Shown here: positions 1-64,000 of the stretch, piece after piece | How positions within the stretch are numbered: the first letter of the stretch is position 1 | Layout: every line of letters starts with the position of its first letter | NCBI RefSeq assembly: GCF_016406085.1 | Contig: NZ_JAEHFJ010000006.1 | Location: forward strand, 124,001-188,000 | DNA from: Aureibaculum flavum | GTDB taxonomy: Bacteria > Bacteroidota > Bacteroidia > Flavobacteriales > Flavobacteriaceae | Length of the DNA: 64,000 nucleotides | Direction: 5' to 3' | The notes under the pieces: generated by a model | What the model was told of the DNA's origin: nothing | The model's database searches: none | What the model saw: the letters and a program-made list of their open reading frames with translations, nothing else | Position numbers and translations under genes: made by a program

Positions 1-1027
1 TTTCAGATGCCACTAAAGCGTCATTTGAAAAATCTAAGATACTTCTATAATGTGCTTGTAACATAAAAAAGCGTGCTACAGTAGCAGGAAAAGGCTTACT
101 TAAAATAGCATTATTACCGGTAATTATTTCTTCAGGTAAGATATAATTACCGGTTGATTTTGCCATTTTTTTGCCATTCAAAATCAACATATTTCCATGC
201 ATCCAATACTTAACAGGAGTTATATTATTGTGAGCTTGAGCTTGTGCTATTTCACATTCATGATGTGGGAACTTTAAATCCATTCCTCCTCCATGAATAT
301 CAAATTGTTCGCCCAAATACTTTGTACTCATAGCGGTACATTCTAAATGCCATCCGGGAAAGCCATCACTCCATGGAGAAGGCCAACGCATAATATGCTC
401 TGGTTGAGCCTTTTTCCACAAGGCAAAATCTTGAGGGTTTCTCTTTTCAGACTGTCCATCTAAAACACGGGTGTTATGAATGGCATCTTCAATATTTCTT
501 CCACTTAAGATACCATAATGTTCTTTCTCATTATACTTTAAAACATCAAAATATACAGAACCATTCACTTCGTATGCTAAGCCATTATCAATTATACTTT
601 TTATAATCTCTATCTGTTCAATGATATGCCCCGTAGCGGTCGGTTCAATATTTGGTGGTAATAAATTGAATTTTCTCAATACATTATGAAAATCAACAGT
701 GTAACGCTGAACAACTTCCATAGGCTCAATCTCTTCCAGACGTGCTTTTTTTGCAATTCTATCTTCACCAACATCAGCATCATTTTCTAAATGCCCAGCA
801 TCCGTAATATTTCTTACATAACGAACTTTATACCCTAAATGTTTAAAATAACGATATACTAAATCGAAAGACATAAAGGTTCTAACATTACCTAAATGCA
901 CATTGCTATATACCGTAGGTCCGCAAACATACATACCAATATAACCTTCGTTTATTGAAACAAAATCCTCTTTCTGATTAGAAAGTGAATTATAAATCTT
1001 TACTTTTTGTTGTTTATACAACTCCAT
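1..1027 (-). CDS. cysS: Cysteinyl-tRNA synthetase, N-terminal part (cut by window edge)
   Basis: Cytoplasmic class I aminoacyl-tRNA synthetase that charges tRNA-Cys with cysteine. Read from ATG at 1027, the frame stays open for 342 codons to the window edge, so the C-terminal anticodon-binding part is missing here. Visible family marks are the zinc/active-site motif MYVCGPTVY (Cys35), the HIGH-like SNVHLGN at about 41-47, [17 protein letters not shown] (further zinc ligands), and the KMSKS loop as KKMAKSTGN. The residue order and spacing match CysS. It is transcribed leftward, alone at this end, with a possible -7 box about 25 nt before the ATG. Confidence 0.96.
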
Positions 1028-1052
1028 AAAATATGCTCTTTTTTAGAAGCTC

Positions 1053-1060
1053 TAAAGGTA
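1053..1060 (-). promoter_or_regulatory. Possible -7 box of cysS
   Basis: The minus strand reads TACCTTTA, one mismatch from the Bacteroidota -7 consensus TAnnTTTG, 25 nt before the cysS ATG. No convincing -33 TTTG element is seen. Weak evidence. Confidence 0.35.
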
Positions 1061-1248
1061 ACAACATTTTAAATAGTGGCAGGTTAGAAATAGACAAAAA
1101 TTAAAACCAATTCTTTTGATCCTATTTTTATTCATTTCTTGTGGGCTGATGCTTAGGCATCTCCTAAATAAAAAAATAAAACTATCCTCAAAAATTTATT
1201 GAGTTTGTAAAAATCTGTTTATTTCTGACCTGCCACTGTGTACTAAAA

Positions 1249-1277
1249 AACCACTAAATTTATGAAATTTAGTGGTT
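1249..1277 (-). terminator. Intrinsic terminator of the sigma/anti-sigma operon
   Basis: A perfect 13-bp inverted repeat (AACCACTAAATTT, 3-nt loop, AAATTTAGTGGTT). On the minus strand it is followed by more T residues. It begins 24 nt after the stop of the minus-strand gene ending at 1301, so it most likely ends that three-gene operon. The rest of the gap up to cysS (1028-1300) holds no gene I can see. Confidence 0.8.
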
Positions 1278-1300
1278 CAAATGAGTTAGTAATTTAAAAA

Positions 1301-2251
1301 CTAGTTTAAGAAACTTAACGTGCCATATTTTACATTCATTTTGAATTTCGCATCCTTTGGAGCCTTAATAATTATCGTTCTTTTTACTTTTACTTTTTCT
1401 CTGTCTCCTAAAACACCAATTATAATATTTCTTTTTTCATTAGCTTCAGCTACATTTACTCGCAATTTACCATTAATAACAACTTGATCTTTTCTTTCTT
1501 TAGCTTGTTGTTTTCTAAGTTCAATTTGCTTTTTTATCAACTCTTTACGTTGTTCTACATGTTTCTTTTGTTGCTCTGCCATTTTTTCCAGTTCAACCTT
1601 TAATACTGCTGAATGTTCTTTTGTATTTTCAGCATCTTTTTCCCAATTTACTTTATTTTTTTCTAATTTTTTTTCCATTTCTTTTTGCCATTCTTTTAAA
1701 TAGCCTTTGTCCTCTTTATATTTTTTATAATCAAATTTGGGCAACTTCTCCTGAAAATGAAAATCAAAATCTAACACTACAGGTAATTCAGGCGATTCTG
1801 GAAAAACCATAATATCATTATTTAATTCTATTAGATTATCTAAGTTTACCTCAGGGAAATTATAATCATAGTCTTCATTGAACCTTCCTTTCACAATAAT
1901 TCTGTTATTACTATTAATATTATCAGATGAAAAAAAGTAATTTGCTCCGCCATTCGATTTTGAGGAAATTTCCACTTCACTTTTATTTCCAACTGCATTG
2001 AATATCCAATTATCTAAGGTTCTTTCTGCTTTTTCATCTTCCGCACCTTCTACTTCTATAATGGCTTCAATACTTACTTTGTTTTTACTCCATGTTTCAA
2101 TTTTCACATCAGTATTTCTTGTATTTACGTCAATTATAACATCTTTGTTTGTATTAAAGTCTTCGTTGTATGTTCTTCGATGGTTTTGAGCACCAATGGT
2201 TGTACTAAGCATTAGTAGTAACCCTAATATTTTATATAGTGTTGTCTTCAT
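1301..2251 (-). CDS. Secreted DUF4097-like (putative adhesin) protein with a charged coiled-coil insert
   Basis: 316 residues with a typical signal peptide (MKTTLYKILGLLLMLSTTIGAQ). After it come beta-rich segments of the kind seen in DUF4097-like proteins (VIIDVNTRNTDVKIETWSKN; the C-terminal PKDAKFKMNVKYGTLSFLN). Between them, roughly residues 175-255, lies a very Lys/Glu-rich region predicted to be coiled coil. The ATG lies inside the end of the upstream gene (20-nt overlap), and a terminator follows directly. As third gene after an ECF sigma factor and an anti-sigma-like protein it may be a target or sensory partner of that system. Flavobacterial relatives I recall continue beyond the MNVKYG motif, so this copy may be C-terminally short; this is from memory only. 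Confidence 0.7.
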   Translation of the reverse strand: MKTTLYKILGLLLMLSTTIGAQNHRRTYNEDFNTNKDVIIDVNTRNTDVKIETWSKNKVSIEAIIEVEGAEDEKAERTLDNWIFNAVGNKSEVEISSKSNGGANYFFSSDNINSNNRIIVKGRFNEDYDYNFPEVNLDNLIELNNDIMVFPESPELPVVLDFDFHFQEKLPKFDYKKYKEDKGYLKEWQKEMEKKLEKNKVNWEKDAENTKEHSAVLKVELEKMAEQQKKHVEQRKELIKKQIELRKQQAKERKDQVVINGKLRVNVAEANEKRNIIIGVLGDREKVKVKRTIIIKAPKDAKFKMNVKYGTLSFLN

Positions 2252-2777
2252 TTTGAATTGTTTTATTTGATTTAATTTCTTTGAGTTTATCTTTTAATTC
2301 CAATAGAAGTTGCAACCTTAATTGTAAATTATTTATTAATGCATTTACGATGTTTTCATTAATATCGTCAGTAATTAGCTTTTTGCTCAACACTTTATAA
2401 TCATCTGACAACACTGATACTTTTTCTAAATAACTATCTAGTATTTCTTTATTATCGTCAGTGACTTCAATTCCGAGTAATTCATAATTGATTGCCGTTT
2501 CATAGTTATTTTCTATTTGTTTTAATTCTGGAGATATAGCGGCGAGGTCGATTTTTTCATCAATTACCTCTGTTTGAATGTCATTATTTCCAATTAAAAA
2601 ATATCCAGCACTTATCAATACCAAAATGGATGCGGCTATTTTTAGAAACAAATAATTTTTCCTTTTTTTAGGTTGTTGTTTTTGCAACCTGTTTTCAAAA
2701 CGTTGTCTATGATTAGATAACATTTCTAGCTTTTCACCTTCATTTTCTTTTATGATTTCTTTTATATCTTTAAGCAT
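2232..2777 (-). CDS. Membrane-anchored anti-sigma-factor-like protein
   Basis: 181 residues with a basic cytoplasmic N-terminal part, one transmembrane segment at about 44-62 (FLKIAASILVLISAGYFLIG) and an extracytoplasmic helical, charged domain. It overlaps the end of the ECF sigma gene by 8 nt and the start of the DUF4097-like gene by 20 nt, so the three are translationally linked. Position right after the sigma factor plus single-span topology suggest an anti-sigma or regulatory partner. I see no zinc-type anti-sigma HxxxCxxC motif, so the assignment rests on context and topology. Confidence 0.6.
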   Translation of the reverse strand: MLKDIKEIIKENEGEKLEMLSNHRQRFENRLQKQQPKKRKNYLFLKIAASILVLISAGYFLIGNNDIQTEVIDEKIDLAAISPELKQIENNYETAINYELLGIEVTDDNKEILDSYLEKVSVLSDDYKVLSKKLITDDINENIVNALINNLQLRLQLLLELKDKLKEIKSNKTIQNEDNTI

Positions 2778-3318
2778 AGTTTTTTTGTTTTAGCATTTCC
2801 TTTAATTTATTTTTTGCTCTAAATAATTGTGATCGTGATGCTACTTCAGTTATATTTAGTATTTGAGCAATTTCTTGATGATCATAACCTTCTAATAAAA
2901 ATAGCTTTAAGGTAATTTTATAATTTTCAGCCAATTGTTCAATCGCATAATAAACTTGATCTATAGAAATGGAACTTTGAACCTTCCAATTATCCTCATC
3001 TGATAATTGTAAATGATTTTCATTTATTTCAACAATTGTCAGTTTTCTCCTTTTTAAGTAATCTAAACATTGGTTGATTACAATTTTTTTTAACCAAGCT
3101 CCAAAGGCAACACTTTCATTAAATTGATTTAATTTTTGAAAAGCTTTTATAAAAGATTCCTGCATCATATCTTCTGCCAACGCTTTATCTTTCATAAAAT
3201 TAAATGCTGTTTTAAACATTGCATCACAATACAAATCATAAACTTTCATCTGTGCTTTACAATTGTTTTTTTTGCATTTAATAATTAGATCTCTATGCAA
3301 GAATTTGGTTTGATTCAT
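2770..3318 (-). CDS. ECF-type RNA polymerase sigma factor
   Basis: 182 residues, normal for sigma-70 family ECF factors. Region 2 is visible at about 25-95 (KALAEDMMQESFIKAFQKL, then FGAWLKKIVINQCLDYLKRR). Region 4 lies at about 125-178 with the helix-turn-helix YDHQEIAQILNITEVASRSQ followed by LFRAKNKLKEML. It directs RNA polymerase to a dedicated promoter set. It is the first gene of a tightly overlapping trio with a membrane protein and a secreted protein, the usual layout of an envelope-responsive sigma/anti-sigma module. Its target genes cannot be told from this window. Confidence 0.93.
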   Translation of the reverse strand: MNQTKFLHRDLIIKCKKNNCKAQMKVYDLYCDAMFKTAFNFMKDKALAEDMMQESFIKAFQKLNQFNESVAFGAWLKKIVINQCLDYLKRRKLTIVEINENHLQLSDEDNWKVQSSISIDQVYYAIEQLAENYKITLKLFLLEGYDHQEIAQILNITEVASRSQLFRAKNKLKEMLKQKNYA

Positions 3319-3643
3319 TATAGCTATTGGCTATTTCTATTTGTTCAATTATTTCTTAAACTCATATTAAATACGATGAAAAAAAAGTAGTGTTGCACTT
3401 TTATCAAAATATTATTTTAAATCTACAACAATTCCCTCTTATTACTAAAAGTCATAAGTAGGTACAAAATATTAATTAAGATTGTAAGTATAGGTGAATT
3501 TATGGTAATCGAGAAAGTAAGTATCGCTAAATAAGAGTTGTTCCTGCTAAAAAAAGTATGGCAAATTAGACAATAGTAGACCTATCAAATATTCCCGGTT
3601 ATTGGCTGTAATGGCCTATCGAATCAATCAAATAAAATTGTAA
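3319..3643. other. Intergenic region without a recognisable gene
   Basis: 325 AT-rich bases upstream of the leftward sigma factor operon and downstream of the leftward PPIase operon. It probably carries the sigma operon promoter, but I see no exact TAnnTTTG box and no strong hairpin. Confidence 0.6.
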
Positions 3644-4738
3644 TTATTCTACAATTTCTAATTCAAATATTAAATCTGTATCTGGTGGTATCGGCCCACG
3701 CCCTTGAGTTCCATAGGCTAAATGAGAGGGAATAAAAAGCATTACTTTATCTTCAATATTCATTTTTTGTAAACCTTCCTTAAATCCATGTATTAGTTCC
3801 GCATCTGGACTATAATCCATTTTTTTAGGATTATAACCACCTCTTGCTTCTACTTTAGGATCGTATTTTAAATAAAGTTCAGCTATTTCTTTATTATTTG
3901 TAGTAAAAAGCTCTCCCGAATTAAAATAACCTGAATAATAAACATTAACCGCAGTACCTAATTTAGGTTTTGCTCCTTCTCCTTTATGTATAAAATAAAT
4001 TTTTAGTCCTGAGTGCAAACTATCCGCGTTTGCCTCAAAGGTTTCTTTTTGCTTTAAAAAATTAGTTTTAGCCGTTTTGGCCATTTCTTCTTTTATTTCA
4101 GCTTCTTTTTCTAATTTCTTAAAATAGTCACCAAATATTTTTGGTGCATTAAACTTCTTTGATTCATTTCCTATTCTAATAATTTGAACTTTGTTTATTA
4201 CATCATCCTTAGCAATAGAATCTAATACTTGTGCACCTTCTACAACATTTCCAAAAACGGAGTGTACGCCATCTAAATTTGGAGCATCTTTTAAGGTAAT
4301 AAAAAACTGACTCCCGTTGGTATCAAAACCAGCATTGGCCATGGATAAAATTCCTTTTTTACTATGTGTTAGAATTAGCTCGCCATTGTCATCTAAAGGA
4401 AACTCATCTTCAAATTGATAACCTGGCCCTCCAGCACCCGTTCCTTGAGGATCGCCTCCTTGAATTATATAGTCTTTAACAACCCTATGGAATAATAATC
4501 CTTCATAAAAATGCTTATTCCTAAATCTTTTAGCTACATATGGATTCGTTCCTTCCGCTAAGGAAACAAAATTTGACACCGTAATTGGTACTTTTTTATA
4601 TTCCAATTGCACTAAAATGGAGCCTTTATCAGTTTGAATATCTGCATACAATCCCTTTTCCAAATCAGTATAGTTGTTTGATTTACAGGAAGAAATAACA
4701 ACTATAACTACGAGAAAAAAAATCTTAGCTATTCTCAT
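3644..4738 (-). CDS. Lipoprotein with cyclophilin and FKBP peptidyl-prolyl isomerase domains
   Basis: 364 residues. The signal ends in a lipobox (VVISSC, Cys18). Residues about 25-195 form a cyclophilin-type PPIase (HFYEGLLFHRVVKDYIIQGG, then GSQFFITLKDAPNLDGVHSV). A helical linker at about 205-235 leads to a C-terminal FKBP domain (GTAVNVYYSGYFNSGELF, GFKEGLQKMNIEDKVMLFIP, YGTQGRGPIPPDTDLIFELE). It should accelerate prolyl isomerisation during folding of exported proteins. It lies 1 nt after gldI in the same direction, so the two isomerases are probably made together. Two unrelated PPIase folds in one lipoprotein is unusual in general, though similar fusions exist in Bacteroidota. Confidence 0.9.
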   Translation of the reverse strand: MRIAKIFFLVVIVVISSCKSNNYTDLEKGLYADIQTDKGSILVQLEYKKVPITVSNFVSLAEGTNPYVAKRFRNKHFYEGLLFHRVVKDYIIQGGDPQGTGAGGPGYQFEDEFPLDDNGELILTHSKKGILSMANAGFDTNGSQFFITLKDAPNLDGVHSVFGNVVEGAQVLDSIAKDDVINKVQIIRIGNESKKFNAPKIFGDYFKKLEKEAEIKEEMAKTAKTNFLKQKETFEANADSLHSGLKIYFIHKGEGAKPKLGTAVNVYYSGYFNSGELFTTNNKEIAELYLKYDPKVEARGGYNPKKMDYSPDAELIHGFKEGLQKMNIEDKVMLFIPSHLAYGTQGRGPIPPDTDLIFELEIVE

Positions 4739-4739
4739 T

Positions 4740-5297
4740 TTACTTATTTTTAAGAACTTTAGTTAAAGTAACCGTGTACTGTAACGGTTGGTTAGAATTA
4801 ATTTTTTGATATCCAGAGTACCCATATGCTTTATGAGATGGAAATAAAAAAGTAACCGTCTCACCTTCTTTCATTAGTTTAATTCCATCTTGTAAACCTG
4901 TAATAAGTTCCTGCTTGTCGACAAGATAATTCTTCTCACCTAATTCTTCTTTGGTATAAATCGTTTTATTATTTACATCTTTAATTTCGTAGGTGAAAAC
5001 TACTTCATCTCCAGTTTTTGGTAAATCGATTATTTCAGTATTTTTTATATTGTAGTAATACCAAAACCCTTTTTCAGAAGTAATATATTCTTTTGTAGTG
5101 TCAGATTGCATTAATGCAATTAACGCCTCTTCTTCTACTTTGTTGATAATTTTATTTCGCTCAATTGACTCCTCTAAAAAAGAAGATGTTTTTTGGACAA
5201 CTGGTTTTCTGGGTTGTGGAGTTGTACATGAAATTATTAAAGCAAGTAAACTTATGCTAAACCCAATGGTTAAAATATTTTTAATTTTAGTATTCAT
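4740..5297 (-). CDS. gldI: Gliding-associated FKBP-type PPIase lipoprotein GldI
   Basis: 185 residues. The N-terminal signal ends in a lipobox (ALIISC, Cys24). The C-terminal half is an FKBP domain (GDEVVFTYEIKDVNNKTIY, ITGLQDGIKLMKEGETVTFL, HKAYGYSGYQKINSNQPLQY). Length, the Thr/Pro-rich start after the Cys and the position between nrnA and another PPIase match flavobacterial GldI, a periplasmic folding factor for gliding and type IX secretion. The start overlaps nrnA by 11 nt, indicating one transcript. The secreted protein at 6989-10894 shows that the organism has T9SS-type cargo. Confidence 0.88.
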   Translation of the reverse strand: MNTKIKNILTIGFSISLLALIISCTTPQPRKPVVQKTSSFLEESIERNKIINKVEEEALIALMQSDTTKEYITSEKGFWYYYNIKNTEIIDLPKTGDEVVFTYEIKDVNNKTIYTKEELGEKNYLVDKQELITGLQDGIKLMKEGETVTFLFPSHKAYGYSGYQKINSNQPLQYTVTLTKVLKNK

Positions 5298-6318
5298 AAG
5301 AATTTTCTAATTCATTTTTATAATCTGGTAAAAGTTCCATAAAGTGTTTCACTGTATCTTGCAAAGGAATTTCGCTTCTACCACCTGCAGCATTTAAATG
5401 ACCGCCACCGTTAAAATGATTACGAGCAAATTCATTTACAGAAAATTTTCCTTTGGATCGTAAAGACATTTTAATAATACCTTGCTTTTGATCTTCAATA
5501 AATATAACGGCAAAAACAATACCTGCAACAGACAATCCATAATTTACAAAACCTTCTGTATCTCCTTTTTTGAAATTCTTACTATTGAGTTCCTGCTGAG
5601 AAATGGTAATAAATGCCGTTCTATATTCATGCATTACCTTTAAATTACTTAATGCTGTACCTAGTAATTGTAAACGACTATAGGTGTTTGTATCATATAA
5701 ACGGTTATGTATTTTTGTATGATCAATACCTACATCCATCAAATTGGCTATAATTCGGTGCGTTGTACTTGAAGTCGCTTGATATTTAAACGAGCCTGTA
5801 TCAGTAAGAATTCCCGTATAAATACAACTGGCAATATCTTTATCAATACTTTCTAACGCATCTACTTTATCCATAAAATGATAAATCATTTCACAAGTAG
5901 AGGCTATAGAAGCATCTGAGTACATATACTTGGCGTAATCATCTGGTTGTTCATGATGATCTATCATTATGTATATGGGACTAATTCGTTCTAAAACATG
6001 CTCCATTTGATGCCCTACCCTATGCAGTGCATTAAAGTCTAGCGTAAAAACAATGTCAGCTTCCTCTAAGAGTTTTGTACCTTCTTCAACATTTTCATCA
6101 AATACAATTATTTTATCCTGATTTGGCAACCACTTTAAAAAGTCTGGACAATCATTTGGAGAAACTACTTTAACTTCATGATTTCCTATTAATAAATAAT
6201 GGTATAAAGCTAAACTAGAGCCATATGCGTCACCATCTGGATTTCTATGTGAGACAATAACTATTTTTTTAGGAGTAGATAACAACTCCTTTACTTCTTG
6301 TATATCTTTCGTATTCAT
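5287..6318 (-). CDS. nrnA: DHH/DHHA1 phosphoesterase (nanoRNase / pAp phosphatase type)
   Basis: 343 residues, usual for NrnA. N-terminal DHH domain motifs are visible: VIVSHRNPDGDAYGSSLA at about 19-36, DFNA, and the DHH signature IMIDHHEQPDDYAKY at about 136-150, followed by TGILTDTGSFKYQ. The DHHA1 end shows FNGGGHLNAAGGRSE, the substrate-binding GGGH motif. The family degrades very short RNA oligonucleotides and 3'-phosphoadenosine 5'-phosphate in the cytoplasm using Mn2+. First gene of the leftward operon nrnA-gldI-PPIase, divergent from ndk. Confidence 0.92.
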   Translation of the reverse strand: MNTKDIQEVKELLSTPKKIVIVSHRNPDGDAYGSSLALYHYLLIGNHEVKVVSPNDCPDFLKWLPNQDKIIVFDENVEEGTKLLEEADIVFTLDFNALHRVGHQMEHVLERISPIYIMIDHHEQPDDYAKYMYSDASIASTCEMIYHFMDKVDALESIDKDIASCIYTGILTDTGSFKYQATSSTTHRIIANLMDVGIDHTKIHNRLYDTNTYSRLQLLGTALSNLKVMHEYRTAFITISQQELNSKNFKKGDTEGFVNYGLSVAGIVFAVIFIEDQKQGIIKMSLRSKGKFSVNEFARNHFNGGGHLNAAGGRSEIPLQDTVKHFMELLPDYKNELENSYEY

Positions 6319-6408
6319 TGCTCGCGAATATACAATATTTTAATATTTTTTATCCTTTAGTATTAAAACAAAAAGTTAAAATGAATTCGTTTTTTTTAAT
6401 AAAACGAT

Positions 6409-6416
6409 TACTTTTG
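6409..6416 (+). promoter_or_regulatory. -7 promoter box of ndk
   Basis: TACTTTTG, an exact match to the Bacteroidota -7 consensus TAnnTTTG, 25 nt before the ndk ATG. A T-run at 6390-6397 sits where the -33 element is expected, but it lacks the usual G. Confidence 0.7.
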
Positions 6417-6441
6417 CATTTCAATAAAAGAAAATTTAAAA

Positions 6442-6861
6442 ATGACAACAAACAGAACTTTTACAATGCTTAAGCCTGATTCAATTGAAAAAGGTAATAT
6501 TGGAGCTATTTTAGAAAAAATAAATGCTGCAGGATTTAGAATCGTAGCCATGAAATTAACTCAAATGACGGAAAATGATGCGAAAGCATTTTATGCGGTT
6601 CATAATGAAAGACCATTTTTTGGCGAGTTAGTTGAATATATGACACGCGGACCTATTGTTGCAGCTATTTTAGAAAAATCTAATGCTGTTGATGATTTTA
6701 GAGCGTTAATTGGAGCCACAAACCCAGAAGACGCAGCTGAAGGTACAATTAGAAAATTATTCGCTACATCTATTAGCGAAAACGCTGTTCACGGAAGTGA
6801 TAGCGATGAAAATGCAGCTATTGAAGGTGCTTTTCATTTTGCTGGACGTGAGATGTTTTAA
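6442..6861 (+). CDS. ndk: Nucleoside diphosphate kinase
   Basis: 139 residues, standard length. It transfers the gamma phosphate between nucleoside triphosphates and diphosphates through a phosphohistidine. The catalytic histidine is His117 in [12 protein letters not shown]. Other signatures are [16 protein letters not shown] at the start, the Kpn-loop region [21 protein letters not shown], and [18 protein letters not shown]. It is a single-gene unit with its own promoter and a strong terminator. Divergent location next to nrnA and gldI is common in flavobacteria. Confidence 0.97.
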
Positions 6862-6930
6862 TATTAGAAATAATATACTTTAAGTATAAGTGACTTATTC
6901 TCATATCTTAAAAGAAAACATATAGAACAA

Positions 6931-6962
6931 AAAAAATGCCTCGTATTTACGAGGCATTTTTT
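6931..6962. terminator. Bidirectional terminator between ndk and the T9SS cargo gene
   Basis: A perfect 14-bp inverted repeat (AAAAAATGCCTCGT, loop ATTT, ACGAGGCATTTTTT) with A-runs on one side and T-runs on the other. It can stop transcription from ndk (plus) and from the convergent gene ending at 6989 (minus). Confidence 0.9.
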
Positions 6963-6988
6963 ATTAATTCACTGTAGATTAAGTATTC

Positions 6989-9900
6989 TTAATACTTAAT
7001 TGCTTTTTTACTGATTTCAGTTCCATTTTCAAAAGTAGTATTTAAAATCAATACCGTACCTTTTCTAATATTCTGAGTATTTACTCTGAACTCACTTTCA
7101 TTTGGTAACATATTCACTAGTAATCTACCAGTTATATCATACATTTTCAATTCTTTAACAACCGTTTTAGATTTTACCAACAACGCATCATCTTCATTTA
7201 TAACGACAAAGTCATTGTTTAAATCAAAATCATCAACACCTAAAGTTGCTTTAGTAAACTGAAGTGTAAATCTATCATCTGAAGTATAACCATCATTGAA
7301 ATCTACGGGTACTGATACATCAAAGTTATAAGCACCTTGTTTTAAATCATGAGTTATGTTTAATTCATTATCTACTAAGTAGATATCATTATCTCGCAAC
7401 ACTCCTTCAAAACGATCTATACTTATAGAATATGATACTGTAGCATCTTCTATATAGGTCTTAAATGCCAATGGTACTTTTTTCTCAACTGAAAAACTAC
7501 TCAATCCTTGAATACCATAATTCAACGTGTCAATTTTTGAATATAAATTTACATAGCCTTCACTTATTTTTATACCATCATAAGCTCTATCAAAACCATC
7601 GGTAGCATTTTCAGCAAACCCAACTAAAATTTGACTAAAAGCACCTCCAGTACTACTTTCCATATTTAACCAAATTCTGTCCTTTTCTACTACAGATGAA
7701 GACTTTTTTGTATCCGTACCTCTAAAAAATTCTGTGTTACCACCTTTAATACGCATACCATCAGTGAACGTTACATTCTGTATGACCGAGTTGGTTTGAA
7801 CCATAAACCCTTGACCTGAACCTATTATTCCATTTGGTGTAGGCCCTCCTGTATCTGCTGGTGCACCAGCTAGACCGCCCAATAAATTATACGATGCATA
7901 ATCATCATTCGTATATTGTTCACCCGTTGTACTTTGGTTATTTGCGGTATTATGTGTCCAAAACCATATAGTCCCATTTATTGAAACCACATTATTACCA
8001 TCACTAATAAATTCATCTGCATCAATTGCAGAAGGATAAGGGTTACCCACTAAATTTAAATCATCATTTGAATTGCCATTATTATTAAAAATAATGTCAT
8101 TTCCTCCTGCATCCAAATCCGTTGAACCATTATTTGGTGTACCCGTAAAGGACACCGTTGCTTGCATAGGATAAGTTCCTGCTTCTGGAGATTGTGATAT
8201 ATAACCTTTACCTGGTTTCATTGCAAGACCTGCAGCCGGAATCCACTCTCCTAATGCCTGACTTCCTCCATATAAAATGTCATTACTTGCAGACTGATCC
8301 CAATAATACAATCTAGTTTGCTGATAAGTTCCTGGAGCAAATACACTTGACATATTTGCACTCTCTACTGGAGATGACCAATACGTATAATCATCACTAT
8401 CATTTAATAATGTAGTTGTTTCTAATTTAGTAATAACGCCTGTAACTGAAACTGGATCTGTACCAGGGGCTAATACATTTACGGAATACAAAGATTCTTG
8501 ATCACCAATGGTAAATGTGCCATTTACTACCAAATTATCATTTACCTCTACATAATTGGAAGTACCACTATTAAAATTAAGATTACCATTAACTGTTAGA
8601 TTACATGCTCCGAATGACCCATCAGTAGCATTATATGTTCCATTAACAATTGCATTTCTTGTTCTACCCGGCGTACCATTACTCCATGCAGTTGTCCATA
8701 CAGTTGAACCTAACAATTGTGTTCCTAAAGCAATATTACTGTCCGGGTCAGCTGTATTCACTTCATCTAAAAATAACTCGATATAATTACTACTATCAAA
8801 AACCAATGATGGTTGTTGAGTAGTACCACACCCTTTAATTAGACTTTTATTACTTCCCCAAACTGGTGGAAAGCCTGTCGACGGAGGTACAACTCCTACA
8901 ATATCAATTCTGTCATTATAACAATTTACTCCCGTAGACGTAGAAATTAAAATAACATCATTACCCGTAAAATTACATACGGCTGTTGGTATAACGTGTG
9001 CAGTACCTAAATTGGCAGCACCTGGTAAAAGAGGCGTCCCCACGTTATTTCTAAAAAGTATAACTTCTCCTGGCTGTATTGCCCCCAATGCACCGCTAAT
9101 TCCTACACTCTGTGCAGGAGCCTTTGTATTTATTTGTCCTTCTCTTGTAAATGTATTTTCATATAAAGCTAGGTTGTAAACTCCAGCCGTAATTATTTGC
9201 GTTGAAATATTTTTAACTTCTATCCATCGGTCATTCCCTGCCCCTTCATAGTATTGTGTAATCATAAGCGGACTACCTGTATTTGTATCTACAGCGGTAC
9301 CTGAAATAGCAAAGGTGTACGGATTCTCATCACTATCGTCATTGGCAATAGAAACCGTTGCATTTCTAGTAGTTAATGCCACACCTGTAGGGTCAAAAAT
9401 TATTCCGAATGTTGTACTTCCTGATGCAGCGATGGGACTTGTAGGTATTGCTATTAAAGTAAAGTCAGCAGCATCTACACCTGAAATAGTTACATAAGGA
9501 CTTGGGTCTGTTAAAGTCAAATCTAACGTACCATTATTTTCAATGGTAAAAACATGTGTTACACTCCCTGTAGAAACATCTATAGCACCAAAATCAGTAT
9601 CATTTGCAATACTTGTGGTAAGGTCTCCATTATTAACAGGATTTCCTAAACCAGTTATGTCCATTTCTGGACCAGGTACAATACCATTACCTTGTATTAA
9701 AAAAATAAAATTTAAATCGGTTGTATCATCACTGTCAATTCTAATTGTTGCAGTTTGAGGCCCAGTACTAGTTGGACTAAAAGTAACATCAAACGTTGTT
9801 GAACCAGAAACCGGTATTGGGCTCGTTGGTAAATTAGAAACTACAAATTCACCTGCTCCAATAATACCTACAATAGGTACACCCGTTAAATTTAAAGGGG

Positions 9901-10894
9901 CGGTACCCGTGTTTTCAATGGTAAATGTATGTGTAATACTTGATGCTATCGCCACATTACCGTATTCCGTATCATCAGTCACTGTTGGTGAAAAATCAAA
10001 ATTTGCAATAGGGTTACCTAAACCACTGACTTCAATCTCTGGTGTATTAACAACCCCTGTTCCTGAAATTTGATATAAAAAGTTAGTATTCGCAGCATCA
10101 TCACTTTGTATAATCACGTTAGCAGTATAATACTGGGAAGCTGGAGTAACTGCAGGTGTAAACTCAACATCAAACGTACTAAAACTACCAGCCGGAATCG
10201 GCGTAGTAGGAAAACTAGTTACATTAAATGTTCCTGCACCACCCGGTACATTTACAACAGGAGAACCTATCAAGTTCAATGGAGCTGTACCTGAATTTGA
10301 AATGGTAAACGTATGTGTTTGAGAACCACCAACCGTAACATTACCAAAACTAGTGTCATCAATTATACTTGGAGTTACATCAAAGTTCGCTATTGGCACT
10401 CCTAAACCACTAAGAACAATTGTAGGTGATGTCGCGGGCGGAGTTGTAGCAGTACCCTTAAAATTTAGAGAATGACTAGTACTTGTACTTCCCAGCAAAC
10501 CGAATTTAGTTGCGATTAAATTTTGAGTAGCAAGTTTTATACCTATAGGACTTACTGGATTAAAAGTAATTTCAAATGTTCTTGATTGGAATCCTGGTAT
10601 AACTAAATTCACATTTGGGCTTCCTCCAGTAGTACCTGTAAAATCAGTAATAGCCCCTGTCATTCCATTATCAGAAATTGATATTAAACTTAAGGTGTTG
10701 TTTGAAACTGTAAAAGTATGTGTTACAACAGCAGCACCTATATCTAGTGAGCCAAAATCTGTATCATCGGTTGGAGTAGGGACGTTAGAACCATTACTTG
10801 ATATGGTAATCCCAAGTCCTGTAATGGTTATGTCCTGAGCCTGCACAAAGAAAACTGCAAACAAAGCCATTAAACATAGTAATTTTTTCATCAT
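6989..10894 (-). CDS. Large secreted choice-of-anchor-D repeat protein with type IX secretion sorting domain
   Basis: 1301 residues with a signal peptide (LLCLMALFAVFFVQAQ). Four repeats of about 120-130 residues follow (about 21-150, 157-280, 285-404, 410-533), each opening with a GLG...DDTxFG motif and containing THTFTI, then PIPxxGxxTFDVxF. They resemble the choice-of-anchor-D / ASPM-like Ig fold. A segment at about 543-740 (MITQYYEGAGNDRWIEVKN) resembles lamin-tail-type domains. The last 75 or so residues (LKMYDITGRLL ... ending KKAIKY) look like a T9SS type A sorting domain, so the protein is likely exported and surface-attached or released. Its role is unknown; adhesion is a guess from architecture. 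Two Met codons start the frame. Confidence 0.88.
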   Translation of the reverse strand: MMKKLLCLMALFAVFFVQAQDITITGLGITISSNGSNVPTPTDDTDFGSLDIGAAVVTHTFTVSNNTLSLISISDNGMTGAITDFTGTTGGSPNVNLVIPGFQSRTFEITFNPVSPIGIKLATQNLIATKFGLLGSTSTSHSLNFKGTATTPPATSPTIVLSGLGVPIANFDVTPSIIDDTSFGNVTVGGSQTHTFTISNSGTAPLNLIGSPVVNVPGGAGTFNVTSFPTTPIPAGSFSTFDVEFTPAVTPASQYYTANVIIQSDDAANTNFLYQISGTGVVNTPEIEVSGLGNPIANFDFSPTVTDDTEYGNVAIASSITHTFTIENTGTAPLNLTGVPIVGIIGAGEFVVSNLPTSPIPVSGSTTFDVTFSPTSTGPQTATIRIDSDDTTDLNFIFLIQGNGIVPGPEMDITGLGNPVNNGDLTTSIANDTDFGAIDVSTGSVTHVFTIENNGTLDLTLTDPSPYVTISGVDAADFTLIAIPTSPIAASGSTTFGIIFDPTGVALTTRNATVSIANDDSDENPYTFAISGTAVDTNTGSPLMITQYYEGAGNDRWIEVKNISTQIITAGVYNLALYENTFTREGQINTKAPAQSVGISGALGAIQPGEVILFRNNVGTPLLPGAANLGTAHVIPTAVCNFTGNDVILISTSTGVNCYNDRIDIVGVVPPSTGFPPVWGSNKSLIKGCGTTQQPSLVFDSSNYIELFLDEVNTADPDSNIALGTQLLGSTVWTTAWSNGTPGRTRNAIVNGTYNATDGSFGACNLTVNGNLNFNSGTSNYVEVNDNLVVNGTFTIGDQESLYSVNVLAPGTDPVSVTGVITKLETTTLLNDSDDYTYWSSPVESANMSSVFAPGTYQQTRLYYWDQSASNDILYGGSQALGEWIPAAGLAMKPGKGYISQSPEAGTYPMQATVSFTGTPNNGSTDLDAGGNDIIFNNNGNSNDDLNLVGNPYPSAIDADEFISDGNNVVSINGTIWFWTHNTANNQSTTGEQYTNDDYASYNLLGGLAGAPADTGGPTPNGIIGSGQGFMVQTNSVIQNVTFTDGMRIKGGNTEFFRGTDTKKSSSVVEKDRIWLNMESSTGGAFSQILVGFAENATDGFDRAYDGIKISEGYVNLYSKIDTLNYGIQGLSSFSVEKKVPLAFKTYIEDATVSYSISIDRFEGVLRDNDIYLVDNELNITHDLKQGAYNFDVSVPVDFNDGYTSDDRFTLQFTKATLGVDDFDLNNDFVVINEDDALLVKSKTVVKELKMYDITGRLLVNMLPNESEFRVNTQNIRKGTVLILNTTFENGTEISKKAIKY
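9296..10834 (-). repeat. Four tandem choice-of-anchor-D coding repeats
   Basis: Protein-level tandem repeats, residues 21-533 of the secreted protein. The second and third are most alike (both contain IANFD, then THTFTI and GTAPLNL), which suggests recent duplication. The first is the most diverged. Confidence 0.8.
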
Positions 10895-10937
10895 TTTTTA
10901 TTAGTGTTAGCGTCTTTAGAGACTTTTTCTTATTTTG

Positions 10938-10945
10938 CAAATATA
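10938..10945 (-). promoter_or_regulatory. -7 promoter box of the secreted repeat protein
   Basis: The minus strand reads TATATTTG, an exact TAnnTTTG match, 43 nt before the start codon. It lies in the 68-nt gap after the DUF721 gene, so the large gene can be transcribed separately from recF. Confidence 0.65.
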
Positions 10946-10962
10946 CTAATTATAAACAAATG

Positions 10963-11262
10963 TTAATTAAGCTTAACGCTTTTTATTAACATTTTATTTA
11001 ACTTTTCGTTTAAAAGTTTTACAATTTTTTCTTTTCCATAACTTAGCTCTTCTCGTAAAACCGAAGAATTCAGCTTTACCGTTAAAATACCATTTCTAAA
11101 TTGCACGTCAGTGGTGTAACTTACTACTCCACTCCCCATTACCTCTGCCCAAGCCTCTTTTATCAATACGAGATCAATACCTTTTTGTAATTTATTTTCG
11201 CCCAAAACGTTCTCCATTACTTCTTTTATCGATAAAAATTCGTTATTTCTTCTGTTGCTCAT
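10963..11262 (-). CDS. DUF721 (DciA-like) protein
   Basis: 99 residues with the DUF721 pattern: IKEVMENVLGENKLQKGIDL, then IKEAWAEVMGSGVVSYT and GILTVKLNSSVLREELSYGK. DUF721 includes DciA, which helps load the replicative helicase. Small DUF721 proteins sit next to recF or dnaA in many bacteria, and here the gene starts 3 nt after recF. A nucleic-acid or replication role is inferred from family and neighbour; there is no direct proof in the sequence. Confidence 0.85.
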   Translation of the reverse strand: MSNRRNNEFLSIKEVMENVLGENKLQKGIDLVLIKEAWAEVMGSGVVSYTTDVQFRNGILTVKLNSSVLREELSYGKEKIVKLLNEKLNKMLIKSVKLN

Positions 11263-11265
11263 AGT

Positions 11266-12348
11266 CTAGTTTAATTCAAACATTTTATAGGGTTGATCTG
11301 TTTTTTTAATTACATTTTCAGTCCTTTCAGCATGTGTGTCTGTAATAAATATTTGTCCAAAATTGTCATCATTAACCAAATCTACAATTTTTGACACTCT
11401 ATTTTCATCTAATTTATCAAAAATATCATCTAACAACAATATAGGTGTTTTTTTTGATTGCATTTGAATAAAATCAAATTCTGCCAACTTTAATGCTATA
11501 AGATATGTTTTTTGCTGTCCTTGCGATCCAAACTTCTTTATAGGATACTCCTCTATACTATATAACAAGTCATCACGCTGAATTCCTACCGAGGTGTATT
11601 GTAAAACCCTATCTTTTTCTAAACTATTTTGCAATAACTCTTCAAAATCTGTTTTATCCAACTGACTTTTATAGGTAAAACTAACATTTTCCCCTTCACT
11701 ACTAATGTGTTTATGTCTTCTTTCTAATATTGGAGCAAAATCTTCCGAAAATTGTTTACGTTTTTTATAAATTTTATCACCAAAATTGATGAGTTGCTTA
11801 TTATAAACATCAATATTCAAAGCGTCAAAAGTATGGTTAGATGCAAAATATTTTAATAAGGCATTGCGTTGTGAAAGTACTTTATTGTAACTAATCAAAT
11901 CTTGCAAGTAATACTTATCTGATTGAGCGATGACACTATCCATAAATTTACGTCGAACATCACTACCTTCACTAATTAAATTCGTATCATTTGGAGAAAT
12001 AATGACGACGGGAATCAACCCAATATGCTCAGAAAGCTTTTCATAATCTTTCCCATTCCGTTTTACAACCTTTTTCTGACCTTTTTTAAAACTGCAATTA
12101 ATTAACTCTTCCCTTTCGTCAAGATTAAAAAGACCTTCTACCACAAAAAATTCCTTTTCATGTTGAATGTTCTGGCTTGCTATACTATTAAAATACCCTT
12201 TTGTAAATGCTAAGTGATAAATTGCATCTAAAACATTTGTTTTACCTACACCATTATAGCCAACAAAACAATTTATTTTAGTATTGAATTCAAATGCTTC
12301 CGCCTCAAAATTCTTATAATTAACAAGGCTTATTTTCTTTAAATACAT
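11266..12348 (-). CDS. recF: DNA replication and repair protein RecF
   Basis: 360 residues, standard length. SMC-like ATPase that binds gapped DNA and helps load RecA. Walker A is GYNGVGKT at residues 30-37. The ABC-like signature region is [19 protein letters not shown], and Walker B is [16 protein letters not shown], followed by the D-loop/H-loop area [14 protein letters not shown]. It is first in a leftward unit with the DUF721 gene and diverges from the TPR gene at 12452. Confidence 0.96.
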
Positions 12349-12420
12349 GTTTTATATGAAGTTCATTGCAAAAAAACGAAATTTACATCAATAATAAGAA
12401 TATTATATCATAAAAAATTA

Positions 12421-12428
12421 TACTTTTG
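12421..12428 (+). promoter_or_regulatory. -7 promoter box of the TPR-ribH unit
   Basis: TACTTTTG, an exact TAnnTTTG match, 23 nt before the ATG of the TPR gene. No clear -33 element. Confidence 0.65.
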
Positions 12429-12451
12429 CACCCACAAATTTTGACATAGAA

Positions 12452-13225
12452 ATGGCAACATATAAGAAAAAAGGCAATAAGGCTAAAATTGATAAGGTTT
12501 CAAAAGTAGAAGAAGAAAGCACAACAGCAGAAGTGTTTAACACTTTAGATGAAACAGCTTCGAAATCTGAAAAATGGATTGAGAAAAATAGTAAACCTTT
12601 AATTATTGGTTTCGTAGCACTTGCGGCAGTAATATTAGGTTATTTAGCTTATAACAATTTTGTTAAGGAGCCAAAAAGTATTGATGCAGCAAATGAATTA
12701 GCGTATCCTAAAAGCTTTTTTGATCAAGCCGAATCAGGCTCTGCAACAATAGCGGTAGATTCTCTTTATAAATTAGCCCTTAATGGTGCAGACGGAAAAT
12801 ATGGCTTAATTGACATCATTGATAATTACGGAAGCACAGATGCTGGTAATTTAGCAAAATATATGGCAGGTATATCTTTCTTAAAAACAAATGATTATGA
12901 AAATGCTGAAAAATATTTGAATTCATTCTCTACAGATGATGAAATTTTAGGAGCTATAGCGGAAGGTAACTTAGGGGATCTTTATTCAGACACTAACCAA
13001 CCTGAAGATGCTATTGACAGTTATATAAAAGCTGCTAATTTCAAAAGTAATGAGTTTACTTCTCCTTTGTATTTATTTAAGGCAGGTAACATTGCTATGG
13101 ATTTAGAAAATTATACGAAAGCTGAAGAATTGTTCACTAGAATAAAAAATGAATATCCTAATTCTGATGAAGGACTTAAAATTGATATTTATTTAAATAG
13201 AGCTAGACTAGCTGCTCAAAATTAA
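12452..13225 (+). CDS. Membrane-anchored tetratricopeptide repeat protein
   Basis: 257 residues. A charged cytoplasmic N-terminus of about 47 residues is followed by one transmembrane segment (PLIIGFVALAAVILGYLAYNNF, about 48-69). The remaining part is helical with TPR-like repeats (AKYMAGISFLKTNDYENAEK, LGDLYSDTNQPEDAIDSYIK, AGNIAMDLENYTKAEELFTR). The topology recalls YfgM-like TPR proteins that act near the secretion machinery, but identity is not provable here. It lies 6 nt before ribH and probably shares its transcript. Confidence 0.75.
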   Translation: MATYKKKGNKAKIDKVSKVEEESTTAEVFNTLDETASKSEKWIEKNSKPLIIGFVALAAVILGYLAYNNFVKEPKSIDAANELAYPKSFFDQAESGSATIAVDSLYKLALNGADGKYGLIDIIDNYGSTDAGNLAKYMAGISFLKTNDYENAEKYLNSFSTDDEILGAIAEGNLGDLYSDTNQPEDAIDSYIKAANFKSNEFTSPLYLFKAGNIAMDLENYTKAEELFTRIKNEYPNSDEGLKIDIYLNRARLAAQN

Positions 13226-13231
13226 GCCTAC

Positions 13232-13705
13232 ATGGCAACTACAAACTTATCAGATTACGATAAATCAATACTTGGCAATGCTAAAAAATTAAAATTTGGT
13301 ATTGTTGTTTCCGAATGGAATACTTCAGTTACAGAAAATCTTTATAAAGGTGCACATGCTACCTTATTAGATAATGGAGCTTTGGATACTAATATCACAA
13401 GACTGAATGTACCTGGTAGCTTTGAATTAGTTTACGGAAGTAAACACCTACTTAAACAAGGTAAATTTGATGCCATAATTGCCATTGGATGCGTGATTCA
13501 AGGTGAAACTAAACATTTTGATTTTGTTTGCGAAGCCGTTTCGCAAGGCATTAAAGATTTAAATATTCAATTTGATGTACCTACTATTTTTTGTGTATTA
13601 ACGGATAACACATTACAACAATCTGTTGATAGATCAGGAGGAAAACATGGTAACAAAGGTGTAGAATGTGCAGTGGCCGCCATTAAAATGGCAACATTAG
13701 CATAG
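13232..13705 (+). CDS. ribH: 6,7-dimethyl-8-ribityllumazine synthase
   Basis: 157 residues, standard length. Cytoplasmic enzyme that condenses 5-amino-6-ribitylaminouracil with 3,4-dihydroxy-2-butanone 4-phosphate, the step before riboflavin synthase. Visible signatures are FGIVVSEWN, the substrate-binding VPGSFELVYGSK, and IAIGCVIQGETKHFDFVCEA with the catalytic His95. NKGVECAVAAIKMA closes the protein. Second gene after the TPR protein. Other riboflavin genes are not in the window. Confidence 0.96.
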   Translation: MATTNLSDYDKSILGNAKKLKFGIVVSEWNTSVTENLYKGAHATLLDNGALDTNITRLNVPGSFELVYGSKHLLKQGKFDAIIAIGCVIQGETKHFDFVCEAVSQGIKDLNIQFDVPTIFCVLTDNTLQQSVDRSGGKHGNKGVECAVAAIKMATLA

Positions 13706-13731
13706 TTTTAACAGGTATTTCCCTAATAAAT

Positions 13732-13763
13732 TTTGATTGCCCCTATTTATTTCTGTAAATTTG
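13732..13763 (+). promoter_or_regulatory. Promoter (-33 and -7) of the mutL cluster
   Basis: TTTG at 13732-13735 and TAAATTTG at 13756-13763, separated by 20 nt. This is the best complete match in the window to the Bacteroidota promoter layout. It lies 57 nt before the ATG at 13821 and should drive the small membrane protein, mutL and the genes after it. Confidence 0.75.
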
Positions 13764-13820
13764 ATTTTGGTTTAATTTTTGGTGTAAATCAGCTAAATTT
13801 ATAATTAAACATTAACTATT

Positions 13821-14090
13821 ATGGGATTTATTAAACGTAAAAACAAAAAATTTGAATATTCTCCAAGATATTATAAAGGAGAGGGCAATCCATACAAGAT
13901 TGAACATAAGTTTGACGAGTTTAGAACAACTGTTGGAAAAAATTCTCTAAAAACAAAATTTAGCAATGCCTTTGAAGAAACTAAAAGCTCTAAAGGCATC
14001 AATAAAACAATAGCAATTACAGTTGCTATTTTAGTGTTACTATTTCTATTTATAATAGATTTTGATCTATCCATTTTTCAAATGAAATAA
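13821..14090 (+). CDS. Small conserved membrane protein upstream of mutL
   Basis: 89 residues. A strongly basic N-terminal half (MGFIKRKNKKFEYSPRYYKG) leads to one C-terminal transmembrane segment (IAITVAILVLLFLFIIDF, about 65-83). The stop codon abuts the mutL ATG. I recall similar short proteins in flavobacteria being labelled riboflavin synthase subunit beta in databases. Nothing in the sequence supports that, since the real lumazine synthase is the separate gene at 13232. Function unknown. Confidence 0.8.
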   Translation: MGFIKRKNKKFEYSPRYYKGEGNPYKIEHKFDEFRTTVGKNSLKTKFSNAFEETKSSKGINKTIAITVAILVLLFLFIIDFDLSIFQMK

Positions 14091-15917
14091 ATGTCAGATA
14101 TCATTCAACTACTTCCTGATCATGTTGCCAATCAGATTGCTGCCGGCGAAGTGGTTCAACGTCCTGCTTCCGTTGTAAAAGAATTGCTAGAAAATGCTAT
14201 AGATGCAGGTGCTACGGAAATAAAATTACTCATTAAAGATGCAGGTAAAACCCTAGTTCAAGTTATTGATAATGGCAAAGGTATGAGTACTACAGATGCT
14301 AGATTATCTTTTGAACGCCATGCTACTTCAAAAATTAGAACTGCAGAAGATTTATTTAATTTAAATACCAAAGGTTTTCGAGGAGAAGCATTGGCCTCTA
14401 TTGCCGCTATTGCACATGTTGAAGTTAAAACGAAACAAGTAGATCAAGAATTAGGTACACATATAAAAATTGAAGGTAGTACGATTCAGAATCAAGATGT
14501 TATTGCTACACCGACAGGCACGAGTATTGCGGTAAAACACTTATTTTTTAACATACCTGCTCGTAGAAATTTTCTAAAATCTAATTCGATTGAATTACGT
14601 CATATAAAAGATGAATTCTATCGTGTAGCTCTTACCCACCCTTCCATTGCATTTGACTTTTACAGTAATGATAGCGAAGTACTGAATTTAAACAGTAGTA
14701 ATTTGCGTCAACGCATAGTAGCTGTCTTCGGAAAAAAAATAAACGAAAAACTTGTCCCAATTCAAGAACATACCGATATTATTACAATTGAAGGTTTTGT
14801 ATCAAAACCAGAATTTGCTAAGAAAAAACGTGGCGAACAATTTTTCTTTGTAAACAATAGATTTATTAAAAACGGATATTTGCATCATGCTGTAATCAAT
14901 GCTTTTGATCAATTATTACCGCCAGGTCATCATCCTTCTTATTTTTTGTATCTCAGCGTTCCTCCAAATACAATTGACATAAATATTCATCCAACTAAAA
15001 CGGAAATAAAATTTGAGAATGAACATGCCCTTTATGCCATTTTACGTTCTACCGTAAAGCATAGCTTAGGACAATATAATGTGTCACCTGTTTTAGATTT
15101 TAATAGAGATGCTACTATGGATGTTCCTTATTCATTTAAGGATAAGACATCTGTTTCTACACCCAAAATAACCGTTAACCCGAGTTTTAATCCTTTTGAA
15201 AGTGAGTCTAACTCAAAATCATATGACAAACCCAAAACGGCCCAATGGGAATCTTTATATTCGGGAACAGAAACAGCATTAGATGTCCAAGAAATTGAAG
15301 TGGAGGCTGATGTTGTACATAAAGATTTGTTCAATTCTTCTGAAAACGAAATAAAAGTAAAAACACTTCAAGTACATAAAAAATATATACTTAGTGTAAT
15401 CAAATCAGGTGTTGTGTACATTAATCAAAATTTAGCACATCAACGAGTTTTATATGAAGAGTTTTTAACGAAAATGACTATTGAAGACACTTCTAGTCAA
15501 CAATTACTATTTCCGTTAGAAATAGCTTTCAATAAAGGAGACATAACGCTTTGTAAAGAAATTCAACCCGATTTAGAAAGTGTAGGGTTTCAGTTTGACA
15601 AAATTGACAATGATACCATTACATTAGATGGAATTCCTGTAAATGTGAATCAAAACAATGTTCAAGGTTTATTTGAAGAGCTTTTTGAAGACATAAAGAA
15701 TGAAATACCTGATTCTAGTTTCAGCCAATTGGATGCCATAGCTAAAAGCTTGGCAAGAAGTTTGGCTATAAAAAATGGAACCAAGCTTAACAGTAAAGAG
15801 CAAGAGGAGTTATTACAACAATTATTTTCATGTAAAGAGCCCAATCAGTCACCTTTTGGTAAAAAAACATTTATTACACTTTCTTCTGAAGAAATTCAAC
15901 TTAAATTTGACAATTAA
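14091..15917 (+). CDS. mutL: DNA mismatch repair protein MutL
   Basis: 608 residues, standard length. GHKL-family ATPase that links MutS mismatch recognition to strand removal. N-terminal ATP-binding motifs are visible: HVANQIAAGEVVQRPASVVK, ELLENAIDAGATEI, DNGKGM and TKGFRGEALASIAAI. The C-terminal dimerisation domain starts near residue 420. The place where endonuclease-type MutL has DQHAxxE reads NQNLAHQ here, so the metal-binding motif looks degenerate. It starts directly after the stop of the small membrane protein gene and is followed by the rhomboid genes after 20 nt. Confidence 0.96.
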   Translation: MSDIIQLLPDHVANQIAAGEVVQRPASVVKELLENAIDAGATEIKLLIKDAGKTLVQVIDNGKGMSTTDARLSFERHATSKIRTAEDLFNLNTKGFRGEALASIAAIAHVEVKTKQVDQELGTHIKIEGSTIQNQDVIATPTGTSIAVKHLFFNIPARRNFLKSNSIELRHIKDEFYRVALTHPSIAFDFYSNDSEVLNLNSSNLRQRIVAVFGKKINEKLVPIQEHTDIITIEGFVSKPEFAKKKRGEQFFFVNNRFIKNGYLHHAVINAFDQLLPPGHHPSYFLYLSVPPNTIDINIHPTKTEIKFENEHALYAILRSTVKHSLGQYNVSPVLDFNRDATMDVPYSFKDKTSVSTPKITVNPSFNPFESESNSKSYDKPKTAQWESLYSGTETALDVQEIEVEADVVHKDLFNSSENEIKVKTLQVHKKYILSVIKSGVVYINQNLAHQRVLYEEFLTKMTIEDTSSQQLLFPLEIAFNKGDITLCKEIQPDLESVGFQFDKIDNDTITLDGIPVNVNQNNVQGLFEELFEDIKNEIPDSSFSQLDAIAKSLARSLAIKNGTKLNSKEQEELLQQLFSCKEPNQSPFGKKTFITLSSEEIQLKFDN

Positions 15918-15937
15918 ACCCTTTATAAATTACAGCA

Positions 15938-16684
15938 ATGGGAAAAATAACTGATACGGTTAAACATATCATCATAATAAATGTGCTGCTCTTTCTAGTA
16001 GCGAGATTTGCTTATCCGCCTTTACAGGACTTATTTGCTTTACATTTTCCGACAAATCCAGAATTTGGTATTTGGCAATATGTTACACATATGTTTATGC
16101 ATAGTCAACAATCCTTAATGCATATCGGGTTTAACATGTTAGGCGTTTGGATGTTTGGTAGTCCTTTGGAACAACTTTGGGGTCGTAATAAATTTATTTT
16201 CTTTTATTTTTCTGCTGGTATCGGTGCTGGTTTAATTTATAGTGCTGTAAACTACTTTCAATATACAAGTATTTATAACGATATCATTTCTATGGGATTT
16301 AGTAGTTCTGATATTCAGAATTTATTAAATACTGGAAGTTCATCTTCTGGAATATTTGATAAATTTTCTCAAGAAGAATTACTAAAATTCTACAGGCTTT
16401 ATAACACGCCCGCTGTTGGTGCATCTGGTGCTCTCTATGGGGTATTGGTCGCATTTGGAATGAGTTTTCCAAATGCTAAATTGGCTTTAATATTTTTTCC
16501 AGTTCCGGTTGCAGCCAAATACTTTATTCCTGTTTTAATTGCATTAGATTTATTTTCTGGTCTCACAGGATACTCAATTTTTGGAGATGGAGTCGCTCAT
16601 TTTGCTCACGTAGGAGGTGCTATTGTGGGATTAATCATTATGTTGTATTGGAAAAAGAATCAATTTAAACGGTGGGATAAATAA
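15938..16684 (+). CDS. Rhomboid-family intramembrane serine protease (first copy)
   Basis: 248 residues, polytopic membrane protein. The catalytic serine is Ser163 in PAVGASGALYGVL and the likely catalytic histidine is His224 in HFAHVGGAIVG. The upstream HMFMHSQQSLMHIGFNMLGVW is the usual rhomboid loop/TM2 pattern. A Ser-rich stretch at about 121-140 lies in a loop between membrane segments. It cleaves membrane-spanning substrates within the bilayer; the substrate is unknown. It precedes a second rhomboid gene by 6 nt. Confidence 0.92.
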   Translation: MGKITDTVKHIIIINVLLFLVARFAYPPLQDLFALHFPTNPEFGIWQYVTHMFMHSQQSLMHIGFNMLGVWMFGSPLEQLWGRNKFIFFYFSAGIGAGLIYSAVNYFQYTSIYNDIISMGFSSSDIQNLLNTGSSSSGIFDKFSQEELLKFYRLYNTPAVGASGALYGVLVAFGMSFPNAKLALIFFPVPVAAKYFIPVLIALDLFSGLTGYSIFGDGVAHFAHVGGAIVGLIIMLYWKKNQFKRWDK

Positions 16685-16690
16685 AATACT

Positions 16691-17545
16691 TTGAACACAT
16701 TAAAAGATCAAATATTATACAGAATAAAATCAGCAAACATTGCTGAGCAAATTATCTATGCCAATATTATTTTATATATAATAACCTTATTGTTTAAGGT
16801 GTTATCTGGTTTTATGCAATGGCACGATAATTTATTTGTTAACTGGCTCTCTTTACCTGCAGACTTTAACTTATTTCTTACTAAACCTTGGACCCTAATT
16901 ACGTATGGATTTTTGCATGCCGATTTTTTACACATTTTATTTAATTTAATATTCCTGTTTTATATTGGAAACCTATTTTTAGATTTCTTTTCAAAACGTG
17001 ATTTTTTAATTTATTATATAGCGGGTATTGTTGTTGGAGGCATAATTTACCTTGCCAGTTATAATTTTTTTCCGGCCTTAAAAGGAAGTAATGCGGTTTT
17101 ATTAGGTGCATCAGCTGGTGTAACTGCAATTCTGGTAGGTATTGCAGCTAAGGTACCCAATTACGCCATCCATTTAAGGTTTATTGGGGCGGTAAAATTA
17201 TGGCATATTGCTGTAGCTATGATCTTTATTGATATTATTCAACTACCTGTAAATAACACTGGAGGACATTTAGCACATTTAGGTGGTGCTCTAATTGGTT
17301 TTCTACTCACCAACCAAGCAAATAATGGAAAGAACTTAAATCAGCTCTTCGGATCACTATTTAAATCTAAAAAGAAAGAGCCTTTGAGAACAGTTTATAA
17401 AAACCCTAATCCTCAAAAAAAGACAAAAAACACTGTCAATGACCAACAAAAGATAGATGCCATATTAGATAAAATAAGTAAATCTGGCTATGAAACTTTA
17501 ACTCAGGAAGAAAAAGATTTTCTTTTTAATGTTGGTAAAAAATAA
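16691..17545 (+). CDS. Rhomboid-family intramembrane serine protease (second copy), TTG start
   Basis: 284 residues starting at a TTG codon 6 nt after the preceding gene. The catalytic serine is Ser141 in LLGASAGVTAILVG and the histidine is His196 in GGHLAHLGGALIGF. Rhomboid signature FLHADFLHILFNLIFLFYIG is at about 74-93. A basic, soluble C-terminal tail (about 215-284) carries KISKSGYETLTQEEKDFLF, typical of Bacteroidota rhomboids. It differs clearly from the first copy, so this is old paralogy rather than recent duplication. Confidence 0.9.
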   Translation: MNTLKDQILYRIKSANIAEQIIYANIILYIITLLFKVLSGFMQWHDNLFVNWLSLPADFNLFLTKPWTLITYGFLHADFLHILFNLIFLFYIGNLFLDFFSKRDFLIYYIAGIVVGGIIYLASYNFFPALKGSNAVLLGASAGVTAILVGIAAKVPNYAIHLRFIGAVKLWHIAVAMIFIDIIQLPVNNTGGHLAHLGGALIGFLLTNQANNGKNLNQLFGSLFKSKKKEPLRTVYKNPNPQKKTKNTVNDQQKIDAILDKISKSGYETLTQEEKDFLFNVGKK

Positions 17546-17562
17546 CGTGGTAATTTTATACG

Positions 17563-18612
17563 GTGAAGAAACTATCTTTTTTTAATAAAATACTATTTAT
17601 CATTAATACAATCTTTGCGATTGCATTAATTTTCGCAATTTTTTTACCGGGATTATCTCCAAATAAATTTGGTGTATTTTCTTTATTCAGCATAGTAGTT
17701 CCTGCAGTTATAATTGTAAATATTTTATTTGTAATATATTGGATAGTAATCGGCTTTAAAAAGCAACTTTTACAGTCATTTATAGTATTGATAATATCCT
17801 ATCTTTTTATTCCTCAATTATATAAATTTAATGATAATATTAATCAAGAAGATTCTAACACAATAAGCTTAATGAGTTTTAATGTGAGGAAATTTAATAT
17901 GTATAAATGGATAAAAGTTGATGATATAGAATCAAAAATTAAAGATTTTATTGAAAATGAAGATCCAGATATCTTAGCATTGCAAGAATATAGAATTCCT
18001 AAAAATTTTAAATTAAAATATCCTTATTTTAGCAACCCACCTGCTGAAAATTATTCTGACTCTATTCAAAATAGCAAACATAGAATTGCATTAGGCATAT
18101 ATTCGAAATATCCCATTGTAAAAGAAGGCATAATTAAATACGCAAGAACATCATCGGCAGCAATGTTTATTGATGTTTTAAAGAATAAGGATACCATAAG
18201 AATTTATACTTTTCACATGGCCTCTTTAGGAATTGTACCTAATCAGCATTACTTTGGCCACGATGATTCAGAAAAATTAGTAAAAAAAGTACGCCAATCT
18301 TTTAAAGTTCAACAACAACAAATAGACTCCTTAAATAAGCATATAAATACCTGTAAGCACAAAGTAATAGTAACGGGTGATTTAAACAACACAGCCTATT
18401 CATGGGCTTACAATAATGTTAGAAAGAATTTTAAAGATACATATTTGGAGGCTGGTCAAGGATTTGGGACTACTTATAAATTTAATAAATTTCCCTTACG
18501 TATTGATTATATTTTTGTGGATAACCACTTTAAAGTTAAATCACATAAAAATTATGACATACAACTCTCAGACCATTACCCTGTTATGGCAACATTAAAA
18601 CTTAAAGATTAG
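17563..18612 (+). CDS. Endonuclease/exonuclease/phosphatase family protein, membrane-anchored, GTG start
   Basis: 349 residues beginning at GTG. The N-terminal 90 residues hold about three transmembrane segments (IIVPAVIIVNILFVIYWIVI among them). The rest is an EEP-fold domain: SFNVRKFN, DPDILALQEYR, YTFHMAS, VTGDLNNTAYSWAY and the closing SDHYPVMATL, which supply the metal-binding and catalytic Asn/Glu/Asp/His. It probably hydrolyses a phosphodiester outside the inner membrane; the substrate is not deducible. It is the last gene of the mutL-rhomboid cluster. Confidence 0.87.
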   Translation: MKKLSFFNKILFIINTIFAIALIFAIFLPGLSPNKFGVFSLFSIVVPAVIIVNILFVIYWIVIGFKKQLLQSFIVLIISYLFIPQLYKFNDNINQEDSNTISLMSFNVRKFNMYKWIKVDDIESKIKDFIENEDPDILALQEYRIPKNFKLKYPYFSNPPAENYSDSIQNSKHRIALGIYSKYPIVKEGIIKYARTSSAAMFIDVLKNKDTIRIYTFHMASLGIVPNQHYFGHDDSEKLVKKVRQSFKVQQQQIDSLNKHINTCKHKVIVTGDLNNTAYSWAYNNVRKNFKDTYLEAGQGFGTTYKFNKFPLRIDYIFVDNHFKVKSHKNYDIQLSDHYPVMATLKLKD

Positions 18613-18627
18613 TTGTTAATCTTTTAA
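18604..18627. terminator. Weak hairpin terminator at a convergent gene boundary
   Basis: AAAGATTA, a 5-nt loop and TAATCTTT followed by TT, overlapping the stop of the EEP gene and lying before the convergent GNAT gene. Short stem, so weak support. Confidence 0.4.
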
Positions 18628-18635
18628 ACTTTATA

Positions 18636-19160
18636 TTACTTTTTACACTGCAACTTTAATAAACTTAAAACATACCTTTGTTCTGGTATCTTTAAATCAT
18701 CACTCACAAATTTTTCAATGAACTGAAAACCAACATTTTTTATCATCTTTAAGGATGCAATATTTTCAGTTGCAACTACTGCTATAATATTTTTTATTTT
18801 TATTGATTTACAATACGCTATCAACCCACTAAGAACTTCCGTTCCATAACCACTACCCCAATATTCTTCTAAAAATCGATACCCTATTTCATCTTTATTA
18901 TGTTCGTCTTTAACTAATGCAACTGTACCAATAAATACCCCATCTTCACTTCTAGTTATTGCATAAATATAAAAATCATTTCCTTCTTTATCATAAACAT
19001 CAATTAATTTGGGTAATTCTTCCTTATTCTCTTCATAGGTCATCGGTCGACCTCTGACATATTTCATCACATTTTTATTTGACTGCATTTTATTGAAAGC
19101 TTTAAAATCTTCCATAATTAACCTTCTTACTTGCAACCTTTTTGTTTTAAAAATTGTCAT
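18636..19160 (-). CDS. GNAT-family N-acetyltransferase
   Basis: 174 residues with the RimJ/RimL-like GNAT pattern: FKTKRLQVRRLIMEDF at the start, GTVALVKDEHNKDEIGYRFL, the acetyl-CoA loop EYWGSGYGTEVLSGLIAYC and ATENIASLKMIKNVGFQFIE. It acetylates an amine of an unidentified protein or small molecule. It lies 16 nt after the PUL regulator on the same strand and may be co-transcribed with it, but a functional link to glycan use is not evident. Confidence 0.88.
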   Translation of the reverse strand: MTIFKTKRLQVRRLIMEDFKAFNKMQSNKNVMKYVRGRPMTYEENKEELPKLIDVYDKEGNDFYIYAITRSEDGVFIGTVALVKDEHNKDEIGYRFLEEYWGSGYGTEVLSGLIAYCKSIKIKNIIAVVATENIASLKMIKNVGFQFIEKFVSDDLKIPEQRYVLSLLKLQCKK

Positions 19161-19176
19161 TATCCTTAATTTAAGT

Positions 19177-22056
19177 CTATATATTCATCAAAAAAGCTGT
19201 TAAATTGTCCTTTCTTGAAAGTCCCAATTTTTTACGCAACCTATATCGAGCTAACTCTACTCCTCCTTTTGATATATTCATTACTTCAGCTATTTCTTTA
19301 GTTGACATATTAATTAGTAAATAGGTAGACAAATCTAATTCACGCGGGGTTATATGTTCATATTTCTCTTGTAAGCGTTTAAGAAATTCAAAATGCACAT
19401 TCTTAATATGTTTTTCTAAATCCTTCCAACTTTTGTCTGCATTTATTTCCTTTAAAACACTTTTTTTAAGACTGTGTAATTGCGATTTTGTTTCAGGGCT
19501 TATCTCAGAAGTTTCTAATTTTTTTAATTTATCAATTATTCCATTCAAAATTTTATTTTTTTTAACAACTTGTAACGAATTACTTACCAACTCCTTATCC
19601 TTGGCTAAAATTCTTGTTTGCAATTTATCACGGTTTAAATCCTCAATTTCTTTTTCCAACCTATATTGTTCAGATATAATTTTTGCTTCTTTTTCCAAAT
19701 AACGTTTTCGGTGTTCTAGAGTCTCATAATATTTATCCTTTCTAATTTTTAAGTTCATCCATAAAGAAATAAAATATATACTCAATATTACAAACAAAGA
19801 ATAACATATATAAGCTATATAATGACGATACCAAGGTGGATTAATTCTAAATTTTAGGACCGTTGAATTAGAAATATTACTATAACTATTCTTAACCCTA
19901 ACATACATTTGATATTCATTCTCTACTAAATTGGTATATTCCTTTATTGCATTCTTGGTCCATAAACTCCATTCTTTATCAAATGGTTCTAACTTATACG
20001 AATACAATTTCGGTTCTCTATTATACTCTGGTGACGAGAACGTGAATTTTATATTATTTGACTTATATGGAATTTTTATATTAAAAGAGCTTTGCTGTGG
20101 GTTGCCCTGCATAATTGTATCGTTTTCATAAATAAAACTTCTAATAACAGCTTTTGGTATTGCTATTTTATTTGGTATGGTTCCATCATAATGTGCTAAC
20201 CCATCAATTAATCCTATAAAAATATTCGTACTATCTTTTGTGTTGACTGATAAATAATTCTGTACCAAATTTCCTGTCAAATTAGCAAATGGTTTAATCA
20301 CATTGGTATAGTCTCTATTTTTATTTTTCATTAGCACCCCTAAAGATTCATCAAAAACATACCATAAATTACCTAACGAATCTTCAATTAATGTATTTAT
20401 AGTAGCTATATCCTTAAAATAATTACTCAACTTTCTATCTTCAAAAAATCTATCCTGTCCTTTTGAATAAGAATAAAAATGATTATTTGATTGAAAATAA
20501 ACTTCATTATTTATTCTTTGTAAGCTATTTATAGTGTTAAGGGTATCATTAAATTTAGTTATGGTTTTTATAGAGTTAAACTCTAGATAATCTTCTGAAA
20601 TTTCCATTTGATAGAGTAAATTATCTCTTTTCAACCATAAAAAATTACCATCATGTTCGAATATATTTGAAGCTTTATCGAATTCGCCAATATGATTTTT
20701 ATAAATTAAACCGGTTTTAGTTTTTTCAAATATGGAAAACCCACCATAATTAGAACCAATAATTACATTCGGTTGGTTGGGTATTTCTTTAAATCCGTAA
20801 TAACCAATATTATCCAGTACTTTGGCAACCTTATTATTCTTTATAAGCATGGCTCCTCTATTATTTGCACACACTAAATCATCACCAATAACTTGTATAT
20901 TCCAAGTTTGTGCCGTTGTACCTTCTACTAATTTAAAGGTATCATCTGAAAAGGTATTGTTCAATAAACGGTAAAAAAGACCCTGGTTGGTGGCAACATA
21001 TAAATATCCTTTATGAATTATTGTTGCATATACAGTACTCAAGTTTTGACCTGAACCAAAATAGGTGAAAGGTGAATTTATACTCACATGAGTGATTCCA
21101 TTATCTAGGCCTAACCAAAGATTACTATTACTATCAATAAATGAGCTAAGAATTGTATTATTTTGAAGTCCCTTGTCTAAGTTTATATGTTGCTTAATCT
21201 TTCCATTCAAATTGCTAATAATAATTCCATCTAAAACCGTATTAAATACAATTGAATTATTTATTATAATTGCACCAAGTGAACTGTTTTTCTTAACAAA
21301 CTCATTTGCTTCAGTCTCCCAAGGTTCAACTTTTTTATTTTGATAGGTATACAATCCTTTTTCTAATAGAGCAAAAAGTAATGTATTATTTGGCATTTTT
21401 AAAATACTCCATATTTCTGTATTTTTCAATACTTCAGTCCCCTTTAGATATATTAAAACCCCATTTACATATTCAAAAACTCCATACTCCGTGTCTTGAA
21501 AATAAAGTTTGTTATCGACTAAAAATGAAAACTGAAATCGTTTAGGAGCTTCTAACGTTTTAATTATATTATCCTTGAAAATATATGCCCTATGAAAAGT
21601 TTGAAAAATAACTTCATCATTAACTATATGAATCTTCCAAATAAAATCAGTCGTTTTACTTTCTGTACTATCAATTAATGACAATAATGATTTAAATACA
21701 AGTTTTCCCTTTAAGTTAGATTCAAAATAACCAAATTGATTATAACCACCGACATAAATACGTCCATTTGTTCTATCATATTTTACACTTCTTATATTAG
21801 ACGAATTAGGAATTTTATATAATTGCCATGAATTTCCGTCAAATTGAAGTAACCCATTATTATTGGCAAAATAAATATTGCCAATTGTATCTTGATCAAT
21901 TTGCCAATTTTGAGTACCAGCATTATAATCTGTTTTTGTGAAATTATTAATTTTTGGCAATCCATTATTTTTAACCTGGCCACTAATGCTTTTTACACCA
22001 AAACATAAAAGAATAAATACTAAATAGATTGATAATTTATTACGTAAAAACATCAT
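19177..22056 (-). CDS. Membrane sensor-regulator of the PUL (beta-propeller, Y_Y_Y, LuxR-type HTH)
   Basis: 959 residues. A signal/anchor lies at the N-terminus. Then comes a long extracytoplasmic region of two-component-regulator-propeller-type repeats (WQIDQDTIGNIYFANNNGLL, LIDGLAHYDG) and a Y_Y_Y-like domain at about 660-740 (YSYKLEPFDKEWSLWTKNA). One transmembrane segment follows (HYIAYICYSLFVILSIYFIS), then a cytoplasmic coiled coil and a C-terminal LuxR-type HTH (ITPRELDLSTYLLINMSTKE, IAEVMNISKGGVELARYRLR). No histidine-kinase or receiver domain is seen, so periplasmic glycan sensing appears wired directly to DNA binding. It is divergent from susC, which it most likely controls through the 22173-22238 repeats. 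Confidence 0.88.
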   Translation of the reverse strand: MMFLRNKLSIYLVFILLCFGVKSISGQVKNNGLPKINNFTKTDYNAGTQNWQIDQDTIGNIYFANNNGLLQFDGNSWQLYKIPNSSNIRSVKYDRTNGRIYVGGYNQFGYFESNLKGKLVFKSLLSLIDSTESKTTDFIWKIHIVNDEVIFQTFHRAYIFKDNIIKTLEAPKRFQFSFLVDNKLYFQDTEYGVFEYVNGVLIYLKGTEVLKNTEIWSILKMPNNTLLFALLEKGLYTYQNKKVEPWETEANEFVKKNSSLGAIIINNSIVFNTVLDGIIISNLNGKIKQHINLDKGLQNNTILSSFIDSNSNLWLGLDNGITHVSINSPFTYFGSGQNLSTVYATIIHKGYLYVATNQGLFYRLLNNTFSDDTFKLVEGTTAQTWNIQVIGDDLVCANNRGAMLIKNNKVAKVLDNIGYYGFKEIPNQPNVIIGSNYGGFSIFEKTKTGLIYKNHIGEFDKASNIFEHDGNFLWLKRDNLLYQMEISEDYLEFNSIKTITKFNDTLNTINSLQRINNEVYFQSNNHFYSYSKGQDRFFEDRKLSNYFKDIATINTLIEDSLGNLWYVFDESLGVLMKNKNRDYTNVIKPFANLTGNLVQNYLSVNTKDSTNIFIGLIDGLAHYDGTIPNKIAIPKAVIRSFIYENDTIMQGNPQQSSFNIKIPYKSNNIKFTFSSPEYNREPKLYSYKLEPFDKEWSLWTKNAIKEYTNLVENEYQMYVRVKNSYSNISNSTVLKFRINPPWYRHYIAYICYSLFVILSIYFISLWMNLKIRKDKYYETLEHRKRYLEKEAKIISEQYRLEKEIEDLNRDKLQTRILAKDKELVSNSLQVVKKNKILNGIIDKLKKLETSEISPETKSQLHSLKKSVLKEINADKSWKDLEKHIKNVHFEFLKRLQEKYEHITPRELDLSTYLLINMSTKEIAEVMNISKGGVELARYRLRKKLGLSRKDNLTAFLMNI

Positions 22057-22172
22057 TTAAACTAGATTTCTTATTAAAGAAGGTATTTACACCAAATGTA
22101 GTGTTTTATTTTTGACATTAATATAAAATTAATTTATTTTAACATTTTTACTCACCTGATTATTAAGATAAT

Positions 22173-22238
22173 ATATTCATTTTGATGTGTTTTTGTATAA
22201 TTAACATATCCATGTTGATGTGTTTTTGTATAATTAAT
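22173..22238. repeat. Tandem 33-bp direct repeat upstream of susC, probable operator
   Basis: Two adjacent 33-bp units (22173-22205 and 22206-22238) differ at only 3 positions and share a perfect core TTGATGTGTTTTTGTATAA. They lie between the divergent regulator and susC, 64 nt before the susC ATG. The 33-bp period is close to three helical turns, so a dimeric or cooperative regulator could bind on one face. A near-consensus -7 box (TAAATTCG) follows at about 22265. Confidence 0.7.
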
Positions 22239-22301
22239 AAATTTACTAAAAAGTTAAATATTGGTTAAATTCGTATCATTATTAACTCAAACACTAATTA
22301 T

Positions 22302-25300
22302 ATGAAATTCAGAAAACATTATGTTTTACTCTTTCTATCTATGTTTATTTCATGGATGGTAAGTGCACAGTCTGTTACCGTTAATGGTACAATTAAAGAT
22401 GGTAGTGGAGAACCTGTTCCTGGGGCCACTATTCTAGTAAAAGGAACAACACAAGGAACAACATCAGATTTTGATGGAAACTATCAAATCGATGTTTCGT
22501 CTGAAGGTGTACTCGTTTTTAGCTTCGTCGGATTTACAACGGTTGAAGAACACGTAAATGGGAGAACTGAAATTAACGTTACTCTAAACGAAGATGCTCA
22601 AGCTTTAGAAGAAGTTGTAGTAGTGGGTTATGGTACACAAAAGAAAAGTGTGGTAACCGGTGCTATTTCTAGTATCAAACAAAGTGATTTAGAAGACTTA
22701 CCTATTACAAGGGTCGAACAATCATTACAAGGTAGAGCTTCTGGTCTTACTATAGCGTCTAATTCTGGTCAACCAGGATCTTCCTCAACCATAAGAGTAC
22801 GTGGTATTACAACATTAAATAATAACAATCCGTTGTGGGTAGTTGATGGCGTTGTAGTAGACAATGGAGGAATTGGTTATTTAAATCAGGCCGATATCGA
22901 GTCTATCGAAGTTTTAAAAGATGGTGCTTCTGCAGCCATTTATGGTTCTAGAGCCGCTACCGGAGTTATTTTGGTAACTACTAAAAAGGGTAAAGCTGGC
23001 AAAATGAATGTCAATTACAATGGATATGTAGGTGTTTCATCACCATCACGGAAATTAGATTTATTAAATGGTACTCAATATGCAACTTTAATGAATGAAG
23101 CCTCTATAGCAGGTGGTGGTTCCATTTTATTTGCAAACCCAGAATCTTATGGAGAAGGTACAGATTGGCAAGATGAAATTTTTAACAATGGAGCCGTTCG
23201 TACTAGTAACGAATTAAGTTTAAGTGGTGGTAATGACAAATCTACTTTCTATGTTTCCTTTGGTTTAACTGATCAAGAAGGTATTGTAGCTACTAAAATT
23301 TCAAATTATGTTAGACAAAATATACGTTTGAATTCTACGCATAAGATTACGGATAAAATTACTTTCGGACAAACAGCTGCTTATTCTCATGAAAAAGTAG
23401 TTGGAATTGGGAATACTAATAGTGAATATGGTGGACCATTAGCATCTGCTATTAACTTAGATCCATTAACGCCAGTGGTAGAGACTGATCCTGTTTTGGC
23501 AAATCAAGCTCCTTATACAAATGCTGGTATTTTTAGAAATAGTAATGGTGATCCTTATGCCATTTCAAGCTTAGTAGGTCAAGAAATGGCGAATCCATTG
23601 GCATATATACAAACTAGGTTAGGTAACTATCAATGGTCAGATAATTTTGTTGGAAATGCTTATGTAGAAATAGAACCCATTGAAGGTTTAAAAGTTAGAT
23701 CAACTGTTGGTGCTAAGCTAGCCTATTGGGGTGAAGAGAACTTTACACCTGTGTCTTATTTAAACTCTGCATTTGTTGTAGGTCAAAATAACATCAATAA
23801 ACAAACGAATAGAGGTTTTGCATGGAACATAGAAAATACTGTTTCTTATGATAAATCCATAGGTGATCATAATTTTACGGCATTACTAGGTCAGGGTACT
23901 TATGTTGATGGAATTACAGGTAAAAGTTCTGTTACCTATTACGATATTCCTACTAATGATTACAGAGAAGCTGCATTTATTTCCGGTCATCCTGCTGATA
24001 AAATCACGGCTTACGCTGTAGATGATTATTCACACACCGTGTATTCACTATTTGGTAGATTAAATTATAATTACAAGGAAAAATATATGTTTACTGGAAT
24101 TGTTCGAAGAGATGGTTCTACAAAATTTGGTGATAATAATAAATTTGGTTATTTCCCGTCATTTTCAGCTGGGTGGAATCCTGTTTTAGAAGATTTTTGG
24201 CCTGAAAACAATGTAGTAAATCAATTGAAAATTAGAGGTGGATACGGTGTTGTTGGTAATGATTCAAGTGATAATTTTTTATATTTAGCAACCATAGGAA
24301 GTGGTCGTAATTACCCAATTGGCACAGCCGGTTCTGTAGTAGCTGGTAATAGTCCAAATGCACCATCAAACCCTGATTTAAAATGGGAAGAAACTAGTCA
24401 ACTTAATATAGGTTTTGACGCTAGATTCTTTCAATATTTTAGTTTTACTTTTGATTATTATAATAAAAAAACAACCGGAATATTACAACAAATTGTATTA
24501 CCAGGTTATATTGGCACCACTGGAAATCCATGGGGGAATGTAGCTGACATGGATAATAAAGGGGTAGATTTAGAATTAGGTTATTCTAAAACATTTGAAG
24601 ATTTTAAAGTTTCTGCAAATGCAAATATCGGTTATGTAAAAAATGAGGTTACTTATTTAGGTAACGGTGTTGACTTTTTAACCGGAGGCGAAAGTATTCA
24701 GTCTAGTACTTATCCTATTACAAGAACACAAATTGGACAACCTTACAGTTCTTTTTATGGATTCAAAACGGATGGTATCTTCCAAAATCAAGCTGAAATA
24801 GATGCGTATACCAATACTGATGGAAGTTTAATTCAACCGAATGCTGTACCTGGTGATTTTAGATATGTTAATGTTGATGGAGAAGGAACTATAACTTCTG
24901 ATGACAGAACTTTTATTGGAAATCCATTACCTGATTTCACTTTCGGATTTACTGTAAATCTTTCCTATAAAAATTTCGATTTTATGGCATTTGCACAAGG
25001 TGCGGCTGGCAACCAAATTTATCAAGCGTTAAGACGTTTAGATATTGGTAGTGCCAATTACCAAACTAATGCATTAAATAGATGGACTGGAGAAGGTACT
25101 TCTAATTCTTATCCGAGATTAACTACAAATGACACTAATTTGAATTTTAACAACCCTTCTGATTTCTATTTAGAAGATGGGGATTATTTGAGATTTAAAA
25201 CCATTCAATTGGGTTATACGTTGCCAAATTCTATTATTGATAAAATAGGTTTATCTAAAATTAGATTATACATAACTGGAGAAAATTTATTCACTTTTAC

Positions 25301-25409
25301 AAAATACAGTGGCTTTGATCCAGAAATTGGAGGTAACGTATTAGGTATTGATAGAGGTTATTATCCTCAAGCCAAAACTGGAATGTTGGGTATAAATGTT
25401 CAATTTTAA
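22302..25409 (+). CDS. SusC-type TonB-dependent outer membrane transporter
   Basis: 1035 residues, typical length for SusC/RagA. Signal peptide to about residue 22, then the carboxypeptidase-regulatory-like domain (VNGTIKDGSGEPVPGATILV ... SFVGFTTVEEHV), the TonB-box region EEVVVVGYGTQKKSVVTGAI, the plug (IRVRGITTLNNNNPLWVVDG, IESIEVLKDGASAAIYGSRA) and the C-terminal barrel. It imports oligosaccharides across the outer membrane with SusD as lid, powered by TonB. First gene of the PUL, 11 nt before susD. The substrate, judged from the enzymes, is probably laminarin-type glucan oligomers. Confidence 0.95.
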   Translation: MKFRKHYVLLFLSMFISWMVSAQSVTVNGTIKDGSGEPVPGATILVKGTTQGTTSDFDGNYQIDVSSEGVLVFSFVGFTTVEEHVNGRTEINVTLNEDAQALEEVVVVGYGTQKKSVVTGAISSIKQSDLEDLPITRVEQSLQGRASGLTIASNSGQPGSSSTIRVRGITTLNNNNPLWVVDGVVVDNGGIGYLNQADIESIEVLKDGASAAIYGSRAATGVILVTTKKGKAGKMNVNYNGYVGVSSPSRKLDLLNGTQYATLMNEASIAGGGSILFANPESYGEGTDWQDEIFNNGAVRTSNELSLSGGNDKSTFYVSFGLTDQEGIVATKISNYVRQNIRLNSTHKITDKITFGQTAAYSHEKVVGIGNTNSEYGGPLASAINLDPLTPVVETDPVLANQAPYTNAGIFRNSNGDPYAISSLVGQEMANPLAYIQTRLGNYQWSDNFVGNAYVEIEPIEGLKVRSTVGAKLAYWGEENFTPVSYLNSAFVVGQNNINKQTNRGFAWNIENTVSYDKSIGDHNFTALLGQGTYVDGITGKSSVTYYDIPTNDYREAAFISGHPADKITAYAVDDYSHTVYSLFGRLNYNYKEKYMFTGIVRRDGSTKFGDNNKFGYFPSFSAGWNPVLEDFWPENNVVNQLKIRGGYGVVGNDSSDNFLYLATIGSGRNYPIGTAGSVVAGNSPNAPSNPDLKWEETSQLNIGFDARFFQYFSFTFDYYNKKTTGILQQIVLPGYIGTTGNPWGNVADMDNKGVDLELGYSKTFEDFKVSANANIGYVKNEVTYLGNGVDFLTGGESIQSSTYPITRTQIGQPYSSFYGFKTDGIFQNQAEIDAYTNTDGSLIQPNAVPGDFRYVNVDGEGTITSDDRTFIGNPLPDFTFGFTVNLSYKNFDFMAFAQGAAGNQIYQALRRLDIGSANYQTNALNRWTGEGTSNSYPRLTTNDTNLNFNNPSDFYLEDGDYLRFKTIQLGYTLPNSIIDKIGLSKIRLYITGENLFTFTKYSGFDPEIGGNVLGIDRGYYPQAKTGMLGINVQF

Positions 25410-25420
25410 AAAATAAAATT

Positions 25421-26938
25421 ATGAAACTAAAAAATATAAAAATTATAGTTGGGCTATTGATGATATCGCTTTTAGGTATCTCTTGTAATAAGGATTTCAT
25501 TGAACTAGATCCTAAAGGTGATGTACCTTTAGAAGACAATTATTACGCCAATGATGCAGAAGTTTATTCGGGTGTTATTGCCGTCTACGATATCTTGGGA
25601 AAAGAATCAAGTACCTTCGAAAATATGATCACCATGATGAATGCTGGTTCTGATGATTATTACGCAGGAGGTGGGGGTGCTACTGATGGAACCGGTATAC
25701 AGTCCTTTTCAGATTATTCTATTAGTGAATCTACGATTCCTAGTAGTTTTTGGAGCACTTATTATCAAGGAATTTTTAGAGCTAACGTTTTACTTACACA
25801 ACTACCAGAAGCACCTATAACTGATGCCAATAGAGTACGTTATACTGCCGAGACAAAAACGTTGAGAGCTTATTATTATTTTCAATTGGTACGTATGTTT
25901 AAAAATATACCATTAATTTTAGAAAGAATTCCTACTGCTGACATCTATAATGTGCCGCAGGTAGCACCTGAAGCCGTTTATGCACAAATTGAACAAGATT
26001 TAGTAGATGCTAAAACTGGTTTACCAAACAACTTGACAGATGTAACCACAGAAGCTGGGCGACTTACCAAAGGTTCCGCACAAGCATTATTAGGTAAAGT
26101 ATATTTGTATCAAGGTAAAAATACCGAAGCCGCAACTGAATTTGCAGAAGTAAATGGAACACCTGGTGGAACTAGTACGTATGGATATAAATTAGTCGAT
26201 AATTTCGCTGACTTATGGAATATTGAAAACAAATTCAACTCGGAGGCTATTATTGAAGTTGCAAGTACGGATAAAGCCAATGTTGGCTGGGGTGAATGGG
26301 GAGATGGAAGAAACGATGGAAACACTATAAACACTATGGTTGCTCCAAGAAGTATTTCAAGACCAAGTGGTTCAACTGCCCCAGATTATGCATCTGGTTG
26401 GAGTTTTAACACCGTTACCTTAGACTTATATGATGTTTTGAAAGATGACCCAAGATTTGAGGCAACTATTGCTGATTTTAAAGCTTTAAAAGCAGCAGGG
26501 CAAATAGATTATATTCCTGGGTATAAAGACACAGGATATTTCTTGAACAAATTTATGCCTTTAAACTCTGAAGTAACCACTGGTGGTGGTGAACCCATCT
26601 TAAACTACAGACAAAATGTTTATGCCATCCGTTTAGCTGACACTTATTTAATGGAAGCTGAAGCTTTAGGAGGTTCTGGTGCAAGAGCACAAGCCTTATT
26701 AGATGCTGTAAGAGCAAGAGTAGGCTTATCATCAATTCCAGTTTCTTTAGATGCTATTGCAAAAGAACGTAGATTGGAATTAGCGGGTGAAGGTCATCGA
26801 TTTTTTGACTTAGTCAGAACAGGAAAAGCTGCATCGGCGTTAGCGGATAGAGGATTTACAGCAGGTAAGAACGAAATTTTTCCAATTCCTTTAAAAGAAA
26901 TGGAAAATACGATAATTGAACAAAATCCAAACTACTAA
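25421..26938 (+). CDS. SusD/RagB-type nutrient-binding lipoprotein
   Basis: 505 residues. Lipobox LLGISC with Cys22, then NKDFIELDPKGDVPLED, the usual SusD start. The TPR-like helical fold shows ETKTLRAYYYFQLVRMFKNI and the C-terminal signature LDAIAKERRLELAGEGHRFF DLVRTGK (split here), ending in the SusD-typical PIPLKEMENTIIEQNPNY. It sits on the outer surface and closes over SusC to hand over oligosaccharides. Directly follows susC and precedes the glycan-binding-type lipoprotein by 17 nt. Confidence 0.95.
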   Translation: MKLKNIKIIVGLLMISLLGISCNKDFIELDPKGDVPLEDNYYANDAEVYSGVIAVYDILGKESSTFENMITMMNAGSDDYYAGGGGATDGTGIQSFSDYSISESTIPSSFWSTYYQGIFRANVLLTQLPEAPITDANRVRYTAETKTLRAYYYFQLVRMFKNIPLILERIPTADIYNVPQVAPEAVYAQIEQDLVDAKTGLPNNLTDVTTEAGRLTKGSAQALLGKVYLYQGKNTEAATEFAEVNGTPGGTSTYGYKLVDNFADLWNIENKFNSEAIIEVASTDKANVGWGEWGDGRNDGNTINTMVAPRSISRPSGSTAPDYASGWSFNTVTLDLYDVLKDDPRFEATIADFKALKAAGQIDYIPGYKDTGYFLNKFMPLNSEVTTGGGEPILNYRQNVYAIRLADTYLMEAEALGGSGARAQALLDAVRARVGLSSIPVSLDAIAKERRLELAGEGHRFFDLVRTGKAASALADRGFTAGKNEIFPIPLKEMENTIIEQNPNY

Positions 26939-26955
26939 ACTTTAAATAAAATCTT

Positions 26956-27858
26956 ATGAACTTAAAAATAAAATTTAACAACTACCTATACCTTTTTATA
27001 GGATTAATAGGCTTGGGAACTATTGTAGCTTGCCAACCCGATGATTTTGGGAGTGGCAACGGATTAGGGACGGCTCCATCAAATTTAGAAATTACCGCTA
27101 CAATTGTTGGACAAGATGCAGCTAATCCAAATGGTGATGGTAAAGGAATTGTAAACTTTACAGCATCAGCATCTGACGTTATTACTTATAAATATATTTA
27201 TGACGGTAAAGAAACGATGGCTCCTGCAGGTGAAGCGACGATGACTTTTTCATCAACTGGTGTCAAAAGCTATGATGTAACTGTTGTGGCCTACGGTGCC
27301 GGAGGAGATAGTGCTACAGAAACTATTACGGTTGAAGTTTTAGTACTATATGTAGCACCTGAAGATTTATTGGAAATGTTATATGGTGATTCAGAAAAAA
27401 CGTGGAGAATAAAAGCAGAATCTGCAGGTCATTTTGGTCTTGGCTCTGCTGGAGAAACTTCTGCGGCTTGGTGGTCAGCTAATCCAAATGATAAGGCTGG
27501 TAAAGGTACTTATGATGATAGAATTACTTTCAAATCTGATGGTACATACAACTACGTTACCAATGGAGATATTTACGGACAAGCTTCTCCTTTAGATGCT
27601 GATTTCGGAACTTCATGGACTGCAAATTCAGATAATGAGTACGAAAATTATCCTGTAGATGATTTTTCTAGTAGTTGGGAATTATCGGCTCCTAGCGATC
27701 AAGAAACATTAACCTTCAATGGTAAAGGTTTCCACGGCTTCTATGTAGGAGGCACTCATGCTTATAAAATCATGGAGCGTTCTGAAACAGAAATGACAAT
27801 AAGAACTATTGGAGCAGACGGAAATGCTTGGTATTGTATATTAACCTCAGAGGATTAA
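26956..27858 (+). CDS. Surface glycan-binding-type lipoprotein with PKD-like domain (SusE/SusF position)
   Basis: 300 residues. Lipobox GTIVAC with Cys26. Residues about 41-128 form a PKD/Ig-like module with NPNGDGKGIVNF. The C-terminal part, about 135-300, is beta-rich with many Trp and aromatic residues (KTWRIKAESAGHFGLGS, TSAAWWSANPNDKAGKGTYD, ITFKSDGTYNYV) and looks like a sugar-binding domain. Its position after SusD is that of a surface glycan-binding protein. The PKD-like module closely matches the N-terminal module of the GH16 at 32785 (NPNGDGSGIVNF). Carbohydrate binding is inferred, and the ligand is probably the same glucan. Confidence 0.78.
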   Translation: MNLKIKFNNYLYLFIGLIGLGTIVACQPDDFGSGNGLGTAPSNLEITATIVGQDAANPNGDGKGIVNFTASASDVITYKYIYDGKETMAPAGEATMTFSSTGVKSYDVTVVAYGAGGDSATETITVEVLVLYVAPEDLLEMLYGDSEKTWRIKAESAGHFGLGSAGETSAAWWSANPNDKAGKGTYDDRITFKSDGTYNYVTNGDIYGQASPLDADFGTSWTANSDNEYENYPVDDFSSSWELSAPSDQETLTFNGKGFHGFYVGGTHAYKIMERSETEMTIRTIGADGNAWYCILTSED

Positions 27859-27952
27859 AGCCTAACCAATTTATAAACTCTTGTTATTCTTAAAACATAT
27901 AGAAGTCTAACAATTGACATAAAACAAATATTTATTTGAGTTAGTAAAGATT

Positions 27953-27987
27953 ATAGCCCGTAGTTCTAAAGATTGCGGGCTATTTTC
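27953..27987 (+). terminator. Terminator or attenuator between the susCD block and the enzymes
   Basis: ATAGCCCG (27953-27960), a 15-nt loop and CGGGCTAT (27976-27983) followed by TTTT. It lies 95 nt after the glycan-binding gene. It probably stops most transcripts there, leaving the transporter block more strongly expressed than the glycoside hydrolases. Confidence 0.75.
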
Positions 27988-28038
27988 GATTTTAACAAAT
28001 CCAATTTTTGCCTTTTTTTAATTTAAAGTATTTAAGAA

Positions 28039-29523
28039 ATGAAACTAAAACACCTTTATATCCCCTGTTTATGCTTCGCATTATTTTCTTGTAATGACAA
28101 AGCAGATACTAAGATAGACACTCCACAAGAAAGTATAAATACTAAAAAATTCAGTACAAAAGATAAAACTATCGTAGTTTACACTACAGCAGATAATACC
28201 AATTTGCGTCTTACCAAAACAGATAGCCTTACTTTCCAACATGCAGAACAACCTTTAGAAACTGAAATTTCTGTGTTTGTTAACCCTAATAAAACATTTC
28301 AAACCTTTATCGGTATCGGAGGTGCAATAACTGATGCCAGTGCTGAAACTTTCGCTCAACTAAGTGCTGATAAGCAAAAAGAATTATTAAAAGCTTATTA
28401 CAGTAAAGAAGATGGAATTGGTTATTCCTTATTAAGAACTAGTATTCATAGTTCTGATTTCGGTTCTGGAAGCCATACCTATATAAAAGAAGGAGATTCT
28501 GCTCTTACAACTTTTTCAATTGAACATGATATGAAATATCGCATCCCCATGATGAAAAGAGCTATTGAAACAGCTGGCGGTAAATTATTGACCTATGCTT
28601 CTCCTTGGAGTCCACCGGCTTTTATGAAAAGTAATAAGAGTATGCTAAAGGGAGGTACGTTACTCCCCAACTATTATCAAAGTTGGGCCACTTATTACAC
28701 TAAATTTATTAAAGCTTATGAAAAAGAAGGTATGCCAATTTGGGGGATTACCATCCAAAATGAACCTATGGCAACTCAAACCTGGGAATCATGTATCTAT
28801 TCAGCAGAAGCGGAACGTGATTTTTTAAAGAATTATTTAGGCCCGACTATGGAAACAGAAGGTTTAGGTGATAAAAATATTGTAATATGGGATCATAATA
28901 GAGATTTAATAACCAATAGAGCCAACGTAATTCTTTCTGACCCAGAAGCTTCTAAATACGTTTGGGGAACGGGTTTTCATTGGTATGAAACCTGGACAGG
29001 GGGCGACCCAATGTTTGACAACCTAAAAGCTGTTAATGAATCCTTTCCTGATAAAAAATTATTATTCACCGAAGGCTGTAATGAAAATTTTGATGCTACT
29101 AAATATCAATATTGGCCTAATGCTGAACGTTATGGAAATTCTATGATTAACGATTTTAATAACGGTACTGTAGGTTGGACTGATTGGAATATTTTATTAG
29201 ATCAGAATGGTGGTCCTAACCATGTTGGTAATTTTTGCTTCGCTCCTATCCATGCTGATACAACTACCGGCCAACTTATTTACACACCTTCTTACTATTA
29301 TATTGGTCATTTTTCAAAATTTATTCGCCCTGAAGCTAAAAGAGTTAGCACTGCAGTAAGTCGAAGTGTATTAATTAGTACATCCTTTCTAAATGATGAT
29401 GATAAAATAGTTACCGTTGTAATGAACAAAAGTGACAAAACTATTAGCTACAACTTATTTGTGGCTCAAGAAAAAACAGTGGTTAAAATTCCACCTCATG
29501 CCATGCAAACATTACTTTACTAA
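28039..29523 (+). CDS. GH30-family glucosidase lipoprotein (first copy)
   Basis: 494 residues. Lipobox ALFSC with Cys18, so probably on the outer membrane. GH30 (beta/alpha)8 motifs: FIGIGGAITDASAETF, SLLRTSIHSSDF, YASPWSPPAFMKSN, the acid/base Glu242 in WGITIQNEPMATQTWES and the nucleophile Glu345 in LLFTEGCNEN. The C-terminal beta domain ends at HAMQTLLY. GH30 members in laminarin loci act on beta-1,6-linked glucose branches, though the family also covers other beta-linkages, so exact specificity is inferred from the PUL. It starts the enzyme block and is 18 nt before a second GH30. Confidence 0.92.
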   Translation: MKLKHLYIPCLCFALFSCNDKADTKIDTPQESINTKKFSTKDKTIVVYTTADNTNLRLTKTDSLTFQHAEQPLETEISVFVNPNKTFQTFIGIGGAITDASAETFAQLSADKQKELLKAYYSKEDGIGYSLLRTSIHSSDFGSGSHTYIKEGDSALTTFSIEHDMKYRIPMMKRAIETAGGKLLTYASPWSPPAFMKSNKSMLKGGTLLPNYYQSWATYYTKFIKAYEKEGMPIWGITIQNEPMATQTWESCIYSAEAERDFLKNYLGPTMETEGLGDKNIVIWDHNRDLITNRANVILSDPEASKYVWGTGFHWYETWTGGDPMFDNLKAVNESFPDKKLLFTEGCNENFDATKYQYWPNAERYGNSMINDFNNGTVGWTDWNILLDQNGGPNHVGNFCFAPIHADTTTGQLIYTPSYYYIGHFSKFIRPEAKRVSTAVSRSVLISTSFLNDDDKIVTVVMNKSDKTISYNLFVAQEKTVVKIPPHAMQTLLY

Positions 29524-29541
29524 ATAAAAAAGTCATTGAAA

Positions 29542-31008
29542 ATGAAACAAATCATTTTAAAACCTTTAAAAACAATACTTAAGAATCTATCGGTTCTACT
29601 TTTAGTAGGATTGCTCGCCAACTGTAGTTCTTCTAGTGATAAAGAACCTATTGATGAACCCGAAGAGCCTATATTAACAAGCGATATTGATTTTTGGTTA
29701 ACAAAAGGAGATCGTAGTGTACTTTTGAGTCAACAAGAAACGGTTTTAAGTTTTGGAACTAAAGCAAATAATTATCCTCAAATTGAAATAAACGAAGGAC
29801 AAACATTTCAAACGATAGATGGGTTTGGCTTTACATTAACCGGCGGTAGTGCAATGGTAATAAATGAATTATCATCAGAAAAGAAAGCCGAATTATTACA
29901 AGAATTATTTGGCAATGGTAATAACGATATATCCATTAATTATATCCGATTAAGTATTGGTGCTTCTGATTTAGATCCTGCTCCTTACAGCTATAATGAT
30001 TTGGAAAGTGGTAAAACAGATTTAAACTTAGATAACTTTAGTTTAGATGCTGATGTAAGTGGTGTAATTCCTCTATTGAAAGAAATTTTAAAAATCAATC
30101 CAAACATCAAAATTATGGCAACTCCTTGGTCGCCTCCAGTATGGATGAAAGATAATGATAGCTTTAAAGGTGGCAGTTTACAAACGAAATACTATGAAGT
30201 ATATGCCAATTATTTTGTAAAATATATTCAAGCTATGAATGCAGAGGGTATTATTATAGATGCCATAACGCCACAAAATGAACCATTGCATCCTGGAAAT
30301 GTACCTAGCTTATTAATGACTGCATCAGAACAAATCAATTTTATAAAAAACAATTTGGGGCCAGCTTTTAAGGCTGCTAACATTACAACTAAAATAGTTG
30401 CCTATGATCATAATTGTGACCAACCAGAATATCCAATAACCGTACTTAATGATGCTGATGCTAAACCTTTTATAGATGGTGCTGCATTTCATTTATATGC
30501 TGGTGATATTAATGCCTTAACTACATTTCACAATGCCCATTCCGATAAAAATGTGTATTTCACAGAACAATACACTGCCTCTACTGGAGAATTTAAAGGA
30601 GATTTAAAATGGCATTTAAAAAATGTAATTATTGGTTCTATGAGAAATTGGAGCAAAACTGCATTAGAATGGAACCTTGCTAATAACACTTCTTTCGAAC
30701 CCCATACCGATGGTGGTTGTACTACCTGTAAAGGAGCAGTAACCATAAGCTCTAGCGGAAATATAACTAGGAATGTAGGTTATTATATTGTTGCACATGC
30801 ATCTAAATTTGTTCCGCAAGGCTCTACTAGAATTGAAAGTAATATTACTGAAGATTTAAATAATGTTGCTTTTAAAACTCCTGATGGAAAAATAGTATTA
30901 ATTGTAGAAAATGATGGTACTACCAACCAGGTATTTACAATTAAGTACAAAGACAAATGGTCTATTGCAGCACTAGATGCTGGTTCTGTGGGAACCTTTG
31001 TCTGGTAA
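29542..31008 (+). CDS. GH30-family glucosidase lipoprotein (second copy)
   Basis: 488 residues from ATG 29542; an in-frame TTG two codons earlier gives 490 but is a poorer start. Lipobox LLANC with Cys28, followed by Ser and acidic residues. GH30 motifs: TIDGFGFTLTGGSA, NYIRLSIGASDLD, MATPWSPPVWMKDN, the acid/base Glu247 in ITPQNEPLHPGN and the nucleophile Glu342 in NVYFTEQYTAS. It differs from the first copy in the active-site surroundings (TEQYT against TEGCN), so the pair is not a recent duplication and probably splits different linkages or chain positions of the same glucan. Confidence 0.92.
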   Translation: MKQIILKPLKTILKNLSVLLLVGLLANCSSSSDKEPIDEPEEPILTSDIDFWLTKGDRSVLLSQQETVLSFGTKANNYPQIEINEGQTFQTIDGFGFTLTGGSAMVINELSSEKKAELLQELFGNGNNDISINYIRLSIGASDLDPAPYSYNDLESGKTDLNLDNFSLDADVSGVIPLLKEILKINPNIKIMATPWSPPVWMKDNDSFKGGSLQTKYYEVYANYFVKYIQAMNAEGIIIDAITPQNEPLHPGNVPSLLMTASEQINFIKNNLGPAFKAANITTKIVAYDHNCDQPEYPITVLNDADAKPFIDGAAFHLYAGDINALTTFHNAHSDKNVYFTEQYTASTGEFKGDLKWHLKNVIIGSMRNWSKTALEWNLANNTSFEPHTDGGCTTCKGAVTISSSGNITRNVGYYIVAHASKFVPQGSTRIESNITEDLNNVAFKTPDGKIVLIVENDGTTNQVFTIKYKDKWSIAALDAGSVGTFVW

Positions 31009-31035
31009 TAATTAAATTTTAATCTAATTTATATT

Positions 31036-32778
31036 ATGAAAAACTTAGTCTTAATTTTATTTTTAGCAATGTTTCATCTTGCTACATCTCAAAACTTTCT
31101 GCATCAAGATGGACAAAACATTGTTGATAAAGATGGAAACAACATATTACTAAGAGGTTTAGGTCTTGGGGGATGGATGGTACAAGAAGGTTATATGTTG
31201 CAAACTGGAGCGTTTGCCGGCCCGCAACATATTATCAAAGAAAAAATTATTGATCTTATTGGTGAACAAAAGACAAAGACATTTTACGATTCCTATTTAA
31301 CAAATGGTATTACTAAAAGAGATATCGATTCACTTGCGGCTTGGGGGTTTAACTCCATTAGGTTACCTATGCATTATAACTTATACACACCTGCTATTGA
31401 AGATGAAACAACTGATGAAATTACGTGGATAGAGAAAGGTTTTAAGATGACTGATGATGTACTCGAATGGTGTAAAGAAAATAAAATATATCTAATTTTA
31501 GATTTACATGCCGCTCCTGGAGGTCAAGGTAAAGATGCGAATATTTCCGATTACGACCCTTCAAAACCTTCACTTTGGGAAAGTGAAGCAAACCAAAAAA
31601 AAATGATTGCATTATGGCGAAAATTAGCCAATCGCTACAAAGACGAACAATGGATTGCAGGTTATGATATTATAAATGAGCCTAATTGGGGATTTACAGG
31701 TGAAAATAAAAATGGCTGTGACGAAACATCAAATGCTCCTTTAAGAGAGTTAATGATTGCTACTACAAAAGCAATCAGAGAAGTTGATAACAATCATATA
31801 ATTTTTATCGAAGGCAATTGTTGGGGAAATAATTACAAAGGTGTTTTGCCTGTTTGGGATAATAACATGGTACTAAGCTTTCATAAATACTGGAATTATA
31901 ACACCATAGAATCTATTCAACAAATGTTAGATTACCGAACCCAGTACAACATTCCTATTTGGCTTGGTGAAAGTGGAGAAAATTCTAATGTATGGTTTAA
32001 AGATGCCATTAGCTTGGTAGAAAAAAATAATATTGGTTGGGCATTTTGGCCTATGAAAAAAGTAGATAATATAGCTGGTGTGACTTCTGTTACTATGAAT
32101 CCTGATTTTGAAACTATCAAAGATTATTGGAAAGATGGAGGTGAAAAACCTTCTGAGACCTTTGCTTTTAATGCTTTAATGCAATTAGCTGAAAATTATA
32201 ATATGGAAAATGTTACTATTAAACCCGATGTAATTGACGCCATGTTCAGACAAGTAAAGACAAACACTACGATTCCTTTTAAAAAACATACTGTTCCTGG
32301 GATTGTATATGCTACGGAATATGATTTGGGAACTAACGGTTATGCATATAAAGATGAAGATTTTATTAATTATAAAACAAATACCGGAATTCAAGGTCCA
32401 TGGAATAAAGGAAAAAAAATGCGGAATGATGGTGTTGATATTCAACTTTGTAAAGATGATAATTCAAATGGATATGAGGTTTTTGACATTCAGGATGGAG
32501 AATGGTTACACTATACTGTTAACGCTCTAAAGGGAGGTTCTTATGACATATTAATTCGATATTCAAGTTCTATTGAAGAAGCTATAATTCATTTAGAAAA
32601 TGAAAAAAAGCACATCTTAAAACCATTAACACTTACGAATACAACTGACAAAAGTGCAATTTATAAGATCGTAACTTTAAAGGATATAAAATTAGCAAAA
32701 GGAGAAAATAAAATTAAAGTAGTTTTTGACAAAGGCGGCTTTGTTTTAAACTATTTAGAATTTAAAATAAAAAAATAA
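31036..32778 (+). CDS. GH5-family glucanase with C-terminal CBM6
   Basis: 580 residues with a cleavable signal peptide (LILFLAMFHLATSQ), so exported or periplasmic. The GH5 domain spans about 20-400: LLRGLGLGGWMVQEGYML, FNSIRLPMHYNLY, LILDLHAAPGGQG, the acid/base Glu215 in YDIINEPNWGF and the nucleophile Glu312 in IWLGESGEN. It resembles exo-beta-1,3-glucanase-type GH5 enzymes (LHAAPGGQ motif). Residues about 425-580 look like a CBM6 (VYATEYDLGTNGYAYKDED, GEWLHYTVNALKGGSYDILI). Preferred substrate is inferred to be beta-1,3-glucan. It is 7 nt before the GH16 gene. Confidence 0.88.
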   Translation: MKNLVLILFLAMFHLATSQNFLHQDGQNIVDKDGNNILLRGLGLGGWMVQEGYMLQTGAFAGPQHIIKEKIIDLIGEQKTKTFYDSYLTNGITKRDIDSLAAWGFNSIRLPMHYNLYTPAIEDETTDEITWIEKGFKMTDDVLEWCKENKIYLILDLHAAPGGQGKDANISDYDPSKPSLWESEANQKKMIALWRKLANRYKDEQWIAGYDIINEPNWGFTGENKNGCDETSNAPLRELMIATTKAIREVDNNHIIFIEGNCWGNNYKGVLPVWDNNMVLSFHKYWNYNTIESIQQMLDYRTQYNIPIWLGESGENSNVWFKDAISLVEKNNIGWAFWPMKKVDNIAGVTSVTMNPDFETIKDYWKDGGEKPSETFAFNALMQLAENYNMENVTIKPDVIDAMFRQVKTNTTIPFKKHTVPGIVYATEYDLGTNGYAYKDEDFINYKTNTGIQGPWNKGKKMRNDGVDIQLCKDDNSNGYEVFDIQDGEWLHYTVNALKGGSYDILIRYSSSIEEAIIHLENEKKHILKPLTLTNTTDKSAIYKIVTLKDIKLAKGENKIKVVFDKGGFVLNYLEFKIKK

Positions 32779-32784
32779 AATTCC

Positions 32785-33861
32785 ATGTATAACATAAAAT
32801 CATTATTGTTCGTATTCTTATCAATAGCAATAGTATCATGCAGCGGTGACAGTGATAACGAAGAACCTGCAACTACAAAGCCATCTAACCTTTCAATTAT
32901 TGAAAATGTAGCTGGAGTAGATAATGAAAATCCAAATGGAGATGGTAGTGGAATCGTAAACTTTACTATTAATGCTACAAATGCGACTTCTTATAAAGTA
33001 TTGATAAATAATGAAACCTTAGATTTAACTGAAAACACATTTAGTTATACCTTTACTAAAAAAGGAACGAATGACCATACTATTATAGTTTCTGCTTACA
33101 ACGCTAGCGGATTTACGAGTACAACCTCTACCTTTAAAGTCTATGTAAATGATGTGCTAGCCTTAGTATGGCAAGATGAGTTTGACCAAGATGGTGCTCC
33201 AAATGGTTCTAATTGGGGCTATAATATTGGTAATGGTGATAATGGTTGGGGAAATAGTGAATCTGAATACTATACCAATCGCTTAGATAATGCTAAAGTT
33301 GAAAACGGACTTTTAAAAATTACAGCGAAAAAGGAATCTTATGAAGGTTTTCAATATACCTCTGCCAGATTACTAAGTCAAGATAAATTTGAATTCACCT
33401 ATGGAAGAGTTGATGTTAAAGCTAAACTCCCTGCTGGTGGTGGTCTATGGCCTGCAATTTGGATGCTTGGAGCCAATATAAATACAGTGGGCTGGCCTAC
33501 TTGTGGTGAAATTGATATTATGGAATATGTAGGAAATAATCCGGGACATATTTCAAGTGCTCTACACACCGCTTCTAGCTCAGGAGCAACAGTTAATTAT
33601 AAAGCAAACACGATAACGAATGAAACTACTGAGTTTCATATCTACTCAATGGTTTGGACAGAAGAAAGTATTACTTTTTTATTGGATGATGTAGAATATT
33701 ACACCTATAATCCAAGTACAAAAAACAATCAGACATGGCCATTTACAGACAAACAGTTTATTATTTTAAATGTTGCTGTAGGCGGTAATTTAGGAGGTAC
33801 TATTGATCCCGATTTTGCTACATCAACCATGGAAATTGATTATGTACGTGTATATCAATAA
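32785..33861 (+). CDS. GH16 endo-beta-1,3-glucanase (laminarinase type) lipoprotein with PKD-like module
   Basis: 358 residues. Lipobox AIVSC with Cys19. Residues about 33-121 are a PKD/Ig-like module with NPNGDGSGIVNF. The GH16 jelly-roll follows from about 125 (LVWQDEFDQDG, WGNSESEYYT, YGRVDVKAKLPAGGGLWPAI). Catalytic residues lie in GEIDIMEYVG: nucleophile Glu242, Asp244, acid/base Glu247. The extra residue in E-I-D-I-M-E is characteristic of laminarinase-type GH16. As a lipoprotein it likely makes the first endo-cuts in glucan at the cell surface. Last gene of the PUL. Confidence 0.93.
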   Translation: MYNIKSLLFVFLSIAIVSCSGDSDNEEPATTKPSNLSIIENVAGVDNENPNGDGSGIVNFTINATNATSYKVLINNETLDLTENTFSYTFTKKGTNDHTIIVSAYNASGFTSTTSTFKVYVNDVLALVWQDEFDQDGAPNGSNWGYNIGNGDNGWGNSESEYYTNRLDNAKVENGLLKITAKKESYEGFQYTSARLLSQDKFEFTYGRVDVKAKLPAGGGLWPAIWMLGANINTVGWPTCGEIDIMEYVGNNPGHISSALHTASSSGATVNYKANTITNETTEFHIYSMVWTEESITFLLDDVEYYTYNPSTKNNQTWPFTDKQFIILNVAVGGNLGGTIDPDFATSTMEIDYVRVYQ

Positions 33862-33957
33862 ACGTAACTCGTTTAAATATACATGAGATAAAATGATTGC
33901 TACAAAAACCAAGCTGAGTTTTCTATCATTAAAAGAAACACACTATTAAACTTTTTG

Positions 33958-33965
33958 TACTTTTG
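33958..33965 (+). promoter_or_regulatory. -7 promoter box of mtaB
   Basis: TACTTTTG, an exact TAnnTTTG match, 20 nt before the mtaB ATG at 33986. An out-of-frame ATG at 33981 would end quickly. Confidence 0.65.
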
Positions 33966-33985
33966 CATTTTATCAAAGTAATGGT

Positions 33986-35323
33986 ATGCCAATACAACAA
34001 AAAGTCGCTTTTTATACACTCGGATGTAAACTAAATTTTTCTGAAACCTCAACAATTGCTCGAGGTTTTCAAGATAAAGGCTTTACACGGGTAGACTTTA
34101 ACGAAAAAGCAGATATCTATGTCATTAATACCTGTTCAGTGACTGATAACGCAGATAAACGATTTAAAACTATCGTAAAATCAGCTCTAAAACAGAATGA
34201 TAAGGCTTTTCTAATTGCTATTGGATGTTATGCCCAATTAAAACCTGAGGAACTAGCAAAAGTTGATGGGGTTGATTTGGTTTTGGGTGCTACTGAAAAA
34301 TTCAATGTTACCGATTATATCAATGATCTGTCAAAAAATGACAAAGGAGAAGTGCATTCATGTGAAATTTCAGATGCTAATTTCTATGAAGGCTCCTACT
34401 CTATTGGTGATAGAACACGTGCCTTTTTAAAAGTTCAAGATGGTTGCGACTATAAATGTACCTATTGTACTATTCCTTTAGCTCGCGGTATTTCTAGAAG
34501 TGATACCTTAGAAAATGTTTTGCAAAATGCAAAAGAAATTTCTGAACGTGGTATTAAAGAAATTGTATTGACAGGTGTTAATATTGGTGATTATGGTAAA
34601 GGTGAATTTGGTAACAAAAAACACGAACATACCTTTTTTGAACTAGTGCAAGCCTTAGAAAATGTTGAAGGTATACATCGTTTACGTATTTCTTCAATTG
34701 AGCCTAATTTGCTAAAAGACAAAACAATTGACTTTGTAGCAAATTCAAAAACTTTTGTGCCTCACTTTCATATCCCCTTACAAAGTGGTAGCGATGATTT
34801 ATTGAAAAGAATGAAACGTCGTTATTTAAGTACTACGTATACAAATAGAGTTCAGCAAATAAAAGAAACGATGCCCAACGCCTGTATTGGAGTTGATGTT
34901 ATTGTAGGCTTTCCTGGAGAAACCGATGCCCATTTTTTAGAAACATATAATTATTTAAATGAACTAGACATATCCTATTTACACGTTTTTACGTACTCAG
35001 AACGTCCAAATACGGAAGCTGTTTTAATGGATCAAGTTGTCCCAAAAAATGTACGCCATAAACGTAGCAAAATGCTGAGAGGTTTATCCGTTAAAAAACG
35101 CAGAGCCTTTTATGAAAGTCAATTAGGGAATGAATTGACAGTATTGTTTGAAAATGAAAACAAAGAAGGTTATATTCATGGTTTTACTGAAAATTACGTT
35201 AAGGTAAAAACACCATGGAATCCTGAATTTGTAAATACCCTACATCCTATTAAATTAAGAGAAATTGATGAAGACGGAATTGTTAAATTTGATTTTGTAA
35301 AACAACCTGATTTTGTAGCATGA
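33986..35323 (+). CDS. mtaB: tRNA t6A37 methylthiotransferase MtaB
   Basis: 445 residues. Radical SAM enzyme that converts t6A37 to ms2t6A37 in tRNAs reading ANN codons. The N-terminal UPF0004 domain carries the auxiliary cluster cysteines Cys14 (YTLGCKLNFSE), Cys50 (INTCSVTDNADKR) and Cys81 (IGCYAQ). The radical SAM CxxxCxxC is Cys154/158/161 in QDGCDYKCTYCTIPLARG. VGFPGETDAHFLETYNYL and a C-terminal TRAM-like part complete the family. The NTCSVTDNADKR form and YTLGCK start point to MtaB rather than MiaB or RimO. The stop overlaps the next start by 4 nt. Confidence 0.94.
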   Translation: MPIQQKVAFYTLGCKLNFSETSTIARGFQDKGFTRVDFNEKADIYVINTCSVTDNADKRFKTIVKSALKQNDKAFLIAIGCYAQLKPEELAKVDGVDLVLGATEKFNVTDYINDLSKNDKGEVHSCEISDANFYEGSYSIGDRTRAFLKVQDGCDYKCTYCTIPLARGISRSDTLENVLQNAKEISERGIKEIVLTGVNIGDYGKGEFGNKKHEHTFFELVQALENVEGIHRLRISSIEPNLLKDKTIDFVANSKTFVPHFHIPLQSGSDDLLKRMKRRYLSTTYTNRVQQIKETMPNACIGVDVIVGFPGETDAHFLETYNYLNELDISYLHVFTYSERPNTEAVLMDQVVPKNVRHKRSKMLRGLSVKKRRAFYESQLGNELTVLFENENKEGYIHGFTENYVKVKTPWNPEFVNTLHPIKLREIDEDGIVKFDFVKQPDFVA

Positions 35324-35976
35324 CAAATAAAAAGCACCTCTATTTTGTACCAGGTTTAGCGGCTAGTCCAGAGATATTTGAATACATAAAACTACCTATT
35401 GAACAGTATGAAATTCATCATTTAGATTGGTTAATACCTGATACGAAAGAAGAAAATATTCAACATTATGCAAAAAGAATGTGTGATCGAATTACACATA
35501 AAAACCCTATTTTACTTGGAGTATCTTTTGGTGGTGTTGTTGTTCAAGAAATGAGTAAACTTATTACCACAGAAAAAGTTATTATTATTTCAAGTGTAAA
35601 ATGTAGAGATGAAATTCCGAAACGTTTAAAGTTAGCTAAAATTACAAAAGCATACAAACTCTTTCCTGTAAAGGCAGTAACCAATATTGAAAGCTTAGCA
35701 AAGTATGCCTTTGGTGATACTATAAAAAAACGTGCAGAACTCTATAAAAAATACCTTTCCATGCGAGATGACAATTATCTTCCTTGGGCAATTCATAACG
35801 TATTAAACTGGTCTCAGGAAATACCATTACCCAATATAATTCATATTCATGGTAATAATGATAGTGTTTTTCCCATTAAACATGTCAAAGGTTGTAAAGT
35901 TATAAAAGGAGGTACCCATTCAATGATAATAAATAAGGCAAGACCAATTTCTAAGATATTGCTAGAAGTTATTTAG
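35320..35976 (+). CDS. Small alpha/beta-hydrolase-fold protein
   Basis: 218 residues. The start overlaps the mtaB stop (ATGA), so translation is coupled. N-terminal strand LYFVPGLAASPEIFEYI, nucleophile elbow LLGVSFGGVVVQEM with Ser95 or so, and a late HIHGNNDSVFPIKH plus KGGTHSMIINKA that supply the Asp and His. All triad elements are visible, but the substrate is unknown. The coupling to mtaB is probably genomic economy rather than a shared pathway. Confidence 0.82.
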   Translation: MTNKKHLYFVPGLAASPEIFEYIKLPIEQYEIHHLDWLIPDTKEENIQHYAKRMCDRITHKNPILLGVSFGGVVVQEMSKLITTEKVIIISSVKCRDEIPKRLKLAKITKAYKLFPVKAVTNIESLAKYAFGDTIKKRAELYKKYLSMRDDNYLPWAIHNVLNWSQEIPLPNIIHIHGNNDSVFPIKHVKGCKVIKGGTHSMIINKARPISKILLEVI

Positions 35977-36071
35977 TATCTTTAACGCAACATTATTCCT
36001 TACTTAGAATTAAAAACAACACTCTATTTAAAAAAGAATAAACCTTAAATTTTAGAAGTCGCACTATACTT

Positions 36072-36611
36072 ATGAAGATTGAAAAAACATTTATCAAAGA
36101 TTTATTAATTATTACACCTAATGTTTTTACAGATGACAGAGGTTACTTTTCAGAAAGTTACAACAAAAGAAATCTGGAAAATTTAGTTACTGATGAATTT
36201 GTACAAGACAATGAATCTCTATCGCATAAAGGAGTACTTAGAGGTTTACATTTTCAAGTTCCGCCATTTGCACAATCTAAACTCGTTCGTGTCATTACAG
36301 GAAGTGTTTTAGATGTTGTTGTAGACTTAAGAAAAGATTCACAGACTTATGGACAACATTTTAAGCAAATATTATCAAGCAAAAACAAGACACAACTATA
36401 TGTACCTAAAGGATTTGCTCATGGTTTTTCTGTACTCGAAGACAATACTATATTTAGTTATAAATGTTCAGATTATTATAATAAAGCCTCTGAAAAAGCA
36501 ATTTTATGGAACGATAGCACGTTAAATATAGATTGGCAAATTAAAATGCCAATTATTTCTGAAAAGGATAAAATTGCAGAAAATTTCGCTAATTTTGTAT
36601 CACCCTTTTAA
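36072..36611 (+). CDS. rfbC: dTDP-4-dehydrorhamnose 3,5-epimerase
   Basis: 179 residues, standard for RmlC/RfbC. Epimerises dTDP-4-keto-6-deoxyglucose at C3 and C5 on the way to dTDP-rhamnose. Motifs: TPNVFTDDRGYFSESYNKRN, VQDNESLSHKGVLRGLHFQV with the catalytic-histidine region, GSVLDVVVDLRKDSQTYGQH and FAHGFSVLEDNTIFSYKCSD YYNKASE (continued). No rmlA, rmlB or rmlD lies nearby, so it is separated from the rest of its pathway here. The transglycosylase gene follows after 14 nt. Confidence 0.95.
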   Translation: MKIEKTFIKDLLIITPNVFTDDRGYFSESYNKRNLENLVTDEFVQDNESLSHKGVLRGLHFQVPPFAQSKLVRVITGSVLDVVVDLRKDSQTYGQHFKQILSSKNKTQLYVPKGFAHGFSVLEDNTIFSYKCSDYYNKASEKAILWNDSTLNIDWQIKMPIISEKDKIAENFANFVSPF

Positions 36612-36625
36612 CAATCCCCAATATT

Positions 36626-37564
36626 ATGAATAAGCCTCTTCGCATACTAGTTATATTAAGTGTTATTATTTTAAGTGGTGTTTTAATTAATGCCGCACAG
36701 CAAGACAGTGTAACTGAATATGATCATACAGATACTACTGAAGTTACTGTCGAAAACGATAAAATAACAAGTGATTCTTATAATATCAAAGCTATAAAAA
36801 TACCAGATAATTTAGAGTTTGCTGGTGAAAGAGTTCCTTTGGAGAAAGATTACATTAAAGAAGATGTAGATAGAGAGTTTTTAGTGAATACCTATTGGCA
36901 ATCTAATGGTCTATTGTGGATTAAACGTGCAAATAAATACTTTCCAATCATAGAACCTATTTTAAAAGAAAAAGGTTTACCTGACGATTTTAAATATATA
37001 GCGGTTATTGAAAGTAATTTAATGAACGTAACCTCACCGGCTGGTGCAAAAGGATTTTGGCAACAATTAAGCGGTGCGGCAAGAGATAACGGCTTGGAAG
37101 TAAACAGTAATGTTGACGAACGTTATCATTTAGAAAAAACGACTCGTGCAGCTTGTGATTACTTAATCGACGCTAAAAAAACATTTGGCACTTGGGCTTT
37201 AGCTGCGGCTACATATCATTCCGGTAAAGGAAATATTAATAAATACTTAAGAGAACAAATGGTTGATAGTTATTATGATTTACTATCAGGCCCTAATACA
37301 GAACGTTATTTACCTAGAATTTTAGCAGCGAAGTATATCTTAAGCAATCCTAAAAAATATGGTTTTCAATTTGATGAGTCTGATTTATATACATATCCTG
37401 AACACACAACGATCAAAGTAGATACCGCTATTGCGAATTTAGCTCAATTTGCTAAAGAGCATAACACGACATATAGGGAATTGAAAATTTTAAATCCTTG
37501 GTTGCGTGAAAATAAATTGAATAATAAATCACGTAAAGTTTATTACATAGATATACCTAAGTAA
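36626..37564 (+). CDS. Lytic transglycosylase (SLT domain, MltD-like)
   Basis: 312 residues with an N-terminal signal or anchor (ILVILSVIILSGVLINAAQ). The SLT domain spans about 98-245: catalytic Glu129 in KYIAVIESNLMNVTSPAGAK, GFWQQLSGAARDNGL, ALAAATYHSGKGNINKYLRE and RYLPRILAAKYI. It cleaves peptidoglycan glycan strands to 1,6-anhydro ends in the periplasm. The C-terminal part (about 262-312, VDTAIANLAQFAKEHNTTYR) looks like a single LysM-like remnant, shorter than the multi-LysM tail of MltD. Confidence 0.9.
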   Translation: MNKPLRILVILSVIILSGVLINAAQQDSVTEYDHTDTTEVTVENDKITSDSYNIKAIKIPDNLEFAGERVPLEKDYIKEDVDREFLVNTYWQSNGLLWIKRANKYFPIIEPILKEKGLPDDFKYIAVIESNLMNVTSPAGAKGFWQQLSGAARDNGLEVNSNVDERYHLEKTTRAACDYLIDAKKTFGTWALAAATYHSGKGNINKYLREQMVDSYYDLLSGPNTERYLPRILAAKYILSNPKKYGFQFDESDLYTYPEHTTIKVDTAIANLAQFAKEHNTTYRELKILNPWLRENKLNNKSRKVYYIDIPK

Positions 37565-37611
37565 TCAATTTAAAAGATTTGATATTGCTCGCTGTTATAG
37601 AAGTGTTACCT

Positions 37612-38559
37612 TTAATAGGATGCCATTTCTTTTCTTGCACTTTCAAAGTCTGACATAATTTCATTAACAATTTCAGAAGCTGGTTTTATCGTATGGATTA
37701 ATCCTGCTATTTGACCTATTTCTAATTCCCCCTCTTCTAAATCACCTTCAAACATACCTTTTTTGGCCCTAGCCCTACCGAGTAAATCTTTTAGATCATC
37801 AATTGTAGGGTTCTTTTTATACAAATCTTGAACATCATTAAAAAACTTATTCTTTAACAAACGAACGGGAGCCAGTTCTTTTAAAGTCAACTGTGTATCT
37901 CCTTCCTTGGCCTCTACTACTTTTTGTTTAAAATTAATATGCGAAGATGCTTCTTCACTAGCTACAAACCTACTCCCAATTTGAACAGCATCTGCCCCCA
38001 ACACCATTGCGGCTAGCATTCCTCTTCCAGTTGCTATACCTCCAGCAGCAATAAGTGGAATGTTTATTTTTTCTTTTACCATGGGGATTAATGTAAATGT
38101 AGTAGTCTCATCACGACCATTATGTCCTCCTGCTTCAAAACCTTCAGCTACAATTGCATCAACTCCAGCTTCTTGAGCCTTTAAAGCAAATTTCAAAGAA
38201 CTGACAACATGTACTACGGTAATACCATTTTCCTTTAGAAAAGAAGTATATGTCTTCGGATTACCTGCAGATGTAAAAACAATTTTAACTTCTTCATCAA
38301 TAATAATTTGAAGAAGTTCTTTTACGTTTGGATATAACATGGGCACATTTACACCAAAGGGCATATCTGTAGCTTTTTTACATTTTTGAATATGTTCCTT
38401 TAACACATCAGGATACATAGATCCAGCTCCAATCAAACCCAGTCCACCTGCATTACTAACCGCTGATGCCAATCGCCACCCACTAGCCCATACCATTCCT
38501 GCTTGAATTAATGGATATTTAATATCAAATAAATTTGTGATTTTATTATGTTCTAACAT
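37612..38559 (-). CDS. FMN-dependent nitronate monooxygenase / FabK-like protein
   Basis: 315 residues with a TIM-barrel of the NMO/FabK family: YPLIQAGMVWASGWRLASAV, SNAGGLGLIGAG, FGVNVPM, IVAEGFEAGGHNGRDE with the active-site His, PLIAAGGIATGRGMLAAMVL and GADAVQIGSRF for FMN phosphate. It could oxidise nitronates or act as an FMN enoyl-ACP reductase; the sequence alone does not decide, and GFEAGGHNG is shared by both groups. It lies 9 nt after mnmA on the same strand and is probably co-transcribed. Confidence 0.88.
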   Translation of the reverse strand: MLEHNKITNLFDIKYPLIQAGMVWASGWRLASAVSNAGGLGLIGAGSMYPDVLKEHIQKCKKATDMPFGVNVPMLYPNVKELLQIIIDEEVKIVFTSAGNPKTYTSFLKENGITVVHVVSSLKFALKAQEAGVDAIVAEGFEAGGHNGRDETTTFTLIPMVKEKINIPLIAAGGIATGRGMLAAMVLGADAVQIGSRFVASEEASSHINFKQKVVEAKEGDTQLTLKELAPVRLLKNKFFNDVQDLYKKNPTIDDLKDLLGRARAKKGMFEGDLEEGELEIGQIAGLIHTIKPASEIVNEIMSDFESARKEMASY

Positions 38560-38568
38560 TGATTTAAT

Positions 38569-39756
38569 TTAAGAAATTACTCCTGATCCTAACAACTCAT
38601 CATCTTGATACCACGACACAAATTGACCTTCAGTGATGGCTGATTGTTGATTTTCGAATTCCACATATAGTCCGCCATTCATCTTGTATATGGTAGCATT
38701 TTCCAACGCTTGCCTATATCTAATTCTAGCCTTAACTTGTAACTGTTCACCATTTTTTAACACTAAGTCTTCACGAACCCAATGAATTTCATTATTATTT
38801 ACAAAAAGAACATTTCTATAGAGTCCTTTATGATTTTTCCCTTCACCAGTATAAATAATATTGTCTTTAACATCTGTTTCTATAACAAAGAGCGGTTCTA
38901 CCGTTCCACCAACAGCTAATCCTTTTCGTTGACCTTTAGTAAAATAATGAGCACCTTGATGTTTACCAACTACTTTTCCATCATTTAAATGATATTCATA
39001 TTTTGTTGCTTTATAGACCAATTCTTCTTCTTTAGATTCAAATTTAGTTTGAGATCTATTGAAAACTGGAGCATCATTAGGTATTTGAACGATAGTACCT
39101 TCTTTAGGCTGTAATTTTTGCTGTAAAAATTCTGGTAATCGTACTTTACCTATAAAACATAAGCCTTGTGAATCTTTCTTTTCTGCAGTAATTAAATCTA
39201 ATTCATTGGCAATTTTCCTCACTTCAGGCTTTGTCAACTCTCCGATAGGAAATAAAGTAGTTGCCAATTGTTCTTGCGATAATTGACATAAAAAATAAGA
39301 CTGATCTTTATTAACATCTTTACCTGCTAGTAATTGATAAGTTTCTTTACCATTATTCTCAATAATACCTTTTCTACAATAATGACCTGTTGCTACATAG
39401 TCAGCACCTAACTCTAAAGCTATTTTTAGAAAGACATCAAATTTAATTTCTCTATTACACAGTACATCAGGGTTTGGTGTCCTTCCTATTTCATATTCAC
39501 GAAACATATAATCAACTATACGTTCCTTATATTCTTCACTCAAATCTACAACCTGAAAAGGAATTCCCAATTTTTCAGCAACTAGCATGGCGTCATTACT
39601 ATCTTCTAACCATGGACATTCATTAGATATTGTAACCGAATCATCATGCCAATTTTTCATAAATAAGCCAATAACTTCATATCCCTGTTCTTTCAATAAA
39701 TAAGCGGCAACGCTAGAATCTACACCTCCTGAAAGTCCTACTACGACTCTTTTCAT
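38569..39756 (-). CDS. mnmA: tRNA-specific 2-thiouridylase MnmA
   Basis: 395 residues, slightly longer than usual. Thiolates U34 of tRNA-Lys, -Glu and -Gln. PP-loop [15 protein letters not shown] at 8-22, first catalytic Cys100 in [15 protein letters not shown], second Cys200 in [12 protein letters not shown], then [13 protein letters not shown] and the C-terminal beta domain ([10 protein letters not shown]). A short insertion near [11 protein letters not shown] (about 46-56) follows NWHDDS, as in other Bacteroidota copies. Own promoter upstream, NMO gene downstream. Confidence 0.96.
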
Positions 39757-39775
39757 TTTTAATATAATTTAAATG

Positions 39776-39783
39776 CAAAGATA
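39776..39783 (-). promoter_or_regulatory. -7 promoter box of mnmA
   Basis: The minus strand reads TATCTTTG, an exact TAnnTTTG match, 19 nt before the mnmA ATG. Confidence 0.65.
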
Positions 39784-39925
39784 AGCATAGCTAAGGATAT
39801 AAAAAACACCTCATTCATTAAGATGCACTGTAGAAATACAAATTCAATATTGCTAAAGAAATGTTAAATCTACTGTTTTGTTTAACTTTTTTACGAAATG
39901 ATTAAACATTATTGAAATTTATTTA

Positions 39926-39933
39926 TATATTTG
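39926..39933 (+). promoter_or_regulatory. -7 promoter box of the fasciclin gene, decides its start
   Basis: TATATTTG, an exact TAnnTTTG match, 23 nt before the ATG at 39957. The box lies downstream of an in-frame ATG at 39912, so a transcript from it cannot use that ATG. This supports 39957 as the real start. Confidence 0.7.
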
Positions 39934-39956
39934 TCAAAACTTTAAACATAAAAACG

Positions 39957-40937
39957 ATGAAAAAACTATCAAAATTATTACCAGCATTTTTAGCCTTATT
40001 CCTAGTATTCTCATTTGTATCCTGTGATGACGATGATGATCCTAAACAACCAGAAATTAAAACCATCACTGATTTTGTACAAGCAAATGAAGCCAATTAC
40101 GGACTTCTACTTGAAGCATTAACTAAAGCAGATGGAGGATTGGCAACTGTACTTGACGGTCCTGGACCTTTTACAGTTTTTGCACCAAACGATGCTGCAT
40201 TTACAGCCTTTCTTTCTGCTAACGGTTTTGCAAATATTGACGCCGTACCAACTGATGTCTTATCACAGATCCTTTTAAATCATGTTGTTAGCGGAGCTGT
40301 TAAATCAACAGGTTTATCAACTGGATATATTGAAACATTATCTACATTATCTCCTGGTTCAGGAAATTTAAATATGTATGTAAATACTGAAGGTGGAGTT
40401 ACTTTAAACGGCGGAGCGAAAGTTACTGCTGCTGACAATGTGTTAGAAAATGGAGTTGTTCACTTAGTAGATGAAGTTATTGGATTACCAACAATTGTAA
40501 CTTTTGCTACTGCAGATGCTAATTTTTCAACTTTGGTAGCTGCCTTAACAAGAGCAGATCAACCTGATTTTGTAGCCACTTTGTCTACAGCAAATGGCAC
40601 AGACCCTGCTCCATTTACAGTTTTCGCTCCAACAAACGATGCTTTTGGTAGTTTATTAACTGAGTTAAATGCTGATGGTTTGGATGATATAGATGGGCAA
40701 ACATTGACAGCCGCCTTACAACACCATGTTGTAGCAGGTGCGAATGTTTTATCTTCTGCATTAACTGATAATATGACAGTTTCAACGTTAGGTGGAGACA
40801 TCACCGCAAACGTTACGGGAGGTGCCACATTAACAGATGCTAATGATAGAGTAAGTAATATAGTAGCTGTAGATGTTCAAGCTGCAAACGGAGTAATACA
40901 CGTAATAGATAAAGTGATATTACCACCTTTAAATTAA
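39957..40937 (+). CDS. Lipoprotein with two fasciclin (FAS1) domains
   Basis: 326 residues from ATG 39957, chosen because it gives a clean lipoprotein signal (LALFLVFSFVSC, then four Asp residues) and follows the promoter box. Two FAS1 domains at about 38-178 and 180-325, each with an FTVFAPNDAAF / FTVFAPTNDAF motif and a closing NGVVHLVDEVI / NGVIHVIDKVI. FAS1 domains mediate weak adhesion or matrix association at the cell surface. Single-gene unit ended by a strong terminator preceded by a tetranucleotide repeat. Confidence 0.92.
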   Translation: MKKLSKLLPAFLALFLVFSFVSCDDDDDPKQPEIKTITDFVQANEANYGLLLEALTKADGGLATVLDGPGPFTVFAPNDAAFTAFLSANGFANIDAVPTDVLSQILLNHVVSGAVKSTGLSTGYIETLSTLSPGSGNLNMYVNTEGGVTLNGGAKVTAADNVLENGVVHLVDEVIGLPTIVTFATADANFSTLVAALTRADQPDFVATLSTANGTDPAPFTVFAPTNDAFGSLLTELNADGLDDIDGQTLTAALQHHVVAGANVLSSALTDNMTVSTLGGDITANVTGGATLTDANDRVSNIVAVDVQAANGVIHVIDKVILPPLN

Positions 40938-40947
40938 AATATAGTTT

Positions 40948-40971
40948 GGTTGGTTAGTTAGTTAGTTAGTT
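40948..40971 (+). repeat. GGTT/AGTT tetranucleotide tract before the fasciclin terminator
   Basis: Two GGTT and four AGTT units in direct succession, 10 nt after the stop of the fasciclin gene and directly before its terminator hairpin. The same tract-then-hairpin order is found on the minus strand at 54244-54319 and 54521-54584. Confidence 0.85.
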
Positions 40972-41006
40972 AAAAGGCCTTAATACAATTGTATTAAGGC
41001 CTTTTT
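40972..41006. terminator. Perfect palindromic terminator between fasciclin and MORN genes
   Basis: A 34-bp perfect palindrome (left arm AAAAGGCCTTAATACAA, centre CAATTG) followed by T. The A/T flanks make it usable from both sides: for the fasciclin gene (plus) and the convergent MORN gene ending at 41019 (minus). Confidence 0.9.
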
Positions 41007-41018
41007 CTATATTATAAA

Positions 41019-41738
41019 TTAATTTTTTTCTTGTTTTATTGGACGCTCTTTCTTTTTGTTGGGTTGCTCAGTACTAATTAACTCTCCATCTACATAATTC
41101 TCCCAAGTTCCTACTTTCTTATCATCCTTGAATTCTCCTTTTGTTGTAAGTTCACCTGTTTTTCTATTATAATAAACCGCTTTTCCATTTAACAAACCAT
41201 TCTTATAATTAAAGTGTTGATATAAATGTCCCTTTATAGAATACTTTCTATAGACACTATCCAATTTACCGTTTTTAAAATAGCCAACTTCTGTAGGTTT
41301 ACCTGTATTATAAAACGTTTTATAGTCTCCTTCTAACTTACCATCTACATAATTTTCTTCTGACATAATTGTTTTACCATCTTCATGAAAATATTGCCAC
41401 TTCCCTACTCTTTTTTTACCATCCATTTTACCACTACTTAGCAATAATCCTTCATCACTGTAAAAGCTAACATCAGCAATACCATCATTTGACTCGAATT
41501 TCTTTATTACATTCGGATAATCCGACTGAGCTGCTGAGTAATACTTAAATGTACCTACTTCTTTGCCATGTTCAAAAGTACCTCTATAACGAATTCTACT
41601 ATTACTGTAATATTTTTTCCAAACTCCATGTCTGTTACCATTTTCATCTAATTGATTACTATCATCTTGTGAAAATGACAACTGAGAGCCTAAAATGGCG
41701 ACTATCAAAAATATATAGGGTAGTTTAATTTTTTTCAT
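41019..41738 (-). CDS. Exported MORN-repeat protein (YwqK-like)
   Basis: 239 residues from ATG 41738 (MKKIKLPYIFLI); an in-frame ATG two codons upstream is an alternative. Signal peptide to about residue 25 (ILGSQLSFSQ). The rest is a run of MORN_2 repeats of about 22 residues: NRHGVWKKYYSNSRIRYRG, KRVGKWQYFHEDGKTIMSEE, KLEGDYKTFYNTGKPTEVGY, LLNGKAVYYNRKTGELTTKG. Such proteins are often auto-named YwqK antitoxin. An exported Bacteroidota copy with no toxin next to it is more likely an envelope protein of unknown role. Confidence 0.85.
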   Translation of the reverse strand: MKKIKLPYIFLIVAILGSQLSFSQDDSNQLDENGNRHGVWKKYYSNSRIRYRGTFEHGKEVGTFKYYSAAQSDYPNVIKKFESNDGIADVSFYSDEGLLLSSGKMDGKKRVGKWQYFHEDGKTIMSEENYVDGKLEGDYKTFYNTGKPTEVGYFKNGKLDSVYRKYSIKGHLYQHFNYKNGLLNGKAVYYNRKTGELTTKGEFKDDKKVGTWENYVDGELISTEQPNKKKERPIKQEKN

Positions 41739-41958
41739 AAACATTGATCTTTTCTATTTCGTTAAACAAATAATGTTCCAACTTTAATTTTTATAACAAT
41801 TTAACGCAACATTCAATGATAAATTATAGAGATAATGAAGAATATTAATAACTGGTATACAAAAAAAAAGTTAATATTTATAATATTTTCCTTTTTTTTC
41901 TGTTAAAATACATCCAAAATGTGGAGATTAAAACAGTTTTTAATTCTTAATGTAGTAT

Positions 41959-42555
41959 ATGAACGCAGTTAAAAATATGAACAAATATTCTTTAATAAAA
42001 GAACTAAACATAATACCAAATACAAATAGAGAAAGTCTTAAGAAACTATCAAAAATTATTCTTACAGACCAGTCTTTATTTGAATCATTGGTAGAAATAT
42101 CATTTGATTATGATAATGATATTTCATTAAAAGCTATAGCCACATTAGAGATCGTTGTTGAGCAACGTCTTGATTGGATAGCCTATAACTTATCCTATTT
42201 CACTAAGAACATCTCTAAGTTAACTGATGAGAATGCAATCAAATCTGTATCAAAAATATGCAGTTTAATAGCCCAAGAATATACCTCTAAATTCGATTCG
42301 CCAATTAAACTGATATTAACACATGAACAATTATCTGAAATAATTGAAACGTGTTTTGATTGGATGTTAAAAGATTATAAATCCAATACCAAAACCAATG
42401 CAATGGACACATTATTCTACATTGGTAAAAAAATTGGATGGATTCATTATGAAATGAAATTGATAATTAATAAAAACATTGCGAATGAAAGTGCCAATTA
42501 TGCGTCAAAAGCTAAAAAAGTATTGGATTTAATTGAAAAAACAACCGTTGCTTAG
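41959..42555 (+). CDS. Conserved helical (HEAT-like) protein upstream of purB
   Basis: 198 residues, all-helical look without signal or membrane segment. Repeating patterns such as FESLVEISFDYDNDISLKAI, ATLEIVVEQRLDWI and DYKSNTKTNAMDTLFYIGKK suggest HEAT/ARM-like helices. The first ATG is at 41959, with a second in-frame Met at codon 7. The gene stands 65 nt before purB in the same direction. Similar proteins beside purB have, as far as I recall, been mislabelled adenylosuccinate lyase; it has none of that enzyme's motifs. Function unknown. Confidence 0.75.
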   Translation: MNAVKNMNKYSLIKELNIIPNTNRESLKKLSKIILTDQSLFESLVEISFDYDNDISLKAIATLEIVVEQRLDWIAYNLSYFTKNISKLTDENAIKSVSKICSLIAQEYTSKFDSPIKLILTHEQLSEIIETCFDWMLKDYKSNTKTNAMDTLFYIGKKIGWIHYEMKLIINKNIANESANYASKAKKVLDLIEKTTVA

Positions 42556-42603
42556 AAAAGCTCTTAATTACTTTTCTGTTCATTAGTTTTCATTTATTTT
42601 TAC

Positions 42604-42618
42604 AGTCTAATTTAGACT
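42604..42618. promoter_or_regulatory. Short palindrome directly before the purB start
   Basis: AGTCTAA, one T, TTAGACT: a perfect 15-base palindrome ending 2 nt before the purB ATG. It could be a small operator or a hairpin at the ribosome entry site; no evidence separates these. Confidence 0.35.
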
Positions 42619-42620
42619 AA

Positions 42621-43964
42621 ATGATCCTTAACGAATTAAGTGCCGTTTCACCAATTGATGGCAGATACAGAAATAAAATATCAAATTTAGCTCCTTTTTT
42701 TTCGGAAGAAGCATTAATAAAATACCGTGTTAAAGTAGAAATTGAATATTTTATCGCATTAACAGAAATACCACTTCCTCAATTAAGTGATTACGATAAA
42801 AACACAAATACAGCACTACGTGCTATTTATATAGATTTTTCAACAAAAGATGCCCAAAGTATCAAGGACATTGAAAAAGTCACCAACCATGATGTAAAGG
42901 CTGTTGAATATTTTATAAAAGAAAAATTTGACATTTTAAATTTACAGAAGTTCAAAGAGTTTATCCATTTCGGACTTACATCACAAGACATAAACAATAC
43001 TGCAATTCCACTTTCTATTCATGATGCTTTTGATACCGTTTACTATCCGGATTTAGCAACATTAATTGAAAAATTAAGAATCTTATCTAATGACTGGGCA
43101 GAAATCCCCATGTTAGCACGTACACATGGCCAACCAGCATCACCAACTAGACTAGGTAAAGAGTTTATGGTTTTTGTAGAACGTATTGAACAACAAGTAA
43201 AGCAATTGCAAAACATACCGTATGCCGCTAAATTTGGTGGAGCCACAGGTAATTTTAACGCTCATAAAGTTGCTTATCCTAATATAGACTGGAAAAAATT
43301 TGGTACTAATTTCGTAGAAAACATCTTAGGATTACATCATTCTTTTCCTACCACTCAAATTGAACATTACGATCATATCGCTGGTATTTTTGATGCTTTA
43401 AAGCGAATAAACACAATAGTAATAGATTTAGATAGAGATATATGGACTTATATTTCCATGAATTATTTTAAACAAAAAATAAAAGCTGGCGAAGTGGGCT
43501 CTTCTGCAATGCCACATAAGGTAAATCCAATAGATTTTGAAAATTCGGAAGGTAATTTAGGAATGGCTAATGCTATTTTTGAGCACTTGTCTGCAAAACT
43601 TCCAATTTCTAGATTGCAACGTGATTTAACCGACTCAACAGTACTAAGAAATGTGGGCGTTCCTTTTGCTCATACATTAATTGGTTTTTCTTCTACCTTA
43701 AAAGGACTTAACAAGTTATTGTTAAATAAAGAAAAATTTGAAGAAGATTTAGAAAACAATTGGGCTGTTGTTGCAGAGGCAATTCAAACCATTTTACGTA
43801 GAGAAAGTTATCCAAATCCATATGAAGCCTTAAAAGGATTGACGAGAACTAATGCTGTGATTAACCAAAAATCAATGGCTGACTTTATTGATAGCTTAGA
43901 AGTGAATAATAGCATAAAAACAGAACTAAAAGCAATTACTCCGTCTAATTACACTGGAATATAA
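42621..43964 (+). CDS. purB: Adenylosuccinate lyase
   Basis: 447 residues, standard. Cleaves adenylosuccinate to AMP and SAICAR to AICAR, releasing fumarate. Motifs: LSAVSPIDGRYRNKI, KFKEFIHFGLTSQDINNTA, ARTHGQPASPTRLGKEF with the catalytic-acid His region, and the fumarase-superfamily signature GSSAMPHKVNPIDFENSEGN with the flexible-loop serine. QRDLTDSTVLRNVG follows. Close to the long proteobacterial-type PurB. The stop overlaps the next start (TAATG). Confidence 0.97.
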   Translation: MILNELSAVSPIDGRYRNKISNLAPFFSEEALIKYRVKVEIEYFIALTEIPLPQLSDYDKNTNTALRAIYIDFSTKDAQSIKDIEKVTNHDVKAVEYFIKEKFDILNLQKFKEFIHFGLTSQDINNTAIPLSIHDAFDTVYYPDLATLIEKLRILSNDWAEIPMLARTHGQPASPTRLGKEFMVFVERIEQQVKQLQNIPYAAKFGGATGNFNAHKVAYPNIDWKKFGTNFVENILGLHHSFPTTQIEHYDHIAGIFDALKRINTIVIDLDRDIWTYISMNYFKQKIKAGEVGSSAMPHKVNPIDFENSEGNLGMANAIFEHLSAKLPISRLQRDLTDSTVLRNVGVPFAHTLIGFSSTLKGLNKLLLNKEKFEEDLENNWAVVAEAIQTILRRESYPNPYEALKGLTRTNAVINQKSMADFIDSLEVNNSIKTELKAITPSNYTGI

Positions 43965-44353
43965 TGCGATATTTAATTGTCATATTAACTTTTATTCTCA
44001 TTTATTCTTGTGCTGAACAAGGAGATGTAGATCAATTTAAAATTGGCACATTTAAAACCCATTTAGATGAGTCAGATGCTACATCTGTCGCTTTTAGAAA
44101 TGACAATATTCAAATTGAAACCTATGACAATGTAAAGGATACTTTTGCTATTAAATGGAATTCAAACTTTGAGTATGAGTTGACAAAACTAAAGCCAAAA
44201 ACACAATTAGACAGCACCCCTTTTATTGTAAAAATAACAGGAATTAAAGACAATTCCTATTCATTTACTGCTCATTACAAAGGTTCTAATTTTAAACAAA
44301 AAGGAACTGCGATTAAGTTGAATAGTGAAAAGTCAGAAAAACAAGGTGATTAA
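43964..44353 (+). CDS. Small lipoprotein of unknown function downstream of purB
   Basis: 129 residues. Lipobox LIYSC with Cys16, then a compact beta-rich domain (FKIGTFKTHLDESD, DTFAIKWNSNFEYELTKLKP, YKGSNFKQKGTAIKLN). The start overlaps the purB stop by one base. I recall flavobacterial relatives of this small family being labelled DNA topoisomerase IV in databases. A 129-residue lipoprotein cannot be that, so the label should not be copied. Function unknown. Confidence 0.8.
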   Translation: MRYLIVILTFILIYSCAEQGDVDQFKIGTFKTHLDESDATSVAFRNDNIQIETYDNVKDTFAIKWNSNFEYELTKLKPKTQLDSTPFIVKITGIKDNSYSFTAHYKGSNFKQKGTAIKLNSEKSEKQGD

Positions 44354-44389
44354 TAATAACAATTCTTCAATAAAACAAACTATAAAATT

Positions 44390-45277
44390 ATGGCTACAGG
44401 ATTTTTTGCCTTATTAGATGATATTGCCGCTTTGATGGATGATGTTGCTGTTATGGGCAAAATTGCGACAAAAAAAACAGCTGGCATATTAGGTGATGAT
44501 TTAGCCGTTAATGCAGAAAAAGCATCAGGCTTTATGTCTTCAAGAGAAATTCCTGTATTGTGGGCCATTACAAAAGGTTCTTTTTTGAACAAACTAATTA
44601 TCTTACCTATTGCATTTTTATTGAGTGCATTTTTACCTTGGGCCGTGACACTTATATTAATTTTAGGTGGTGTTTATTTAGCCTATGAAGGTGTCGAAAA
44701 AATATATGAATATTTTGTACCACACCATCATGAAGTAGCTATTATTGAAGAAAAAGAACTAACAAAAGAAGAAGTATTAGCAGTTGAAAAAACGAAAATA
44801 AGATCAGCCATTATAACTGACTTTATTTTATCTATTGAAATTGTAATTATTGCATTAGGTACAGTCCTTGACAAACCTTTGCTCACACAAATAATGGTAG
44901 TTTCGGTGGTAGCGATTATTGCAACAATAGGTGTTTATGGTATTGTAGCTTTAATTGTTAGAATGGATGACTTAGGTATGCGATTTGTAAAACTAAGTAA
45001 AGACAAAAAAAATATATCATTTTATTTTGGTAAATTTTTAATAAATGCTTTACCTATGATTATTAGAGCTTTAGGTGTTATAGGTACTATTGCATTATTA
45101 TTAGTAGCTGGCGGTATCTTTGTTCATTATATAGACTTTTTTCACCATCTCTCAGAAGACTTATTATCATCTGTACCATCAATTCTAAAGGAGTTTATTT
45201 TTGGGTTACTGATTGGCTTTATAGCATTATTGATTATAAATTCTGGTAAGTTTCTTTGGAAAAAAATAAAGAAGTAA
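44390..45277 (+). CDS. DUF808 family inner membrane protein
   Basis: 295 residues. The start MATGFFALLDDIAALMDDVA with KKTAGILGDDLAVNAEKASG is the DUF808 (YedI) signature. Four to six membrane segments follow, among them IILPIAFLLSAFLPWAVTLI, VVSVVAIIATIGVYGIVALI and ALGVIGTIALLLVAGGIFVH. Function of the family is unknown. Stands 36 nt after the small lipoprotein gene. Confidence 0.92.
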   Translation: MATGFFALLDDIAALMDDVAVMGKIATKKTAGILGDDLAVNAEKASGFMSSREIPVLWAITKGSFLNKLIILPIAFLLSAFLPWAVTLILILGGVYLAYEGVEKIYEYFVPHHHEVAIIEEKELTKEEVLAVEKTKIRSAIITDFILSIEIVIIALGTVLDKPLLTQIMVVSVVAIIATIGVYGIVALIVRMDDLGMRFVKLSKDKKNISFYFGKFLINALPMIIRALGVIGTIALLLVAGGIFVHYIDFFHHLSEDLLSSVPSILKEFIFGLLIGFIALLIINSGKFLWKKIKK

Positions 45278-45297
45278 AAATCTATTTAAGATTTTAG

Positions 45298-45305
45298 TAT
45301 CTTTG
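45298..45305 (+). promoter_or_regulatory. -7 box abutting a TTG start codon (possible leaderless mRNA)
   Basis: TATCTTTG, an exact TAnnTTTG match, followed by TAGC and then the TTG start at 45310. Initiation a few bases after the box would put the transcript start at or next to the start codon. The same spacing occurs at uvrB. Confidence 0.6.
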
Positions 45306-45309
45306 TAGC

Positions 45310-45636
45310 TTGAGAAAAAAGTATTCACATAAAATTCTGTCTACACTTGTAGCCATAGTTGTTCTTTTGCCCTTTGCATTTCAAACACTGCATGCTATAG
45401 AAGGTCATGAACATTATTTTTGTAATGCTAAATTAGAAAAACACTTCCATAAAAAGCAAATTGATTGTCATTTTTACCATTTAAAAATCACCTACAATTC
45501 ATTTGATTTTAATAGCAGTTTTACTTTCTATAAACCGCACTCTTATTTTCAACTTTTTGATTCGTACAGTCAAACTTACTTTTATTCATTTGAGAGTACA
45601 AAATCTTCAAGAGCACCCCCTTCTATTATTGCTTAA
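45310..45636 (+). CDS. Small His/Cys-rich exported protein before a metal-type TonB receptor, TTG start
   Basis: 108 residues from TTG 45310. N-terminal hydrophobic segment (ILSTLVAIVVLLPFAFQTLH, about 10-29) acts as signal or anchor. Then a cluster of potential metal ligands: His33, His35, Cys38, His45, His47, Cys53, His54, His57 (GHEHYFC, KHFHKKQIDCHFYH). The C-terminus is Ser/Tyr/Phe-rich. Stands 43 nt before a TonB receptor with a His/Glu-rich loop, so a role in zinc (or other transition metal) binding is inferred. No named family recognised. Confidence 0.72.
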   Translation: MRKKYSHKILSTLVAIVVLLPFAFQTLHAIEGHEHYFCNAKLEKHFHKKQIDCHFYHLKITYNSFDFNSSFTFYKPHSYFQLFDSYSQTYFYSFESTKSSRAPPSIIA

Positions 45637-45679
45637 TTAGTTTTTTATCAACGCATTAACAATAATAAAATTTACAAAA

Positions 45680-47959
45680 ATGAAAATTTATTTATCTATA
45701 CTTATGGTATGGTGTGGCCTTGTATTACATGCTCAACACACGCTTTCAGGAAAAATTATTGACACCAACAACCAGCCTCTTATTGAAGCCGATGTTTATG
45801 CTCCAGATTTGCATAAAGGCACAATAACAGATATGGACGGTAATTATATCTTAAAAAATTTACCAAAAGGTACTTTAACAATTGTTATCGGTTATGTCGG
45901 ATATAATTCAAAATCCGTAACCGTTGAAATTACTGAAGAAAGTACAGTATTAGATGTAACCTTAGAAGAATCTGTCTTTAATATGGACGAAATTATATTA
46001 TCTACTCCATTTAACAAATTGCAAAGCGAAAATGTAATGAAGGTAGAACACAAAACGGTTCAACAACTACAACGCTCGGGAGCAGTAAGTCTAATTGAGG
46101 GTATTTCTAACGTTGCTGGTGTTTCTCAAATATCAACAGGGATGGGTATTGGAAAACCTGTAATTAGAGGTTTAAGCGGTAATAGAGTATTGGTTTATTC
46201 GCAAGGGGTGCGTTTAGAAAACCAACAGTTTGGAGATGAACACGGGCTTGGATTAAATGATAACGGTGTTGAAAGTGTAGAAATTATTAAAGGTCCAGCT
46301 TCCCTTTTATACGGATCTGATGCTTTAGGGGGAGTCTTGTATTTTAATCCTGAAAAGTATGCTAATGCGAATATTACTACTGCCACCATTAGTCAAAAAT
46401 ATTTTACCAATACTATGGGAAGTAATACTTCATTTAATTTTAAATCTTCTTCTGAAAATATAAAATTTATAGCGTCTATGGGCTATAACTCTCATCACGA
46501 TTATAAAATACCAGACGGAACGCATGTTACCAATTCTCGATTTAATGAGTTTGACGTTAAATCTGCATTAGGCTTCGAGTTGAAAAATTTCAGTTCTGAC
46601 AATCGTTTTAATTTAACCTCATCAAACATCGGTATCGCTGAAGAAATTGGTGTACAAAACGCTAATATTATTCCACAAAATCCATATCAAAAAATTGATA
46701 ATTATATTGTAAGCTCACACAATCATGTCTATTTTAATGATTCTAATTTGGATATTCATTTGGGGTATACCGCAAATAATCGAAGAGAATTTGAAGATGA
46801 GCATGAACATGAAGAAGAACACGAGGAAGAAGAGCATGAAGAAGAGCATGAAGAAGAGCATGAAGAACATTTAGAACCTTCATTACAAATGAAGCTTAAA
46901 ACGTTTACTTATGATGTGCAATATCATTTACCCACAATTGGTCAGTTCGAGAGTATTTTAGGTGTACAAGGTTTAACACAAAGCAATACTAATTTTGGAG
47001 AAGAGCTATTAATACCTGATGCTAACATGAATGACTTGGGTGTATTTGCTATGGTAAATACAAAATGGGATACCCATTTTTTACAAGGAGGTATTCGCTT
47101 TGACACAAGAAATATTAATACAGAAAAACATATTGTAGAAAATGAGGGAGATGAACATATATTTGATGCCATTGATAATTCATACAACAGTTTCACTGCT
47201 TCTTTAGGTTATAAAACTACATTATTTGATAAGGTAGAGACGCGATTAAATTTAGCTACAGGTTTTCGTGCTCCTAATTTAGCAGAGTTGACTTCAAATG
47301 GTGTACATCATGGTACTAATAGATATGAAATAGGAAATTCTGATTTAAATAACGAACAAAATTATCAAATAGATTTAGCTTTTGAATATAAAAACGAACA
47401 CATTGAATTTTTTGCCAATGGTTTCTTAAATGTGATTAAGAATTATATATTTTTAACTCCTACAGGAACAACTATTGAAGATATTGACGCCTATACCTAC
47501 ATACAAGATGACTCGAAGTTGTATGGTAGTGAATTTGGTTTCCACTTACACCCTCACCCTTTGGATTGGTTGCATTTAGAAAGTAGTTTTGAAATGGTTA
47601 TTGGAAAACAAGACAATGGAGATTACTTACCACTAATACCAGCAAATCAGTTTAATAATACCTTACGCGGTGAGTTTAATATTAAAAATTGGATCTCTAA
47701 TGGTTATGCATCCATAAAATTGGAAAGTGTATTAAACCAAAACAACGTGGGACTGTTTGAAACAAAATCTGATGGCTACCAATTATTACATTTAGGTCTT
47801 GGTGGAGATATAAAAATTAACAACACTAAGTTTAACCTCAGCTTTACACTTAACAACGCCTTAGATACAGAGTATATTTCGCATTTATCACGTTTAAAAA
47901 GTGAAGGCATTTATAATATTGGAAGAACAGCAATGTTGGGCTTAAAATTTAATATTTAG
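45680..47959 (+). CDS. TonB-dependent outer membrane receptor with His/Glu-rich metal-binding loop
   Basis: 759 residues. Signal peptide to about 20, a carboxypeptidase-regulatory-like domain (LSGKIIDTNNQPLIEADVYA, to about 100), plug (GKPVIRGLSGNRVLVYSQG, VESVEIIKGPASLLYGSDAL) and barrel with the closing TonB-receptor strand (GIYNIGRTAMLGLKFNI). Residues 372-397 consist only of Glu, Asp and His, in a predicted extracellular loop. This is characteristic of zinc receptors such as ZnuD-type proteins. It most likely imports Zn2+ with the small His/Cys-rich protein encoded just upstream. Other metals remain possible. Confidence 0.88.
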   Translation: MKIYLSILMVWCGLVLHAQHTLSGKIIDTNNQPLIEADVYAPDLHKGTITDMDGNYILKNLPKGTLTIVIGYVGYNSKSVTVEITEESTVLDVTLEESVFNMDEIILSTPFNKLQSENVMKVEHKTVQQLQRSGAVSLIEGISNVAGVSQISTGMGIGKPVIRGLSGNRVLVYSQGVRLENQQFGDEHGLGLNDNGVESVEIIKGPASLLYGSDALGGVLYFNPEKYANANITTATISQKYFTNTMGSNTSFNFKSSSENIKFIASMGYNSHHDYKIPDGTHVTNSRFNEFDVKSALGFELKNFSSDNRFNLTSSNIGIAEEIGVQNANIIPQNPYQKIDNYIVSSHNHVYFNDSNLDIHLGYTANNRREFEDEHEHEEEHEEEEHEEEHEEEHEEHLEPSLQMKLKTFTYDVQYHLPTIGQFESILGVQGLTQSNTNFGEELLIPDANMNDLGVFAMVNTKWDTHFLQGGIRFDTRNINTEKHIVENEGDEHIFDAIDNSYNSFTASLGYKTTLFDKVETRLNLATGFRAPNLAELTSNGVHHGTNRYEIGNSDLNNEQNYQIDLAFEYKNEHIEFFANGFLNVIKNYIFLTPTGTTIEDIDAYTYIQDDSKLYGSEFGFHLHPHPLDWLHLESSFEMVIGKQDNGDYLPLIPANQFNNTLRGEFNIKNWISNGYASIKLESVLNQNNVGLFETKSDGYQLLHLGLGGDIKINNTKFNLSFTLNNALDTEYISHLSRLKSEGIYNIGRTAMLGLKFNI
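46793..46870 (+). repeat. In-frame His/Glu codon repeat in the TonB receptor
   Basis: A 78-base stretch built from GAA/GAG and CAT codons, including three near-identical 12-base units (GAAGAAGAGCAT type). Length change by slippage would stay in frame and alter only the number of ligands. Confidence 0.8.
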
Positions 47960-47965
47960 TCTGAA

Positions 47966-48016
47966 AAACTATCGTAATTTTATTATTTTCAATTCTTAAT
48001 AAAATTACGATAGTTT
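47966..48016. terminator. Long inverted repeat after the TonB receptor
   Basis: A perfect 19-bp stem (AAACTATCGTAATTTTATT and its complement) with a 13-nt loop, starting 7 nt after the receptor stop. It lacks a strong T-run, so it may be a stem-only terminator or an RNA 3'-end stabiliser rather than a classic intrinsic terminator. Confidence 0.6.
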
Positions 48017-48372
48017 CATAAATACATTGACAATAACAACAATCAGTGTATTATTTAAGAATTATGAAGTGATATGAACTATCATAAAACTTAATGAGAA
48101 AGGTACATTACTCATTTCAATAAAATAATAGTTTTGATTGGGTAATTTGTATGAATTAACATCAAGGTCGTAAGCTAAATTTTAGAATTTATATAATTCA
48201 TTTTCAACTTCATTTTATATCTTCGTGGTCGTTCAATTCGCTTTAGTATTATAGATAAAATAAAAACGTTGCGTTAAAAAAATAACGCGAAAATCATGTC
48301 TTTTAACATATTGCTACTATTGGATAAAACGGTTACAATCAATTATTATAAATACTTATTCTATAAACTCAT
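48017..48372. other. Gap upstream of the SDR gene, with a possible 26-codon leader ORF
   Basis: No recognised gene. A small hairpin (GCGTTA, A6 loop, TAACGC) lies at 48271-48288. From 48296 an ATG opens a 26-codon frame that stops at 48376 and overlaps the SDR start as ATGA. The peptide (starting MSFNILLLLDKTVTINYY) has no recognisable features. It could be a coupled leader or chance. Confidence 0.4.
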
Positions 48373-49092
48373 ATGAAAGATTTAAAAAATAAAAAAGCAA
48401 TAATTACCGGTGGTGGAAGAGGACTCGGAAAAGCTACAGCTATTGCGTTTGCTAAAGAAGGTATAGACGTTGCTATAACTGGAAGAAATGAAGCTATTTT
48501 AAAAGAAACCGTTTCTGAATTAGAAGCTTTTGGCATTAAAGCAATTTATTCCGTATTTGATGTAAGCAACTATGAAGAAGTCAAGCAAAGTATTAAAACT
48601 ATCATAAAAACCTTAGGTTCAGTTGATATTTTAGTAAATAATGCAGGAATTGCAGCATTCGGCACTTTTAATGAAATGGAAGTTAGCCAATGGAGCCAAA
48701 TTATTCAAACTAATGTGATGGGAATGTATTATGTGACTAAAGAAATTTTACCTCATTTAATAGCAAAAAATGAAGGTGATATTATTAATGTTTCGTCTAC
48801 AGCTGGATTAAATGGAAATGCAAGTACATCAGCTTATTCCGCTTCAAAATTTGCCGTTATTGGAATGTCAGAATCCTTAATGAAAGAAGTTCGTAAAAAT
48901 AATATTAGAGTTTGTACACTAACCCCAAGTACTATAGCATCTGATATGTCAATTGAACTAGGTATTGCCACCAAAGATTCTCAAGATAGTGTTTTACAAC
49001 CTGAAGATTTTGCAGAATTAATAGTTGCAGGATTAAAACTACCAAGAAGAGCTATGCTTAAAAGTGCAGCCCTATGGTCTACAAATCCTTAA
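48373..49092 (+). CDS. Short-chain dehydrogenase/reductase (FabG-like)
   Basis: 239 residues, classical SDR length. NAD(P)-binding ITGGGRGLGKATAIAFAKEG, the NNAG motif LVNNAGIAAFGTF, catalytic Ser/Tyr/Lys in NVSSTAGLNGNASTSAYSAS K (Tyr-x-x-x-Lys, YSASK), and TLTPSTIASDM after it. It resembles 3-oxoacyl-ACP reductases but stands alone without fatty-acid genes, so the substrate is open. Confidence 0.9.
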   Translation: MKDLKNKKAIITGGGRGLGKATAIAFAKEGIDVAITGRNEAILKETVSELEAFGIKAIYSVFDVSNYEEVKQSIKTIIKTLGSVDILVNNAGIAAFGTFNEMEVSQWSQIIQTNVMGMYYVTKEILPHLIAKNEGDIINVSSTAGLNGNASTSAYSASKFAVIGMSESLMKEVRKNNIRVCTLTPSTIASDMSIELGIATKDSQDSVLQPEDFAELIVAGLKLPRRAMLKSAALWSTNP

Positions 49093-49204
49093 TTCAATTA
49101 AAAGTACACTAATTTTACAATCCGTGCACTTTGAAAGCGACCATAAAAGATAAAAATTCTTAGAACGATATACAAATAGTGACCGAGCTAAATATAAAGT
49201 GAAA

Positions 49205-50311
49205 TTATAATACTTTTAACATTACTTTACTTTTAGCTACGGTTTCTTCCCACTCATTTTCAGGGTTACTATCATTTGTAATACCGCCACCAATATAAAT
49301 TTCAATAGTATTTTTTATAAGTTGCATACATCTTAAATTAACATATAGATTTGAAGTTCCTGCTAAGTTTAATTCTCCTAAAAATCCGGTATAAAACTCC
49401 CGATTATAATTTTCATTTTGTAAAATAAAGTCTTTCGCTTCTTGCTTAGGTACTCCGCACACAGCTGGTGTTGGATGTAATAAATTAATTATATTTTTTA
49501 ATGTTAGTTCTGGTGATAATTCTCCTGAAATATCAGTGCGGAGATGTAGTAAATTTCCAGCTTTTGTAGTATAAGGTTTAGAGACCCTAAAATCATTCAG
49601 TACTCCACTTTTCTCGAACTGTTCTAATATAAAGTCTGTAACATGTTTTTGTTCAGTTATCTCTTTTGCTTCCCATTTAACATCATTGTAATCAGAATCG
49701 TCAATAGAGGAATTCTTGTTTTCAATATAAACCTGAGTACCCGCCAATGCCATTGTGGCAAACGTGTTTTTATGAACCTTTAACAAAGTTTCAGGCGTTG
49801 CTCCTAACCACAACCCCACTTTAGGATGAAACCAACAATATACTAATGCATTATTATAACTTCCAAGTAGTTTTTTAAAGGTTTCAACTAAGTTAAATTC
49901 TGTTGCAGGAATAGCCTGCTTTCTAGAGAGTACAACTTTTTTATAATTATTCTTTTCTAAAAATTTAATTCCATCTTCCACTAATACTATATGACTCGCT
50001 TTTGAACTTTCTAAATTAGATACCAATGACAAATCCTTTTGGTTATCTTTAAAAAACGTATTGATAAATTTAGCAGTATATAGTTGAGATTCTGATATTG
50101 GAAATAAAATAGAAGGTAAAGCAGTGTCAAAAGGTGCAAAAACGAACCCAGAATCTAAATAGTCTTTGGTATTATAAAGGTCATTATTTGTTTGAAAAAA
50201 ACCTTTAACAAAATCACTATCAGGCTGCCTATATACAACAAAAGGTTTTTTAGTTTCAAAAGCTTGTTGAACCTTTGCGAAAAGTTCATTTATAGATTTA
50301 TTTTCAAACAT
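49205..50311 (-). CDS. menF: Isochorismate synthase (chorismate-binding family)
   Basis: 368 residues with the chorismate-binding domain: KKVVLSRKQAIPATEFN, VYCWFHPKVGLWLGATPETL, FATMALAGTQVY, KEITEQKHVTDFI, LHPTPAVCGVPKQEAKDFI, REFYTGFLGEL and YIGGGITNDSNPENEWEETV. The lysine/LxG pattern fits isochorismate synthases better than anthranilate synthases. It makes isochorismate for menaquinone (or less likely a siderophore). Third gene of a tight leftward trio with a thioesterase and a hydrolase; menD is not in the window. Confidence 0.85.
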   Translation of the reverse strand: MFENKSINELFAKVQQAFETKKPFVVYRQPDSDFVKGFFQTNNDLYNTKDYLDSGFVFAPFDTALPSILFPISESQLYTAKFINTFFKDNQKDLSLVSNLESSKASHIVLVEDGIKFLEKNNYKKVVLSRKQAIPATEFNLVETFKKLLGSYNNALVYCWFHPKVGLWLGATPETLLKVHKNTFATMALAGTQVYIENKNSSIDDSDYNDVKWEAKEITEQKHVTDFILEQFEKSGVLNDFRVSKPYTTKAGNLLHLRTDISGELSPELTLKNIINLLHPTPAVCGVPKQEAKDFILQNENYNREFYTGFLGELNLAGTSNLYVNLRCMQLIKNTIEIYIGGGITNDSNPENEWEETVAKSKVMLKVL

Positions 50312-50312
50312 T

Positions 50313-51176
50313 CTATTTAAGTGTTTTTAAAATTTCACTTTTTATCACGTCAAAATTTGACCAAACTAATTCATGGCCAACACCTTTAAGGGTGATCATT
50401 TTAAATTTATCTGCATCAATTTTCTGTTGTAAAAATATTGAATTCTTATAGGGTACAATCCAATCAGCATCACCTTGAATATTTACAATTGGTGAAGGAC
50501 TTTTATTCCATAATTCCGCATACTTGGGCAAATCGGATAGGTGTGAATATTTTTCTTTCGCTGCCGCTTGTACTTTTTTAGGCAGTATCCATCGTGTTAA
50601 TTTCCAATCATATATTTTTAATCCCCAAAACATAGGTTCTAAATCAGCATTTACAGCACTAGCCAAAGATACTTTATACTTGTAATTTTTGGGTGAAGCT
50701 AATACTATTGGACCCCCATAAGAATAGCCTATTAACACAATTTTTTCTGCAGGAATACCATTAGTAACGGCATCTAAAAGACCCAATTCAAAAGCTATAG
50801 ATCCTTGAACATTACCCGTATGTTCCATACCATATCCTACCCTATCATAACTTAGTAAATTTGCCCTTACATTTAAAGTGCTATCCGTTAAATACCTTTT
50901 ATAGTCTAAAAAATCTCCAGGAGAGCCATGTACAAAAACTAATGTTAACAAACTGGTATCAATTTTTTGCTGCATTTCCGCCACACGATATTCAAACCCA
51001 TTATACGTTTTGTGTATGATTTTAGGATATAAACCATTTATAGATAATTCCGTTAAGGCTTTTTTATCAGATGTTGGACTTAAAAAAATATGAGCGGCAA
51101 TCACTAAACCAATAAAAAACACCAAAAGAAAAATCCCGATAATTTTTAAAATCTTCTTTATTCTTTTCGGCATCAT
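50313..51176 (-). CDS. Membrane-anchored alpha/beta hydrolase
   Basis: 287 residues. N-terminal transmembrane anchor (ILKIIGIFLLVFFIGLVIAA, about 8-27), then an alpha/beta hydrolase domain: VFVHGSPGDFLDYKRYL, SYDRVGYGMEHTG, nucleophile elbow VLIGYSYGGPIVLA, acid in INIQGDADWIVPY and His in LKGVGHELVWS. It starts inside the thioesterase stop (1-nt overlap) and ends 1 nt before menF. The anchor puts the active site outside the cytoplasm, which argues against a MenH role in spite of the menF neighbour. Substrate unknown. Confidence 0.85.
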   Translation of the reverse strand: MMPKRIKKILKIIGIFLLVFFIGLVIAAHIFLSPTSDKKALTELSINGLYPKIIHKTYNGFEYRVAEMQQKIDTSLLTLVFVHGSPGDFLDYKRYLTDSTLNVRANLLSYDRVGYGMEHTGNVQGSIAFELGLLDAVTNGIPAEKIVLIGYSYGGPIVLASPKNYKYKVSLASAVNADLEPMFWGLKIYDWKLTRWILPKKVQAAAKEKYSHLSDLPKYAELWNKSPSPIVNIQGDADWIVPYKNSIFLQQKIDADKFKMITLKGVGHELVWSNFDVIKSEILKTLK

Positions 51177-51595
51177 TATCCTTTTCTATTCAGAACAATT
51201 ACAGTAAGCTTACAAATAGAAATCAATTTTTCTTGTTCATCAACAATCCTAATTTCCCATAATTGTGTTGTTCTACCTTTATGGATAGGTTTTGCTATAG
51301 CGGTAACTACACCTTCTCTTATGCCACGAATATGATTTGCTGTGATTTCCAATCCACGTATTTCTTGTGTATTGATATCAATAGAAAAATGAGCTGCTGT
51401 ACTACCAACACTTTCCGCTAAGGCCACTGAAGCACCACCATGCAACAAGCCTGCTGGTTGATGCACTCGGGCATTAACAGGCATCGTTGCCACTAGATAA
51501 TTCTCGCCAATATCAGTATACACAATATTCAACGTTGCCATCAAAGTATTCTCTGTACGCCTATTTAGTTCTTCTAATAATGCTTCTTTATCCAT
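51176..51595 (-). CDS. Hotdog-fold thioesterase (PaaI/MenI-like)
   Basis: 139 residues with the PaaI-type hotdog signature: VHQPAGLLHGGASVALAESV GSTAA (catalytic Glu in ALAES), RGLEITANHIRGIREG and the late GRTTQLWEIRIVDEQEKLIS. It hydrolyses an acyl- or aroyl-CoA. As first gene of an operon ending in isochorismate synthase, 1,4-dihydroxy-2-naphthoyl-CoA is a plausible substrate (MenI-type), by context only. Confidence 0.87.
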   Translation of the reverse strand: MDKEALLEELNRRTENTLMATLNIVYTDIGENYLVATMPVNARVHQPAGLLHGGASVALAESVGSTAAHFSIDINTQEIRGLEITANHIRGIREGVVTAIAKPIHKGRTTQLWEIRIVDEQEKLISICKLTVIVLNRKG

Positions 51596-51680
51596 AAAAC
51601 AGTTCTATTTGCTGTAAAAGTAATGAAAAGACTATAAAAGAAAAAGTTACTTTCAGTTCTTATTATTTATAACAAATACA

Positions 51681-51688
51681 TAACTTTG
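51681..51688 (+). promoter_or_regulatory. -7 promoter box of the pRiA4b-like gene
   Basis: TAACTTTG, an exact TAnnTTTG match, 17 nt before the ATG at 51706. Confidence 0.6.
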
Positions 51689-51705
51689 CCCCAGACTATA
51701 ATGCT

Positions 51706-52221
51706 ATGATATATAAAATAAGATTGATATTAGATACTAAAGAAGATGTTGTAAGAGATATAGCTATTGATTTTAACGATTCATTAGAAGACTTGCATAA
51801 TACAATAACCAATGCCTTTGGTTTTGATGGTACAGAAATGGCTGCTTTTTATCTAACAGATGGTGATTGGAACCAAGGTGAAGAAATTCCTTTGTTTGAT
51901 ATGAACGAAACGGAAGCTAATATTTCTATGCAAGGTTTTATTCTTAGAGATATTTTAACTGAGGATAAGGGCAAACTACTTTATGTCTATGATTTCTTTT
52001 CAATGTGGACATTCTATGTTGAGTTGATTAGTATTGAAGAAAAAACGCCTCAAGTTGAATTACCAAGTATATTACTTTCAGTGGGATTGGTACCAAGCGA
52101 AGCTCCAGATAAGGAATTTATCAGTGAGGATAGTTCTAATGGTGATGATGACGATGATTTCGATGCTATGGAAAATTTTGATGATTTTGACTTCGACAAC
52201 TTCGATGAGTTGATGAATTAA
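51706..52221 (+). CDS. pRiA4b ORF-3-like protein with acidic tail
   Basis: 171 residues. The N-terminal part matches the plasmid pRiA4b ORF-3-like fold (MIYKIRLILDTKEDVVRDIA, SLEDLHNTITNAFGFDGTEM AAFYLTDG, YVYDFFSMWTFYVELISIEE). The C-terminal 35 residues are almost all Asp, Glu, Phe and Asn (NGDDDDDFDAMENFDDFDF). Members are often named after an IS1096 passenger gene, but nothing mobile surrounds this one. Function unknown; cytoplasmic. Confidence 0.83.
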   Translation: MIYKIRLILDTKEDVVRDIAIDFNDSLEDLHNTITNAFGFDGTEMAAFYLTDGDWNQGEEIPLFDMNETEANISMQGFILRDILTEDKGKLLYVYDFFSMWTFYVELISIEEKTPQVELPSILLSVGLVPSEAPDKEFISEDSSNGDDDDDFDAMENFDDFDFDNFDELMN

Positions 52222-52387
52222 AAAAGTTCGTACTCCTCTGTGTAAAGGCAATACCCTGAAACCTTAATTCAATTTTTGAGATTAAAAATTATTGATTAGA
52301 TTAACTACATAAAGTAGAAAAACTTTTTTTTCTGTTACGAAATTCAATTTCGTTCGTCTTATTTAATGTAATCAAACAATCACAATC

Positions 52388-53287
52388 TTGGAAACCATCT
52401 TATCCCTCAGAAATTTAGATAAAAAATTTGGAAGTGTACATGCGGTAAATAACTTATCCTTTGATATTGAAAAAGGTAATGTTTATGGTATTTTAGGTCC
52501 AAATGGTAGTGGAAAATCTACTACTTTAGGAATCATCTTAAATGTTGTCAATAAAACCTCTGGAGAATTCAGTTGGTTTGACGGAAATATTTCTACACAT
52601 GAAGCATTAAAAAAAGTTGGAGCAATTATAGAGCGTCCTAATTTCTATCCGTACATGACCGCGGTTCAAAATTTAAAACTTATTTGTAAAATCAAAGGCG
52701 TTTCTTATGATAAGATTGATGAAAAACTAAAAGTTGTTAATTTATTTGAGCGTAGAGATAGTAAGTTTAAAACCTATTCTTTAGGTATGAAACAACGATT
52801 GGCTATTGCTTCTGCCCTATTGAACGACCCCGAAATTTTAATTCTAGATGAACCTACCAACGGACTCGATCCACAAGGAATTCATGAAATTCGTAAAATT
52901 ATTAAAGACATTGCCAGTAATGGTACTACAATTCTTTTAGCATCTCACTTATTAGATGAAGTAGAAAAAGTATGTTCGCATGTGGTTGTGATCCGTAATG
53001 GTGTTAAACTTTATTCTGGAGCTGTTGATGGTATTACCGCTACCAATGGCTATTTTGAATTAAATACAGAGTCCGATTCTGAAAAACTTAAGGAATTATT
53101 AGTAAAGCATCCCGCAATTGCTAACGTAAAAGAAGAAGAAGGAAAATTTATAGCCTCCTTGGAAAATGAATTGTCAGCATCTGAAATCAATACTTATTTA
53201 TTTAAAAACGGAATAACACTATCGCATTTAGTGAAACGAATGCCAAGTTTAGAGCAACAGTTTTTAACCCTTACCAACAACAACTAA
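52388..53287 (+). CDS. ABC transporter ATP-binding protein, TTG start
   Basis: 299 residues starting at TTG. Walker A GILGPNGSGKST, signature YSLGMKQRLAIASALL, Walker B PEILILDEPTNGLDPQGIHE, H-loop TTILLASHLLDEVEKVCSHV. The C-terminal extension of about 80 residues is typical of drug/export or Nat/Bcr-type ATPases. It works with the permease encoded 18 nt downstream; substrate unknown. Confidence 0.94.
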   Translation: METILSLRNLDKKFGSVHAVNNLSFDIEKGNVYGILGPNGSGKSTTLGIILNVVNKTSGEFSWFDGNISTHEALKKVGAIIERPNFYPYMTAVQNLKLICKIKGVSYDKIDEKLKVVNLFERRDSKFKTYSLGMKQRLAIASALLNDPEILILDEPTNGLDPQGIHEIRKIIKDIASNGTTILLASHLLDEVEKVCSHVVVIRNGVKLYSGAVDGITATNGYFELNTESDSEKLKELLVKHPAIANVKEEEGKFIASLENELSASEINTYLFKNGITLSHLVKRMPSLEQQFLTLTNNN

Positions 53288-53305
53288 CCTACAAGCTACC
53301 ACAAA

Positions 53306-54184
53306 ATGTTACGACTTTTAAACATAGAATTCCACAAACTAAAACACAACAGAGCTAGTAGAGTACTTACTATCATCTACTTTGCATTACTAACATCAAT
53401 TGCTTTGATTGCAGCGATAAAATTTGATGTTGGTGTCATAAAATTCCATTTAGCCGATCAAGGTATTTTTAACTTTCCTTATATATGGCATTTCAACACT
53501 TATATGGCTTCCATCTTTAAGTTCTTTTTACTTTTGGTAATTGTCTCTATGATGGCTAATGAGTATAGTAATAAAACATTAAAACAAAACTTAATTGATG
53601 GTTTAAGTAAAAAGGAATTTATTCTTTCAAAATTTTATACTGTAATTGTTTTTGCCGCAATTTCTACATTTTTTGTATTTGTAGTTTCTATGATTTTAGG
53701 GCTAATTTATTCAGATTTTAATGAGCTGAGTATAATTTTTTCTGATCTAGGCTACCTATTGGCCTTCTTTATAAAATTAACTGCGTTCTTTTCGTTTGGT
53801 CTTTTTATGGGGATTTTAGTGAAACGATCGGCCTTTGCGGTTGGAGGTATTCTCGTATGGTTTTTTATAGAAAATATTTTTAAGGGATTTCTATATTGGA
53901 AATTTAATTCTGATAAATTCGCTTCAAATGATACTGTTAGTAGCGATTCATTATCTTCCATTGGGGTAAATGATATTATGCAGTTTTTTCCTTTAGAGTC
54001 CATGGCAAACTTGATCAAACAACCTTTTACAAAATTAAATGCCATACAAACAGCCGGGAAACAATTAGGACAAGATTTTGCTTTTGATGTTAGTGTACAT
54101 TGGTATCAAATTGCAATTGCTACTGTTTGGATATTTATCTTTATTTATGCTTCTTACGCCTTATTAAAGAAAAGAGATTTATAG
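53306..54184 (+). CDS. ABC-2-type permease
   Basis: 292 residues with six predicted membrane segments (for example VLTIIYFALLTSIALIAAIK, FFLLLVIVSMMANEYSNKTL, FYTVIVFAAISTFFVFVVSM, IAIATVWIFIFIYASYALLK). The NEYSNKTLKQNLIDGLSKKE loop after TM2 is typical of ABC-2 permeases. Forms an exporter with the preceding ATPase. Last gene before the non-coding region upstream of uvrB. Confidence 0.88.
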   Translation: MLRLLNIEFHKLKHNRASRVLTIIYFALLTSIALIAAIKFDVGVIKFHLADQGIFNFPYIWHFNTYMASIFKFFLLLVIVSMMANEYSNKTLKQNLIDGLSKKEFILSKFYTVIVFAAISTFFVFVVSMILGLIYSDFNELSIIFSDLGYLLAFFIKLTAFFSFGLFMGILVKRSAFAVGGILVWFFIENIFKGFLYWKFNSDKFASNDTVSSDSLSSIGVNDIMQFFPLESMANLIKQPFTKLNAIQTAGKQLGQDFAFDVSVHWYQIAIATVWIFIFIYASYALLKKRDL

Positions 54185-54243
54185 AACGCAATTTTTTATC
54201 CCAAAACATTTTAAAGGTTTCGTTGCTCTTTTAAATAACGAGC

Positions 54244-54319
54244 AAAAAAAAATGGGTATTGTTTATGAACCAATACCCATTATTTAACTAACTAACTAAC
54301 TAACTAACTCAAATAATAT
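54244..54319 (-). ncRNA. Predicted small RNA, copy 1 (UUAG repeat plus terminator)
   Basis: The minus strand carries TAAATTTG (54324-54331), an exact -7 box. After a short leader come six AGTT units (54286-54309). A terminator follows with an 11-bp perfect stem AATGGGTATTG / CAATACCCATT, a 9-nt loop and nine Ts ending at 54244. Predicted length about 76 nt. No ORF of note. Promoter, tract, hairpin and T-run are all repeated in copy 2. Expression is inferred. Confidence 0.6.
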
Positions 54320-54381
54320 ACTACAAATTTAAGGTAGAATTTTTTGATTAATGTTAAATTACTATTAAACAATTTGCAATT
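54244..54381 (-). repeat. Direct duplication, unit 1
   Basis: About 138 bases, similar to 54521-54640 throughout: terminator, AACT tract, promoter box, and an upstream block containing TTTAACATTAA (minus strand) at the same distance from the box. Main difference is the number of AACT units, six against three. Confidence 0.8.
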
Positions 54382-54520
54382 AATGTTAATAATTGTTAAA
54401 ATTTTAAGATTTAAATTGAATTATATGGAAATTAATTATTTTCAATTAGAAGGGTCGAAATCTAAAATAGAAGTTTTCTAGAAAATTGTTTATTTAAAAA
54501 AAAGTATTTCAGTTCTATTC

Positions 54521-54584
54521 AAAAAAAAATGGGCATTGTTTATGAACCAACACCCATTATTTAACTAACTAACTCAAATAATAT
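54521..54584 (-). ncRNA. Predicted small RNA, copy 2 (UUAG repeat plus terminator)
   Basis: Same layout as copy 1: TAAATTTG box on the minus strand (54589-54596), three AGTT units, hairpin AATGGGTGTTG / CAATGCCCATT with the same 9-nt loop, and nine Ts ending at 54521. Two stem positions differ from copy 1 and remain paired only as U-G and G-U in minus-strand RNA. Predicted length about 64 nt. Confidence 0.6.
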
Positions 54585-54640
54585 ACCGCAAATTTAAGGT
54601 GGAATTCATCGTTTAATGTTAAATTAATATTAAACAATTT
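54521..54640 (-). repeat. Direct duplication, unit 2
   Basis: About 120 bases, second copy of the unit described for 54244-54381; 12 of the missing bases are explained by three fewer tetranucleotide units. Confidence 0.8.
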
Positions 54641-54663
54641 ATGCTTTGTGTTAAATAATGTTA

Positions 54664-54679
54664 ACGATAACGTTATCGT
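54664..54679. promoter_or_regulatory. 16-bp perfect palindrome, operator-like
   Basis: ACGATAACGTTATCGT is a perfect palindrome with a central CG, the style of LacI-family operators. It lies about 70 bases upstream of the copy-2 small-RNA promoter (minus) and about 100 bases upstream of the uvrB promoter (plus). No regulator gene is adjacent. Confidence 0.5.
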
Positions 54680-54781
54680 ATTTCTTTATCTCTTTTTCAT
54701 CGAATTATATACTAAATTATGAATTCATATTAGTTCATACTTAAAGCGTTTATCATATGCTATTAATACAAATTAGTTCAT

Positions 54782-54789
54782 TATTTTTG
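54782..54789 (+). promoter_or_regulatory. -7 box of uvrB, abutting the start codon
   Basis: TATTTTTG, an exact TAnnTTTG match, followed by TAGG and then the uvrB ATG at 54794. The start codon lies so close that the uvrB message is probably leaderless. No good -33 element seen. Confidence 0.6.
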
Positions 54790-54793
54790 TAGG

Positions 54794-56782
54794 ATGCAAT
54801 TCGACTTAAAATCAGAATTTAAACCTACAGGTGATCAACCTGAAGCCATTAGACAACTTACGGAAGCTATTGCTTCAGGAGAAAACTATCAAACATTGTT
54901 AGGTGTTACGGGTTCTGGTAAAACTTTTACAGTAGCCAATGTTGTTAATAACATTCAACGACCTACGTTGGTATTGGCTCATAATAAAACCTTAGCGGCA
55001 CAATTGTATTCTGAGTTTAAGCATTTTTTTCCTAATAATGCGGTAGAATATTTTGTATCCTATTATGACTATTATCAACCTGAAGCCTATATTCCTTCAA
55101 GCGGATTGTATATTGAAAAAGATCTATCCATAAATGATGATATTGAACGACTTCGATTAAGCACAACATCTTCGTTATTATCTGGTCGTAGAGATGTGTT
55201 AGTAGTGGCCTCAGTTTCTTGTTTATATGGTATCGGTAATCCCGTTGAATTTAAAAAGAATGTCATTCATATTGAGGTAGATCAAAAGATTCCTCGTACC
55301 AAGTTTTTACATCAATTGGTTACCAGCTTATATTCTAGAACAGAATTTGAGGTAAAAAGCGGAACCTTTAAAGTAAAAGGAGACACAATAACTATTTTCC
55401 CTTCCTATGGTGATTATGGCTATCGTGTTCATTTCTTTGGTGATGAAATTGAAGAAATGGAAAGTTTTGATATTGTCAACAATCAAATCATTGAAAAATT
55501 TGAAAAATTAACTATATATCCGGCCAATTTATTTGTCACTTCTCCAGATGTATTGCAAAATGCAATTCATGCCATACAAGAAGACATGGTTAAGCAGGTT
55601 GATTACTTTAAAGAAATAGGCAAACATCTTGAAGCAAAACGTTTAAAGGAACGTACCGAGTTTGATTTAGAAATGATTCGCGAATTAGGGTATTGTAGTG
55701 GAATAGAAAATTACTCGCGTTACCTTGACGGAAGACAACCAGGTACACGGCCTTTCTGTTTATTAGATTATTTTCCTGAGGACTATTTAATGGTGATTGA
55801 TGAAAGTCATGTTACCATACCGCAAACCCATGCCATGTATGGAGGCGACCGTTCTCGAAAAGAAAATTTAGTAGAATACGGATTTCGATTACCCGCTGCT
55901 ATGGATAACCGTCCTCTAAAATTTGAAGAATTTGAGGAAATTCAGAATCAGGTAATTTATGTGAGTGCCACACCTGCAGATTATGAATTACAAAAAACAG
56001 AAGGTGTTTTTGTCGAACAGATTATCCGTCCAACCGGTTTATTAGACCCTGAAATTGAAATCAGACCTAGTTTAAATCAGATTGATGACTTAATAGAAGA
56101 AATTCAATTACGTGTAGAAAGAGACGAGCGGACTTTAGTTACTACATTAACGAAGAGAATGGCAGAAGAACTAACCAAATATTTAAGTAGAATTAACATC
56201 CGATGTCGCTATATACATAGTGATGTAGATACGTTGGAACGCGTTGAAATCATGCAACACCTTCGTAAAGGCCTGTTTGATGTATTAGTTGGTGTAAACC
56301 TATTAAGAGAAGGATTAGATTTACCTGAAGTCTCATTAGTTGCTATTTTAGATGCCGATAAAGAAGGTTTTTTACGTAGCCAACGCTCTTTAACCCAAAC
56401 AGTTGGTAGAGCTGCAAGAAACATTAATGGTAGAGCTATTATGTATGCCGATAAAATTACCAACAGCATGCAGTTAACCATTGACGCAACTAATGGACGG
56501 CGTGAAAAACAAATTGCATACAATACAAAACATAACATTACCCCAACTCAAATTAAAAAGAGTTTAGACGATAGTTTAAGTAAAAATAATATTAGTTCTT
56601 TTCATTATGATGCCGCTGCAACTAAAGCTGCTGAAGAGGATTTAGAATATTTACCAAAACCTGAAATTGAAAAACGCATTAGAGATCGTCAAAAAATGAT
56701 GGAAAAAGCTGCGAAAGCATTAGACTTTTTAGTTGCCGCTCAATTAAGAGATGAGATTAAGGTGTTGAAAGAGCAGTTGTAA
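54794..56782 (+). CDS. uvrB: Excinuclease ABC subunit B
   Basis: 662 residues, standard. Helicase-like damage-verification subunit of nucleotide excision repair. Start MQFDLKSEFKPTGDQPEAI fits the family and no upstream in-frame start exists before a stop. Walker A GVTGSGKT (37-44), beta-hairpin region YYDYYQPEAYIPSSGLYIEK, DESHVTIPQ (DEAD-type Walker B), NLLREGLDLPEVSLVAILDA DKEG and QTVGRAARN (helicase motifs V-VI), and a C-terminal UVR motif EKAAKALDFLVAAQLRDEIK that binds UvrC. Single gene. Confidence 0.97.
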   Translation: MQFDLKSEFKPTGDQPEAIRQLTEAIASGENYQTLLGVTGSGKTFTVANVVNNIQRPTLVLAHNKTLAAQLYSEFKHFFPNNAVEYFVSYYDYYQPEAYIPSSGLYIEKDLSINDDIERLRLSTTSSLLSGRRDVLVVASVSCLYGIGNPVEFKKNVIHIEVDQKIPRTKFLHQLVTSLYSRTEFEVKSGTFKVKGDTITIFPSYGDYGYRVHFFGDEIEEMESFDIVNNQIIEKFEKLTIYPANLFVTSPDVLQNAIHAIQEDMVKQVDYFKEIGKHLEAKRLKERTEFDLEMIRELGYCSGIENYSRYLDGRQPGTRPFCLLDYFPEDYLMVIDESHVTIPQTHAMYGGDRSRKENLVEYGFRLPAAMDNRPLKFEEFEEIQNQVIYVSATPADYELQKTEGVFVEQIIRPTGLLDPEIEIRPSLNQIDDLIEEIQLRVERDERTLVTTLTKRMAEELTKYLSRINIRCRYIHSDVDTLERVEIMQHLRKGLFDVLVGVNLLREGLDLPEVSLVAILDADKEGFLRSQRSLTQTVGRAARNINGRAIMYADKITNSMQLTIDATNGRREKQIAYNTKHNITPTQIKKSLDDSLSKNNISSFHYDAAATKAAEEDLEYLPKPEIEKRIRDRQKMMEKAAKALDFLVAAQLRDEIKVLKEQL

Positions 56783-56823
56783 ACTTAATCTGTTATATTC
56801 ACCTTTTATAACATAGATACATA

Positions 56824-57567
56824 TTGAAAAATATATTAAAATATACTCTTTTAGCCTCGATATTGATCAATGCTATCTTAGCTTACCAAATTTTTAAATC
56901 AGATCGTCTGGATCGAACACCTCCTTGGCATCCTTTTGTACTTAATTCCCAATTAAATTTGAAATCAATAGTTAAAGATGGATATCGTTTTACAAGTATG
57001 CCTTGTGGTCAAGTACAATTTACTAAACAAATCGCAGATACATTAATACAATATGAAGTCACAATAGATTGTAATAAATATGATGGTAAATATCAGCCAT
57101 TATCAGAAGGTAATGAAGAACAAGTAGTTCTTATGGATAATCAAAATAACAACAAAATTCATTCTGAAAAGCAATCAAAAAAACTGGAAGACGAGATTAC
57201 AAATAATAAGTTTTACCCATGGAAATTTGATAATATTAAAGATTGTTATCAAAACATTAGTTGGAGAGTTTTCAATATTTCATTGGGATCTGCCATTGAC
57301 AGTTCCTTTATTAGAACTTACGTACATAAGAAAGGAGGGGATATTATAGAATCCACAGAAAATTGGGATACCAAAACAGGTGGTAATTTCATGGTAAGCC
57401 ATAATGAATCTAGTCTATATTTCTTCTGTACTTTGATTAACGATAACAATCAAAAGGAAGAAAAATGGGAATTTAGAATCATTAGAACTATTCCTAAACT
57501 CGATCAAAAATTATTTATAAAAGAAAAAGAGTGGCAAAATAAAAGAACTGAATACTATCAACAATAA
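56824..57567 (+). CDS. Unrecognised envelope protein, TTG start
   Basis: 247 residues from TTG 56824, 41 nt after uvrB. One N-terminal hydrophobic segment (ILKYTLLASILINAILAYQI) serves as anchor or signal. The soluble part contains SMPCGQVQFTKQIADTLIQY, a central charged stretch, and a beta-rich C-terminal half with many Trp (FYPWKFDNIKDCYQNISWRV, EEKWEFRIIRTI). Three Cys are conserved-looking but no known motif is seen. A terminator follows. Function unknown. Confidence 0.65.
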   Translation: MKNILKYTLLASILINAILAYQIFKSDRLDRTPPWHPFVLNSQLNLKSIVKDGYRFTSMPCGQVQFTKQIADTLIQYEVTIDCNKYDGKYQPLSEGNEEQVVLMDNQNNNKIHSEKQSKKLEDEITNNKFYPWKFDNIKDCYQNISWRVFNISLGSAIDSSFIRTYVHKKGGDIIESTENWDTKTGGNFMVSHNESSLYFFCTLINDNNQKEEKWEFRIIRTIPKLDQKLFIKEKEWQNKRTEYYQQ

Positions 57568-57568
57568 A

Positions 57569-57605
57569 TAACCCACTAAAATTAATAATTAGTGGGTTAA
57601 ATTTT
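57569..57605. terminator. Terminator between convergent genes
   Basis: TAACCCACTA (57569-57578), 11-nt loop and TAGTGGGTTA (57590-57599), then AATTTT on the plus strand. Serves the gene ending at 57567 and possibly the convergent gene ending at 57622. Confidence 0.75.
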
Positions 57606-57621
57606 CAACAATTATTACCTC

Positions 57622-58470
57622 CTATTTTATCATTCTCCTCTTTACAAAGTAGGTAACTACCCCTCCAATAATTAGTAAAGGCCAAAGATAAACAACACCT
57701 AAAATTATTTGTTTAATTAAATTCCATCCAAAAGAAAAACCTTCCTTTATCTCTGAGAAAAAACTACGACTGAAAGAATTTGGCTGTTCTTTATAATCTA
57801 CTGTTTCATAAATGCTTAATTCAACTGTGCTAAAAGTAACTTTATTCGACAGATATTTTAGTCTTCCCTGAGCTGCTTCAATTTCTTCTTGTATTGCACC
57901 TAGTTTTGCTTCAGTTGCTAAAATATCCTCTACATTTTTAGCATTCTTTCGAAGTATGGTTTCATAACGTTCTTTAACTTCTAACTTAGTCTTTAAACGA
58001 GATTGAATATCTATATATTCCTCTGTAATGTCTTGAGTAGTGATATTTTCAAAATCAATAAACTCTGCTATAATACTCAATGAATCAATTAAAGTTGTAA
58101 AATTATGGTTTGGTACTTTAATAATTAGCCTATTCTCTTTCTGAGATAAATCGTTTTGAGATCTTTGCTCTGATATATAGCCTTGAAATTGATTTATGAG
58201 CACATTCACCTCTTTTGAAGCTTTCTTTAATTGTTTAACTTTATAACGTAATGATGCCGATTTTATAATTTTCAAATTATCAGGTAGCTTTGTAATATTG
58301 GGGGTTTCAATTTCATTTTGCTCTTCAGAAACAGCATCATACTCACTTGAAATACTAACATTTTCGACAGCTAACTTTTCCCGGTGTCCATTATTACATG
58401 ATATTAAAATAATACCTAAGATGTTAAGCACTATAATTTTTGATACGAAATTCATTCCTTTTGTGTTCAT
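57622..58470 (-). CDS. DUF4349 lipoprotein
   Basis: 282 residues. Lipobox ILISC with Cys25. DUF4349 pattern: IIKSASLRYKVKQLKKASKE, LINQFQGYISEQRSQND, RLIIKVPNHNFTTLIDSL, FENITTQDITEEYIDIQSRL, a coiled coil (about 160-205) and STVELSIYETVDYKE. A C-terminal membrane segment (ILGVVYLWPLLIIGGVVTYF) precedes the basic KRRMIK end. Thus anchored by lipid at one end and a helix at the other. Function of the family is unknown; a sensor or envelope-stress role is often suggested. Divergent from the gene at 58602. Confidence 0.9.
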   Translation of the reverse strand: MNTKGMNFVSKIIVLNILGIILISCNNGHREKLAVENVSISSEYDAVSEEQNEIETPNITKLPDNLKIIKSASLRYKVKQLKKASKEVNVLINQFQGYISEQRSQNDLSQKENRLIIKVPNHNFTTLIDSLSIIAEFIDFENITTQDITEEYIDIQSRLKTKLEVKERYETILRKNAKNVEDILATEAKLGAIQEEIEAAQGRLKYLSNKVTFSTVELSIYETVDYKEQPNSFSRSFFSEIKEGFSFGWNLIKQIILGVVYLWPLLIIGGVVTYFVKRRMIK

Positions 58471-58601
58471 AATTATCTATTTTTAAATTTTCTTGGAACA
58501 AACGTATACCAATGGACAAAAAATGCCTTGCAAAACACTTGTAAACCCATTGTAATCCATTTTACAATTATTAATCATTTACTATTTAGCATTTTACATA
58601 G

Positions 58602-59489
58602 TTGAACCCAACAGATAAATATCATTTTAATCAATTAAAAAAGGCAATCACATTGTCTTATTTTAAAGAAAATGTCGCATCTGAGTCCATAGAAAACTGG
58701 AAAGGAGAAGAAATTTCAGCTTTTCAAGAAGATTTATTACAAAAACAAAAATCAAGTATCAGTGAAAAATGGTTTTATACGTACATAAAAAAAGAAGCAG
58801 ATAAATTACCTCGAATAGATATTTTAAATCTTTTGAGTGCTTATGCTGGGTATCAAAATTGGCATACTTTAAAAACAACATTTCCTGACAGCACCATTAA
58901 AGTTTCTAAATGGAATAACAAATTTTATTTTTTATTACTTTTTCCAATACTCGCATTAGTATTTTATTTTACAAATAAAAAAAATGAGTTTCAATTTTGC
59001 TTTATTGATCAAGATAAAAACGAAAGTGTAACTTCTGTTTTAGATATTAAAATAATTCATGATTTTGAATCGCCTATTTATTTAAAAACGGATAGTTTAG
59101 GTTGCTTCACCTATAAAACGAAGGAAAAGAATATTCGATTTGTAGTTCAATCACCTTACTTTAAAACAGATACTGTTTACAGAAACATAACAACACAAGC
59201 TAATAATACTATAAATTTAAATACGGATGACTATGCTTTAATGCTACAATATTATGCAAATGGGAATGTGCAAGATTTAAAAAACAGAAAAAAACAATTG
59301 CAAAATCTAATAGCGGACGATGCACAGATTTATCAAGTTTTTTCACAAAACAATGGTGTGGAAATTTATGCTAAAGAAGATTTTATAAACAAACTAATAG
59401 TACCAACGAGTAGTTTAAAGAAACTAAAGGTACTAAGTAAAACATATATAGATGGTAAAATCATTAAACTTAAATTCATTATCAGATAA
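58602..59489 (+). CDS. Single-span membrane protein with DNA-binding-like N-terminal domain, TTG start
   Basis: 295 residues from TTG. Residues 1-92 form a small helical cytoplasmic domain ending in SEKWFYTYIKKEADKLPRID and ILNLLSAYAGYQNWHTLK. This resembles, from memory, a helix-turn-helix-like domain found at the start of several uncharacterised Bacteroidota membrane proteins. One transmembrane segment follows at about 107-124 (KFYFLLLFPILALVFYFT). The external part has a beta-rich section (carboxypeptidase-regulatory-like, about 130-205) and a final section NTDDYALMLQYYANGNVQDL ... IVPTSSLKKLKVL. It may be a one-component membrane regulator; this is inference. A lipoprotein gene follows after 42 nt. 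Confidence 0.65.
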   Translation: MNPTDKYHFNQLKKAITLSYFKENVASESIENWKGEEISAFQEDLLQKQKSSISEKWFYTYIKKEADKLPRIDILNLLSAYAGYQNWHTLKTTFPDSTIKVSKWNNKFYFLLLFPILALVFYFTNKKNEFQFCFIDQDKNESVTSVLDIKIIHDFESPIYLKTDSLGCFTYKTKEKNIRFVVQSPYFKTDTVYRNITTQANNTINLNTDDYALMLQYYANGNVQDLKNRKKQLQNLIADDAQIYQVFSQNNGVEIYAKEDFINKLIVPTSSLKKLKVLSKTYIDGKIIKLKFIIR

Positions 59490-59531
59490 TTATAAATAAA
59501 CGCATACAACACTAAAAGGTAAATCCTTAAA

Positions 59532-60011
59532 ATGAAAAGAATTTCAATCTACATAGTCTTATTTTTAATTGCTTCTTGCTCAAAGGCTCCGAAGGATACT
59601 AACATTATGAATAATGATTCTTCAATAAAGAAATATTACGAAGTAGATACAGAAGATTTTCAATATCAAAACATGAGCAAACAAAAGTTACAAGATTTGT
59701 TTGATTTATTGGTTTTACAAAAAGAATATCCAGAATTTAATCAGGACATTACTGATCAGCTTAATGAAATCTATGATGGTGAAATTTCAATTTCTGATAA
59801 AATTAAAGATATTGCTATCAAAAGTATAAAAGTAATTGAACCAATAAAAAAGCTTTCTGATTCATTACAATCATTAAAAATTTGTTTTGAAGTACAATCC
59901 AATCTTGGAATAACAAATGATTCTCTCTTGGTTATTATTAAGACAAAAAAAATAGTATTGGATGATCAAGACCTGGAATCAAAGAAATTAATGTTTAAAA
60001 AAATAAACTAA
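59532..60011 (+). CDS. Small lipoprotein of unknown function
   Basis: 159 residues. Lipobox FLIASC with Cys16. The mature part is mostly helical and charged (MSKQKLQDLFDLLVLQKEYP, ISDKIKDIAIKSIKVIEPIK), ending in a possible beta pair (LLVIIKTKKIVLDDQD). No family recognised. The position 42 nt behind the membrane protein at 58602 suggests co-expression and perhaps a shared task in the envelope. Confidence 0.65.
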   Translation: MKRISIYIVLFLIASCSKAPKDTNIMNNDSSIKKYYEVDTEDFQYQNMSKQKLQDLFDLLVLQKEYPEFNQDITDQLNEIYDGEISISDKIKDIAIKSIKVIEPIKKLSDSLQSLKICFEVQSNLGITNDSLLVIIKTKKIVLDDQDLESKKLMFKKIN

Positions 60012-60166
60012 AATTTCGATATCGTATTGGTTATCCTTATAAAAGGCCCTATAAATTATTGAATAACTATCCAAAAGTTTAAATAATCATCTATTGAAAA
60101 AATCATTTTCTAACTAAAAAACATTAAATTAGACTCCTATTATATTAACAACCTAATCTATATATT

Positions 60167-60727
60167 ATGGTACCATTTATTGTTATCGGCGGAATTATCG
60201 TTCTAATTGCCCTTTTCCTTATTTCTGTTTTCAACAAATTTGTCAAAAATAAAAATGTCGTTAAAGATGCTTGGAGTAATATTGATGTTGCTTTAAAACG
60301 TCGTTATGACCTAATACCCAACTTAGTAGAAACGGTAAAAGGATATGCTAAACATGAAAAATCTACTTTAGAAGCTGTAATTAGTGCTAGAAATGCTGCT
60401 ATGGAAGTACCTACAGGTGATATTAATGCTAAAATAAAAGCTGAAAACCAGTTGCAACAAACCTTACGTAGTATTTTTGCTTTAAGCGAGGCCTATCCTG
60501 ATTTAAAAGCCAATACCAATTATTTAGATTTACAAGAAAAACTAAATACTATAGAAGAAAATCTAGAACGTAGTCGTAGATACTATAACGGTACAGTAAG
60601 AGAGAATAATACCTACGGAGAAAGTTTTCCTGGTGTTCTTGTAGCCGGAATGTTCAACTATCAACATTTTGACTATTTTGAAGCCGATGAAGTAAGTAGA
60701 GAAAATGTTAAAGTAGATTTTTCTTAA
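60167..60727 (+). CDS. lemA: LemA family protein
   Basis: 186 residues, standard. N-terminal membrane helix (FIVIGGIIVLIALFLISVFN) then the LemA four-helix-bundle pattern: NVVKDAWSNIDVALKRRYDL IPNLVETVKGY, VISARNAAM, LRSIFALSEAYPDLKANTNY, LQEKLNTIEENLERSRRYYN and the closing FDYFEADE. Family function is unclear, often linked to envelope proteins with DUF2207 or TPM domains; here the DUF2207 gene follows after 60 nt, which matches that pairing. Confidence 0.95.
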   Translation: MVPFIVIGGIIVLIALFLISVFNKFVKNKNVVKDAWSNIDVALKRRYDLIPNLVETVKGYAKHEKSTLEAVISARNAAMEVPTGDINAKIKAENQLQQTLRSIFALSEAYPDLKANTNYLDLQEKLNTIEENLERSRRYYNGTVRENNTYGESFPGVLVAGMFNYQHFDYFEADEVSRENVKVDFS

Positions 60728-60787
60728 AAGACTTTGTATACACACATTTAAAACAAAATTAATTGTGAACTATATCAGTTTTTAGCT

Positions 60788-62551
60788 ATGATAAAAACAC
60801 TTACTTTATTTCTTTTATTTTTCACCTCTGCCATTGGTTTTTCTCAAGATTTTACGGTTGATAGCTGTTCGGTAGATATTTACATCAATCAAAAAGGATA
60901 TTTTGATGTTGTAGAAAATTACAATCTAAATTTTGAAGCTCAAAAACATGGTATTTTCCGTACAATTATTACCGAATATGACCTATTAACTTACGATCAA
61001 AAGAAAGAAAAAAGAAAAATTAGAATCAGTGCTATTGAAGTACCTAATTACAATTTTGAAAAACCATTTGATTTTGAACAACGTTTAAGTAAATCATTAG
61101 AAATTAAAATCGGCGATAAAGATAAATTCGTAATTGGTCCTCAAAAATACCAAATAAAATATCGTGTTCACAATGCCTTTCTTTTTGAAGAAAATCAAAT
61201 ACGTTTTTATTGGAATATAAAACCTGACGGTTGGGCTGCCTCTTTTCAGAACATAAACTTTAAAATACATATACCCAAAGGTATTACCGTAAACGCTGAT
61301 AGTTATTACGTTTATTCTGGATATACTGGCACTACTGAAAAAAGTGATGAATTTGTTTTATCCTATGAAAATAATATTATTTCAGGTACCAGTAAAGATG
61401 GTTTTCAATCAAATCCTGGAGAAAGTGTAACTATTTTATTAAATCTTCCTGAAAATTCTATTGCAGAAATAAAACCGTTATGGCCTTTTTGGACTAATTA
61501 CGGTTGGTCTTTTATTATACTGGGGCTGATAGCGGGGTTTTATTCTGTTTGGAAAAAATATGGTAAAGATGATGATGTAGTCAGTACTACTAGTTATTAT
61601 CCTCCTGATAACATTGACCCACCAATGGCTGGCTATTTAATTAACGATAGAAACGACACTTCTGATATTATATCACTGCTACCCTATTGGGGTGCCAAAG
61701 GTTTTTTGAAAATTGAAGAAATTCCTAAAGGTGGACTATTTAGTAAGGCAGATACAAAACTAATTAAGTTAAAACCATTACCCAGCTCTGCTTCTCCATA
61801 TGAACACGAAATATTTGATGGATTATTTGGTGGTTCTTTGCAATTAAGTAGTAAAGGAAAGGCGAAAAGCTTTTTAAACGACATATTTGGAGTAGAATCA
61901 ATTAAGCTAAATCCTAATGAAATATTAGTCAGTAGTTTAAAAGAAACTTTTTATACCACAATGGCCAGTGCCGGAAGCATGTTAAAAGAAAACGCTCAAC
62001 TTTATTATGAGGCTGAATCAAAAAAAATAAGAACTATTACCTATATCCTTTTGTTTCTAGGAGGGATCGTTTTGGGAATAGTAGGTTTACTATTCTGGGG
62101 ACCAATAGCCGCAATTTGTATTGTAATTACTTGTATAATTCTTATTTTATTTAACACCTATATGATTAAAAAAAATAAAAAAGGAAACAAAGTCTTTTCT
62201 GAATTAAAAGGGTTTAAGCAATTTATAAAAATTGCAGAAGAAAACAAATTGAAAATGTTATTAAACGATGATCCAGGTTATTTTGAAACCACTATGGCTT
62301 ATGCTTTAGCATTTGGTATGTTTAAAAAATGGGCAAATAAATTTGATGACTTAAATATGGAACCACCAAGCTGGTATAGTTCAGCAACCGGTAACTACAT
62401 ATCAATGAATAGTTTTTCAAAATCGTTTTCAAATGTTATGTCAAACACATCTTCTACTATGGTCAGTTCTCCTTCAAGTAATAGCGGTGGATCTTCTGGT
62501 GGCGGATCATCAGGTGGTGGATTTGGCGGCGGCGGTGGCGGAAGCTGGTAA
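60788..62551 (+). CDS. DUF2207 membrane protein with Gly-rich C-terminus
   Basis: 587 residues. Signal peptide (TLFLLFFTSAIGFSQ), then the DUF2207 extracytoplasmic domain (about 22-230: SVDIYINQKGYFDVVENYNL, GIFRTIITEYDLL, VIGPQKYQIKYRVHNAF, RFYWNIKPDGWAASFQNI). A first transmembrane segment lies at about 240-257 and a further pair at about 415-460 (IRTITYILLFLGGIVLGIVG, GPIAAICIVITCIILILF). The end is Ser/Gly-rich and finishes GGGGGGSW, typical of this family. Acts in the envelope, presumably with LemA. Biochemical role unknown. Confidence 0.93.
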   Translation: MIKTLTLFLLFFTSAIGFSQDFTVDSCSVDIYINQKGYFDVVENYNLNFEAQKHGIFRTIITEYDLLTYDQKKEKRKIRISAIEVPNYNFEKPFDFEQRLSKSLEIKIGDKDKFVIGPQKYQIKYRVHNAFLFEENQIRFYWNIKPDGWAASFQNINFKIHIPKGITVNADSYYVYSGYTGTTEKSDEFVLSYENNIISGTSKDGFQSNPGESVTILLNLPENSIAEIKPLWPFWTNYGWSFIILGLIAGFYSVWKKYGKDDDVVSTTSYYPPDNIDPPMAGYLINDRNDTSDIISLLPYWGAKGFLKIEEIPKGGLFSKADTKLIKLKPLPSSASPYEHEIFDGLFGGSLQLSSKGKAKSFLNDIFGVESIKLNPNEILVSSLKETFYTTMASAGSMLKENAQLYYEAESKKIRTITYILLFLGGIVLGIVGLLFWGPIAAICIVITCIILILFNTYMIKKNKKGNKVFSELKGFKQFIKIAEENKLKMLLNDDPGYFETTMAYALAFGMFKKWANKFDDLNMEPPSWYSSATGNYISMNSFSKSFSNVMSNTSSTMVSSPSSNSGGSSGGGSSGGGFGGGGGGSW

Positions 62552-62662
62552 TAACAATATCTTAGATAAAATTGATATCATTTTTTTTTCGTAATATCGT
62601 AAACTGAAATTTTAAACTAAATTTCTATCAATCAACGATAATTATTAACTCAATTTATTTTT

Positions 62663-64000
62663 ATGAAAAAACTTTTATCCCTATTAGCAATAGCTGCTGT
62701 ACTTATAAGCTGTAATAGTACAAAAAAAGCTACCACAGCTGTACCTGCAAAACCAACTTTGACAGTTGAAGATTATGCTAAATCAATTACAGCTGAAGAA
62801 CTTAAAGAAGCATTATATGTATACGCATCGGACGAATTTGAAGGTAGAGATACAGGAGAACCTGGTCAGAAAAAAGCTATAGAGTTTATTAAAAAACACT
62901 ATGTTGCTTTAAATATACCTTCTGCATTACCAGACAATGATTACTTTCAAGAAGTACCGCTTGAACGCACAAGCTCACCTGAGGTTGCAGTAAACGTTAA
63001 CGGTAAAGATTATAAATCTGTAGATGATTTTGTGACATTTTCGGGTAGTAATGGAACAATTAATACCGAAGAAATAGTATATGTAGGTTACGGTATTGAT
63101 GATGAAAAATACTCCGACTATAAGAATATAGATGTTTCAGGTAAAGTTGTTTTGTTTAAAAATGGGGAACCAAAAAATAAAGACGGTAAATATATTATTT
63201 CTGGAACTGAAGAAAGTACTGGAAAATGGTCTAATATGCGTCAAGAATTCAGTTCTAAGACAGATATCGCTAAAGAGAAAGGTGCGAAAGCCGCTTTCTA
63301 TTACAACCCTGATGCTTATGCAAACATTGCAAAGCGTTTTGGTTCTGGAAGAACTAGAATGGATCTGAAAAGTACAGAAAAAAAGGAAGATGAAATAGTT
63401 TTTATGCTTGTTAATACTACTTTGGCAGAGGCTATAGTAAGTGATATTGCCACAAATTCAACATCTAAATCCGTAAAACTTCCTGCTGTTTTAACTTACA
63501 AATCTAATATTGAAGATTTTAATTCAGAAAACGTAGTCGCATATATTAAAGGATCTGAAAAACCTGACGAATATGTTATTATCTCTGCTCATTTAGACCA
63601 TGTTGGTGTAAAAGATGGAAACGTTTATAACGGTGCTGACGATGACGGTTCTGGTACTGTAGCTATTTTAGAGATTGCAGAAGCTTTTAAAAAAGCAGCT
63701 GATAATGGACAAGGTCCAAAAAGGTCTGTTGTATTTCTTCACGTAACCGGAGAAGAAAAGGGATTATTAGGTTCTCGTTATTATGCCGATGTTGACCCTA
63801 TATTTCCTCTTGAAAATACAGTTGTTGATTTAAATATAGATATGGTTGGTCGTAGTGACCCTAAAAGAACGGAAGGTGATCGCAATTATGTTTACCTCAT
63901 TGGTAGTGATAAATTAAGTAGTGATTTACATACTATTTCAGAAGAAGTAAATAAAAAGTATACCAATGTAGAATTGGATTATACCTATAATGATGAAAAT
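62663..64000 (+). CDS. M28-family zinc aminopeptidase lipoprotein (cut by window edge)
   Basis: 446 codons are visible from ATG 62663; the 3' end lies beyond the window. Lipobox AVLISC with Cys17. A protease-associated-like insert (IVYVGYGIDDEKYSDYKNID, then KGAKAAFYYNPDAYA) is at about 135-230. The M28 zinc ligands are visible: ISAHLDHVG (His, Asp), YNGADDDGSGTVAILEIAE (Asp), HVTGEEKGLLGSRYYAD (catalytic Glu and ligand Glu) and LNIDMVGRSD (Asp). It should remove N-terminal amino acids from peptides outside the inner membrane. Confidence 0.92.
   Translation, partial: MKKLLSLLAIAAVLISCNSTKKATTAVPAKPTLTVEDYAKSITAEELKEALYVYASDEFEGRDTGEPGQKKAIEFIKKHYVALNIPSALPDNDYFQEVPLERTSSPEVAVNVNGKDYKSVDDFVTFSGSNGTINTEEIVYVGYGIDDEKYSDYKNIDVSGKVVLFKNGEPKNKDGKYIISGTEESTGKWSNMRQEFSSKTDIAKEKGAKAAFYYNPDAYANIAKRFGSGRTRMDLKSTEKKEDEIVFMLVNTTLAEAIVSDIATNSTSKSVKLPAVLTYKSNIEDFNSENVVAYIKGSEKPDEYVIISAHLDHVGVKDGNVYNGADDDGSGTVAILEIAEAFKKAADNGQGPKRSVVFLHVTGEEKGLLGSRYYADVDPIFPLENTVVDLNIDMVGRSDPKRTEGDRNYVYLIGSDKLSSDLHTISEEVNKKYTNVELDYTYNDEN

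Follow-up and report, generated by a model that had tools for sequence, protein, structure and literature searches.

Two short and closely similar units of Aureibaculum flavum occupy the gap that separates uvrB from an ABC-2 permease gene, in a window of 64,000 nucleotides (the whole stretch of DNA analysed in this study). The question raised by this locus is what these twin units encode and on what their products would act. The preferred reading, to which a probability of roughly three in four is assigned, is that the twins are dedicated genes of a paralogous, partly 3'UTR-encoded family of trans-acting small RNAs (sRNAs) in Flavobacteriaceae that represses translation of susC.

Organization of the twin units

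The two units are direct copies on the minus strand (copy 1 at 54244-54399, copy 2 at 54521-54664, each span running from the upstream boxes through the -7 box, seed and GUUA tract to the terminator), and without gaps they match each other over 55 nt at 96% identity and over 103 nt at 83%. As an earlier note on this DNA had described, they sit at this place against the direction of both neighbours, the permease gene and uvrB being on the plus strand, and carry their parts in the same order: an upstream block ending in TTTAACATTAA, an exact TAAATTTG box (54324-54331 and 54589-54596), a GUUA run, and a stem-loop followed by nine T. The 14-nt seed, TTATTTGAGTTAGT, occupies 54303-54316 in copy 1 and 54568-54581 in copy 2, and the intrinsic terminators, each with an 11-bp stem and U9, occupy 54244-54281 and 54521-54558. 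Each RNA would start a few bases past the TAnnTTTG box, carry the seed UUAUUUGAGUUAGU near its 5' end and stop at the terminator, giving a predicted minus-strand transcript of about 60-80 nt with its 5' end at or just before UUAUUUGAG. The predicted folds of both copies are better than those of shuffled versions (z of -3.6 and -2.9), and in both UUAUUUGA pairs with GUUAAAUAA, so the seed would not be wholly free.

Upstream of the promoter box, an alignment of 14 units delimits a conserved region at 54348-54399 in copy 1, consisting of TTAACAATTATTAACA (54399-54384) and TTGTTTAATAGTAATTTAACATTAA (54372-54348), and at 54613-54664 in copy 2 (54664-54649 and 54637-54613). Paired TTAACA boxes lie within it, about 65-80 bases 5' of the seed (54384-54399 and 54649-54664, minus strand), and are kept in nearly all 14 units. 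These conserved boxes may point to a dedicated activator of the twins, with the upstream regions as its putative sites. Just 5' of copy 2, at 54664-54679, there is also a perfect 16-bp palindrome, ACGATAACGTTATCGT, which is kept in one related unit (L031) and imperfect in another (L032); it presumably resembles a LacI-type operator.

Rfam gave no match at the gathering score across the 64 kb window and only seven sub-gathering matches (E<=10) on 10 related loci. A known RNA family or riboswitch is disfavoured by these searches, in agreement with the earlier note, which had found no family by name for the units. A search of the uvrB DNA against plasmids returned no match.

Conservation within Aureibaculum

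Similar units in related genomes, which the earlier note had named as support for its reading, do occur. Seventeen genomes of the GTDB genus were compared, the own one and those of Aureibaculum luteum and A. marinum among them; 12 gave a match at E<=0.001 and nine carry a full unit, amounting to 14 units in one to three tandem copies per genome. All 14 adjoin uvrB, and the permease was found by motif beside 13. The TAnnTTTG box and ATTTGAGTTAG are invariant across the 14 units, the longer TTATTTGAG is present in 13, and the order of seed and then intrinsic terminator holds in every one, with the seed partly paired in the predicted folds of the twins. Over the same units the terminator stem has 99.4% standard pairs and 12 cells changed on both sides; stem pairing, both-side cell changes and covariation score were each reached in 0 of 500 shuffles, while two further stem measures, the number of pairs with both-side changes (278/500) and the number of pair types (482/500), do not exceed the shuffles.

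The tetranucleotide tract behaves differently from these parts. Read by eye, 11 of the 14 units have three GUUA units, L036 has two, L046 is irregular, and six occur only in copy 1, which makes the long tract look like a local expansion. The earlier count of six units against three was correct, but the tract as the key part finds no support, since it varies in length and conservation begins upstream of it. Given this variation in repeat number, a UUAG tract that binds a protein was rejected as the main feature.

A further possibility is that the twins are an ordinary repeat, a mobile duplication or a small ORF without any regulatory role. The one to three tandem copies per genome, the expanded repeat in copy 1 and a short ATG frame (MGIGS) readable by eye in the twins speak for such an origin; the synteny, the invariant box and seed within drifting flanks, and the covariation of the stem speak against it, and this explanation is considered very improbable. 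A mobile repeat was rejected on synteny in particular, and a small ORF because the ATG is not conserved, being missing in several units (e.g. L033 and L035-L038). The twins appear to be two complete, non-coding transcription units, as had been suggested from the window itself; they are real and very probably sRNA genes.

Copies of the seed elsewhere in the genome

The seed extends beyond the uvrB locus. Pattern searches together with about 0.32 Mb of sequence stretches, on which all own-genome counts rest, located nine exact copies of the 14-mer in the genome (the twins and seven others), and each of the nine precedes an intrinsic terminator read by eye. For six of the seven other copies a sense ORF ends 9-108 bases upstream, and for the seventh (L053) there is none within 220 bases. 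The genes preceding them encode three SusD proteins, one lipoyl synthase and two proteins without a Pfam match, one of the latter being the third gene that closes a susC-susD operon in the window, where seed and terminator occupy 27932-27986 (plus strand). When variants are allowed, the element follows susD in the UTR at 7 of 33 susC loci by script, with an eighth variant (C20:515069) recognised by eye. A looser relative, TTTGGTTGGTTAGTTAGTTAGTTAGTTA, stands with a terminator and a long GTTA run after a fasciclin-domain gene in the window (40940-41006, plus strand), and its membership is uncertain. The 10-mer TTTGAGTTAG occurs 37 times in the genome compared to 16 times for the control, the sequence contexts having been examined for 30 of the 37 matches.

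The lipoyl synthase 3'UTR carries the seed in two Aureibaculum species, the present one (L051) and A. marinum (L234, genome G003), where the gene was recognised by its identical C-terminal residues. The complement of the seed, CTAACTCAAA, is also found in 3'UTRs before terminators, by eye at three loci of this genome (L194, L196 and L198) and at four loci of other genera (L098, L115, L231 and L277). These three, and the four antisense 3'UTR copies among the 127 classified below, are accounted for by the preferred reading only as possible decoys for the seed.

Distribution of the seed across Flavobacteriaceae

Of 199 Flavobacteriaceae genomes, 81 (own included) contain the exact 14-mer and 118 do not; by hand count there are 138 copies compared to 20 of the reversed control. 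Outside the family the excess disappears, since 286 genomes from other families of the class yielded 13 copies in 11 genomes and 36 of the control (again a hand count). A total of 127 copies were classified, those set apart being the nine in the own genome, a second exact copy at the uvrB locus of G003 and one near a contig end (G185). Seventy-three of the 127 stand in sense orientation before a terminator, 55 of them in a 3'UTR and 18 without a nearby stop codon, although the classifying script tests sense classes first, so that an ambiguous locus counts as sense. Eleven more lie in a 3'UTR without a terminator found, 23 are antisense just upstream of an ORF start, four are antisense in a 3'UTR with a terminator, eight fall inside ORFs, one is sense upstream of a start, and seven belong to none of these classes. 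By comparison, 1000 random positions in the same loci gave 22 in the sense 3'UTR and terminator class, 21 in the sense class with a terminator only, 19 antisense at a start and 19 antisense in a 3'UTR with a terminator.

The genes 5' of the 55 copies encode most often an isocitrate dehydrogenase-type domain (Iso_dh, 18) or ankyrin repeats (12), followed by DUF4197 (4), SusD_RagB (3) and a T9SS sorting tail (3). Three Iso_dh hosts were scanned with NCBIfam, and all are leuB over the cut-off. The leuB-like 3'UTRs, whose proteins end in GQSTII, keep TTATTTGAGTTAGTCA in several genera (L099, L103, L104, L114, L118 and others), often a few or zero bases past the stop codon. On the target side, 20 of the 23 antisense-site ORFs match the SusC model TIGR04056 and 18 the signature TIGR04057 (E<=0.001, as fragments), and in 15 of the 23 the complement ends 7 bases before the ATG. 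Most of these SusC ORFs begin with the same residues (MKLKL...) and are probable orthologs; the counts are not independent, because most exact antisense sites share this one susC type and the 3'UTR hosts likewise include ortholog groups.

At 15 of the 127 loci, two seeds were seen by eye in a row, TTATTTGAGTTAGT and then TTTGAGTTAG or a close variant, followed by a terminator, often ACCGGTGGGAGCACCGGT (L107, L252, L255, L260, L268, L270, L278, L284, L290, L299, L301, L318, L116, L286 and L321, all in other genera). Nine of these were assigned to the 3'UTR class on account of ORFs lying as far as 145 bases off. In many of the 15 a TTAAC box occurs together with a TTTTG-like box 6-8 bases ahead of the seed, the boxes being looser than in Aureibaculum (L290 lacks the second box). 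These are putative promoters, and the two-seed units are probably dedicated sRNA genes as well.

The copies between a stop codon and a terminator, behind susD, susCD operon ends, lipA, leuB and ankyrin-repeat genes, would be probable 3'UTR-derived members of the family. A seed just before the terminator is the usual layout of processed 3'UTR sRNAs. It is nevertheless possible, if distinctly less likely, that the 3'UTR copies stay within long mRNAs, acting as decoys or letting the 3' end of the mRNA pair with a susC start, which would leave the twins and similar dedicated units as the sole true sRNAs. The 20-mer TTATTTGAGTTAGTTAGTTA, with 30 exact matches in named genomes, would agree with this: seven have the TAnnTTTG box, all in units beside uvrB, while the other 23, many of them in Winogradskyella, have no such box within 22 nt and stand before GC-rich terminators (by eye). 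Some susCD operons moreover bear the element at their own end, and antisense copies occur in some 3'UTRs. It is the position of the seed directly before the terminator that favours release.

Complementarity to susC starts

Complementarity to the seed at susC starts is also present within the twins' own genome. For 33 susC genes, the region from -45 to +15 around the start codon gave a mean duplex energy with the seed of -11.4 kcal/mol, whereas 126 other ORFs averaged -6.4 kcal/mol (p = 6e-13), and none of 200 dinucleotide-shuffled seeds reached either the susC mean or the difference. The 33 genes comprise 32 over the TIGR04056 cut-off and one below it (C12:478966), with 22 weaker rows left out; the 126 controls come from the window and the stretches of about 0.32 Mb and are enriched for susC neighbours; and the start codon was taken by script as the first in-frame ATG. 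When all 159 starts are ranked, the best are all susC, namely the top 14 with copy 2 and the top 20 with copy 1; other genes mix in below these ranks, and not all of the top 45 starts are susC.

In many susC genes the seed would pair with ACUAACUCAAAUAA or a G-U tolerant variant of it, in a stretch that lies for the most part between -22 and -8 relative to the start codon. In the window, the predicted target site lies at 22281-22301 (plus strand), where attaactcaaacactaattat precedes the ATG of the susC gene starting at 22302 (best duplex -10.8 kcal/mol with copy 2). At least 8 of 11 positions match in 22 of the 33 susC sites, and the remaining 11 are weaker, with fewer than 8. In those 22 sites, departures at C are C-to-T changes, which keep G-U pairing, in 22 of 25 cases compared to 22 of 47 in control ORFs, and the site starts at -23 to -13 in 19 of 22 compared to 10 of 31 controls, both statistics being indicative only in view of ortholog groups.

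Complementarity follows the family boundary. Twenty-nine Flavobacteriaceae susC starts, chosen on protein score, averaged -8.9 compared to -7.3 with shuffled seeds (0 of 200 reaching the observed value), and no complementarity was seen at the starts of 27 susC genes belonging to other families of the class (-6.7 compared to -7.0, with 145 of 200 shuffles reaching it). The two groups differ at p = 0.0006, in a comparison that left out L394, but they differ in GC content as well (24% and 29%), a confounder that the shuffles meet only in part. With complementarity confined to the family and the 14-mer not above control outside it, the susC motif and the seed have roughly the same distribution. 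The earlier note had suggested a tract that binds a protein or pairs with mRNA leaders; the pairing half of that suggestion finds support in the predicted complement at susC starts, whereas the tract as a protein site does not. The seed copies elsewhere and the susC complement had escaped that note because other genomes are needed to see them.

These results also bear on whether the seed is instead a cis-acting element of mRNA 3' ends, such as a terminator aid, a stability or processing signal or a protein site, with the twins titrating the same factor. The 73 of 127 copies directly before a terminator fit such an element, as do the orthologous 3'UTRs that keep the seed (Iso_dh/leuB and ankyrin-repeat genes). 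However, it does not predict an exact complement at susC starts (20 of the 23 antisense start sites), nor the in-genome susC complementarity or its absence outside the family, and it is regarded as unlikely.

Comparison with known sRNA systems

The closest likeness is to the FopS and GibS sRNAs of Bacteroides thetaiotaomicron, which, in the available text of PMC11697453 and PMC7366714, are multicopy paralogous sRNAs with sigma-ABfr-type promoters, in which an intrinsic terminator follows a single-stranded 5' seed, and which pair with susC translation initiation regions. The present family resembles them in having several paralogues in a single genome (the nine exact seed copies before terminators), in putative promoters of this type and in the complementarity of the seed to susC initiation regions; seed and terminator come in the same order, the seed being partly paired in the predicted folds of the twins. 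One FopS member is described as 3'UTR-derived (PMC11697453, in the text available); here the terminator-linked copies are mostly in 3'UTRs, 55 of the 127 lying between a stop codon and a terminator by script and a further 11 having no recognised terminator.

According to the same available text, FopS-10 pairs with the start region of susC and abolishes its translation in vitro, an effect relieved by RbpB (PMC11697453). By analogy with FopS-10, the twins most likely repress susC, and pairing over the initiation region would most likely block translation of the SusC/SusD nutrient importers. The opposite sign, in which pairing at susC starts activates translation, is improbable: position alone does not fix the sign, but the site lies over the initiation region, and FopS-10 acts on its own susC target as a repressor.

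The partner protein distinguishes the two systems. FopS has RbpB, whereas the genome of the twins, which are also without an Rfam match, has no RbpB-type RRM_1 protein at E<=0.001 (the Bacteroides ihuae control was positive), and none was found in 119 of 120 Flavobacteriaceae genomes searched. The sole RRM_1 protein among the 120 is encoded at G133:C20:551210-551419 (L340). Since no RRM_1 protein was found in these genomes, likeness of function only, and not FopS membership, is claimed.

Other systems are more distant. DonS-type cis-antisense RNAs of Bacteroides likewise control susC homologs at the RNA level but are encoded divergently to their susC target, as far as the available text of PMC7366714 describes them; the twins have the ABC-2 permease gene and uvrB as neighbours and would act in trans. 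Flavobacterium psychrophilum likewise has a conserved sRNA, Rfp18, which its description in the accessible part of PMC9723704 sets apart from the twins as strongly folded and pairing with metalloprotease messages through its third stem-loop. Among 3'UTR-derived sRNAs that tune porins, MalH of E. coli, as presented in the accessible part of PMC8081044, originates at the end of an uptake operon and acts on a nutrient porin of the outer membrane; it is unrelated in sequence and phylum, and the seed described here is reused at many operon ends.

Implications for nutrient uptake

Marine and freshwater flavobacteria, which degrade much algal polysaccharide, have SusCD systems among their major nutrient importers. 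Among the best-ranked matches in the open-access literature searched, no sRNA control of susC in Flavobacteriaceae was found, and nothing on the seed itself, the related work there being that on Bacteroides sRNAs and Rfp18; GAGTTAGTTAG as text returned only matches judged unrelated from their titles and the beginnings of their abstracts. Comparison of the genomes suggests an undescribed RNA network that tunes nutrient uptake in flavobacteria. Whether this network is a distributed one, in which operon ends and dedicated sRNA genes emit one shared 14-nt seed and jointly silence SusC starts without an RRM protein, is an evenly balanced proposition. The idea is directly testable, as the seed is defined, the predicted targets are listed and one lineage can act as a negative control. 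If it is true, transcription of an uptake or biosynthetic operon would dampen the uptake of other nutrients, and control of susC by sRNAs would be suggested to have recurred in Bacteroidota, both where RbpB is present and where it is not.
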